Part shown: positions 1 through 64,000 of the stretch, piece after piece
How positions within the stretch are numbered: the stretch's first letter is position 1
Layout: each line of letters opens with the position of its first letter
From: Sycon ciliatum
Lineage: Eukaryota; Porifera; Calcarea; Leucosolenida; Sycettidae
Reading direction: 5' to 3'
DNA: 64,000 bases
NCBI RefSeq assembly: GCF_964019385.1
Contig: NC_088646.1
Span: forward strand, 15,872,823 to 15,936,822
Notes under the pieces: generated by a model
What the model was told of the DNA's origin: nothing
Seen by the model: only the letters and a program-made list of their open reading frames with translations
Databases searched by the model: none
Program-made: the position numbers and the translations under genes

Positions 1-3000
1 GCCAATGCACTTGCCGAGGAGAGTCAGCAAAGACAGACTGCTGATGGTAAGCTGCGCCTGCTGCTGCTGCTGCCTGTATACCTTACTCATGTACTCATAC
101 TGCTGAAGTACATACTGCTTGGCATGCTGGGTACTGTATAAGCAGAAATATTCGTCTGGAATTTAATTTCGTCTTTTTCGTCCAAGGAGATTTTGGACTA
201 AATTAAATGTAGGACGAATATCGATTTGTCCAGCTTTTCTATACACTCTTATGATCCATGGACGAAATTTTCAACCGGACGAACTCCTTTTCTTTGGAGT
301 TGGACGAAATTATTGACCGACGAAATTTTCTGCCTCTACAGTATACCTTACTCATGTACACATTCATACTGCTTGGCATGCTGGCATGCTGGCATTCTTA
401 TGACGATCAATACAATGTATTGAAATGAAACTCCAAACAAACAAACACAATGTCATTGTGTTTGTTCGTTTGAAGTTTCATTTTACACAGCAAACCAAAC
501 AAGCATTGACGTCCAACATTATGATGGCGATAGAATAAAAGATGAATTGTGGCTCGATAAAGCACGAGCTGTACTCGAGAAAATGAGAAAGTACTCAATA
601 GGATGTATATAATGTGCCGGTAGTTTCAAGCCAAGATCTAACAGAATTTAGAATCAATGAGAAATGGGAAAATGAGAAGACCGGTGCCAGAAGGAGGTAA
701 TGTTCGGCTCGATCAACACTGGTAGTGTCATTCACCTTGTTGCTGATATTGAACTGGTCGCAGAAGCGATGTAAATTGTTGAGCTTAGGGGCTTGGCGCC
801 GGCTTATGTCGACATTGAAGTCGCCCGTTAAACTCAGCGGAGACGATGGCGTTGACACCGCTGCTGTGTCTATTGCATTGGACAGGTCCGGCCAAAACTG
901 CACTGGCGTTCCTGGAGGTCAATACACTCCTCCTAGGAGAATCCGGTTTCGATGAGTTCTGATCTCTAGTAGCAAAAGTTCTATATTTGGTGTGGTCACC
1001 CACCGCTCGTGCTTGAAAGCGATTGTTAACATATAGTACTGTCGAGCGCCGAAGAACGGCCAGGCTAGAAACCAATTTTTAAGAACGGTCTAGGCTGGAT
1101 TTTGTTGCAGAAAAGAACGGAAACCGTAGTGTACACTATAATTCACACTCAGACGTATAACTCTGCGTAAATGTAAATGTACATGTAAGACTGTGCCATC
1201 GAATAAGAACGAAACTGCTGTGTTGGCTAAAAATCAGAACGGGCTAGGCTAGAACCCTGACCCCCCCCCCCTCCAGTTCTTCGGCACCCGACAGTACTGT
1301 GGGCTGCTAGGCCACCTCCAAGACTGGGACGATCCTTCTGGAAAAAGGGCGTGGTTATGTATGCTGGGCAAGCTGTCTGCGGTAGAGCTAGATGCTGTCT
1401 GCGGTAGAGCTAGATAGAAAGGTTTCCGCCAGTATCCTGATTTCAATGTTATGAGACAGTGTGAAATCCTCGACTTCATGCTTTTTATTAAGAAGGTGGC
1501 ACACCCTCAGGAACCCTACTCTAAGATTAAGACTATGGGCGTTGTTGCCGTTCGATAAAGGGGAGTAGTTAGAGGACTTTGGTGTAGAGTGAAAGGGGAT
1601 TGCATTAGAGTTTAGTCAGGTTTCCTGGTGAATACCGGCAGTGCTTGGATTTAGTGGGCGACTTTGCATGACTGTATGAGAGACACGGGCATCCATGATG
1701 TGGCTGTAGCTGAAGCTATCTTATCGCAGGTGAATCTCCACTCACGTGCACGCACCTCTGCTGGCCAGAAATCTTCCTGCAGGGCTCTGTCGATGTGATC
1801 TGCTGGGATCACGACATGTGCATACGCTAGTCCAAAGTACCAGGATTCTGAAACACTGCACTTCATGACTGGTAGATCTTTTTTTCTCTCGCCAACCTTT
1901 GATGGAATCCGCACTGCATCTCATGTGGACATTGCCAAGTGCGCGGCATTTTATCCGAGGGGCTCCACAAGAACTTGCAGGAGCTTTCGGTTTGTGCTGG
2001 TAGTATGACGTGACTGTGGACTGGGCTGGCTAATGCTCTACATCACGGCGTGTGGTAGTACTGGTAGTGCTCTTTGCCAACGTGTGTGCAGGGTTTGGAG
2101 GGTTTCGCGGTTTTCTCCGCACAACCTTCTCCCACTCATGTTCGACCGGTACGGGAGCACATGTTGATTCGCGTGGTGTGACTCCTGAGCTGCAAACACT
2201 TGAATACGTGATGCGTGTAGCAGGCCCTGAGTCAGTTGATGTACACAGTTTGATCAGTGATGTGGCCGGGGAGGACGTGGAGTGGCCTGTGTTGGAGTAC
2301 ATGTACTCGTACGTAACTTTTGAACTTCCTCCCTGAGTGCCGCCACTTTGACCCTCAGGGAATTGTTGTCAACAACAGCTTCTTTCATGGTAGCCAATTC
2401 CTTTATCAAACTTCTCATCATCCCCATTAAAGATTCACTACTGCAAAAATCTACCAGCGCCGTTTTCGCCAAATAAAGGCGTGACGTCAACAGAGCCGTC
2501 TATACGAGGACTCGGAGAACAACTTTGGGCAATCAGGGCCGTACTAGAGCTATCTTCTTTGCTTTCTTTAGACCTGGTTGACATGGACATGTGGAACCTG
2601 TGGAAAACCAGAAAACATCTGCCAATAGGTGGAGCTAGAAAATTTGCATCCTACTTCTACACGTACAATCATGTGAGGCTGTTATACTATACTTATAGTC
2701 AGCATTACACTGTGGCTTCAGTAATGTATGGCTCATACAGACCCCAGCCTAGTATTTATTTCGAAGTAGAGCAATCTCCAGTATTGAACAAAACCCGATG
2801 GTGTGTACCGTTGCACACTGTACCATATCAGATGCTCTTTTGACTTTAGCACTGTTGTGGAACCTAAATATATAATTATATCAATCTGTTTCTGTGGTCT
2901 GCCACTATCAGCTGCAATGCAAGATGCAACAACCCGACTAGCGTCACTTCAAGATGCGTACGATCAGCTCAAGCAATTCCACCTCCAAACTGAGGCCAAA

Positions 3001-4113
3001 CTGAACGCTTTGCAGGAGTACTTCCGCGTGAAGGAAGAGGGTCTCAACAAGTAAGCTATTCCTCGCTGGCAGTAATGTGCACTGCTATGTTCTACTCAGA
3101 CTACTGGTGCTATAGTAGACGTACATGTAATGGAATCATCTGCCAAGGTGTAACTGTGAATATCCACTGTGTTGTAGACTTTATAGTGTAAGAATATCAG
3201 TGAAGTATGCAACTCATCTACAGGCGTGGCCGAAGAAATCCGACCTGTGAACTGAACGCAGCGCCAAGGCTCATCCGACCCCTGCAGCCCTCGGTTAGGT
3301 TTTTAGACCGTGCATGATGTAATTGAAATGAAAAAGAGGCGCTGCTTTTGACTCGTGGGGAATTTCTTCGGCCACAACTGTAGTACTTGAAGTACATGTG
3401 CGTGTGATCATTCCCAACTGCAGTACTTGCGATTTTATAACATTTGCAAACTTGCTTTGTTCAGTTCTGATTCAGATATGGATGTTGACTATTATTGGTG
3501 GGTGGCTTGTATTCTACCCCACTTTGGTTTCTGAGTTTTGCGAAAATTGATAGGTCACAATCTCCAACGCCCAGACTGACCACATCGATTTCTGGACTGG
3601 CTTTTCCTGATACTAATTTGCTTGAAGTGGTTGAATACAGTGTTGCTTTAATTTAGACCTGATGTACATTGTGTCTTGCTCTGTCAGGGAGCTGAGCATC
3701 GAGCGAGCAAAGAGTCACAACATCGAGAGTCAGCAGGCAAGCATCGAACTGAAAGCGAACCAAGCCAAGCAGGATCAAGAAGACCAACGGTAAGTTACGA
3801 CAGTGTGCAGTTCGGAGACAATTATCCAAGAATTTACACAGATACATGTAGTTCCAGAATATACACAGAAAATTCACAGATTTTTTTAGACTTGCTTGCT
3901 GGAGTCAGCTGTTGCATGTGATTGGACGTATAGGTCTGAGATCGGCTACGCTGCAATATTCTTCAATCAACCATTCAGCTGTTTGTGTTGCTTGATGTGG
4001 GTTTTTCTTCACACAGCAAGCAAATGGCTAACATGCGAAAGCAACTGGCTGACTCTGAGAAGTCTCTTTGGCAGCAAGTAAGGAAGTGTATGTGTGCGGG
4101 CGCGTGCTCGCGC

Positions 4114-4152
<39 letters not shown>

Positions 4153-7100
4153 GACAGTTCACGTGTGCATGTACATGTATGTATATCTTTGCAGTTGTTC
4201 TAATGGGCGTTTCTAGTCCTCACCAGAATACATATATCAGCAGTGTTTCTCTATCTCCGGGCCTGACTTGCAACATGAGACACTAGCACTGTCATAGTTC
4301 TAACTTCTACATTTCTTGTGTATATGCATGATTATTTTCCTGGTGTAGTGTTTCTATTAGGATTTTTATTGTGCCAGCATGAATGTCCTGGTGTTATCAC
4401 GGAGGTTTAGCATCACGAATTTCGTGTTCGAGTTTGCGTGCAGTTGAAAGTGAACTCGAACGCGAAATTTATTTTCATCGAGAGAATTTGCAAAGCGTTT
4501 TCGCGAACGTAACATGTCCGTGATTTTTCAGGGGAAAAAATGGCACCAACATTTTTTAAGGATGGCAATAAACAGAATCAGCTGAAGCGTCATGTTAAGA
4601 ACGTTTTATTGAGGTGTCACGAACAAATTCTAGAAAAAGTGGTGATGGACAAAGAAATAAATGTGATGGAAATGTATTAAATGTGAAGAACAATAATAGG
4701 AACGCTGAAAAATATAAGATGCATCGAACTAACTTTCGCACAACGCTCATCAGGAACCAGCATTAATTTTTTTTAATTTCAACATGGAATTGCATGCTCA
4801 CATGCAGTAATTATTATACCTTATGCAGGAGCGTCGGAAGGTATTTTAGTGTGGTACGGTCAGCCATCTGAAATACAATTTACTCGTGGGAGAGGGGTGG
4901 CTAAGCCGAAATTGTTTGGAAATTTAGAGCCGAGATCAATGCATTTTATTTATTCACGGGGTACCTGGGGCAAAAAGTGGTGCGGTCAATACCATAGTGA
5001 CCGTACCGTGTCATGACTGGAGCGCGAATCCATGATTCGCGATTCGTCCACTATTCGGTACTGATCTTGCGAAAGTTCGTGATTGAGTTTGCGAATCGCA
5101 AAATCCATGGGAACTTAAACACGAAGTTCGTGATGCTAAACCACCATATCACCTGTGCATGTCTGTGCTTGACCCCTGTGTCTTTTCTCCTGCTGCTCCT
5201 CTTGTTTCCACTGCTGCTGCTGCTGACATCGCTGTGCTTTGCTGTTCTAGGTTCTTGTCAATGAGCAAAGAGCCCAAGCTGCTCAGGTAATTAGTATGAC
5301 GTGTATGTGTACAGCAGTGCAGTTCTCTTACCGTGCAGCACAATGACATTGTTGTCTGGCTACATTTGCTCGCAGGGACAGTGTAACGTTACAGTGAGAA
5401 TGTGTTCTTTGTTGTCGCCATCCAGAATGTACACGTACTTGCTCTCCGTTTCTGCATGGCCGAGTGCTCTGAAATGGTCTTTCTTGTCGCCTTGTCTGTG
5501 TTCCCTGACATGTAGCGCATTGTGCAGAACCTTGCCTAGCTTAGCCCAGTGTACAGAGTCAGTACAGTGTACAGTGTGCATGACATGAGTATGTATGATA
5601 CAGCTGTCTTCACTAGTTGAGGCCGTTGAAAAAGAAAAAAATGGCTATGTGTGTTTTGTATTTCAGACTCGCTGCATGCAGGTTGAAGAGCAGCTGCGGG
5701 ACATGAACTCGGAGAACACGTCCTTGAAAAGACGGTGGGTGATTGAAGAAACGCATGGACAAAAGTTTGAAATTGTTACAGGATGGATTGTGTAAAGTGA
5801 TGCATGTAACCGGGTTGGATTGGCATGCTATGTCCTGTCCATGCAACCTAGTGGACTGGAAGGAGTTAATCCAACGGATTCAAGATGCCTGGGAGTGATG
5901 TACTGTTTCTTGCATAGGGCATGTGCGAGCGATAGTGACAATGAATATTGTCTGTGTCATGGCCCGCGCTTTTCATCTCATTTTGGCCTGGGACAAATAC
6001 GGCCCTGGACAAAGTGTCAGCCCTGAATCCGACTGCTGCTGTTCTTGTCTTTAGCCCACCAAGCCAGTTGATGTGGCTCATGGGACATTCTTTAGTCCCG
6101 CTAGGAACTGATGCCAACGAGAAGGAGCACGATACTTACGCTCTGCACCTTAATTGAGTTCGGACTGTACGGGGTCAATGCTGATGATAATCTGTGTAAT
6201 TTAGGTACCAATCCACTTAGAATGAAGTTGACTGTTCTGCCTTTGTGCTGGTCATATTCAGGCTTGAGGAGGCGGAAAGTCGACTGCAAGCTAAATTCCC
6301 TCCACCGGTTGTACCATCCGTTGTACCTATTCGTCCTGGTAAGGACACCGAGTGCCTGCACCTGTTATAATTATGTATTGTATTCTGCGGGGAAACCTGT
6401 CTTTGTGTGATCGTAGACTTCGTAGTAACCAAGGCATTGCAACAGCAACAGCATCAGTCGTTCAGCACAAGCTAACCACATATACCGTAAAATACAATTG
6501 ATCTTCCCCACCGCTGTGTCGCTTCTAAGCTGGTTTTCGTCATGCTTTGGGAATTAGATCAATGTTGCCCTGTGCAGTACGATGCACAACAGCAAGGCCA
6601 TAGATCAGGCTCGCCATGTTGTACTGTGCATAGTTCCATCCACAGGAGTAGGAGTAATACCTACATGTGCTGTGTACAGCAATGCATGCGCGGCTCAGCG
6701 CCGTATTTTGATGTACCGTTTTCTTTTTTGGGATGTTGGCCGCACTTTAATACACTTTTTTACTCAAAAATTGCCCCTGTGGCTCCGAATGCTGGATGTA
6801 AATCGACCAGCACTACAGCGCCCGTGCATATAATGCATGTATGGCAGGGAATAATTTAACCGGTATCGCATCGCAGTTTGCTACGCAATTCTTCTGAAGT
6901 GCGAAGCAACTTCAGATATGCATCGCAGAAAACTGCGATGCATATTGATTGTTCACTGTACCCTATGATGCACAGTGTGTATGCCGGGTGTGTCTCTTAG
7001 GGATAAAATAGATGTATGAAGCTTCGAAAGTGCTGAGCCAGGCATCCTGGCACCAGGATAGGCTTGCAACTAAGGTGTACAGTGTATTTGTGATCTGAGC

Positions 7101-10100
7101 TTGCACTCTGATCAGCTCTCCAGGACAATGTTGTCAAGTGTTGAAGAAAATTGCTATGCAACATTTTCGAATTGCAATTCAAGTTTGATTTTACATAGCA
7201 AAATTGCTATGCAAAAGATTGAAAGTAAATTATTCCCTGTATGGTGTCGTTGTACTACTTTTCATGTAGTGCAAAAAATCTGAATTTTGGGCCCGAATGG
7301 GGGGGGGTTGCGGCTAACACCTTAGAAAGTACAGCATACACTGAAGTCGTTTCACAGGTAGAAAATTGAAGTGGAGCGGAAGTTAGAAAGGTGACAGGTT
7401 GACAATACATGTACAATCATGTACTTTATGTAACATGACTTTCAGTCATCTATACATGCATTGCATATGTCGGAATCTGTTTTACCTATTTCTTATGTTC
7501 TTCCATATCCTTGTCTGCCGGCGTGTGTGTGTGTGTGTGGGCGCGCGTGTGGTATGTGCGTGTGTGTGTGGTGTGTGTTATTTTGGTTTGCAGGTATGCC
7601 AATGGGTGTTAGTGGACCTGTAATTCCGATTCGCCCTGCTGGAAGGTGAGTAGTGAGTGATGATCTGATTCGTCTGAACAGAAGTACTTTATGGACCTGA
7701 GTAGTAAGGAATGTGCATGTCCCTTACAGCACGGTGCTGTGCCATGTGCTAGGAGGAAACACTGTAGCATGGCCTGGAGATCACTCTGTGTGCCCATGGC
7801 TTTCAGCTTGGACTGAAAGCGCCAGCATCTTGTTCCATTTCAGAAATGCAGCGACCGGACGAAGGACCTTGGTAAACACACAAGGCAATTCGCTGAGGCC
7901 GAATGGCAGGCAAGTGCATCTCCATATCTGACCATTCCACAGGAAGGCTAAGAACTAACGGCTGAGGGGATGCACTGGAATGGAATGGAACGCATCTCGT
8001 AAGTCCAGCTTTTCCATCCACCGATGGCGTTCCACTATGTCCGATAGCAGGGAGAGTATCTCCATCTTGAAGTGCTGAGGTTCTATCTACCCGTTCAGAG
8101 CCTTGAGATTGAAGACGAGACGCTACCTGTCTCCGCTCTTGGGGACGAGGAAATGCGGGCTGACGAATTCTACATTGTCTAAACGACAACTGCTCGATCC
8201 CACCGGTAGAAATCATTCTCTGCAGTTCCTGGTGCGATGCGTCTTGCTCGACTGGTGGCAGAACCGGTTGATGGGGAAGCCGATGCCGGCACGGCCGCCG
8301 CTGGAAACACAGGTCGAAACATATTTCCACAATCTCCAACACCCATTTGTCGCTGGTGATGGGGCCGTGGGCTGCGTCGGACCCCCCCCCCCCCCCCCCC
8401 CCCGCCCCAGGCTGAAAAGGCTGCCGATGGTGGAAGGGTCCCCGAGGCACGTCCCGTGACACCTGTCTCAGGCTGTCTGTGCATGTCCGCCAAAGCCTTC
8501 GAGTCCTTGGCTCTATTAGCGATGGCTTCCGTGAAGAAACTGCCAAACAAAACGCTCTCTTGCCCTCTTGTGGCAGGTCGTCTTTGGACAATTTGGCAAA
8601 CTCCTTGTTTATTGAGTCAAGGATGTTGCTCCTCGTAGCTTGAAGAATCAAGCCATGAACGTTGCCGAGAAGGACAATGGTCCGCTGCACCAATTCGGCC
8701 ACGTCCTCAACCGGCACAGTGGTGAGCTCTTTGTCCTCAAAAATTGAGGACCAGGCGCAGGCCGCCGGACCCACCGCCGCATGGACTGCTGCCTGGATGT
8801 TGGCAAACTTATTATCCACGGACTTGGGCAGCTTCTTGCCGACCCAAGTAGCCACAGTGTCTGCCGTAATTACCTCACTCTCAATAACGAAGACGGTCTC
8901 TTCAGCTGTCTCAGCTGAGCAAGGCGTATCGGGACCGGGTTTGCGCGACATAATAGTCATCAAGCGAATTCTGACGTCCTGTAATATTCTTGATGCTGCA
9001 AGAGCCATTTTTCCACTTCTTAGACCTTGGTGACACTAACTGGGAATACCATCAGTACAGCCCAGTAACTTCATATTGTAGTCTGTACCATAACGATGGG
9101 TGAGCAGTTGGAACGCGTGCACTTATATCTTTAGTCTGAAGTGTACATTACACATACCGGTACATGGATGCAGGATTAGGCTGCAACCACACTAGGTACA
9201 AAATCACGTACAAACGGCATTAAGTTACAGTAGAAATCGTCATGGCGATCCGCGCGAAATGCACAATGCGCTTTGTAGGTTTTCAGCAACCGGCGCACCC
9301 CTGTAGAAAGCCACGTTTGTCATTTTCGTCGTTTTCGCGCTCCATCACCTGTGTACAACTTTTTTTGTACCTGGTTGGCGTACATAGCATCAGCATCGCA
9401 TTGTTTTTTAATTTCCCGGTCTTTTCCAGCGCATGGCGTACGCTTTGGTACAACAACGTCACGTGCTGGTCGCGTGAAAACGTCATCTATGCAGACCGAA
9501 AAGTGTAGTGTGATTGCGTACCGACTTGTACTGAGATACCGGTATGCATGAAAATTTGTACTGTGATTTTTACGTAGTGTGATTGCGGCCTTAACCAGCT
9601 CAATGCATAATTATACATTATACACATTCTAAATCTAAACGGTTTGTTTCAGAAAATCCTGCCATATCCCACCCCAGATACGTGCCTGCCACATACAAGC
9701 GTGTCTGTGAGCACATTTGGCCTGGCGACCGAATCACTCACCTCCATGTATTCAGCGGATATGTGGTGACGTAACTTTAGTCAACATCAGTTGGCAGTAT
9801 ATTTACATTTAGCCTGTTCTTTGCTTGTGTGTGTGTGTGCGTGCATGTGTGCGTGCATGTGTGCGTGCGTGCATGTGTGCGTGCGTGCATGCGTGTGCAG
9901 GCCGGCTGCTATGGATTCCTCTGGTAAGTGACTATGGTTATTCAAAGCAGTATGATTTGCTTGCTGATTTCAAATTCTGTTTTCTCATAACTGGTGCCAA
10001 TGCCCGCAAGTATTTTAATTTTCTATCGAGAGTTTGTGGGGATTGCCTGGGTAGTTTGCGGATGGTTACTTTTCACAATGCTGGCTTGATTATTAGATGT

Positions 10101-13100
10101 ACTCGCTAGTGCAGTCTCCATGAACTGCCATATTTGAATACAATGTCATGTGTCTTGTGGAGTTCTGGTGCTAATCATTGTGCTCATTGTTCTCTGGTGT
10201 ACCGTATTTCCCCGAATATACGTTGCACCTTGTTACACTAAACTTGAAGGATCAAGAAGGGGATGCGACTTACAATCGAGTGTATTATCCTACCTATGTA
10301 ACTATATTGAAACAATATGGCTCAAACCTGAAAAAGGGGTGCGACTTATAATCGAGCGTGACTTATAATTGGGGAAATACGGTACTATTTCCTCTGTGTG
10401 GTTGTGCGTTTGTGTGTGTCTGTGTCCGTGTGTCTGTGTCTGTATGTGTGTGTCTGTGTGCGTGTATGTGTGTGTCTGTGTACGTGTGTGTCTATGTATC
10501 TGTGTACGTGTGTGTCCATGTATCTGTGTACGTGTGTGTGTCTGTGTGTACGTGCGCGCACACTCGCGCATCGCTCGTGTGGTGGTGCGGCACTTGTTCG
10601 TGATTGTGTGTGCATGTGGTGATGTATTCATTGCTACTTCTTGTGACCCGTTTTTCTTCAATTCCGTTGCCACAGCACATGGTAGATCATCCATGGACAT
10701 GGCACATCGTGTCAATCCTTCTCCGCCTGGGTCGGTACATAGTGCAGGTGGTGGCAGCTCAAGAATGCCACCTGTGCCCATGGCCGGTAGGTTGCACTAG
10801 TGTGCTGCTGTGCTGTGAAGCTGTTGTGCTGATGTGCTGCTGTGAAGCTGTTGTGCTGCTGTTGTGCTGTTGTCATGTTATGATGTGCTGTTGTGCTGTT
10901 GTGCTGCTTGTTATGTGTGTGTGTGTGTACCTTTCTAGAATTTGTAGAAATCTTGCTGCAAAGCGAGCAAATCCCATGCTGTCATTTCCCCGATAGAGTA
11001 TTGTGATGTGATCCATGCACATTTTGCTGTTAGAATTGTGTGCTTTGTGAGTCTACGAAAACAGTGCAACACCTACTTCGTCCTATATATGTATGTATAC
11101 AGACTGTGGATGCATTCCGTCACTGTGCAACCCCCTCCAGGGCCGTCGGAAGGTATTTTAGTGTGGTACGGTCAGCCACCTGGAGTACAGTTTACTCGCG
11201 GGGGAGTGGTGGCCGAGCCGAAAATTTTGGAAATTTAAAGCCCAGATCAGTGCATTTTATTGATTCACGGGGTGCCTGAGATAAAAAGTGGTACGGTCAA
11301 TACCGTAGTGACCGTACCGTGTCCGACGCCCCTGCCCTCCCCTGTCTCTTAGTCGCACTGGTGTATCATACTGTATCCTGTCAGGTGGTGGCAATGTTAT
11401 GTCGCATCTTGGTCTTCATAGCGACTATTCTGAAAAGTGTTCATTCACTGACGATCATGCTTTTATGATGTACCGGATTTGTGTGTGTGCATGTGTCACC
11501 GGCTTCTTTGCTTGGTGCTAAGGCTAGGGGTGGGCAGATGCATGTCCACATACGCACATGGCTCACCTTTCATTTGGGCCTGTGTACCAGCCAAGCTACT
11601 CAGGCTACCGTCTGTTTATTCCCCCGCTTGTCGTATCTGCATGCATGTGAGATTGAACTGAGATGTTGCAACCTCGGCTGTAATTGTAGAAGGTGGCTGC
11701 TCCGAACGTTGGAGATCGCACTTCCTACCAACTGACTGACACTTGACTGACACTTGACTGACTGACGACTGCCATCTGGAGTACACGAGAAGAATGCCGG
11801 GCCGTCCACTTGGCAAACCTGCAAGAAAGCACCAGTCCCTGCTCAAGACACAGTGTTTCGGGGAATTCACCCCTCAACAGTTGAGCTTGAGTAGGCTGAG
11901 GAAGATTGTGCCTGATCTGAAGAGCACCACTTATGTAGTGCTCTCCAGGTACAAACATCACCAGGGATACAAACTTACGGAGACGCTCCGTTTCCAGCGC
12001 GACAAACACCCCAGCATTCTTCTCGTGTGTTCCAGACGGCAGTCATGAGTCAGTCAAGTGTCAGTCAGTCGGTGGGTAGCGCGAGCTCCAACATTTGGAG
12101 CAGCCACCTTCTTCATGTGAGGTTGGTTATATGTATAATTATGCCTTTGCTTCACATGATGTATTTTAAAATGCACGTGTGTGTGTGCGTGCGTGCGTGC
12201 GTGCGTGTGTGTGTGTACATGGTGTGTGTGCTGCATGGTATAGGTCCAGGAAGTTTCCCAGCGCCACGACCAATGGTAAGAGTAATATGGAGCAGCACAT
12301 GCCAAGATGACATATGACATGGATATTGGTGCCATTCTTTTACAGACCTGTGCCATGCCCTTTTCAATTAGTGGTATGGAAAGGAGACTACTGTCGTCTA
12401 GGGGGTTTCTATGGTCTGGCATTGATATTCTCAGATACAGGTAGAATCCTGATAATTTGATATTCTCAGATAATTCACAAGTGCATGCAACACTATCTGT
12501 GCTGCATTGTAAGATTCGTAACTGCACACATGATTATAGCAACTCGTAACTACTAGGGGTGAAAGGATTATGTGGTTTAGTCGATTAATTAGTCGAAAAA
12601 AATCTAGTCGATTACGATTTTTCTATTCGCTACAGCATTTTCGTACGGCATACTATACGGTACGACGAAACATCCGGCAGGTGCAGTGTGTCTACATGAC
12701 TTTACTGCGTGCAGCACAGTCATGTACCAGAGTACGAGTCTATGCGCGCGTGCACGGAGGTGTCAATCAACGCGTGCAGCACGCACAGCGAGTTGCTCAT
12801 GCTCTGGATACATACTATACGCGTACCCGGTAGATCTACCTGATGTACTCTAGATCTATTTTGTGACACGCGGCTCTTTTCTCTGCACCGCGCACTGATT
12901 CGTACCCACGAACTTTCATTCCGGAACTCACTATTCTGGACAAGTAGCCTTAAGAATCAGTTAGTTTGTGCCTGTGCGACGGTCGATGTTTCCATTATTT
13001 TTGTTCTCTTTGAAGTTTCAAAATTGATTGTAGTTGATGCAAGATGGTGAGTTTTGTCGTCAGTGGTGTAATCGATAATAATCGATAAGTATTAAATCCA

Positions 13101-14303
13101 TAAGTTTTGGATTAACCGTTAAGGAATATGCCTTTTAAAATCGTTTCACCCCTAGTAACTACATGTACTTACATTGTAGTAGACATAGAGAATGTCTATG
13201 TAAGATTGTAGGAAGGTCCAAGAATGCTATCTCCTCTTTGCCTTTCTCTTATTTCAGTAGGTACAAGGGTACTTTGAAAACCTGTTTTTGCCACAGGATT
13301 TGAAAACCTGTTTTTGCCACAGGATTTGAAAATTACCAGTTGCCACTGCAGAATTAGTTGTTGCTGTACTGGATAGCTTCTCCGAGACTAACTGTAGCCG
13401 ATGGATTCTTGTATATGAGATGCATTGTGCTTGTAAAAACTTGCTTGCAGCAAATACTGTTTTGCTGAAGAGCTGTCTCTATGAATGTTATACTCTTGTT
13501 GCTGTCCAGCCGGTCATGCCAATTGCTCAGCCACCACCACCACATGTAGGTATGCACGCCCCGCGGCACTTTGCTCCCATGGTTCATCCGTCGGCTGCTG
13601 GAGGAATGGCACGCCCACAACAAGCCCAAGCAGCGCATTTCCTTCCACAGCAAGAAGTGGTACCAGGACGAGAAACAGGCAACCGTCCACCGATGAATCA
13701 GAGCTGGTCGCAAGAGTCAGGCTCTGTGACTGGATCAATGGGACCTGCAGCAGTCTCTGCACAACCAGCTGCTAGTTCATCGTGGCATCATCCGCCTACT
13801 GGAAACGTCTCTGCTGCCGCTCCTTCAGGTACTTTGCCATGAAGCTATACATATACATGCATTGAATTAACATCTGGGACTGTGTGATCTGCTGCTGGTT
13901 TTCACATGTTGATCATCAGATCATGTCATATCTGGTTGTAGTCAAGGCTTCATCATACCTGCCAATCATCCCGATTTGGCCAGGACTGTCCCGATATCGA
14001 GGGTGGTAATAGGCACCCCCAAAAGTGTATTTGTCGCAGGCATCACGGCTTCATTTGTGTACATTATCGTACCTAGGTACACATGTACATGCCTTGATAG
14101 TGTCTTCTATCACTAGCTGTGTACTGGCTGATACTGTGCCGTGCCTGTGTACATGTGCAGCATTCCGCAACAGTATATTATTCTATTGCTGGTGTTTGTG
14201 TTGTGTGTAAGGTGTTTCGCCCATCACTGGGGGTCAGGGCGTGACTCCTCAGCAGAACCCACCACCGTCGTCGTCCTATCCACAACCCCCGGGCCCCGTC
14301 TAG
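1..14303 (+). CDS. TANGO1/cTAGE5-like coiled-coil and proline-rich protein, 3' part of gene
   Basis: I join 13 coding exons: 1-46, 2912-3050, 3688-3789, 4017-4077, 5251-5286, 5667-5734, 6262-6338, 7594-7645, 9901-9923, 10676-10786, 12244-12275, 13510-13828 and 14212-14303. Every junction has AG/GT borders and the phases agree throughout, giving 385 codons and a TAG stop at 14301. The gene starts before the window. The first seven exons encode a heptad-rich coiled coil (for example [17 protein letters not shown] and [15 protein letters not shown]). The protein then turns abruptly into a Pro/Gly/Ser/Met-rich tail ([27 protein letters not shown]) that ends SYPQPPGPV. This layout and the residue pattern of the last coiled coil match the cytoplasmic end of TANGO1/cTAGE5. 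In that family the tail binds Sec23/Sec24 at ER exit sites for export of bulky cargo. Any luminal SH3 domain and membrane segment would lie upstream and are not visible. The domain layout is seen directly; the family name is an inference from remembered pattern. Another coiled-coil/proline-rich protein remains possible. Confidence 0.6.
424..483. repeat. Near-perfect 60-bp inverted repeat
   Basis: Two arms of about 30 bp, AATGAAACTCCAAACAAAC... and its reverse complement with 2-3 mismatches, lie back to back. The sequence could form a hairpin. It sits just beyond the 3'-truncated end of the minus-strand LINE. It is either a tiny MITE or an insertion scar. Confidence 0.6.
595..2490 (-). mobile_element. 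Decayed non-LTR retrotransposon (ORF1 and endonuclease region)
   Basis: This is read right to left on the minus strand. ORF1 pieces come first: a short coiled coil ([20 protein letters not shown], about 2450-2300), a basic stretch [11 protein letters not shown] (about 2140), and an ORF1 C-terminal-like block ([20 protein letters not shown], about 1800). An apurinic-endonuclease start follows ([16 protein letters not shown]...ETFLS, about 1480-1390). The endonuclease LTGDFNVDI block lies near 810-830. Several frameshifts and stops show that it is dead. No RT domain remains, so the 3' end is lost. A 270-bp TIR element (1033-1302) has inserted into the endonuclease part. It lies in the first intron of the TANGO1-like gene in antisense orientation. 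CR1/L2-like affiliation is an inference. Confidence 0.7.
1033..1302. mobile_element. MITE inside the LINE remnant
   Basis: The ends are inverted: AGTACTGTCGAGCGCCGAAG on the left matches the reverse complement of the right end (CAGTACTGTCGGGTGCCGAA). The interior has no coding capacity and repeats short 'AAGAACG...GGCTAG' words. It interrupts the endonuclease frame of the surrounding minus-strand LINE, so it is the younger insertion. Confidence 0.55.
3221..3380. mobile_element. 160-bp TA-flanked MITE
   Basis: The ends CAGGCGTGGCCGAAGAAATC and (reverse complement) CAGTTGTGGCCGAAGAAATT are inverted repeats. TA dinucleotides flank both ends (3219-3220, 3381-3382), as in Tc1/mariner/pogo-type insertions. 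It is non-coding and lies in an intron of the TANGO1-like gene. Confidence 0.6.
4551..4770 (-). repeat. Dispersed repeat, copy 1, with hammerhead-like core
   Basis: It starts TTTTTAAGGATGGCAATAAA and ends near CATCAGGAACC. It is about 80% alike over more than 200 bp to 38594-38870. On the minus strand, 4764-4701 reads AATGCTG - TTC - CTGATGAG - short stem - GAAA ... TTC - AGCGTT. This is a CUGAUGAG...GAAA core inside a 7-bp closing stem. The copy is nested in the TIR element at 4404-5142. Confidence 0.55.
4831..5012. mobile_element. GCGTCGGA MITE, copy 1
   Basis: This is one of three copies (also 11141-11330 and 14730-14922) of a 180-195 bp non-coding element. The family has inverted ends GCGTCGGAAGGTATTTTAG and GCGTCGGACACGGTACGGTC. 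The inner GTGGTACGGTCAGCCA...TAGTGACCGTACC block is conserved. The right end of this copy is degraded. Confidence 0.6.
7803..9008 (-). mobile_element. DIRS-like retroelement fragment (gag/RT start)
   Basis: A long minus-strand frame starts [15 protein letters not shown] and covers a gag-like region. It ends in [14 protein letters not shown], the block that precedes RT in DIRS-type elements. Past a 22-base C homopolymer (8382-8403; G on the minus strand) the RT continues in another frame: [38 protein letters not shown] and a LPFGLS...VFTK block. In-frame stops are present. The fragment stops before the catalytic YxDD region and is therefore dead. The two frames could reflect an original gag/RT shift or slippage in the homopolymer. 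It lies antisense in an intron of the TANGO1-like gene. Confidence 0.7.
9179..9590. mobile_element. PIF/Harbinger-type MITE, copy A
   Basis: The ends GGCTGCAACCACACTAGGTA and (reverse complement) GGCCGCAATCACACTACGTA are TIRs. They are flanked by TTA on both sides (9176-9178, 9591-9593). TTA duplication and GGC...CACACT ends are the PIF/Harbinger signature. It shares its ends with 55407-56264. No transposase is seen. Confidence 0.7.
10202..10382. mobile_element. TA-flanked MITE with CCGTATTTCCCC ends
   Basis: The left CCGTATTTCCCCGAATATA and the reverse complement of the right CCGTATTTCCCCAATTATAA are inverted. TA flanks both ends (10200-10201, 10383-10384). The interior repeats 'GCGACTTATAATCGAG'. 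It is a mariner-like non-autonomous element in an intron. Confidence 0.65.
10402..10556. repeat. GT-rich degenerate microsatellite
   Basis: The tract alternates GTGTGTCTGTGT/GTACGTGTGTGTC, with a 26-28 bp higher-order repeat (TCTATGTATCTGTGTACGTG). It makes long Cys/Val or His/Thr frames in all six phases, none of which is a gene. Confidence 0.8.
11141..11330. mobile_element. GCGTCGGA MITE, copy 2 (best preserved)
   Basis: The copy runs from GGCCGTCGGAAGGTATTTTA to GTGACCGTACCGTGTCCGAC. It is closely similar to copy 1 (4831-5012) and copy 3 (14730-14922). It is non-coding. Confidence 0.65.
11687..12115. mobile_element. TIR element with about 105-bp inverted ends
   Basis: The left end (11688-11796) and the right end (12012-12114) are inverted copies. 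Both carry internal 'TGACTGACACT' tandem words and end in AAGAAGGTGGCTGCTCC. The 215-bp core holds an 84-codon frame starting [14 protein letters not shown], which I cannot assign. Probably non-autonomous; it lies in an intron of the TANGO1-like gene. Confidence 0.65.
12554..13154. mobile_element. hAT-type MITE with perfect 8-bp target duplication
   Basis: The TIRs TAGGGGTGAAAGGAT and TAGGGGTGAAACGAT (reverse complement of the right end) are flanked by GTAACTAC on both sides (12546-12553, 13155-13162). An 8-bp duplication is diagnostic of hAT. The interior is AT-rich with TCGATTA words and lacks a transposase. A related element is at 39049-39502. Confidence 0.8.
13260..13335. repeat. Short tandem duplication
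   Basis: The unit TTTGAAAACCTGTTTTTGCC, followed by ACAGGA, occurs twice in direct tandem, followed by a partial third copy. It is intronic with no evident function. Confidence 0.7.
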
Positions 14304-14729
14304 AAGAACGGTAAGTTGTACTTTTCTTGAAGCTTGTAATATTGCACTGATTCGTATGTACGTAGACCTATGCATTACTGCATAGTATAAACCCTTTGCA
14401 ATTTGCATGTTAACTTGCCGCAATACTGCTCCTGAGCGACCCAGATTTACATGTAATGGAGAACAAATGGGGAACAATTTACGCACAAAGTGTGTGTGAA
14501 TCAGTGAATTTCCGGCACCACACGCATTTAGGGTGACACGCACGGTCTTTGTCTTTCGGCTGGAGCTAAAAAAAGGACACCTGGGGAACTCCTCTGACTG
14601 CACGCGAGTGCTCGGCATGAAGTCAAGCCAATCTGGGTGTTTGCTCTTCCCTTCCGTATCCCTTTCAGTGCAAAGCAAAACCTGCACGTTCTCCACTGAT
14701 TGAATTTGTTCACGGTATCTCAAGGCAAG

Positions 14730-14922
14730 GGCGTCGGAAGGTATTTTAGGGTCGTACGGTCAGCCACCTGAAGTTCAATTTGCTCGTGGGGTTGGGGTGT
14801 TTCCTCTGAAAAGTTTCGAAAATAAGTGCCCAAATCAGTTCCTTTTACTTCAGTATTGATTCACAGGGTACCAGGGGGCAAAGTGTGGTACGGCCATAGT
14901 GACCGTAGCGTGTCCGACGGCC
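14730..14922. mobile_element. GCGTCGGA MITE, copy 3
   Basis: It starts GGCGTCGGAAGGTATTTTAG and ends TAGCGTGTCCGACG. It is flanked by related CAAGG words on both sides, a possible short target duplication. It lies downstream of the TANGO1-like stop codon. Confidence 0.6.
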
Positions 14923-15000
14923 TTGCAAGGGAAGCACTGAAGAGCCATCCACATTCAAAGGGTCTATACCCAGGCGAATGCGGTACTACATTGTAGTATA

Positions 15001-15148
15001 TGTGGCCGTGTGTGTGTGGCTGTGTGTGTGGCTGTGTGTGTGGCTGTGTGTGTGTGTGTGGCTGTGTGTATGTGGCTGTGTGTGTGTGTGTGTGTGTGCG
15101 GCTGCGTGTGGCTATGTGGGTGGGTGGGTGGGTGGGTGGGTGGGTAGG
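15001..15148. repeat. GTGTGGCT and GGGT minisatellite
   Basis: Repeats of GTGTGTGTGGCT run into GGGTGGGT tandem units. The final G-rich part (15118-15147) could form a G-quadruplex. It lies downstream of the TANGO1-like gene. Confidence 0.75.
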
Positions 15149-16470
15149 TGTGCTGACTTCGAAATTGCCAGTGCAAAGTTGCTAACTTAACTGTGTTGCT
15201 TCTTTGCTTTCTTGTGTTTATAGATGTTTGCTGGATCGCATCTTGAATTTTTGAAGTATTTCCTGAAGGTGAAAGGAAGGCTTGTCCAGACTCATGGGTA
15301 TTGTGACTTCCAAGATTGATTTGATGTATATTTTATTATAACTGCTACTGCTGCTGCTGCTGCTAGGTGCTGATAGTAGCTAAATGATCCTTGACTCTGC
15401 TTTGCATCCAGCTGTTTCAGGGAGCATAGGAAATGCTTGTTATGACTTCCCAGATTTATGACGTCCAAGTTTTTTCTTGAAACTCTCATATGGAATTTGA
15501 CCAGAGGAATGCTACTGGTCCACGCTCTTCTGAAGCTATTGAAATTCCTGCTAGCATCGTCCTATTTATTCTACAGTACTGGCTGTACTTGTGGATGCTG
15601 TGTTTTTCATTGCTTCTGTTTGTCCATATTCGGTGTGTATGTGTGGGCATGTGATGTTTCACTCTGTGAACGCACATGCCGCATACATTGATTATCGTTT
15701 TGGGCTTCTTGCTCTATGTTTGTTTGTTTTTGTATCAGTACTGTTGTTTTCTGTCCGTGTACATTCGTTTACTGAGTCCAGTACTTGTACATGCCATTGT
15801 ATACTGTGTGCTGTGCATGCAGTTGTTGCTCCCTGTCCTCGCCCGGAGTGTGTACTCATAAGTATGGTACATGACTGTACATGCGCTGGCTGTATTGCCC
15901 TTTTGCCCATTATGCTGTTGCTACTGCATGCTGTAGTGTATTTGCTTACTCTGATGTGACCAGTGGTCATGTATTCATCTCACGGTTTGATTTTTCAAAG
16001 TCGCGTATCCAATTCTCCCCGAAATGATTGTTTTCTACTTTCCTCTATGTCAAGCAACGGCAATATCAGTACCAGTATGAGTATGTCACCTATTTTGATC
16101 TGGTGTTCATGTACGTGTCCACTGCAACTGGTTGCAGTCATGACAGCATCTGCACAATGACGTCATGATTATTATTCTACGCTGTGTATGTGTTGATGTG
16201 CTGACTGAGTGGCGGGCACACTGTGAAACACTCTGCATTACAGCAAACGAACGTGTTGGATCCACATCCTTATGCTTACAAGATCTGATCCGAAATCTGA
16301 TGTTGATGTCAGTGATGAAAGGGAAAGTAGTCTCGGAATGTTGTTTCAAAGGTCTTGGAAGCATTTTGCTGTGTACCCAGCGACATCTTTTGTTGTCATC
16401 TAGAGTAGGGAAACACTTCGCGAGACGGTATAGCAATGGGGCAAATAACTTGAAATAAGTTAAGCTTTAA

Positions 16471-17338
16471 AGGGGAAGTTAAGGCTAAAATCAAAAATTT
16501 CACCAGTTGTAGTCTTCGGGGTGCTGAGTCGAATGGTCGGCAGTCGTGGTCCGAGGAAGCTGAGACGCTCCCTTCCTACTTTAATCCCAATCGAACTCGT
16601 GCACTTCCACCGAAACTGGGTGACTGCGCCCTACTAGATGGGGATTTGTATGCAAAATGTCACTAAAAGCGCCATGTCGTTCTTATAAAAGCACGGATGA
16701 CCGCGATTGGCCCATATGTTGTAGTCTTTTGGACGCTGAGTCGACTGGTTTTGGTCCGAAAAGGCTGCGATGCAGCGCTCCTCCTTTATTCCCAATCGAA
16801 CATGGTTGAACAAGCGGTCACGTGCTCCTGGGTGCCCAAATCACCTGGTTACCACGCCAGCAGGCGACAACTTTCACACCAAGGTTCAACTCGAGTGACA
16901 GGACTGCACCCAAAAAAGGTCAAACAGGCTAGTAAGTTGTACCCTGCAGGCACGGTGACCAGGTGACTGGTGTACGCAGGAGCACGTGACCGCTTGTTCA
17001 ACCATGTTCGATTGGGAATAAAGGAGGAACGCTGCATTGCAGCCTTTTCGGACCAAAACCAGTCGACTCAGCGTCCAAAAGACTACAACATATGGGCCAA
17101 TCGCGGTCATCCGTGCTTTTATAAGAACGGCATGGTGCTTTTACTAAGTTTTAGTGACATTTTGCATACAAATCCCCATCTAGTAGGGCGCAGTCACCCA
17201 GTTTCGGTGGAAGTGCGCGAGTTCGATTGGGATTAAAGTAGGAAGGGAGCGTCTCAGCTTCCTCGGACCACGACCATTCGACTCAGCACCCCGAAGACTA
17301 CAACTGGTGAAATTTTGATTTTAGCCTTAACTTCCCCT
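16471..17338. mobile_element. TTAA-flanked foldback element, copy 1
   Basis: The 868-bp element is palindromic over nearly its whole length. It opens AGGGGAAGTTAAGGCTAAAA and closes with the complement. The interior motifs (GTAGTCTTTTGGACGCTGAG, CAATCGAACATGGTTGAACA) recur inverted in the other half. The flanks are TTAA (16467-16470) and TTAG, a one-base decay of TTAA. Two more copies lie at 28586-29446 and 44950-45811. A TTAA target suggests piggyBac or Kolobok mobilisation. No transposase is present. Confidence 0.75.
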
Positions 17339-17915
17339 TTAGAAGTCAACTCTTTCGCCGCGACGGGCACTATCCTGTATTTCCCATAGGCCGGAAAGTA
17401 TGAATCAGGCTAGAGTTATTGACATGTTGTGCTGTGGATCTACTTTGTTGTCAGTGCCATGACTTCATCTTGAACTGTTCCTGTTTCTTGTCTTGTGAAA
17501 TGCTCGATGAGATGAGGAATCCTGGCCGAACAGAAATCTGTATCCAAATCGATTTCGGTCACAGTATTGATTCGGTCTCCATCACATTAAAACAACTAAT
17601 TACTTTCTTTTTTCATTTTCATGAAATTACTTGGTGATGATTACAATGCCATGTTGTTGTCCTATTGGCATTGAAAACTCCTCTCACTGCTCTACATGAC
17701 TGTGTAGCTTTCTGAGTCCAGAACTTTGCGGTCGGACCAAGTCACTGCATGGCCAGGAGAGACGAGTGTTGGGTGACGATCCACTCTTCAGCGTATTTAT
17801 TATAAAAACCTTCATTTCCACATGTAGGCTATATATACTAATAAGTATAAGAGCTTTTAAATATGCACTCTTGCTTTTAAAATTATACCGTCACGGCTGT
17901 ACAGTCATGTAAGCA

Positions 17916-18115
17916 NNNNNNNNNNNNNNNNNNNNNNNNNNNNNNNNNNNNNNNNNNNNNNNNNNNNNNNNNNNNNNNNNNNNNNNNNNNNNNNNNNNNN
18001 NNNNNNNNNNNNNNNNNNNNNNNNNNNNNNNNNNNNNNNNNNNNNNNNNNNNNNNNNNNNNNNNNNNNNNNNNNNNNNNNNNNNNNNNNNNNNNNNNNNN
18101 NNNNNNNNNNNNNNN
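17916..18115. other. Assembly gap (200 N)
   Basis: An exact 200-base run of N, bordered on the right by a G homopolymer (18139-18157). A round size implies a scaffold placeholder of unknown true length. Confidence 0.99.
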
Positions 18116-18601
18116 AGAGTAAAATAAGCTCGGGTCGTGGGGGGGGGGGGGGGGGGGTACTGTGCAGGACTGGAGCAGGAGTTTGGGAGAATTGTGTCCC
18201 TTCCCTCCCCTGGTCACAATACTGAACACCGACGAAATCTTTCGATGCTCCGTAACGATCATGTAGGTTACATGACTGATTTTACATGTATGTGAACCCA
18301 CAAGCAAGATGCATATACTACATGTATACATGTAGTATGAAGAGTAAAATACGCTGGGAGCTTATGTACGAGTAGACTCTACTCTTGCTAGTATTTATTC
18401 GACTTGGTAGATTCAAGTTAGTTGATCAGATCTATCAAGAGTACAAGAATACGAAGTAGTGGTTGCGACTCTGCGACTCAAGAGTACAAGAACATTAAAA
18501 ATTAATGTACTCTTGTACACATGTATAAACAACTAGCAGCACCCCCGCCAGCGTTGCCTGGCCGAATGTGGCATGCGGGTGAAGCAAGTACATGAACAGC
18601 A

Positions 18602-18668
18602 CACGTGCTCAGCACGTGGTGGCCAGACCGCTGAAGTCCTGGTGATCACCAGGACTTCAGCGGTCTGG
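18602..18668. repeat. 46-bp perfect palindrome and adjacent short one
   Basis: 18623-18668 equals its own reverse complement over all 46 bases: CCAGACCGCTGAAGTCCTGG, the centre TGATCA, and then the complement. Just upstream, 18602-18618 is CACGTGCT-C-AGCACGTG, another perfect inverted repeat with a one-base spacer. It could extrude as a cruciform, or mark a fold-back assembly junction. Confidence 0.85.
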
Positions 18669-18974
18669 TGAGGGAGGTTCTTCATCGTTGGAAGGAGAAG
18701 GAGGGACGTCTGTTACGCCTTCGGGAGGCTGGTCAGGGTTGTCCATCACCTGGTGGCGGATGAAGCGGCTCAAAAAATTCATAAACTTACGAACAAAAGT
18801 GCGATGCGCTCTTCACTGTCTGCAGATCAGATGCAGAGTGCAGTCAGTGCAGATCTTTTGTATCCTTTTGTTGCAGATGTTTCGTTTTGCAGAGAACGGT
18901 TCACGTGGTCCGCAGCGCTTGTGCGGCTGCTAGTGCTACCTATGCCTATGCCTATGGCCTGCCTAGGCTAGGTG

Positions 18975-19275
18975 GCTACATGATTCGCACGCTTCGCGTG
19001 CTCAGTGCTTCTGCTCGCGGCTGCTACTGCTACTCGTACTGATCGTGTCTGCTATAGTATAAGCGCTACCACCGTACCTACACTGTTCGCACGCTTCGCG
19101 TGCTCAGCACGTGGTGGTGGCTACACGATTCGAACGCTTCGCGTGCTCAGTGCTTCTGTGGCTGCTTCCGCTAGCTACACGATTCGCACGCTTCGCGTGC
19201 TCAGTGCTTCTGCGGCCGCTAGCTACACTGTGCTACACTGTTCGCACGCTTCGCGTGCTCAGGGCAGCGCTGCTC
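18975..19275. repeat. Tandem array with CACGCTTCGCGTG hairpin core
   Basis: At least five imperfect units carry the core TTCGCACGCTTCGCGTGCTC, spaced 40-105 bp apart, separated by AGTGCTTCTG...GCTGCT linkers. The core itself pairs as CACGC-TTC-GCGTG. The array translates into repeating 'TIRTLRVLSAS' units, but no gene context supports coding. Confidence 0.7.
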
Positions 19276-19293
19276 CGCAGCGCTAGCGCTTCA

Positions 19294-19399
19294 GCGTGAC
19301 ACAAAAACACACGTCACAGGTGCCTCTTCTTTATAAGGAGCGTGACACACACACACACACACACACAGACACACGTCACAGGTGCCTCTCTTTTATAAG
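19294..19399. repeat. About 60-bp tandem duplication with a CA tract
   Basis: The unit GCGTGACACA...CACACGTCACAGGTGCCTCT...TTTATAAG appears twice. The second copy has an expanded CA tract. Each copy contains a TTATAA word, so TATA-like boxes are duplicated about 540-600 bp upstream of the INO80E-like start codon. Confidence 0.6.
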
Positions 19400-19574
19400 T
19401 AAAGATGGATCTATCAATCCACCGTCGGCTTGCCAACAACACTCAACAGTGATCGTGAACAAGTGACAACAATCGGTAGCTAGCGGCGCAGCGCGGCCGC
19501 GTCTGGTTAGGAAATCGGTAGCGGTCGCCCCCCGGCCCCGCGCCTAGTGCATGCTTGTCGGCTGATCACTTTCA

Positions 19575-19582
19575 TGACGTCA
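19575..19582. promoter_or_regulatory. Palindromic CRE site (TGACGTCA) upstream of the INO80E-like gene
   Basis: A consensus CREB/ATF site lies about 350 bp before the ATG at 19931, next to a GC-rich block (19480-19550). The match is seen directly. A promoter role is inferred from position only. Confidence 0.35.
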
Positions 19583-19930
19583 CGGACAGTCTCCTAGTAG
19601 AGTATTTTTCGTTCAAAACAGTGCTTGAGCTTTGCATGCTGTTTCACCTGAATTATTATTTTCCAAGCAACGATGCAGTTTGTTTGATTTTGACTTTCAC
19701 AAGTAAAGTTAGTTTCGTTTGTTACCTGATTCCTGATAGCATCAAGGCAGTATTCATGTAGAACTTCGCCGTCGCCGTTATAATTATAGTGTTTGTCAAT
19801 GTGACGGAGCTTGTCATTGAGTGTTGATATCCGAATCGGCATACGAGCAGGCTACCCACATTATCATCATTTTCTTGTTTTGCTTATTGAATACGTTGCC
19901 TGATTGATTACCCCGCTACATCCTCTGGCC

Positions 19931-21021
19931 ATGTCAGAATATCGCGCAAAGTATAAGCGCCTCAAGGCGAAGCTCAAATACTTGGTTTATGTACGTACAT
20001 ACTCCTGTCTCTGTTGGCCTTGAATGAATTGGGCACCCATCGTGGAACGTTATATTTTCAATCTGATTTATTAGGAACAAGAATGTTTTGTGGAGGAAAT
20101 GAGAAAAACTCAGCGGAAACTGGTGCGAGTATCAAGAGATAAAAGGTAAGTGGCCGGAATTGGGATACACCGTACAAACATGTAATTTATGCGCTAGTAT
20201 TGTTTTGTTTAATAGGTATTTTGTTTTCACATGTACAACATTGTACATCCATATTACACCACAAGGGAAGCTGGCTGTAGTACTGTAAAACACACCACAA
20301 ATTAACAGTGTCAATACACAGTGTAGACTCAGTAATATGCATACAAACAATTACAGTAGGGGATATCAGTTATCCAAGCACCATGGGAACAAGGGGACTC
20401 CAAACCACTCACACATGCGACCACATTTCATGCAACATCTATTGGTGGTGGCGCGCTTTAGCTGTGCACTTAGATTGGACGTTTGGCCTGCCACCTGTAC
20501 ATGCATTGGCATGTGTAGCGCAGCTATTGTGTTTGCTTTGTGCGTGTGGTAGACGTGCGACACACTGCTGTGCTGAGATATCTGTTGACGATGTGTTGTG
20601 AAGAAGAGTGTGGAAAGTAGGGGTGGATGTGGGCCTGAAAGCAGTGGAGCTGTGCTTCAATAACTACAGAATTAGCCCTGTAGATATTTCTTCATTTTGG
20701 AGATGCAACGCCGAGGGGATGGAATGTACTAGTAGTAGTACGGTAGTCGGTACCATAGCAGGTAATTTTACTAAAGCAAAGGTGGATAGCTGCTGCATGC
20801 TTACCAGGGTGCTTATTGTTCAGTACTAGTATTGGTTATGAAAGTGTGAGGGCTTGTGATCAAGTCTGGGTGTGCTTAATATAAACGCACGCTGACTTGA
20901 CGATGAATCAATACAATTGCTGTGTATCTTTATTTGTGTCTGGACCTATCTGCATGTGCAGCTTTCTGCTTGATCGCTTGATAAAGTACGAGACTGTACC
21001 ACCATCTTCCTCTGGTAAGGC

Positions 21022-21084
<63 letters not shown>

Positions 21085-21537
21085 TGTGTGTACGTGTGTG
21101 TGTATGTGTACGTGTGTGTGTTGTGTGCGTGCGTGCGCACGCATTTGGTTGGGAAGCAGTGGAGCTTATCAGTTTCAGAACAGCAAGAATAAGACGAGTA
21201 CTCATGCTCTGAGGATATTCTTCTGTTGCTGACTGCTTAGCTGTGTTGTTATTGAGTGGCTTTGGGAGAAGCTCACCTGGTCGGCTGACTGGAAATGAAG
21301 AACATTTTTGGTAATCCCTCATTATGTTTCATTCTGGCACATTCAGATGACGAAGCAACGGCTTCTTCCTCGTCAGATGATGAGCTTCATGAAATGAAGG
21401 TGAGATACTACTGCAGCATTGTAACTCACAGGTCATATGTAGGCATGCAAGTAACAGAATATAGGCACCACTTTTGCAATACAGTGTACTAGTAGTAGCT
21501 GAAGCAATGATGGGTAGTGGTGTTAATGGTGTTAATA

Positions 21538-21573
<36 letters not shown>

Positions 21574-22069
21574 TTGTGGATGATGCAGTACTAGTTTTGA
21601 CAATGAGTTGCAAGGCACAGTACAGGTATCATGATTCATGGCTGTAACTTATAGGCCATGCTGGCAAACTGCTGCTGTCAGTGGTGCTGTCAGTGGTGCT
21701 GTCAGTGGAAGACACGAGAGCATAGTAACTACATGTACGTAATGTACAATTAGGCTGGCAACTACTTCGTAGTGTCCTCTTCAGTGATGGCGAGGGAAAT
21801 TGCTGATATGACACCTGGACAGAAATGGCCCTCGGTTTGTGCCCTTACTCTGAGTGTTGATGGTGGATAAACACATCTAATCCGAGTCAATGATGTTGCT
21901 GAGTGTGGTTGGTATAATCCGAGTCAATGATGTTGCTGAGTGTGGTTGGTATAATCCGAGTCAATGATGTTGCTGAGTGTGGTTGGTATAATCCGAGTCA
22001 ATGATGTTGCTGAGTGTGGTTGGGTCCCAGAGGCGCACATGCGCTGGTAGGAATGCAATGCAAGAACCG

Positions 22070-22168
<99 letters not shown>

Positions 22169-25100
22169 ACATGTGAGTCTGTCTGTCTGTCTGTCTATGT
22201 CTATCTGTGATAATTATGGTTATTGTTTTCTAACTTCAAGTCCTTTCCACTCTTTCTGATTTTCTTTTGCCATGGCATGGATTTTGGTAATATCCTGGAC
22301 AGCTTACCCACCCGAAAGCAAAGTAAGTGTATTCCTGGCCAATGCTCCTGGCCAATGCTAGCAGATACCCAGACTTCATTTTCTGTACTGCTGTGTGCAT
22401 GCACTGTATGCACTTCTTGCAGCTGGTGTCACTCATGCGCACGCGCGTGTGTGTGCGTGTGTGTGTGTGCTTGTGCGAGTGTACGTGCGCATGTCATATG
22501 ACTACGGACATGTCCATGTCATGGAACTTGAAGTTGGGGACTAATCAGGCCAAGCTTTGTTTTGACTAGTGCGACTACGTACATATGATGTGTGTACTGT
22601 ATGCCTGAATACCTGCATTAGTCATCTGTGAGCACGGGCATAACACCATTGCGGATCACGCGGAGTTGCATGTCTGTGCATGACCCAGACCAGGTTAAGC
22701 TGTCTGTCTTTTTGGCTCTTTGGCTGGCTGTGTGTACTATATTATTATGGTATCTGTTTGTCTCCCCGTGTACCTGTTTTGGTTGTACCATTCTCACATA
22801 GTCCCCAGCTGTGGGGTAGGCCAGCGTGTTTAAGGCTAGATTCCTGGTATGCATCATGATCTGTTTCATTTGGGCATTGTTCTCAGTGGTTGTACTAGCA
22901 GTTAGAGACACATCAAGGAGTGCACAGCTCATTCACATGCAGTATTCTGTATTGTGTACTTTCCCTTGTGACTGGCAGTACTTGGTGTGTACTTGTGTGT
23001 GTGTGCGTGCGGGCGTGGATGCGCGTCTGTGTGCGTGTGGTGTGTGGTACATGGTGTATGTGTGTGTTTTCTAGGAAACGTTCCAATGACGACCCAGTTG
23101 GTGCTCCATCAGCAAAGATGGCTGCACTAGGAGGCGGAGAGGTTGCATATTCCGACGGAGGTCTGCATGGGTATGTGCCATATATTGCAGCATACTGAGT
23201 AGTACATGTGCCAATATTTATACACCTGTCAGTTGTGCTCAAGGAAACCCAGCCTTCTGAACATTTACTTGTAGTGCCCTGCACCAGTGCACAGCCCAGT
23301 GTTTGCAGGTCTGCAGCTTCCCAGCACATTGCACCAGTGCACAGCCCAGTGTTTGCTGATCTACATGTAGGGCTACACAGCACCCGGCGCTAACTGAATA
23401 TCACGAGGCTGGATTTCATTGTGCAGCACAGTGCACTGTACAGGTATTGTACTACTGGTGTTCTATAGCGCTAGGTAAAATCCCACCTAAAGTGCAGCAC
23501 TGGCGCCCTAGGCTAGGTCTTCAGCGACTCTTGTTACATCACTGCTTTTGTGTATGTGTACGTGCATCAGCATTCGCACCACTTGCAGGGCATGAAGGGC
23601 CGTGCAAGTCCGGGGTGCTAAATATGCACTTTGGATCGGATTTCACCACGCACACATCTATACTGTGGCCACACTTGCACTGTTCATGTATACTGGTATG
23701 TAGTGTTCACTGCTGCCACTGCAACAGGAATGCTTTACTTCTGTTTGATTTAAAAAAATTTAGTTGTTAGATGCCAGCACTAGTACAATGGCAATACGTG
23801 CTGTTTGTTCTTTGTGTTCTCTGTTAGCAGTTCTGAAGAGAAAATGTATGCGTCGCCGTTAAAAGCACCGATATCCAGCATGAACTCCACTATACACGAC
23901 GGTATCCCATCCTCTCGGTATGTGTAGACTTGTTAAAATCGTTATTGTCATGGTGGAATGTGACCAATGAAACATTTGTTGTTGCTGCTGCTGCTAGCAT
24001 TGTGATTGTCATCACTATTGTACAGTGCTGGCAACTGAAATCCGACCCCTGAGCGGTGCATTCACATTCTAGCGGTCTCTATTTCGTAGTTTACTATCCC
24101 GTGTTGGGTCTTTGCGATGTGAGCGCACCGCTCAGGGGTGGGCTTTCAGTTGCCAGTACTGTAGTTCAAGCATATTGTTTTGTCTCTGTGACACCTTGAT
24201 GCGATACGATTGTATGTTTTGTGTTCACTCTTATCCTCGTTGCATTGCTTTGGTTGAGGCTGTTGCTGCTGTTGCTGCTGCTGCTGCAAGTGATGCAGTG
24301 ATGATGATGGTGTTGATCATGTCGATGCTGCTCTTGACTTTGCTGCTGCTACTGCTGCTACTCCTGCTACTGTTGCACAGTGTGAAGAAGATGTCCATGT
24401 CTGAGGTACCGGAGTCTAGTCATCACCGCACTATTGAGCACGAAACTGCAATTCTATCACCCACAGAGGTGCGCAGATCAAGTTCAACCACCTCTGCAGC
24501 CATTGCAGCAGCAATAGCACCACCGCCAGCAGCAGCACCCATCGCACCCATTGAACGGACTGCATCGACCAGCTCCAGTGAGAGTTCATCTTCGTCCGGT
24601 TCTAGCACCAGCAGTGAATCATATTCACCTCCTCCGCCGCCACTGCCTATGGATGAAGACTCGAGCAGCATTGCACAATCTCATCAGGCCTCTCATCATC
24701 AACAACAGCATCAGCTTCATCATCACCATCCTGCTTCTGCTGCTGCTGCTGTGGCTGCTGCCAGAGCAACTGGTCATGAACATCCTGCTGATGCAGTTAC
24801 GCACAGCTCTAAGACCATCTCTGCTACCACCAATCGCTTTCCTCCCGTAGCAACGGCTGTTCTGCCTGCTGAGCGGTTTTCGTCTACGTCCAGTGTTGGC
24901 GCCACATCGGCTGCTTTACCAACTACCACGCGTGTACAATTACCGTCTCATCCAGTGTCATCTTTGGGTGGACAACACCGTCCCGCTGTATCCAAGAAGA
25001 CGTTTCATGTCGGTGCCCATCCACCAGCAAAACAGGTTAGCTCGGTAGTTGTACTTTCACTTGTTGATGTTGCTGGTGTATGTGGCTATGGTATCTGTGT

Positions 25101-28100
25101 ATGTGTGGACTTTCATCGGGAGCTCCAGTACATGTAGTAGTATCACTGATCAGGTGTAAATTGGAAAGTACTTTGTGTATCATGCAACTGGACCTGTCTC
25201 TTGGGGGGGGTTGAATTCATTGTGGGTGTGCGTGCGCACGCGCGTGTGTGTGTGGGTGGGTGGGTGTGTTTGTGGGTATGTGCAACTGGACCTGTCTCTT
25301 CGGGGGTTGAATTCATTGTGGGTGTGCGTGCGCACGCCACGGCTGTTCCGAGTGCGACATTTATCAATATGGCGGCGTACCGTAGCAACCCGCATCGCAA
25401 CAGCTCGCGTACGCACAGCGTGCCGACGCGTGCAGTCTTTCTGCACATTTTTCAAATTTATCGAAGAAAGTTTTTGTTTTTGGGGCGATGGCTTCGTGCC
25501 TTGGAGAGGTCGTATGAGGCCATGCTGGAAGAGAATACGTCTACCAAGACCTGGAAGCCTCCCTTCGGCGAAGTACTGAAGTTAGTATGTCCTGGAATCA
25601 ATACAGGAATTGTTTTCAAGACGATGCAGTGTAATAAATTCTAGTAATGTAGTGCATCATGGAATTAGTTGTGTTTGAAACTTCGGAACAAGAAGGGAGC
25701 ACGTTTGCTTGACTCACTACCATCATGACGTGAACAGATGGAACCCCACTGCTCTTATTCTAGAACATGTTGTCCCCTGAGGACAGCTTACAGCCAGATT
25801 TCCGTGCATAAGAAAAGAGCACAAATAAATCGTTAGACATAGCAATTCATCTTGGAGAAGGAGAAGGATAGAATTCGATCGTCTGCTACTCTCTCAACGC
25901 AAAGTTGATGACATAGCAGCTACATGTACGTCTCTTCATGCGTGTGCTCTTCACCTTGGGGATCAATGTGAGGATTTTAGGATTGCTGGAAATCAGATTC
26001 TGTATACTATTGGACAGCAGTTTCTGCATTGCACATGCTCCACAGTGCTCATCGGCAAGGATGTTGAATTTGCGTGTAACTCTTCACCACCCTGCTCTCC
26101 ATACTATTCCAGATCAGCACTAACTGAACATTGAAGTGTTTCATTTCCAGTAGAATGTGCTCCTCCAATAAGTGCGGCATTGGAGGCAGTGATATTTATT
26201 GCCACAGTTGCACTGCTGATATTCATCATGAAAGAAGCAATGGATGATGGTCAAGTCAACCAGTGGGCTTGCAGTGATAAGCAAAGTACCACAACACATC
26301 ATCAAGTGTCATAGCATGGCGGAGTTGGTTGCCCGCAACGCTTCCATGTTGGTGTTGTTAGTGTACAAATAGAGGATATCTTCCAGTCTCTAACTTTTAA
26401 AGCACATGGACCTGCTATAGGTGTTATTCTATCAATGCTTGTTTCAAGTCACAGAATTATTTAGCTTCTTACAGCTTTGATTTAATTCTCTGTATCGTAA
26501 TTAATGTGAAGAAGAGGTTGATGCGACTTCGGCGATACTTGGGGAATTGTGTGTTGCTCCATACGTGGGAGCTTGCGCTCTTCCTGCCGACTTGAATTCT
26601 CACTTGACCGACTTGTTATTTTAAAATGAATTCATGGACATCTGTCAATTCAGCAGGTGAACTGCATTGCCATTGAGCCTTGAGCCAGCTCCATAGGAAT
26701 GGCACGGTCATGAAGATGCGTGATGCTGTGTATCTTATTCGCATCAGAATAATAACCTGGTTGTTTCGGCTACACACTCCGGTAGCAACAGATACTCTGC
26801 ATAATGCAGCTTGTACAGTAGTCCTCACTAAAGAAGAAAGCAGTTTAGGAGGGACTCTAGTGAGGAGTGTACGAGGATAGCCTATTAGTGTTCTACATAA
26901 TCATTTGCATATTGAACATGTTACATGTAATTATCATGAACGCCGAGAGTGGTAAAACCGGGTACGGTACCAGCGGCTGCGGCCCTGTCCTGAGTGCCAT
27001 GCTGTGCTTAGTGCTGATGGAGTGCAAGATATAATTATAAGCTGCATCACGGTTGCCGTTTGTTGTTGTTCAATTACTTGGGAGTATTTCAGTATGGTCT
27101 TTACGCATGCATTTACGCATGCAAGTGTGTGCTTTTCAGCAGGATCGTCGAAAGACTACATTGTGCGTGGCCTAAATCTGCAGTAACACTAGTAATACAA
27201 AAAACCCATGCCTGTGTGTCTACACGTAAGGCCTCAGACAGATGGGGAATCTTGCATCTCTAACATTCAAAATCTCTACACAATGTCCTGTTTCTACATA
27301 CATTTCGAAAGCATGAATTTCAAAAAATGTTGATTGGATGCATGTCTGATTTGTACTTGCTGACATCCAGAACGAAGCATGCACGGATCCCTCCTATGGC
27401 GGACGAAACCGGGGTCTTCGTTAGACATGAGGCAGGAGAACACACCTCCACTCGTCCTGCGTATATCAGCAAACACTTGCAATTGACGTCCAAGTACGCC
27501 ACGCAAATCGACTTGGGCACGAAAACGATAATCTGGGCGGCAATGAAAATATAACTACGACGTAGGAAAAGGACAAACCTTTCAATGAAAATTGGCGTGA
27601 AGGCTGCCAAAAATTCTGCACCCCTTAGGAGGAAGCCTCGAATGTGAGCCAATTCTGATAAACGCCAATGGCCGGCACGACGAGGAAGAACGAAACGAAA
27701 AAGATCGTAACTTCACTTTCCCATTGCGCATTTTGACGATCAAAATATCTGCTTGCGCAGCTTGAAGGCAGGAAGGTGAATTCGCTCAGACTTCGCGAAT
27801 CCAGCGTAGAAAACGGCTGGAATCGACAGAAACATAGGCGAAACCTTGCCGAATATTTCCAGAGATTTGAAAAAGGCAGCAAGGTCGCGTACGACAGCAT
27901 CATGGATCACTGGGGCGACGGGAAAATGTCGTACCGTACATAATGTCGCTGGATTATGCATGCATAACAGCCGTGACGCGCGTGTGTGTGTGGGTGGGTG
28001 TGTGTGTTTGTGGGTATGTGCAACTGGACCTGTCTCTTCGGGGGTTTCATTGTGGGTGTGCGTGCGCACGCGCGTGTGTGTGCGTGCGCACGTGCGTCTG

Positions 28101-31100
28101 TGTGTGTGTGTTTGTGGGTATGTGCAACTGTGTGTACATGTATGTGTTTGTTCAGTCAAGTGCACCGTCCAGTTCGGCTGTGTCCGGTTCAGGTGCTGGT
28201 GCATCTGCTAGTGCACCCAGTGCTGGTGCATCACAGTGCAAGTATATGCTTGATGAGGTAAGAGGCCATCCGGCATTATGGATGATTTTCATGAAACGAA
28301 AAAAAATTGGTATTAACCTCCCCCGCCCACCCACACCCCTGAACGAAAAATATATTGTCTGGACAGATTCGATTTATAATATATCGGCTATCAATATTTT
28401 CTCAAAATGAAACTCTCCTCGACCTACCCGCCCGAAAACGGAACTTTTTCATTTCTTGTACAACCCGGGTGAGGGTCCTGTGGTTTGGTAATGCCCAACT
28501 AGTATGGCCCAAGAGATGCTAGCAAACCCTTGTGCTCAGGCTGACGTGCACTAACTTTCTTAGAACTAGCCTATTATATTATTAAAGGGGAAGTTAAGGC
28601 AAAAATTAAAATTTCACCAGTTGTAGTCTTCGGGGTGCTGAGTCGAATGGTCTTGGTCCGAGGAAGCTGAGACGCTCCCTTCCTACTTGAATCCCAATCG
28701 AACTCGCGCACTTCCACCGAAACTGGGTGACTGCGCCCTACTAGATGGGGATTTGTATGCAAAATGTCACTAAAAGCGCCATTTCGTTCTTATAAAAGCA
28801 CGGATGCCCGCGATTGGCCCATATGTTGTAGTCTTTTGGACGCTGAGTCGACTGGTTTTGGTCCGAAAAGGCTGCGATGCAGCGTTCCTCCTTTATTCCC
28901 AATCGAACATGGTTGAACAAGTGGTCACGTGCTCCTGGGTGCCCAAATCACCTGGTCACCACGCCAGCAGGTGACAACTTTCACACCAAGGTTCAACTCG
29001 AGTTCAACTCGAGTGACAGGACTGCACCCAAAAAAGGTCAAACAGGCTAGTAAGTTGTACCCTGCAGGCACGGTGACCAGGTGACTGGCGTACGCAGGAG
29101 CACGTGACCGCTTGTTCAACCATGTTCGATTGGGAATAAAGGCGGAACGCTGCATCGCAGCCTTTTCGGACCAAAACCAGTCGACTCAGCGTCCAAAAGA
29201 CTACAACATATGGGCCAATCGCGGTCATCCGTGCTTTTATAAGAACGAAATGGCGCTTTTAGTGACATTTTGCATACAAATCCCCATCTCGTAGGGCGCA
29301 GTCACCCAGTTTCGGTGGAAGTGCGCGAGTTCGATTGGGATTCAAGTAGGAAGGGAGCGTCTCAGCTTCCTCGGACCACGACCATTCGACTCAGCACCCC
29401 GAAGACTACAACTGGTGAAATTTTAATTTTTGCCTTAACTTCCCCTTTAAGCACGTTGCCTCAACGCTGACCAAGCATTTTTACATACTTTCTATGCCCA
29501 ATTGAATTGCTGGAGAAACCAGCCTGCGTGAGATATGCAAGCTTTGTCGAGTGAGTGCTATTCAATCAGAGAGGAATTGAATTGTATTGAGACCATAGTA
29601 GATAGCCCAGCGATTTATACGCCTGTTTCATGTCCCTGGTGAATATAATCCGATTAACTGCTGAGAATGAAATGTCCCACAGGCGTACTGTGGGAGTATG
29701 TAACAGACATGTATTTCCATTAGCATATCAATGTCTGAATATGTGGATGTGTTGTTCTGTGTTGCCTTCCAGACTCGCCAATGCACGGAGTCTGTGAATA
29801 TGAAGTCCAAGTCTCCGTTCTGCACACACCATCGTAGCATCATTAGGAAGAAAGGTGGGAAACCGTTATCATTTTCTTAAAAGCACCAACCGTGCGGGTG
29901 GAGAATAATTTGTGCACGGACGAAAACAGTGAATTGCAGGCCTTGATGTCAGCACAGGCGCTTGTCTTTTTGGCTGATGCTAAAGAAGGACGCCTTGGGA
30001 ACCCCTCTGACTGCACAAGAGTGTTGGACAAAAGTGTTCATGCCGATGCGTGTGTCTATTGCACCCTTCCGTATCTGTGTCAGTCAGTGCATGTGCAAAT
30101 TGCAAATCCGGCATGTTCTCCACTGATTCAAATGTTTTGACGGTACCTTGAGGGCAGCAGTGTCGCGGACCGTTCTTATGCAAAGGCACTGCACTGTTCA
30201 GCAGGATAATATTATTATATTGGTAATGAGACGCGCAAAATATGAGTATGTCCTGCGTTTGTGGTTTCTGATTGGCTGAAAGCAGGATAATCATAACTAG
30301 CACTCTTGATGCAACCTACAACTCGACCCAAAGGCTGACCTTTTTTTTCTTCTTCTTTTTTACCTGACTTCTATCTCAATAATCTGGTGTTCAAGTTTAG
30401 TTGTAATTTTGGTGATGTTCTGTTTTTTTTTTGCAGGTCAAGCCCAGCAAGCTTACAATGCCAATGCCGCAAGAAAACTGCCACGCGTAAGTCATTGACT
30501 GTGTGCCGCTTTGTTCAGTCAAATTGTTTCTTTCTTAGAACCGACACACGCCGCATGTCTTCGTGGTATGTGGATGGTTTGTGACGGTACAATCTTATGT
30601 TTATGGCTGTTACTGGTGTTGTGTTTTTCTTGCTGTGTAGGCGGAGTCCAGTACAGCTGTGGCCCACGGCCACATTCCCGCTTCGTTTGCTGCACACTCG
30701 GTGTAAGTATTTTGTGGCCGCTTTTTTTCCGGCCTTCGAATTAACGGATTCGACCAAGCAAACTTCACGGTCTCAAAATCCAGTTGAAATGAGGCCATTC
30801 GCTGAATTAAACAATTTCTTAGTAATTATTTCTGAAACTCGGATGTTGAACCAATAATAAATGTAGAAAGGAAAAGGAAATATAGACGTGTCAGGACGTC
30901 GAATGTCTCAGTACTCTGTCAGTTTTGTGCCTAGTTGTTGCACTTTCTGACTGTATATAGTATCTGGTTAAAGTGATGGAGAGTTACTCTCAACTCGTAT
31001 CTATATTTCCTTTTCCTTTCTACAATTATTTCTGAGTAATTCTTATAAGAAGAAAGAGGACCAAAGAGCTACAAGTTACGCTATAATATCCACTAACACC

Positions 31101-33906
31101 ACCAGTTACTTTACAATCAGCTCATGCGATAGCATTGCACGGCACTGACAAACGGTACTGGCGTTCTACACCTAACTGGCAATCAGCTCTAGCACGTCTT
31201 GGATGCGCACTCCAACAGCCTTCCAGCTTGGAAGGTTCTAAGTTATAGAAATAACATAAGGAGGGGAAGGTGAGCGCAACCAAGACGAGCACGAGCTGAA
31301 AATCTCAGCTGTGAAGGACGTTCAGCTGTGAAGGACGTTTGCGGATGTACCGTAAAGTCCGGAGCAAACGCCCACTTCGCAGCAAACGCCCACCCCAGCG
31401 GGTCCATACTATTTTCGTCTTTTTCAGGTCAATTTAGTTGTAAACAACTGGCATGAAGGTCGAATGCGTACGAGAACGACTGTAATGCCTACAAACTGCC
31501 TATGTCCTACCAAGAGGCTGTGCAAAAGCGATTGTCATTATCTTCCTGCAAAGAAATAACTTCTGTCGAGATTTCCTTTCATTCAATAAAGGTGGTAGTT
31601 TGTTCTCCATGTGGTACGAGTAATGCCGCATAAATTTGTGCAGTGCCACAATGTCGCACTGTCAGGAACAATAATTGTTCTGATGAAGCGTCAGTCAACG
31701 GCTTGACTGGTCCCAATATTGCAGTTGCAAGTCGAAAAGGGTATGTAACAGAAGCTACACCTACATGTACAACGTCGCTGCTAACTTGTTGAAAACTCCG
31801 AGGTGCCCAAGAAAAACATTTGCCTTTGGGGCTGTGTGATCTCGAAATGATGGCTTGAAACACCGTCAGAAGTGTATTTGGTTCCTTCAATACTCGGTAC
31901 CTTGTTATTCGGAAGAAAACCCGTTCGGATTTGCGAAATAAAACAACCATCATATAAAATCACTACGAGCTAGCTAGCTCGTGGATAGCGCTAGTGCACA
32001 AAGAGATTTTGAAACCAGGAAAGTGGACATAGTTTACCGTAGCAAAGTGCTCTTCCCGCTACGGTGTGAGATGCACTTTCGTACAGTAGGGGTGACAGTG
32101 CATGGGGTCAGTGTGTACAGGCCAGCAGATCTTGCAAAAATGGGGTGGGCGTTTGCTCCGGACTTTACGGTACATGTATACCGAGGACGATGCTGGCAAG
32201 ACCATCAGACAAAACAGTCAAATCACGATTCAAGGACGCATAGCAATACAACACAACTTGTGTGGCTCTAAAGATTCGAAGATAGATTAGTTGTTAGGTG
32301 TAGAACGTCAGTACCGTTGGTCAGTGTCGTGCAATGCTATCGCATGAGCTGATTGTAAAGTAACTGGTGGTGTTAGTGGATATTATAGTGTAACCCGTAG
32401 TTCCTTGGTCCTCTTTCTTCTTATAAATTAATCCCTGGCTCTTCACCCGAGTCTAGTAATTCTTGGTATTTCTTACCCTGACTTATTGCTAACTCCAGCT
32501 TCCTTTGGCGTATTTTCGTGATCTTGGAAAGCTCTGTATAGGAGCAACACTCCCAGCTACAATTCAACACCAAGCATGCCATGAATCCAGCGGTATAGCC
32601 CAGCAAAATCGCCCCAGTGCTTGAGTCACAGCGAGAAACAAGATTCAACAGCCATTTCTCTCTCTCTTTCAGTCTTTGCTCACATCGAGCTCGAATATTT
32701 TGTAAGGAGTCCTGCAAGTCCATGCTCTCTTGAATTACAGTCCATTCATAAAAAGATTGGCTCTGGCGAGCTCCTGTATTTGGCGATTTTCGTGATTTTA
32801 TCGTACACAGTGCAGTGCTGCAAAATTTGAAATTTGAAAAGGGTCGAAAAAGGGTACTTGAACTGGGGTTCGAACCACACAGTGCACTGGTGCAGGCGGA
32901 GTCAAACGGCCTGGATTTTGATGGCTTTTCCCAATTCAGGGCTTTTGGGGCAAAACCTGGCCGAAATCCTATTCTTGTTAGGGCTTGCTTTTTGGAGAAA
33001 TAGACGTCAGAAACATAATTGGAAGAGGATTCCATAGGGGATTGCAGAAAAATTCTTAAAAAACTCAAAGTTTGACCCATTTATGGCCAAAAGCTAGAAG
33101 TCCATCTTTTTTATGCATGGGCTGTGGTGTCTCTATGGCAACAGTCAGCTGCAAAGGGAACCTCGGTCTTCAAGACACAGCTCGTACACTCAAATTGCAA
33201 ATGAGCAGATTGTGAGCGCTGTAGGCGTTGCAGCCGTTCATTGTATCACTTCGGTGATTGTTTCTACAGATCGCCTGGAGTTTTCTCTTCAACCTACAAT
33301 GTAGATGTTTTAAGATGTTACGAGTGTGGCCAAGAACTGACTGAGTTAACACGATAGAAAACATTGAGCGCTGGTGCTCAATCTTTAAATGTGAGACCGT
33401 GAATGGGGTTAATACTAGGGCGCGTTTGGTTGGTACGACCTAGAACAGGATTCACCAGAACAGCACGTTTGGTTGGAACTGCACCTGTTCTGGGTCGGCC
33501 AGAACTTGCTCCGGCCTCGAGGCCGGAGCAGACCGAGCAGTTTCACTTTTCACAGTGAAACCTGGCGGGAACATCAATTTTGGTCCCAAATGATCACGTG
33601 TATACGCTTTTGGGTTGGACTCGCCGTACCGTACAAAGTGACCATGGTGACCCATACACATTTTGAAGAATGCACCACGTTTGGCACATTTTTCACAAAA
33701 ATGTGCTCAGTTTCTGGAGTACCGTTTAGTTGGCATGAGGCTGCTCCATGTGCACCAGCTGTTCGATCTTGTTCTAGATCGTAAACGCACCCCTAGCCTT
33801 CTTTTTTTCAGTAGTTGCTTTAAAAACATGTGACTGTTGTGTTTGTGTTCCATATAGGTCATATCCTGGGTCTGGCTTGCCTTCTGGTTCACATGGTTCT
33901 CATTGA
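19931..33906 (+). CDS. INO80E: INO80E-like subunit fused to a C3Hc3H zinc finger
   Basis: There are thirteen coding exons: 19931-19990, 20075-20145, 20962-21014, 21347-21399, 22303-22322, 23075-23170, 23831-23917, 24381-25035, 28156-28257, 29773-29854, 30437-30486, 30641-30702 and 33858-33906. All borders are AG/GT and all phases agree: 1440 nt, 479 aa. Residues 1-62 (MSEYRAKYKRLKAKLKYL, YEQECFVEEMRKTQRKL, FLLDRLIKYE) are the conserved INO80E N-terminal coiled coil. Then comes an acidic Ser patch (ATASSSSDDE, as in vertebrate INO80E) and a basic KAKKRSNDD. A 218-codon exon of low-complexity Ser/Ala/His/Pro follows. Residues 393-419 form C-x9-C-x12-C-x2-H (CKYMLDETRQC...FCTHH), the zinc-finger pattern of INO80D/KANSL2. 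The protein ends SGLPSGSHGSH. Nuclear chromatin-remodelling role follows from family knowledge. Vertebrate INO80E, as I know it, lacks this finger. Confidence 0.88.
21023..21140. repeat. GT microsatellite in INO80E intron 3
   Basis: An almost pure GT tract begins 9 bp after the donor at 21015 and degrades into GTACGTGTGT units. GT tracts beside donors can bind TIA/CELF-type factors, but nothing here proves it. Confidence 0.85.
21538..21570. repeat. CTG/TGC trinucleotide tract
   Basis: About ten GCTGCTGCTG units lie inside INO80E intron 4 (21400-22302). Related TGC-rich tracts occur at 15350-15363 and 24270-24290. Confidence 0.85.
21878..22021. repeat. 38-bp tandem repeat, nearly four units
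   Basis: The unit TAATCCGAGTCAATGATGTT plus GCTGAGTGTGGTTGGTA repeats at 38-bp spacing with almost no divergence, implying recent expansion. The array is followed by a pure GT tract (22073-22166) and TCTG repeats (22178-22194), all in INO80E intron 4. Confidence 0.85.
22073..22166. repeat. GT microsatellite
   Basis: About 47 uninterrupted GT units lie in INO80E intron 4, about 140 bp upstream of the 20-nt microexon. Confidence 0.95.
22303..22322 (+). other. INO80E: 20-nt microexon of the INO80E-like gene
   Basis: CTTACCCACCCGAAAGCAAA is bordered by CAG and GTAAGT. Without it, exon 4 joined to exon 6 meets a TGA at once. With it the frame yields LTHPKAKKRSNDD, which aligns with the basic stretch that follows the acidic patch in vertebrate INO80E. 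It is too short for ordinary ORF detection. Confidence 0.8.
24023..24161. mobile_element. 139-bp TA-flanked MITE
   Basis: The ends CAGTGCTGGCAACTGAAATC and (reverse complement) CAGTACTGGCAACTGAAAGC form TIRs of about 37 bp that include CCCTGAGCGGTGC. TA flanks both ends. It lies in INO80E intron 7. Confidence 0.7.
25186..25337. repeat. Minisatellite in INO80E intron 8, left part
   Basis: The unit of about 95 bp contains CAACTGGACCTGTCTCTTCG, GGGTGTGCGTGCGCACGCGC and a GT/GGGT tract. There are two units here, one more at 28019-28080 and a partial at 28115-28130. The array is split by the TIR element at 25338-27975. Confidence 0.75.
25338..27975. mobile_element. Unassigned 2.6-kb TIR DNA transposon in INO80E intron 8
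   Basis: The left end CACGGCTGTTCCGAGTGCGA and the reverse complement of the right end (CACGGCTGTTATGCATGCAT...AGCGACATTA) share a 10-bp terminal match and an inner GCGACATTA match. The flanks are ACGC on both sides. Joining the flanks across one ACGC recreates the intact minisatellite unit seen at 25227-25260, so the insertion limits are firm. Plus-strand coding traces: a possible first exon MAAYRSNPHRNSSRTH...WKPPFGEVLK with a GTTAGT-like donor at 25579; a Cys-rich open stretch at about 25865-26110; and a hydrophobic segment (SAALEAVIFIATVALLIFI) after an AG at 26151. No known transposase motif is recognised. A 4-bp duplication with CAC ends recalls Chapaev-type elements. Confidence 0.6.
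27976..28140. repeat. Minisatellite in INO80E intron 8, right part
   Basis: It continues the array interrupted at 25337: GCGCGTGTGTGTGTGGGTGG, the CAACTGGACCTGTCTCTTCG unit and a shortened GT-rich unit. It ends 15 bp before the exon 9 acceptor. Confidence 0.7.
28237..29830 (+). other. Exon pair encoding the C3Hc3H-type zinc finger
   Basis: The first Cys (residue 393) is at the end of exon 9. The other ligands (403, 416, 419) are in exon 10. An intron of 1515 bp, filled mostly by a foldback element (28586-29446), splits the finger. The C-x12-C-x2-H half has the same spacing I recall for INO80D. The joined phase is zero on both sides. Confidence 0.7.
28586..29446. mobile_element. TTAA-flanked foldback element, copy 2
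   Basis: This copy has intact TTAA on both sides (28582-28585, 29447-29450). Its 861 bp form two long arms, as in copies 1 and 3. A 10-bp duplication (GTTCAACTCG) near the centre distinguishes it. It fills most of the intron between the two zinc-finger exons of the INO80E-like gene. Confidence 0.8.
30862..31024. mobile_element. 160-bp MITE with A/G-rich inverted ends
   Basis: TGTAGAAAGGAAAAGGAAAT at the left is the exact complement of the right end (ATTTCCTTTTCCTTTCTACA). Non-coding, in INO80E intron 12, directly before the larger TIR element at 31043. Confidence 0.7.
31043..32426. mobile_element. 1.4-kb TIR element with about 130-bp ends, containing a second TIR element
   Basis: The left arm (31043-31174) starts TTATAAGAAGAAAGAGGACC and runs through ATCAGCTCATGCGATAGCAT. 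The right arm (32293-32426) is its complement with about 10% divergence. The centre is interrupted by a separate element at 31350-32170. No transposase is recognised. It lies in INO80E intron 12. Confidence 0.7.
31350..32170. mobile_element. Inner TA-flanked TIR element
   Basis: The ends CCGTAAAGTCCGGAGCAAAC are inverted at both termini and flanked by TA (31348-31349, 32171-32172). A 124-codon minus-strand frame (31953-31579, starting MMVVLFRKSERVFF) is the only sizeable ORF and is unassigned. It is inserted in the element at 31043-32426 and is therefore younger. Confidence 0.65.
32421..32720 (-). CDS. Possible small single-pass membrane protein, antisense in INO80E intron 12
   Basis: A 99-codon frame starts MDLQDSLQNIRARCEQRLKE. 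It has a charged amphipathic helix, one hydrophobic segment (ILLGYTAGFMACLVLNCSW, about residues 38-56) and a second charged helix ending ELLDSGEEPGINL. The helix-membrane-helix order looks protein-like. The upstream frame stays open to 33080 (start MGQTLSFLRIF), but that part is unconvincing. The last codons and the stop fall in the edge of the TIR element at 31043-32426, so the natural C-terminus may have been cut off by that insertion. I do not recognise a family, and a chance ORF cannot be excluded. Confidence 0.3.
   Translation of the reverse strand, partial: DLQDSLQNIRARCEQRLKEREKWLLNLVSRCDSSTGAILLGYTAGFMACLVLNCSWECCSYTELSKITKIRQRKLELAISQGKKYQELLDSGEEPGINL
33415..33796. mobile_element. 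380-bp MITE with CTAGGG...GCGTTT ends
   Basis: The left CTAGGGCGCGTTTGGTTGGT and the reverse complement of the right CTAGGGGTGCGTTTACGATC are inverted. An inner CTAGAACAGGAT/CTAGAACAAGAT pair is also inverted. The ends look hAT-like. It is in INO80E intron 12, 60 bp before the last exon. Confidence 0.55.
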
Positions 33907-33984
33907 CCTGGAAAGAAATCCAGAGAACTAGTCGAAACAAGCTGTCGTATGTGACTCTGTAGGGTGGTTCTGCTGTTCAGCAAG

Positions 33985-34182
<198 letters not shown>

Positions 34183-34207
34183 AAATTGTCCTGAACCCAG
34201 TCCATGT

Positions 34208-34330
34208 GTTCTTCTTCTTCTTCTTCTTCTTCTTCTTCTTCTTCTTCTTCTTCTTCTTCTTCTTCTTCTTCTTCTTCTTCTTCTTCTTCTTCTTCTTCTT
34301 CTTCTTCTTCTTCTTCTTCTTCTTCTTCTT

Positions 34331-34361
<31 letters not shown>
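34208..34361. repeat. TTC microsatellite
   Basis: About 51 uninterrupted TTC units separated from the CT tract by 27 bp. The purine strand (GAA) could adopt triplex structures, as GAA tracts do elsewhere. Confidence 0.97.
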
Positions 34362-34800
34362 AGTATGCTACTGATGGGATGCCTGAAGATTGTATTTTTG
34401 CTAGCATCTCTTTGTACATATTGGGTGTGAATGTGTAAGTGTTAGCTAGTTCATCGCACTGCACCGCTCCTATTCTGTATTATAGTGCAAAGTACATTTT
34501 ATTCGATATTCTACTTTATTCACATTGCACACTTCCTGTGATCTTCCAGTTTCTGCAGCCCCTCTGTGCTGCTGTACATAATGTTCCTGTCTGCTATATA
34601 TATCACTGCCACCACCATATTTGCTCTGTACCCATATATAGCGCTGTGTACATTGTGTTCTAGTGCAGTACAATGTCATGCAGTTATGTCCAGTGTAGGT
34701 CTACCCGCTTAAATTTGTTTTGTGCTGCTGGTTTGCTGGTCTTTTGGTCTCCGGCACCACGGTGAATGTAAAGTTAATTAGAAACTTCCAGTGTTTATGT
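34362..34800. other. Unannotated stretch
   Basis: AT-rich sequence with many stops in all frames. I see no coding or repeat signal apart from TACATGTA-type words. Confidence 0.5.
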
Positions 34801-34802
34801 AT

Positions 34803-35320
34803 AGAATATAAGTTGAGTCCCGAGTGTTTAGGCCACACGTTTTTATTTCTGTGTTTCTCGTCACCTGAAAATCTAAAAATCTAAAAACGTATGCGAGAGG
34901 TGGAAAAAATAATAAAAAATGACAGAAAAATAAAAAAAAGTTTATTAGACCTTTGTTCACACTAAAATCCACCAGTACACCATGCAAAATAGCATCCATA
35001 GTTAGCAATTAGTATGTGGCAGGAGCTTCTGTCACAATCTGTGCATGTGCAGCTAGATTGCGCACAAAAAAATGCCGTTCTTGCATCATGTGTCGCGCGG
35101 GCCAGGCCACATTATGTACATGTGCATGAGTGTGCTGGTCCCCACATGCACAGTCAGTGCAGCACAGTTTTTTTCTTCCAGACTCCTGAAACGTATGCGC
35201 ACGGGTGACGAGAAACATAGAAATAGAAACGTGTGGCCTTTAATACGGGAAATAAAAAACCGAGGCGAAACCGAGGGTTTTTTTCCCGTAAACACGAGGG
35301 CGAAGCTTATATTCTATCTA
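34803..35320. repeat. Large imperfect inverted repeat
   Basis: The left arm (AGAATATAAG...GGCCACACGTTTTTATTTCT...TTTCTCGTCACC) recurs inverted at 35200-35320. The right arm holds an extra 45-bp GGTTTCGCCTCGG segment missing on the left. Likely a foldback element. Confidence 0.6.
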
Positions 35321-35325
35321 AATTA

Positions 35326-35490
35326 TAGCATAAAAAAACCTCCAGTCAATTTCCTAAAAAGAGGGTTTTTACAGCACCAGGTTTTTTTATACAGGTTATT
35401 TACAGCACCAGGTTTTTTATATGAGTGATAACCAGAAAATATTACCTCCTTTTTAGAACACGCAAATGACTGGAGGTTTTTATACTATAA
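35326..35490. repeat. Inverted repeat with internal ACAGCACCAGGTTTTTT duplication
   Basis: The ends ATAAAAAAACCTCCAGTCA and their complement near 35465-35487 are inverted. Two direct copies of ACAGCACCAGGTTTTTT lie inside. It is adjacent to the inverted repeat at 34803. Confidence 0.55.
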
Positions 35491-35803
35491 TTTAAGTACT
35501 TGTACATGTATGGGGTGCACCCCTGGTCGATGTAGGAAAAGCCTCTGGTCGATTGGTTACGGTAACGGTCTGTAGATAAGTATGTACTTACCAGGGAGTT
35601 TGTAAGGGCGAAGTACCTCAGTACGAAAATGAATTTTCCCAACTCTGAGGCTTTATAAATACAACAAAGTGCATACATGTCAGTATTACCTAACGAATAT
35701 CATTTCTGAAGTCTATGCATGGGTATCATAGACGGAGAAGAACAGAGAAAACAAAACCGCTTCTTCCGTACGAAACGACGTTTTATTTTCTATGTTCCAA
35801 CTA

Positions 35804-36569
35804 CAGTCAACTTCGCCAATAACGACATTCGGCGGGGCATCAGAAAAGTGTCCTTATTCGCGAAGTCCCATTTGAATGTATGTGAACCCATATTTTGTAT
35901 AGTATGACATGCATATCAAAATCAAGCTCTTTTCTTGCTCTACATGTATGTCAATGTGTACTTTATTTTCATATTGCAGTTGAAAGGAACTAAAAATTCA
36001 ATATGCAAGGGAAATCAATTGAAAAGTATGCCTTTTTGAGCCATCTACAGGGCCAGAGACATGTACATGTATGATGATTACTGTACTATCTTGTACAACT
36101 ACATGTACATTGTATGTACATATACATGTACATGTAGGTGTGCTGGTAAATCCAACAATTTTGAAGCCAACATAAAAAGGAAGAAAAAGCCCCCCCCCCC
36201 TTGGCTGCATTTTCTTGCATGTGTGCCTTTATATCCATCACCATAGGTTCTGGTACTACTGCATGCCTTAGTAAAAAAAAAAAAAAAAAAAAAAAAAAAT
36301 GACAGGTACATGTACATGTACATGATTGTACTTGACTGACAGGTACTTGAAATAGCTGTCAAAAGTCCAGAACGTCGTTATTCAAGCAGTGAATATGACC
36401 TCGGGGCACTAAAAGCATGTCGCTATACGCGAATTGTCGTTATTCAGATAGTCGTTATATCCGAAGTAAAATGTGTACAGTTAGATGGGACTTTGCTCTG
36501 GGCATGGAAATTCGGTCGTTATCCGCGAATTGTCGTTATATCCGCAGTCGTTATTAGCGAAGTTGACTG
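35804..36569. mobile_element. pogo/Tigger-like MITE, copy 1
   Basis: The ends CAGTCAACTTCGCCAATAAC and (reverse complement) CAGTCAACTTCGCTAATAAC are flanked by TA. Inner sub-terminal words GTCGTTAT...CGAATTGTCGTTAT repeat several times, as in pogo-type ends. The interior includes a C tract, an A(26) tract and palindromic TACATGTACATGTA words. A second copy is at 58183-58341. Confidence 0.65.
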
Positions 36570-36619
36570 TACTGCATCTACCAAAAGAAGGACTTCAAGT
36601 GCTTCTTTCGGTAGATGTT

Positions 36620-36685
36620 TTCTTTCCCGGAGACGATACGGGCGCATATCTGGCCGGAGACGATACGGGCGCATATCTGGCCAGA
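36620..36685. repeat. Two-copy 27-bp direct repeat
   Basis: CGGAGACGATACGGGCGCAT plus ATCTGGC occurs twice in exact tandem, probably in the N-terminal remnant of the retroelement that follows. Confidence 0.75.
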
Positions 36686-36783
36686 CAAGGGAGTAGTACG
36701 AATGTCGTAGTATGTTTTACGATAACAGCATGTTACAATCGTAACCTAATCATTCGTCACATCCAGCATCTAGCAGCATCTAG

Positions 36784-38450
36784 CAGCATCTGTGTCCAAA
36801 ATTCTCCACCACCGTCGTCAACACGTACCGGTACCCATCTCGGTTGTTCGTCAGTGGCGAGACCATTCTCTCCTACGAAGGTACTACGCAAGGCGACCCA
36901 CTAGCGATGGTGATGTATGCGTTGGGCACCGTGTCTTTCATCCGTCGTGCAGCTTCTAGAAAGGCAGTACAAGCACGGTCTGCGGACGACTCCACGGTAG
37001 CAAGCGCTCTTACCAAGCTCATAGGTGATGGTCCATCCCGGAAGAAGAAGGTCCATCTTATGGTGACTTCATCAATGCCAAAAGCCGATACTCTTGGTGA
37101 AGCCTGAGTGCTTGGATCCGGCCTGGGAAATCTTCCAGGGCTGCAGCATAGATTCAGACGGATGGGTGTCGCCGCCTACAGTGTACGTCCTCAGAACACC
37201 AACATTCTGTTCGGCATACTACCGTACTGGCAATATAATATGGTCGCAGTGAGGCCATGAAGCGTTACATTGGCACATGTTTACCGCACGCAGGGCGTTA
37301 CATGCAAAGTCGCACAGGAGCCGTTACACAGGTTTCTATATTGCCGCAGTCCTTTTTTTTGCTATTGCAGGACTTCCTGCTGCGTCCAGTTTTGAACTTT
37401 TCACCACGCGGTACACGTGCTTTCACAGTTTTCAGCCTTTTTTGCAATGAAAAGATCGCCGCACCCTGCCGGACGCGCGTTACGAACGCAACGAAAGTTT
37501 GTCGCACTAGCCTGGTCGCGCGTTACGCCGCACCCCCCCCTGCGTTACGCGTTACGCGGCAACATAATTATATTGCCAGTACGGTAGTATGTGTCGGGCA
37601 AGGTGGACGAATGGTGTCGCAAAGTGGATGTTCTGGAAGAGCTCGCCCGCACCCAACCACAAGCTGCATGTGCTGCCTTTGGCCAGGGAGTTTGCCACAA
37701 GTGGTCCTACGTTGCCCGGACAGTGTCAAATACGGCTGACCTGCTTGCACCCCTGGAGGAAACAATCCGTAGCGTTTAATTCATCCTTGCTATCACCAAC
37801 CGCTTCCCACCAGGAGACTTCGAGCGTGTCGTGCTGGCTCTACAGTGCAGGAATAGAGAGCTGGGAATCGTCAACCCACCCTCCCTTGCCTCCCAGTTCC
37901 AGGACTCCATGCACATCATAAGTCTCTACAGTGCAGAAAATCCTTCGCCAAGATCCGCCCGCAGAAGGCATTCCGGCTGCCACCATCACAAACAAAGCAG
38001 AGATTGTGTGCCTATCTCGGCGTCTGGCAAAGGAAGCTGTTGCCTCGGTCATTGCCACCTCCACCAGCATCGCAGAGCGCACGTTGCATCTTGCTGCCGA
38101 AAAGGGCACCTCCAGCTGGTTGACCTGTCGGCCCCTTCGTCAGTATGGTTTCAGCCTCCATAGCATAAGCAGGCTTTCTGGGAGGTTATATGCTTCCGTT
38201 ATGGTTGGACCCCTCCGGGCTTGCCAATGGAATGTGTGTGGCAAAATGTTGTCCAGATCGGAGCCGCATCTCCAGCCACTAACCGGCGGTGAGACCTTCC
38301 GTCACCGCTCCGCCATCTCAGAGGCGGATGGTGTCCGCCTGGATGTGGCTGCATCGGGTGTGTGGGGTGGACGTTTTGAACGGGCTTTCCTGAACATCCG
38401 GGTGTTCCACCATCATGCCCGTTCCGACCGCCAGCAATCCATATCGGCAA
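36784..38450 (+). mobile_element. Retroelement RT/C-terminal fragment, interrupted by a MITE
   Basis: The translated blocks run in order: EGTTQGDPLAMVMYALGT (RT motif with QGDP), a degraded QARSADDS (normally a Y/FADD-type active site), CRKVDVLEELARTQPQAACA, SYVARTVSNTADLLAPLEE, and a C-terminal FRHRSAIS...LDVAASGVWGGRFERAF. The chain is broken by frameshifts and by a 370-bp TIR element (37218-37587). The TQGDPLAM...WGGRFER family is common in sponge and cnidarian genomes. A further fragment lies at 40685-41115. Confidence 0.7.
37218..37587. mobile_element. TA-flanked 370-bp MITE inside the retroelement
   Basis: The ends CTACCGTACTGGCAATATAA are inverted and flanked by TA (37216-37217, 37588-37589). 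The interior is rich in GCGTTAC words. It splits the RT fragment at 36784-38450 and is thus younger. Confidence 0.75.
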
Positions 38451-38593
38451 TTTTAGTTTTTGGTCGAGGTTTGTCACCCCAAACGTTCAGAAAAAAACTT
38501 TAGTTATTTCGTGCCCCCCTAACGAATATAGCGAAAGATAATTCCAAACGAAACTTTGTACTTATACAGTACATCGTAGACTGGTTACTATTT

Positions 38594-38870
38594 TAAGGAT
38601 GGCAATAAACAGAATCAGCTGAAGCGTCACTTCACGAAGGTTTTATTCAGATGTCACCAACAAATTCTAGAGAAAGTGATGATGTGTAAGAAAGGGTTTG
38701 CTACAAATCATCGCCGAAGTCGCAACCACTACTTCGTAAAGTGATGATGGACAAAGAAATAACTACGATGGAAATGTAATGTGAAGAACAATAACAGGAA
38801 CGATGCGAAATATAAAAATGCATCGACTTGTGACTAACTTTCACACAGCGCTCATCAGGAAGCATCGTTG
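38594..38870 (-). repeat. Dispersed repeat, copy 2, with hammerhead-like core
   Basis: Homologous to 4551-4770 (TTTTAAGGATGGCAATAAAC...TCATCAGGAAGC), with a 50-bp internal insertion. On the minus strand, 38868-38800 reads ACGATGC - TTC - CTGATGAG - GCG/TGT stem - GAAA ... TTTC - GCATCGT. The closing stem differs in sequence from copy 1 but still pairs. Confidence 0.55.
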
Positions 38871-39048
38871 TACTGATTAACAAATGGCAACACAGACCAT
38901 TATAAAGAATGAATAGTGATAACATAACACCTAAACAATGCCAAAAAAAGTATCACAAGGTTCTTGCAAGATACCCAATGTGCGTGAAAGATAACAATCA
39001 AACACTCAAAGGGACAAAATTCAAGTATGAAACAACACTACATTATAG

Positions 39049-39502
39049 TAGGGGTGAAACGAGTATCTATTTTGACCAATCGATCACTCGTTCATAATAT
39101 TCGATCGAGTATCCGATTATTTCGACTATTTTATCAAAATTCAAAAGCGCTAGATTTGTGAGTTCTCGACCAATTCGGGAGAAATTATCTCTGAACATAG
39201 AGCAAAGGTCGCCAACGTCTTGTACAGAGTGTAAAGTAACGATTTTCAAAAGTACTTTCATATCTCAGATCGTTACTTGCCGTGGTGATCGCATCGCCCA
39301 AGTCATAAAATGCTGACTCAAAGGCATGCAAAGGCATGCATACCATGTACAGTGGACGAGCAGTATAACAAACGTTTTTGAAAAATAGAATGCCAATACA
39401 AAAAAAAAAAAAAAAAACGATCGAGTGCAAAATTTCGAATACTCGCTCGTTTGAAATTTTCGAACGAATACTCGAATATTCGAACTAATCGTTTCACCCC
39501 TA
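39049..39502. mobile_element. hAT-like MITE related to 12554-13154
   Basis: The ends TAGGGGTGAAACGAGTAT and (reverse complement) TAGGGGTGAAACGATTAG are inverted. The sub-terminal TCGA/ATCGAT-rich interior resembles the element at 12554. No clean 8-bp duplication remains. Confidence 0.6.
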
Positions 39503-39689
39503 CATAACATTTTGGCCCGATAAGGCCAGACTATAATTTGTAGGACAACATTCTACTGGTTTATTTTGTTGGGCCATCTTCACTGATACAATCATTGCTC
39601 TTATTCGTTTTCAGGGTCAGTGTCATAAGGCAGAGGACACACTGTCCACCAATTGCATGGATATCGGTATTACTAGTATATACAAGTAT

Positions 39690-40410
39690 CGTACTTGCAT
39701 GCGGTGGTGTCGATATTCGACCTTCTGCCACAGCGCGTTATCTTGGCCTCATCATTGACCAACACCTCACCTTTGAGGATCAAGTCAACCATGTATGTAC
39801 ATCTGTTTATAAGAAGATAGGAGCATTCCGCCGCTGCCGCCGTACAGTAGACCACACAACTAAGCGAATATTTTATTTATCCCTCATCCAATCCACTATT
39901 GAATACGCCAGCAACTCGTATGCTCACTGTCTTACACCATCTTTATACTCTCGCCTTGTTACTTTAAGTCATATCAGCATGAAACAGGTTTTTGGTCTCC
40001 CTCGCCGTACCCCGACTGTCTTTGTTTTGCGGCACGCTAAGTTATACTCCCTCGAATCTCGTCTCAACTTGAGGCTTTTTATTTTTGTTTTCCGCTGTAT
40101 TCATCAGCTTACAAGTCCTCTTCTTTCCTCAATGTTCACCCTCCAGTCGGCTGCTACTTGCACCGAGAGGCGCACTAGAGGGCAATCATTCTCTTCACTT
40201 TCTTTTCCCGCTGCTACCACTAGATATGGCATGTTCTCCATTTCTTTCCTTGGCGCTGATAGGTGGAATTCTCTGCCTGTCTCGTGTCGTCAGGTTGAGC
40301 ATCTATCCGTTTTTGTTTCGCTCTGTAAAGAGCACTTAGGGTTCCCTGTAATAAGACGGCAACGTCTGTAGGGCCTTCCCTATCAAAATAATAAATTCTA
40401 CTACTACTAC
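39690..40410 (+). mobile_element. 5'-truncated LINE 3' end (RT C-terminus, CTA tail)
   Basis: An uninterrupted frame runs from about 39690 to the TAG at 40369. It holds typical jockey/CR1-type RT C-terminal blocks: YLGLIIDQHLTFEDQVNHV, KKIGAFRRCRR, STIEYASNSYAHCLTPS and ADRWNSLPVSCRQ. The stop is followed by AATAATAAATTCTACTACTA, a simple-repeat LINE tail. The RT catalytic part is missing, typical of abortive reverse transcription. The same 3' end occurs on the minus strand at 55571-55740. Confidence 0.8.
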
Positions 40411-40684
40411 CGTACTACTCTCCCAAACTAATAGGGAGGTTCCGGAGTACGATTTTTCGTGCCAAAATCCGTGGAGGCTCTACGGATTTTTTATACGTCG
40501 TTTTCGAGCAGTGAAAAGTTCCGGGGTACGGAACTTATGTGTTTGCCGTCATTGCCTAGGTTACGATCGCAAACACGTCACATTCCCGCGCTATGTCTTT
40601 TTATTTTGAAAATTTGTACCGAAATCAAAACTTCCCGCGAAAAATCGATGTTTCTCATACCAAATTTGTACGCGAAAAATGGAC

Positions 40685-41115
40685 TCCATCTCATCTTCCA
40701 ACACATTGTGCCTGTGATGAATCATTCACCATTTGCCATGCTCTGTCGTGCTCTCGAGGAGGATTTCCCTCGCTCCGGCATAATGAGGTTCGTGATGTGA
40801 CGGCGTCTCTCCTCAAGCGTGTTGCCCACAGTGTCGTGCTCGAGCCACACCTGCAACCTATCACTGGCGAATCCTTCAGGCATCGTTCTGCCATCACCAA
40901 CCCTCAAGCGCGGCTGGATATAGCTGCGAGTGGTGTCTGGGGTGGACGGTTTGATCGCACCTTTTTTGATGTAAGGGTTTTTAACCCGTTTGCGAGCTCA
41001 AACCGTACCACTTCAGTCCCCTCCAGCTACCAGCGTCACGGGCGAGAGAAACGGCGTTGCTATGAGGAGCGAGTCTGTGAAGTCGAGCATGGCTCCTTCT
41101 GCCCCGTCGTTCTCT
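40685..41115 (+). mobile_element. Second fragment of the TQGDPLAM/WGGRFER retroelement family
   Basis: The frame reads CACDESFTICHALSCSRGGF (a Cys/His knuckle-like block), RHNEVRDVTASLLKRV, LEPHLQPITGESFRHRSAIT and LDIAASGVWGGRFDRTFFDV, then SSNRTTSV before it runs into the N gap at 41116. It corresponds to the C-terminal part of the element at 36784-38450. Open over the whole visible length. Confidence 0.7.
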
Positions 41116-41315
41116 NNNNNNNNNNNNNNNNNNNNNNNNNNNNNNNNNNNNNNNNNNNNNNNNNNNNNNNNNNNNNNNNNNNNNNNNNNNNNNNNNNNNN
41201 NNNNNNNNNNNNNNNNNNNNNNNNNNNNNNNNNNNNNNNNNNNNNNNNNNNNNNNNNNNNNNNNNNNNNNNNNNNNNNNNNNNNNNNNNNNNNNNNNNNN
41301 NNNNNNNNNNNNNNN
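41116..41315. other. Assembly gap (200 N)
   Basis: An exact 200-N run followed directly by a CT microsatellite (41316-41396), the probable cause of the break. It truncates the retroelement frame on its left. Confidence 0.99.
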
Positions 41316-41321
41316 TCTCTC

Positions 41322-41394
<73 letters not shown>

Positions 41395-41396
41395 CC
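41316..41396. repeat. CT microsatellite at gap edge
   Basis: CT repeat with a few CCT interruptions, continuing the gap. Confidence 0.95.
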
Positions 41397-41889
41397 CTTT
41401 AGATCCTTTTTGTGACCTCGATTCTTGACTTGATTTTCTTACTCTTTTAACAGCACGCTTGTTTTTCTTCACTCGAACAAATTGATGCAACCACTCCACA
41501 AGTTCAGTCACAAAGCACACCCAAAAATTATCAGTCATAACTTTGAGTCTTTTCATGGTTGGTTGGTTTTTATTTTACTTCGCACATTCAAACGGGATGA
41601 CGACCCAATAAAATGATGGCGAAAGCTTAGCCTAGAAGTGGCTATGGAAGCACATAGTAGGAGATTAGGATAACAATTGAGAGTAAACGGGGGGGGGGGG
41701 GGGGAGGGGTAAGAATACGATGTATCTGTAATACTACGAGAGTTCCCAGATTGCCTAGAGTGCTCAACACCACAAGGATGGAGCATTACCACAAAGGCAG
41801 AAGAGAACAGAGACAGCCGGCTAGGTCATTGTTATAATGCTGCGTTTCATGCACATAGCAAAGCTATGGCAATCCTCAGACAACTGATA

Positions 41890-42380
<491 letters not shown>

Positions 42381-42505
42381 TGTGTGTGTGTGTGTCACTG
42401 TGTGTCACTGTGTGTCACTGTGTGTCACTGTGTGTCATTATCTGGGTCCAAACTATACCCAGGCAGGTAGCAAAGCAAAGAGCGCAAAGGTAGTAAAGGG
42501 CGACA

Positions 42506-43765
42506 TTAGTGTGACATCATCAAGTTCAAGTACCGGTAGTTAGTTAGTGAAACATGGTGCGGATCGTGTCGGTTTTTACATGGGAGGTGAAAAGGAGGGA
42601 GAGAAGGAGAGGTGACAGTCAGTGCGGCTGAAAAGCAGCAGGAGCCATAAAGCAGGTCGGGCATTATGACCGTCTTTACGTACACCTGACGAGAGCGTCT
42701 CGATGGGCTTCGGCGTGCGCGTGACCACATAGTTTACATGGGTGTCCCAAGCTAGGCGATTGTCAAGGTGAACGCCGAGGTAGCGCGCAGACGACGATGA
42801 AGGGAGGAGGAGGCAGTCGCCGCTTTTGACTGTTACTTCCTGTACATGCTGCTGGGCATGGGGAGAGATACTTTTTTTAGAGAGATGCTAGTACTAGTAG
42901 TCAGAACCTTGCAGTCTTGGCGGCGTTCAAGATGAGGCCTCGAGACTTCAGCCAATCGGCCAGAGCAGTTGCCGCTGTGGTGAGGGTTCTGGACGCTTAC
43001 GCCGCTGAGGCCTGGGAATCATACAGGGCTATGTCATCTGCAAATAATATAATTGCACACTTGGCACAGGCGAGGAAACCAAAGGGACGTCTCGTGTGTA
43101 ACGTTCTATACAGAAGAGGACAGGGCCAAGAACATAGCCTTGGGGTACTTCGCAGGTGCAAGCCAGAGCAGGGCTGGTTGAAGACGAGATGAGGATCTGC
43201 TGCGTGCGGCCGGACAAGTAGTCGCCAAACCAACTGAGCGCATTTCCAGAAATTCCAACCGCAAGGAGGCCTCGGATCAACATGTCGTGGTGCACTTTAT
43301 CCAAAAGCCTTCCACATGCCTAATAGGCACAGCCCTGTGACCTTGCCACTGTCTCGCGCCTTCTGGAGATTATCCGTCAGCACGCAGAGGACGTCTTCCG
43401 CAGAAAATTTCTTGCGGAAGGCAAATTGTGTTTCGGGTAGTGCCTTGCTCAAGTCCAAATGACAAACTGACTGGTATTGCACTACCCTCTCCAGCAACTT
43501 ATTGGGAGAAGGGATACAGGTCTATAGTTGGTGGGTACTGATGGGTCACCGGCCTTGTATAGTGGCACGACAGACGCCAATTTAAATGCAGATGGAATGG
43601 TTCCAGTCCTCAGCGAGGTGCAGAACAGCACAGCAAGGGAATATGCCAGCAAGTCAGCACCCTGCTGTAGCAGAGAGCCCGGAATGCCGTCACTACCTGC
43701 GGCTTTCCGCGCATCGAACATCTCAACGAGACGTCGGACGTCAGCAGGAGTCACAGGATGAAGTT
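42506..43765 (-). mobile_element. LINE reverse-transcriptase fragment with frameshifts
   Basis: Read from 43765 leftwards, the blocks come in RT order: ADVRRLVEMFDARKAAGSDG (finger region), IPSAFKLASVVPLYKAGDPS, YRPVSLLPIS, KALPETQFAFRKKFSAEDVL, DKVHHDMLIRGLLAVGISGN, EVPQGYVLGPVLFCI and FADDIALYDSQ (the catalytic ADD), then RTEV-type remnants near 42700. At least three frameshifts separate them. A jockey/CR1-like clade is inferred from spacing. Inactive. Confidence 0.75.
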
Positions 43766-44320
43766 TTCATCATTCTGTCAGAGCCAGCCCCTTGCTGGCC
43801 GTGGGAAGGCATCATGCCTGTTCGCTTGCTGATGTGAAGAATACCATTATTGCATACCATACCACTGACACTGTACTAGCGAAAGACTGGTACATTGCTG
43901 TTACACTACTTGTAGTACTCATTTCGTTTGGCTCGCTAACTACTATATATGCTAGTAGCAACATCTTTGTTTAGCATTTTGTAGTATTTTTCGAGTAGTT
44001 CTCGTATTCTCCGGACCGTTGGCTGCCTAACCCAACGATCACAGAGAGTATGATTGTAAAGCTGATGGCTATTCTTATGAAGTGTTATCTTCTCTTGGAT
44101 GGTGTTTGGGCTATGGCAGTACATGCACAGTCATGTATCCGTATATTTGTAACCGATGCGACAGCCAATACTACTTGTAGTGCTTCTCAAGCTTTGTATT
44201 GTATCTTGTGCCTTTCTTTCTTCCTGCTGCAGGCAATTATGTCCTACCCGTACGTGAGTATATCCTGCATCACATTCTCAGTAGAATGAAGTTGAAGACA
44301 CCACTGCAGCTGTACTTATG

Positions 44321-44661
44321 GTTGATAAATATGGTGGTAAAGACACACCTGGCAATATGGCGGTATGAAGACATCCAAGAAGAAGATTGCCTGATGAGTC
44401 CAGCGGGGACGAAACGTACGTCGCAATCGAGCTATGTCGTTGCTGTGTCATCATCTATGTGCCATGCGCTACTTGATGTACCAGCCTGCTATGCCGGATA
44501 CTGCCAGCCATGCATCGACCAGGCGCCAGGCGCGAACTGATGGTGGTGGTGGTGAGAAGGAGAGCTCTGTGCCAGAACTTTGCAGCCAAGAGAGCGTGTG
44601 TGGGCAGGCGTGTGTTTACCGCCATATTGCCGGGTGTGTCTTTACCACCATATTTATCAAC
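44321..44661. repeat. 341-bp hairpin with 44-bp arms (43/44 identical)
   Basis: The left arm (GTTGATAAATATGGTGGTAA...GGCAATATGGCGGT, 44321-44364) and right arm (44618-44661) differ at one base. Just outside, ACATTCTCAGTA occurs directly repeated at 44272-44283 and 44660-44671. The 253-bp centre holds a run of GATGGTGGTGGTGG and no known frame. Very low divergence suggests a recent element. Confidence 0.75.
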
Positions 44662-44949
44662 ATTCTCAGTAATAAAAACAAACAATAATTGGGTTTTTTT
44701 GGTTGAGTACTTACTGAGATGTGGGCCTTTAAAGTCAGTTGCTCATTCCAATTAACATTAAAAAAAAAATTCTATTGCACTTGGAAACTGCACTCCCAGG
44801 TCCTATTGTCGGATTTCGGTTTGAAAACATTTTTGGAAATGTCCAGAATCAATGAGAGGTCAATGCATGTACATGTAGATGACTGGACACCCCATCCCTG
44901 AGCTACATGTACACAAAACTGACTACCCAGTACCCACGTGTACAATTAA

Positions 44950-45811
44950 AGGGGAAGTATACCCTAAAATCAAATTTTCACCAGTTGTAGTCTTCTGGGT
45001 GCTGAGTCGAATGGTCTTGGTCCGAGGAAGCTGCGACGCTCCCTTCCTACTTGAATCCCAATCGAACTCGCGCACTTCCACCGAAACTGGGTGACTGCGC
45101 CCTACTACATGTAGATGGGGATTTGTATGCAAAATGTCACTAAAAGCGCCATTTCGTTCTTATAAAAGCACGGATGACCGCGATTGGCCCATATGTTGTA
45201 GTCTTTTGGACGCTGAGTCGACTGGTTTTGGTCCGAAAAGGCTGCGATGCAGCGTTCCTCCTTTATTCCCAATCGAACATGGTTGAACAAGCGGTCACGT
45301 GCTCCTGGGTGCCCAAATCACCTGGTCACCGCGCCAGCAGGCGACAACTAATACTTTCACTCCAAGGTTCAACTCGAGTGACAGGACTGCACCCAAAAAA
45401 GGTCAAACAGGCTAGTAAGTTGTACCCTGCAGGCACGGTGACCAGGTGACTGGTGTACGCAGGAGCACGTGACCGCTTGTTCAACCATGTTCGATTGGGA
45501 ATAAAGGAGGAACGCTGCATCGCAGCCTTTTCGGACCAAAACCAGTCGACTCAGCGTCCAAAAGACTACAACATATGGGCCAATCGCGGTCATCCGTGCT
45601 TGTATAATAACGAAATGGCGCTTTTAGTGACATTTTGCATACAAATCCCCATCTAGTAGGGCGCAGTCACCCAGTTTCGGTGGAAGTGCGCGAGTTCGAT
45701 TGGGATTCAAGTAGGAAGGGAGCGTCGCAGCTTCTTCGGACCAAGACCATTCGACTCAGCACCCCGAAGACTACAACTGGTGAAAATTTGATTTTAGGGT
45801 ATACTTCCCCT
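44950..45811. mobile_element. TTAA-flanked foldback element, copy 3
   Basis: Its 862 bp are closely similar to copies 1 and 2, opening AGGGGAAGTATACCCTAAAA. The left flank is TTAA (44946-44949). The right flank TTTTAA merges with the TTAA of the next element, which begins at 45818. Confidence 0.8.
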
Positions 45812-45817
45812 TTTTAA

Positions 45818-47924
45818 GGTGGCGATATGATCTACCTTCAGGGGTCAAAATTTTGTGAAATTTTCAACTTGCTCTAATTTCGTCCAATGCGGTGTCAAAT
45901 TGCTCGTATAGATCCCAGACATCATCTCTGAAAATTTGAGTGAGATTGCTTTATCCATATGGCTGCTATGAGCTTGCAAAGACCGAATGTAACATATCTT
46001 TGACTCGCACAATTGCAACTTTTTGGGGGAAAACGTAGAAATCAGTCTTTTCACGGTAAATCCTTGTGGATTTTGTTCAAATTTTCTGTGCTCGTCAGAA
46101 ATACCACTGCTGACTCATGCCATACCAATACGCACATATTACGTCATCATGGACACAGTGCGCATGCGCAAATCAATAATTCGATAATTTGTGAAGAATT
46201 CAAACAATTGTGTTTGGAAAGTCTATTGGAGACGTCTCACGTCGTCGCCTGTCACCAAGATCGGGTGGAATGAGTACTGTCCGTCGTCTTGGTTGTCCGA
46301 AGCAGCCTATATGACTGCCAGAAGCTCTCGATATCCATCTATCCGCTGAAAATATCCCTGACGTTGACGACGCTGTTCAAATTTATTGGCAAAAAAATTG
46401 CCAAGCGAAGACGTATTTCAACTTCATCTCCAACTCTGACTACTCTGACGATGACGATGTCAACAGCAGTTCTAGCTATTGTGGTGATTAGTTTTTCTCT
46501 CTCTTTCGGCGTCAGGCAGTGAGTGCAAAATATAGCCTACTGGAGTTAGTCTGTGAAATATTGAGTGATTTCTGCTATTTCTGGTCAAATCAGTATGCTG
46601 TCAGCTGTACCAGTCCACATCCCATCGTAGATCTACTAAGCGAGCAGGCAAACCCAGATATTTGCCTTGGGATTTCATTGTGTGTGGTGAGAAGAGAAGT
46701 CCATTCAGTTCTGAGAAATTCAATTTCAAATTGGAAGTCCACAGGCCTGTATTTAGTATGCGCCGAATTCATCACCGCCAGTGACGCTTTGCATAGTTTT
46801 CAATATTCTACTGCCCATATATACTAAGACCTGTGGCGGCAACGCGATCCTATTCAATCTGTGGTCATGTTCTCCGAGATGAGTTCAGAAGCAGACATGT
46901 GATCTGCTACGCTGGACCTGAGGCAATTTACCAAAGTGGCAGTGCTGCAACCGCATGCGATCGCCGTGATGTGTGACGGAAACGGCATGGCTGCACCCTG
47001 GATATGCCTCATTCATCAGCACCTATATTGCCATACCCATGGAGAGAGGCCACCAGTGAAGGCTGGGTTTCCGACTTGATTTTGCCTGCAATGATCCTGA
47101 TTGAACAAGCCCTTAGAGAAGAAATGAAGACTCTAGCTGAACACTGAAACCAGATAGCATCGCGTTTCTGCTCGGCACCGCACTAAGTAACACCATTGTG
47201 ATACAACCAGGAAGAGCTGGGAACTTGTGGGAAGTGACAAAGAAGTCAAGGAAGAAGTAAAGAAGACTGAAGAAGAGCATTACTAATCATCAAGGAGACC
47301 AAAATGAGGTCACCTACGAGCCAGATGGCTTCTGATGTGAAGATTTGTAGGCAGGTAGGCTGGAATTGGATAGACCTTTTTTGTGTGTTTTTGGTAACTT
47401 TTTAGCCTATCCCGCATTTTTCTACCACGATTGCGGCAAAGTGGTAGGTGCTATACCCCTAAACCTATACATTTCTGAGCTCTGTGATGCATCAGCTAGT
47501 TCGTGAATGTCTTCGTTTAGCCATTTATCATTGCTTGTTCTCACATTGGTTGTGGACCCGATCATGACTTTTTTTGCGGATGCGCGCGTCAAAACGCTTT
47601 GTTGTGACATTGTGATCTAAAGGACTTTGCAACTGTTTCTTGATATTCAATACCCAGAAATATATGTTAGGAACGCTGTAGCAATTGGTTATTTTCTACT
47701 TGATGGATGCATATTTCAATTTTGCGGTTAAGAGGTGCGGGTGCGGCCAATTATCGCGATTCGGCAATAACAATGGACATGAGCGGAATCTGTCCTCTAT
47801 TTGTGCTGCTCCTTGTCCTTTGGTACATAATGAATGTCTCCAGAAAATTTGACCTAATTCCAAAGAGAATTGGCTGAGATGTTTGTATTTTACGGTGGAC
47901 TATCCGCGAAGGTAGATCGCCACC
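45818..47924. mobile_element. 2.1-kb TTAA-flanked TIR element
   Basis: The left end GGTGGCGATATGATCTACCT and the reverse complement of the right end (GGTGGCGATCTACCTTCGCG) form TIRs of about 20 bp. Both are bordered by TTAA (45814-45817, 47925-47928), a piggyBac/Kolobok-type target. The interior has short open stretches (46013-46273 and 46519-46827 on +; 47610-47422 on -). None has a transposase motif I recognise, so it is degenerate or non-autonomous. Confidence 0.65.
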
Positions 47925-48049
47925 TTAAAGCGGTGTGGACCCTGGCTAGCGCCAGACGTTACTTTTGTAGCGTCTGGTGCCAGCCGCTACTAAAGTAACG
48001 TCTTTTGCATAGCGTCGGGAATTAACACTGTGTAGCACACACTATATCA

Positions 48050-50451
48050 AACTCAAATGGATGCAGACTTGTAGAATTTTGCGAGGACAACCGGCTGGTG
48101 CTAACCAACACACTGTTCAAGCACAGGATGCAACATCGCTCAACATGGTTTTCTGATGGTTTAGTGCATGCGGATGGAAAGCCTGTGCGGAATATGATAG
48201 ATTACGTGATAGTAAAACGTTCCACCATGGCCGCGGTTCTAGATGCAAGATCGTTTGGAGGCTTCACCACGCGCTCTGATCATCACCCTGTTATTGCAGT
48301 TCTTGGCATCGCACTTTCTAAAGTCCATCCGACCGTCAAACAACAAGACCCATGTTTCAATCGCTATAACCGTCCAACCGCTGAATCGTCGAAACTGTTC
48401 TGCGACCGTCTCAAGGAGAAGTTACCTTCTCTGCTTCCACTCTCCGCAAACATCGACAATGACTCCGTGGATAAGGCGTGGCGTGGATTCGTCTGGGCTA
48501 CGCATGATGCAGCGCAGGATGCATTCGGGAAAGTGCCCACTGGTTCTGCTCCGAAAGCAAGCACGAACCCTCGCGTTGCATCCTTATCCACTGAACAGAA
48601 GAATCTGCACTGCCGCATAAACGCTGAACCTGATCCAGAGCATCGTAAAGCTTTAAAGATTGAAAGATCTGCAAAACTCCACGAGATTCGAAGGATACTA
48701 CAGAAGGAGGGCGAGCAATATTGGCAACGTAAGGCTGTTGAAGTAGATGCTTTACGTCCTGACCCACGGTCCTACTTCAACGCCATCAGCAACTTACGCC
48801 AACTACGCTCTGGGAAGAAGGCTGCGCCTGTGCGTCTTGCTGACGCAGACGGCAGAATCATGGCAGACATCTCATGGAATCTTAATGCCTTTAATGAATA
48901 TTATGAATCGGTATTTTACACTGATGGCCAGCCACTCGACCTCAGGCAGCAATCAAATGAGGAAGATCCATTCACAATCGAAGAAGTACGGTCTGCAATT
49001 ATCAAGCAGAAGTCTGGTGGTGCTGTCGGTCATGATGGTATCAGTGCTGATGCTTTGAAGTCAGCTAAAAACCTTCTCGCACCCTGGCTGACGAATTTCT
49101 TCAACGCTGTTCAAGCTACAGAGTACTGTCCTGACGACATGCGCTGCGGCCTCATCGTTCCCATCTACAAAGCCGGCAAGCCTCTAGGACATCCAAAAAG
49201 CTACCGCCCCGTTATGCTCCTTTCTGTCGTCCGTAAGATCTTGACGTCAATACTCACCCGACGACACACACTCCATGTGCAGTCATATGTGGCAGAGAGC
49301 CAAGCTGGTTTCCGCCCTGGCAGATCGACCACGGATGGTGTCTTTTACGCCAGGACGATGTGTGAGCGCGCACTACTTGGCGACTGGTCATATTCATCGG
49401 CACTATTGGACTTCAGCGGTGCGTTTGACACTGTCATTCGTCAGGTTGCTCTGGAGAGGTTAGCCACTGCTGGCGCACCAACGTCCACCACTGCAGTCCT
49501 AGTATCAAACACAACAGCCCGCACGAAGCTTGGTAAACAACTAAGCAAACCATTTCCAACGAACATCGGCGTCGTCCAGGGTGACCCAATGTCACCAATA
49601 ATGTTTATAACTTACGCCGAAGGTTCCATGCGTAAGATCCGAGAGCAAGCTCTACCCGCGTCAGACCTACCAGCAACTTTCACACAATACGCAGACGACA
49701 CCACTGCCCATCAGAACGAGCGATCATCTGTGGAAGAAACCGTCCGTGTGTGTGAACCCGTTTTCTCGGATGACAATCTGAAGCTGAACGTGGCAAAAAC
49801 TCAATATTTTACTGTGACCAAGGAAGATGATTCCTGGAAATCGGTGAAGCTGCTGGGGAGTATGCTAGGCACAGCAGAAGACATAGCAGCCAGAGTGTCT
49901 GCTGCAAATCGGGCATTTGCAAGCATTCCATGGAAACGCCACAACCTGAATTCCAGGCTGTGTATGTTTTCCTGCCTGATATTGCCTGTCTTACTGTATA
50001 ACTGTGCGCTTTGGACCTTATCGCAAACATTAACCGACGTCGTCAATGTATGGCACCGGAAGAAACTACGTACCATCATTGGTATCACGTACCCACAACG
50101 AATCTCGAACACAGCGCTGTATGCCAGAACCGAGCAGACCCCACTATCCCAAGTCTGCAGGCAACGGAGACTGCTGTGGTTCGGCCATGTAGTGAGGGAA
50201 GGCGAAGAATCGTCCTCTTTCCAAGCCCTCCTAATGTCAATCAACACAACAGACATACGACGACCCCGAGGACGACCCCGTCTGAGATGGATCGACGTTG
50301 TCAAGAAAGACTTACAATGCATTAATCTGTCGCTTCTGGATGCTGTGCAATCTGCTTCTGATAGAGCTGCTTGGCTCGAAATTGTTAACAGATGCGTTGA
50401 CCTCATGCAATGAGTGAAATGCGAACTGTCATTATTATTATTATTATTATT
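48050..50451 (+). mobile_element. RTE-like non-LTR retrotransposon, 5'-truncated, with open ORF
   Basis: A single open frame of 771 codons (48098-50413) extends upstream without a stop to about 48050 (NGCRLVEFCEDNRLVLTNTL). The domains in order are: the C-terminal half of an AP endonuclease (NMIDYVIVKR, TRSDHHPVI); RT (GGAVGHDGISADALK, KAGKPLGHPKSYRPVMLL, SQAGFRPGRSTTDGVFYAR, SSALLDFSGAFDTV, GVVQGDPMSPIMF, QYADDTTAHQ); and an RLLWFGHVVR...RPRGRPRLRWIDVVKKDL tail. That tail and the ATT-repeat 3' end (50431-50451) are typical of the RTE clade. The endonuclease N-terminus is missing, so this copy cannot be autonomous. The open frame implies recent insertion. Confidence 0.9.
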
Positions 50452-50680
50452 AGCATTGTACAATGTAATTGTACATTTTTTAAATAAAATATGACAACAT
50501 TTTGGGAAGAGTCAACCGAGCAGGCAGTGGTAATAAACGCAACAATGAAAGGAATAATACTCATAAAAAGGACACGCTGCAGGCTCTTGAAGAGTTTCAA
50601 TAGTATACCTTCAAGCCTTATCGTCAGGTGAAATGCAGGAAACATCAAATGAACAAGAACAATGGATCAAGTACAGGATT
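50452..50680. other. Flank after the RTE element
   Basis: It contains AATAAA and CACCTGACGATAAGGCTTGA-type words (minus strand), common in invertebrate repetitive DNA. No gene is seen. Confidence 0.4.
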
Positions 50681-50686
50681 ACAGGG

Positions 50687-50814
50687 ATATACAGCGTGAT
50701 ATACAGCGTGATATACAGCGTGATATACAGCGTGATATACATGTACAGGTGATATACAGCGTGATATACAGCGTGATATACAGCGTGATATACAGCGTGA
50801 TATACAGGTGATGA
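50687..50814. repeat. 12-bp minisatellite (GTGATATACAGC)
   Basis: About ten units in two blocks split by ATGTACAG. Almost no divergence between units. Confidence 0.9.
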
Positions 50815-51016
50815 AAGGAAGTAGAAACGCATTCACAAAAGTCACATATAAATCTGCTATCAAGAGTACATACCCCACACTCTTGCTGCTATGTACATAC
50901 GCGTTGTTTGATACCATGACCATGCGTGTACAAACTACATAATGTCGTAACGTACCGTTTATCCACTCCCCATGCCCCCCCCCCCCCCCCCCCATGGCCC
51001 ACGCCGTGTCGCTTTC

Positions 51017-51277
51017 CAGCAGGGAGTAGTACAATACTGATTACTGTATTGTACTACCGTACTCCCTGCTTTCCAGCTGAGTTTTCGGCAGGGCGGGCTA
51101 GGGAATCAAGGCTGTCAAGTGCAGTACGATGTAGATCTACATATGCTACGGGGAATTAGTAGTACGGGTCCGGGGATTCTACGGGATTTCGTGGATCTGT
51201 ACAACTGGCATAAGGTCTTGACTACTGTAGTCTATACCAGGGAGTGGTATTGTACTACTCCCTGGTCTATACTATAG
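51017..51277. repeat. CAGGGAGTAGTACAATAC foldbacks
   Basis: 51017-51074 is an inverted repeat (CAGCAGGGAGTAGTACAATA and its complement around CTGATTAC). A second palindrome with the same arm sequence is at 51237-51276 (TATACCAGGGAGTGGTATTG). The two may be the ends of one element or two small foldbacks. Confidence 0.6.
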
Positions 51278-52336
51278 AGAGGGGGCCGATCAACGGTACT
51301 TTATACGGTAGATGTATGCGAAAGTGAGGAATTTCGCGTGTGGATTCGGCGGGCTGCAGCCATACCAGATGTATTCTGTGCAAAATGTCGATGTCAGAGT
51401 TCAAAGTACCGGTACAGTGTTTTTGTGTTGTTGCTTTGTAGCAGCTACATCTACGTTGTCATTTCGTTCTTTTCGTATCATCTTCTTCGTAGCTGTTATT
51501 TTCGCTTTCGAAACTGCAAAGAGCAGTATGCTAGAGGCGTCACGCCGCGTCAGGGATGGACGACGCTGCTGCTGGCAGTGCTGCTGCTGAGCTCCTTCAG
51601 AGTTCCGAACTCTCAGTGAAGTCGTTGCACTTGTATTTTGTAATCTCAAAATACTGATTAGTCCGGCGAATGTACATGCACTAGTATCTGGTTTTGCCCA
51701 ATAATATTGAAGAATCACCTTGCTTGAGAAAATGGATGGCCCCTGATTGTTGAGAAAGCCTGTATTTGCATATATCACCCTACTCTGCTCATCTGCTAAG
51801 TTAGATTTGACCCAAACCCACCCAGTTGTTGATCACAGATAATCGCTCCTCCTGAAAATTGGTCAAAACGGATTTATCTCGTTTTGCAATGAAGCCCTTC
51901 ATGTACAGTATTCAGTAATGTACATGTACTTGTACCGGTACATGTATTATACAGTACATGTATACATGTTCCCCTGACTGATCCTATGTACATGACTGTA
52001 TTATAACTTTAGAGTTCTAGTTAGGCTTCGAGTAATTCGACTTTAGAGTAAAACTTCCCCACACACGTACATGTACATGTCAACAAGCCACTGTACATGT
52101 ACTTGTACGGACAAGAAAAACGCACAACAGAGAGGTAATGCAAAAACAGTACACAAGACAACATTCAAGGAAAACCTGACTCTGCCAAAACTATCAGCGA
52201 GTTGACGACAGGAAAGGTTTTACTGGAGCAACTACCGAGACACAATCATGTGTGAGAGTAGCTACTGGCGGTTACCATGGTTACTTGCTTTTGATATTAT
52301 CACAATGATGCCTTTAGAGACTCAAAATGTGACATA

Positions 52337-52878
52337 CAGTCCGTATCGCCTATAAGGTTGGCGGCTATAGTAATATACCGGATATAGTGATCAATTTCTC
52401 AAATTCATTTTCATTTGCCATAACTAAGTATACACAGTTATCGCGTATAGTAATAATCGTCTTTTGTAATATATCGCCTATAGTGATCAAATTCATATTT
52501 CAAAAGACGTTTATTACACTATTTTTGCATCGGTTATAGTGATTGGTGTGAAATCAAGCGATGTCAGAGGAGAACAGGGTGTTACTTCTTCGTGAAGAAC
52601 TTGTCCAGGGAGTGTTGTTTGGTGAGTTTTGCTTGTACAAGTAAAAAATATGCCTCCATCGTGAGGAAATCCTGATTTTGTGTGTCAGGAGCTACAGCCA
52701 GCTACATGTATAATATTATGACATTGTACATGTATGTAGTGCGTATATATGTGCACGGCGCGCTGAGTCGTTTGACACCCCAATCGCATACATTGCATGG
52801 AGTATCGGTCATAGTAATATATCGCTTAGTGATAAAATGCTCAGAATCAAACACCAACGCTATAGGCGATACTGACTG
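52337..52878. mobile_element. TA-flanked MITE, pogo/Tigger-like
   Basis: The left CAGTCCGTATCGCCTATAAG and the reverse complement of the right CAGTCAGTATCGCCTATAGC are TIRs bordered by TA. Sub-terminal ATAGTGATCAA/ATATATCGCC words repeat, as in the element at 35804. A short Met frame inside (52564, MSEENRVLLLREELVQGVLF) is unassigned. Confidence 0.65.
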
Positions 52879-54221
52879 TACAACTAGGAGAGGCCCCTAC
52901 TGGCCCTAGGCCCTTTGCTGCAATTTTAAAAATACTTCAAAAAATATTTCATTGCGTGGGTGCAACAAACTCAGATTATAATATTATTATTTTTATACAA
53001 ACATGCAATGACGTGATGGGGTGAGCTGCTAGCGCTAGCTATCGGAGTTCCAGCAAGTAAAGGTCGGACTCGAAGCTCGATCGCTTTTCTGATGGCCGGC
53101 CCCGCAGTGGTCGCCTACGCATCCATGCTTGGCCCGAGTAGAGTCACACTGGCACTACATTGTACATTCCAGAGTCCAGACCAGTACAGTTTTGGGTGCG
53201 CCCGGGCCGTAGATCTACTCTACGCACGCACCCGGTACCCATGATCTACAAGCTGCTGTCATTACTACCAGACAGCAGTGTCGGCTAGCTACTTCTACAC
53301 GATGTAGTGCTAGAACGCGGCAAGCATGATGTGTCTGGGGTTGTATATAACTGCTGCCGGACTGAAGACGGATCAGTTTCGGGTGGTAGACTACTGTACT
53401 CGTAGTTGATCTGCGTTGCTTCTTGCTTTTCGAATTGCGTGCGTAGACTCAAGAGGTTCCACTTTATTTTTGGTTCGACTGAGAATTTCTCAGTTTGTGC
53501 AGTAGATTTGGTTGTACTAGCGAAGTAACTGTTCTTGGTTGGAGAATCGAATTTACTTGGGCGGCAGAAAGCAATTCTTTGGCTTACCGTCACATTTCGT
53601 GAATTCAGGATGTACGTGGGAAGAGGTGAGTGATGAGACCCTCCATGCCTTCTTCTTTTTACCAGCGCGTGCACAAGAAGCTAGGGGTTACACTGACCTA
53701 TTAGAACAGTAACTGTAGTGCGATGAAATCCGCGCTCGACTAATGGTAATACTGGTAATAGTAATACTAGATTTAGACTTTCGTGTATGGAGGCTCGCTA
53801 TGCCCGACTGGAGCTAGTACTAGTAGTACTAGTAGAAGAAGACAATGACATTGTGTCGGATCGGCTCTTTTGCATCCACTCAGTGGCTCGTGTCAGTCGC
53901 TTTGAACACTTTACCATGTTCAAAGCGGTGCGTTGTAAATCTCTGTGTTACATGCCTGGTCTTGCCAGATGTGTCCTTGTGTTTCGTTACTATTAATGTA
54001 TTATAGTTGCGGACCGGATATCCAATACTGATATCTACGGCAATGTAATTGTTGATGTGTACGCACTACTGTAACACAGACAGTGCAGTGCGCCAGCTAT
54101 TGTTTGCGTGCATACAATTGACCCCCTGCAATATTGTGTCCTTCTCTAATTTTTGTGGCTCAACCATTGTGGTGTTCGGTCTCTGTCTTTCTGTTCTTCC
54201 CTTGTGTGTATTCTGGTTTAG
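52879..54221. other. 5' flank of the NELL-like gene
   Basis: GC-richer sequence with CTAGTA-rich stretches. A minus-strand 129-codon frame (53674-53285) includes a good GTAAGC donor after NSRNVT and might be a first exon of a divergent gene, but nothing downstream supports it. The missing first exon of the NELL-like gene should lie here. I could not single it out. Confidence 0.35.
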
Positions 54222-62471
<8,250 letters not shown>

Positions 62472-63708
62472 GTAAGTCTGAAAAGTAAATGCTTGTCGTC
62501 AACTCTGCGATGTACAAACTAACAGTTGCACATACTTCAACGCAACTAAAGCTGCAAGTTTGTATCCCTGGTAATGTTTGAACCCGGAGAGCACTATATA
62601 AGTGATGCTCTTTAGGCACAATGTTCATCAGCCTACTCAAGCCTACTTTCGACTGGAAGAAGATAGATATGCTTCTATCACCACTGGATTCAACTACTGA
62701 ATAGAGATAGTAAATGCAAAGAATATATGGTAGAAAAACGCCGACAACGCTAGTGAGCCACATTGTATGTCAGGCAGCTATGTGAACACATTCGAGCGAA
62801 AGGAAGGGCGCGGCAGAACATTGGCCACACAGCCACAAAGCCATCACAAAGGACGAAGCAGCAGATTACCATCCAATGTATGTGTTTGCTACACTAACGA
62901 GAGCTTAGCTAGGGTGGGAGAATGTGCACTTCGTGTAAACCACATAAACAGAGCTAACATACAAATGGTTGTGTGCAGGAGGGTCTAGTCGGCTGAGAGC
63001 GCAATGTAGCGGTGGAGGTGATACTGAACATTTTCTTCAATGGCCAAGAGTTCTGTCGCACCCTGTAATATTATGTAACGTACAAAGACGTAAACATGAT
63101 AAATTTATTTATCAAGCAATCAAATAATCATTTTACCGGAGAGCATTGCATTCTCGCTTAGGCCCTAGAGTGATTGGGTGTCTTCATGGTCCCAGTCACA
63201 TGGCATGCGATCAACTATGGCCTGCCTTGCCATGTACTGTTCTTCTCTGCTCACAGCGGGTCAAGGTCGCAAGTAGGGCAACGCTACGAAATGGAACGGC
63301 TCGTGTCGACTTGGAAATCAACATGCCATGTCATTTTGGACATTTTCACTGTAACTGGCTGGCACCAACTGCTGGCACCAACTGCTGGCACTAGACCAAC
63401 ATCTGCCTCTTGCACGTACCACGCCTGCATCCTGGTTAGAGTCGAATGGAAGCTGTTGATAGTACCTAAACTCATAGTTATGCCTGTGTAGATCTAATCA
63501 CAAGAACTAGCAATTGAATAATAGACCGAGTGGACAAGACGTTCAGGACATGTAGAGCTGCATTAGGAACAAGATTATACCCCGCATGTACATGTATGCT
63601 GCATTTCTGAACTCCGCTATAATTCCTTGGGTTCTCTGTGTTCATAAAAAAAGTTATAATTATTGTTTTCTGTATCACTGTGCTTGACACACATGACGAT
63701 GCCTGCAG
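62472..63708. other. Downstream part of the NELL-like gene region
   Basis: No second EGF-like exon was found here on reading. The short direct duplication GGCACCAACTGCTGGCACCA (63360-63390) and scattered stops are all that is visible. Confidence 0.4.
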
Positions 63709-63788
63709 ACTGTAGAGGTGTTGTTGGAATGACTGGAGAACCTCACCACCTTTGCAGATTTTTAAGAATGTATTCCTTTTCTCATTAG
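63709..63788 (+). other. Candidate terminal exon of the NELL-like gene
   Basis: After the AG at 63707-63708, the phase left by the exon ending at 62471 reads NCRGVVGMTGEPHHLC...SFSH then TAG at 63786. It has two Cys and no donor. It would make a short NELL with only one full EGF. Weak evidence: the exon is short and the gene may instead continue beyond 64000. Confidence 0.25.
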
Positions 63789-64000
63789 TAACTGCCTCTT
63801 CATGGTGGAATCATAAACTTACTTCAAGTATAAGTATAGCCTTCGCATTGCCATATCATTGGATGAGTTCTATAATGTTTTAAAGGTTTATATCAGCATT
63901 GCTTGATTATCAATATTGCTAGATCAATATTACTCCAAGGGTGATTTTTAAAAATGTTTCAACTATTCGACATGATTTGCTATAAAGTATTTGACACTGA

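Follow-up and report, generated by a model that had tools for sequence, protein, structure and literature searches.

INO80E belongs to the N-terminal module of the INO80 complex, in which its coiled coil would hold the subunit, and the Pfam model of the family (PF24237) spans 48 residues only. One study describes the N-module as evolutionarily divergent and DNA-binding and as regulating activation by extranucleosomal DNA (PMC9733932); the three strings reading "INO80E" there refer to the yeast mutant ino80 E842A and not to the subunit. Literature searches combining INO80E with cnidarian or with sponge, or using "INO80 complex subunit E," returned no paper on an invertebrate INO80E as judged by titles and the start of abstracts (one paper sets mosquito salivary proteins against those of humans), and within this scope, which took in few subscription journals, we found no description of a zinc finger in the subunit.

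Here, we analyzed a 64,000-nucleotide stretch of the genome of the calcareous sponge Sycon ciliatum ("the window"), from which an INO80E gene of 13 exons encoding 480 amino acids was rebuilt (Table 1). All 12 of its introns have GT...AG ends, the phases are consistent, and the coding sequence comprises 1,443 nt with the stop codon (1,440 nt coding). The frame closes at the donor TCGGT/GTAAGT of exon 12, whereas an end at 30700 would give 1,441 nt and no stop. A protein search recovered isoform X2 of NCBI LOC135814677 (S. ciliatum, 479 amino acids), with which our model is identical once exon 7 starts 3 nt downstream in a tandem acceptor (TTAGCAG). The single, phase-consistent 13-exon gene with 1,440 coding nucleotides proposed in the first-pass annotation was reproduced by the rebuilt model, and the NCBI isoform differs from it in this acceptor. 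One might suspect that such a model merges two adjacent genes, given that intron 8, which separates the linker exon from the finger exons, measures 3.1 kb and that the gene is known here from sequence and annotation. However, the same two-domain protein appears in cnidarian and placozoan records, and we reject the artefact, whose chance we consider minimal, because the independent NCBI annotation of LOC135814677 contains the same exon 8-9-10 junctions. A regular expression found no acidic-tail motif, as a second terminal exon might encode, in the three plus-strand frames of the window, and an acidic tail with a looser ending was likewise absent from the three plus-strand frames of positions 19901 to 36000.

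Table 1. Exons of the Sycon INO80E gene and other elements, in window coordinates.
Feature	Position	Strand	Basis or remark
Exon 1, start codon, INO80E core	19931..19990	+	Rebuilt model; PF24237
Exon 2, INO80E core, EQECFVEEMRKTQRKL	20075..20145	+	Rebuilt model; PF24237
Exon 3, end of INO80E core, FLLDRLIKYE	20962..21014	+	Rebuilt model; PF24237
Exon 4, acidic/Ser stretch	21347..21399	+	Rebuilt model
Exon 5, 20-nt microexon	22303..22322	+	Rebuilt model; also in NCBI protein
Exon 6	23075..23170	+	Rebuilt model
Exon 7, tandem acceptor; alternative start 23831 gives the 479-aa isoform X2	23828..23917	+	Model and NCBI match
Exon 8, low-complexity linker (Ser/Ala/His/Pro/Gln-rich)	24381..25035	+	Rebuilt model
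Exon 9, first putative zinc ligand at its end (CKYMLDE)	28156..28257	+	Rebuilt model, finger profile
Foldback element in INO80E intron 9	28582-29450		399-nt arms, 96% complementary, 71 nt apart
Exon 10, other three putative zinc ligands (TRQC...FCTHHRSIIRKK)	29773..29854	+	Rebuilt model, finger profile
Exon 11	30437..30486	+	Rebuilt model
Exon 12 (frame requires end at 30702)	30641..30702	+	Rebuilt model
134-nt inverted repeats in INO80E intron 12, candidate transposon	31043-32426		94%, 1,116 nt apart
Exon 13, stop codon; without (D/E)LVID-type tail	33858..33906	+	Rebuilt model, motif search
Long tracts of (CT)n followed by (TTC)n, probable 3' UTR	34000-34360		Just past INO80E stop codon
Two AATAAA sites, candidate poly(A) signals	34911..34934	+	Sequence only
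Type I hammerhead ribozyme	44385-44428	+	Rfam RF00163, 35.4 bits, gathering 34
795-aa stop-to-stop ORF, reverse transcriptase domain	48026-50413	+	PF00078, sole Pfam match among 8 ORFs scanned

Besides the gene, the window holds several other elements: the hammerhead is its only Rfam match at the gathering threshold, and the open reading frame with a reverse transcriptase domain is probably a non-LTR retrotransposon.

The INO80E identity of the N terminus, recognized at first sight of the sequence, was borne out by Pfam: residues 3 to 50 match PF24237 with 74.3 bits (E value, 9.2e-21) against a curated cutoff of 27.8, placing the protein within the family. A PDB sequence search with the N-terminal piece gave no match up to an E value of 1, and NCBIfam gave none for the three proteins scanned. 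The same core (window positions 19931 to 21014) also matches the INO80F (TFPT) model PF24245 below its cutoff, as do the coiled coils of 5 of the 10 relatives scanned (including P0043, P0041, and P0042; best E value, 0.001), a similarity that hints at INO80E and INO80F being paralogues.

At the other end of the protein lies the C-terminal finger that had been assigned to the same gene, with the putative ligands C394, C404, C417, and H420 spaced as C-x9-C-x12-C-x2-H (residues 394 to 420); C24 is the only further cysteine of the protein. Judged by this pattern, the finger is of the CCCH type. The more specific label originally attached to it, INO80D/KANSL2-type, is weakly supported. The CCCH layout agrees, and the Sycon finger piece matches the second half of zf-C3Hc3H (PF13891; profile positions 32 to 61 of 62) with 17.0 bits. 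However, this score lies below the cutoff of 27, and the piece scores 17.8 bits against zf-primase (PF09329; MCM10), whose cutoff is 28.8 and to which the Nematostella piece scores 18.4 bits. A scan of the whole Sycon protein returned no zf-C3Hc3H row, nor did the finger pieces of four of five other carriers, so that two of six pieces show a subcutoff match (14 to 17 bits against 27). At the curated cutoffs, the Sycon finger belongs to neither zf-C3Hc3H, a double finger, nor zf-primase. The two models fail to separate the classes, since a provisional INO80D piece, which matches zf-C3Hc3H over its full profile (1 to 62; 68.3 bits), also matches zf-primase with 17.6 bits.

A profile built from the INO80E fingers scored the provisional INO80D half-domain with 13.8 bits, and none of 5,000 shuffles did as well (best, 12.4 to 13.1 bits); for a provisional KANSL2 half, the score was 10.4 to 10.6 bits, with 0 to 1 of 5,000 shuffles as good. 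Because the INO80D half-domain exceeded all 5,000 shuffles, a distant kinship of the finger with INO80D is possible. At the structural level, the predicted folds of the Nematostella and Trichoplax fingers match part of the MCM10 internal domain modestly. With the whole Nematostella model, Foldseek returned one meaningless row (E value, 8.8); PDB sequence searches gave chance-level rows only for the Sycon finger (best E value, 0.78) and no match for a 17-finger profile or for the provisional INO80D piece.

To see which animals carry the finger, we scanned 243 INO80E proteins from three homolog searches (23 matches from 48 candidates, the best 120 of 715, and the best 120 of 863) with the pattern, allowing Cys also as the last ligand, and with a finger HMM (E value < 1e-3). 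The third, protostome-centered search scored only the candidates with the most words in common. Among the matches listed, the HMM found the finger in 38 of the 243 proteins and the pattern in 39, the extra one (P0023, from a fish) being a low-complexity run of cysteines without an HMM match. The 12 carriers named among them comprise one sponge (Sycon ciliatum), one placozoan (Trichoplax adhaerens), and ten cnidarians (Hydra vulgaris, Hydractinia symbiolongicarpus, Dendronephthya gigantea, Acropora palmata, Nematostella vectensis, Actinia tenebrosa, Montipora capricornis, Oculina patagonica, Xenia sp., and Pocillopora damicornis). Neither method detected the finger in any of the 113 proteins new from the protostome-centered search (best 120 of 863); those bearing a species name come from molluscs, annelids, nemerteans, a brachiopod, a myriapod, and chelicerates, a sea spider among them. 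Seven of the 113 have three or four cysteines after the core, yet no such finger. The finger was equally absent from the vertebrates, amphioxus, hemichordate, two echinoderms, and one nematode listed, so that the earlier statement that vertebrate INO80E lacks it holds for the vertebrate proteins covered here. The 205 proteins without a finger include at least two that are nonbilaterian by name or resemblance, namely, P0112, a Xenia isoform, and P0051, a 150-amino-acid fragment resembling hydrozoan proteins. No demosponge, glass sponge, ctenophore, or unicellular relative is named among the matches listed, and the sponge side is represented by one species. A different C-terminal motif, MTREELERHLE, was seen in P0106 (from the gastropod Babylonia), P0108, P0102, P0003, and P0004 and in none of the cnidarian and vertebrate proteins compared.

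Are these fingers the same as that of Sycon? When the other 37 were built into a profile, the whole Sycon protein (NCBI form) reached 29.9 bits, compared to 9.0 for the best of 1,000 shuffles, and the 45-residue Sycon finger piece reached 35.3 bits, compared to 12.7 for the best of 5,000. Since these scores far exceed the best shuffles, the Sycon finger is not a chance pattern, and the protein has the makeup of the finger-bearing, nonbilaterian INO80E, that is, a C-x(8-10)-C-x12-C-x2-H motif C-terminal to the coiled coil and homologous to the cnidarian finger. The residues after the last ligands are also alike in Sycon (FCTHHRSIIRKKGQ), Trichoplax (YCKRHRTVIRIGPK), and Acropora (YCSAHRSVIRISKQ). 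In MAFFT alignments by FFT-NS-2 and E-INS-i, the four Sycon ligands fall on those of all 11 anthozoan and placozoan proteins, and for three hydrozoan-type proteins the register is kept in 3 of 3 by FFT-NS-2 and in 0 of 3 by E-INS-i. With --auto and L-INS-i, there was no ligand register in any set, because the long linker causes the Sycon finger to be misplaced; joint full-length alignments misplace it too, and deleting most of the linker restores the register.

The exon structure around the finger can be compared as well. Two Xenia isoforms (P0048 and P0112) differ by a loss of 29 residues, one replaced residue at the junction, and one single-residue difference upstream, a pattern in the protein sequences that would fit skipping of a phase-1-edged exon starting within codon -3 before the second Cys. 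Since an annotated soft-coral isoform lacks the finger stretch, splicing may regulate the presence of the finger. Sycon has an intron of phase 0 just before codon -3 relative to the second Cys, and its exon 10 stops two codons short of the Xenia edge, in phase 1. From these positions, the frame of the finger exon appears nearly the same in sponge and coral, which argues for common descent followed by loss in Bilateria and against a fusion in the sponge lineage.

Such a fusion, of INO80E with INO80D or part of it, was what the first-pass annotation had put forward. The 17.0-bit match to the second half of zf-C3Hc3H and the profile score of the INO80D half-domain speak for it, but the similarity falls below the curated cutoff, the domain of INO80D is a double C3Hc3H and only one half is found here, and, above all, placozoan and cnidarian INO80E have the same finger. 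We consider a sponge-lineage origin very improbable: a sponge-specific INO80D-INO80E fusion is largely refuted by the finger in the other early-branching phyla, and the idea derived from it, that INO80D and INO80E touch in the complex, receives no support from the present finding. As corals, hydra, and the placozoan carry the finger and the bilaterians examined do not, the finger appears to be an old part that was lost rather than the product of a new gene fusion. By parsimony, we infer that it was present in the common ancestor of the sponge, placozoan, and cnidarian phyla, the loss in Bilateria being read from the proteins among the matches listed, short of a full census. With good confidence, we therefore regard it as an ancestral module of animal INO80E that was lost before or early in Bilateria. 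The first-pass annotation had also considered that most invertebrate INO80E proteins might already contain the finger; taken literally, this is not so (0 of the 113 protostome-search proteins), but the cnidarians and the placozoan do.

As for the source of the finger, INO80E of the animal stem might have acquired it, long before the sponges split off, as a duplicated zf-C3Hc3H half of INO80D or KANSL2, with Bilateria losing it afterward. This reading is compatible with an ancestral module and adds an origin to it, and it would account for the weak similarity to the provisional INO80D and KANSL2 halves and for the C-x(8-10)-C-x(11-14)-C-x2-H spacing common to all three. Nevertheless, the subthreshold zf-primase matches are equal or better, the predicted folds match MCM10 modestly, and a stretch of some 40 residues is too short to settle the origin; we rate this capture as rather unlikely.

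The conserved finger offers a concrete handle on the original job of a little-known subunit and suggests that the usual model animals have a reduced INO80E. The Sycon gene most likely presents the subunit in its ancestral animal form: the N-terminal coiled coil (PF24237), a long, disordered-looking linker, the CCCH finger, and basic residues after it. While the coiled coil would dock INO80E on the complex, the finger, which would bind zinc through its putative ligands, could act as a tethered contact on the flexible linker that touches linker or nucleosomal DNA and so helps the N-terminal module to sense or hold extranucleosomal DNA. DNA contact appears to be the likeliest role, with a chance slightly better than even, because residues 393 to 440 of the Sycon protein contain nine K/R and three D/E. 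Alternatively, the finger might serve for protein docking, with INO80D, NFRKB, or actin-related proteins as conceivable partners. Zinc motifs can mediate protein-protein contacts, and a modular docking site could well be missing from one isoform, as in Xenia; yet the basic composition and the modest match to the DNA-binding region of MCM10 favor nucleic acid, so that docking seems a lesser, though real, possibility. Returning to DNA contact, it is tempting to speculate that the INO80 of the first animals had a DNA-reading finger on INO80E and that Bilateria discarded it, perhaps shifting the task to other subunits such as INO80D or YY1. If this rather bold scenario is true, sponges and cnidarians preserve, in their finger-bearing INO80E, an older mode of linker-DNA sensing by the N-terminal module.

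In comparison with known systems, the Sycon protein is closest to INO80E of Nematostella, Acropora, Hydra, and Trichoplax, in which a C-x(8-10)-C-x12-C-x2-H finger likewise comes after the PF24237 coiled coil; in NCBI, the finger-bearing proteins of cnidarians and the placozoan are mostly named "uncharacterized protein." The distance from core to finger is about 60 to 100 residues in those inspected and about 340 in Sycon, and Sycon lacks the acidic LVID tail, or variant of it, with which the cnidarian and placozoan proteins terminate. Vertebrate INO80E shares with Sycon the coiled coil and a subsequent Asp/Ser-rich stretch, but, unlike Sycon, the vertebrate proteins listed have no finger, and an acidic LVIDIPE-type tail closes many of them. 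Of the fingers in other proteins, zinc finger 1 of MCM10 (PF09329) resembles that of INO80E in its CCCH layout and a C-x3-V-N/S motif after the second Cys, and modestly in part of its fold as predicted for Nematostella and Trichoplax, with 11 instead of 12 residues between the second and third Cys when ligands are assigned by pattern. According to PMC5333062, this MCM10 finger binds DNA together with the OB-fold beside which it works. The zf-primase score of the INO80E finger stays below the cutoff. In the zf-C3Hc3H of INO80D and KANSL2, the second half, C-x10-C-x12-C-x2-H in the provisional INO80D piece, is akin to the INO80E finger; PF13891 is a double finger, of which INO80E has the equivalent of one half.
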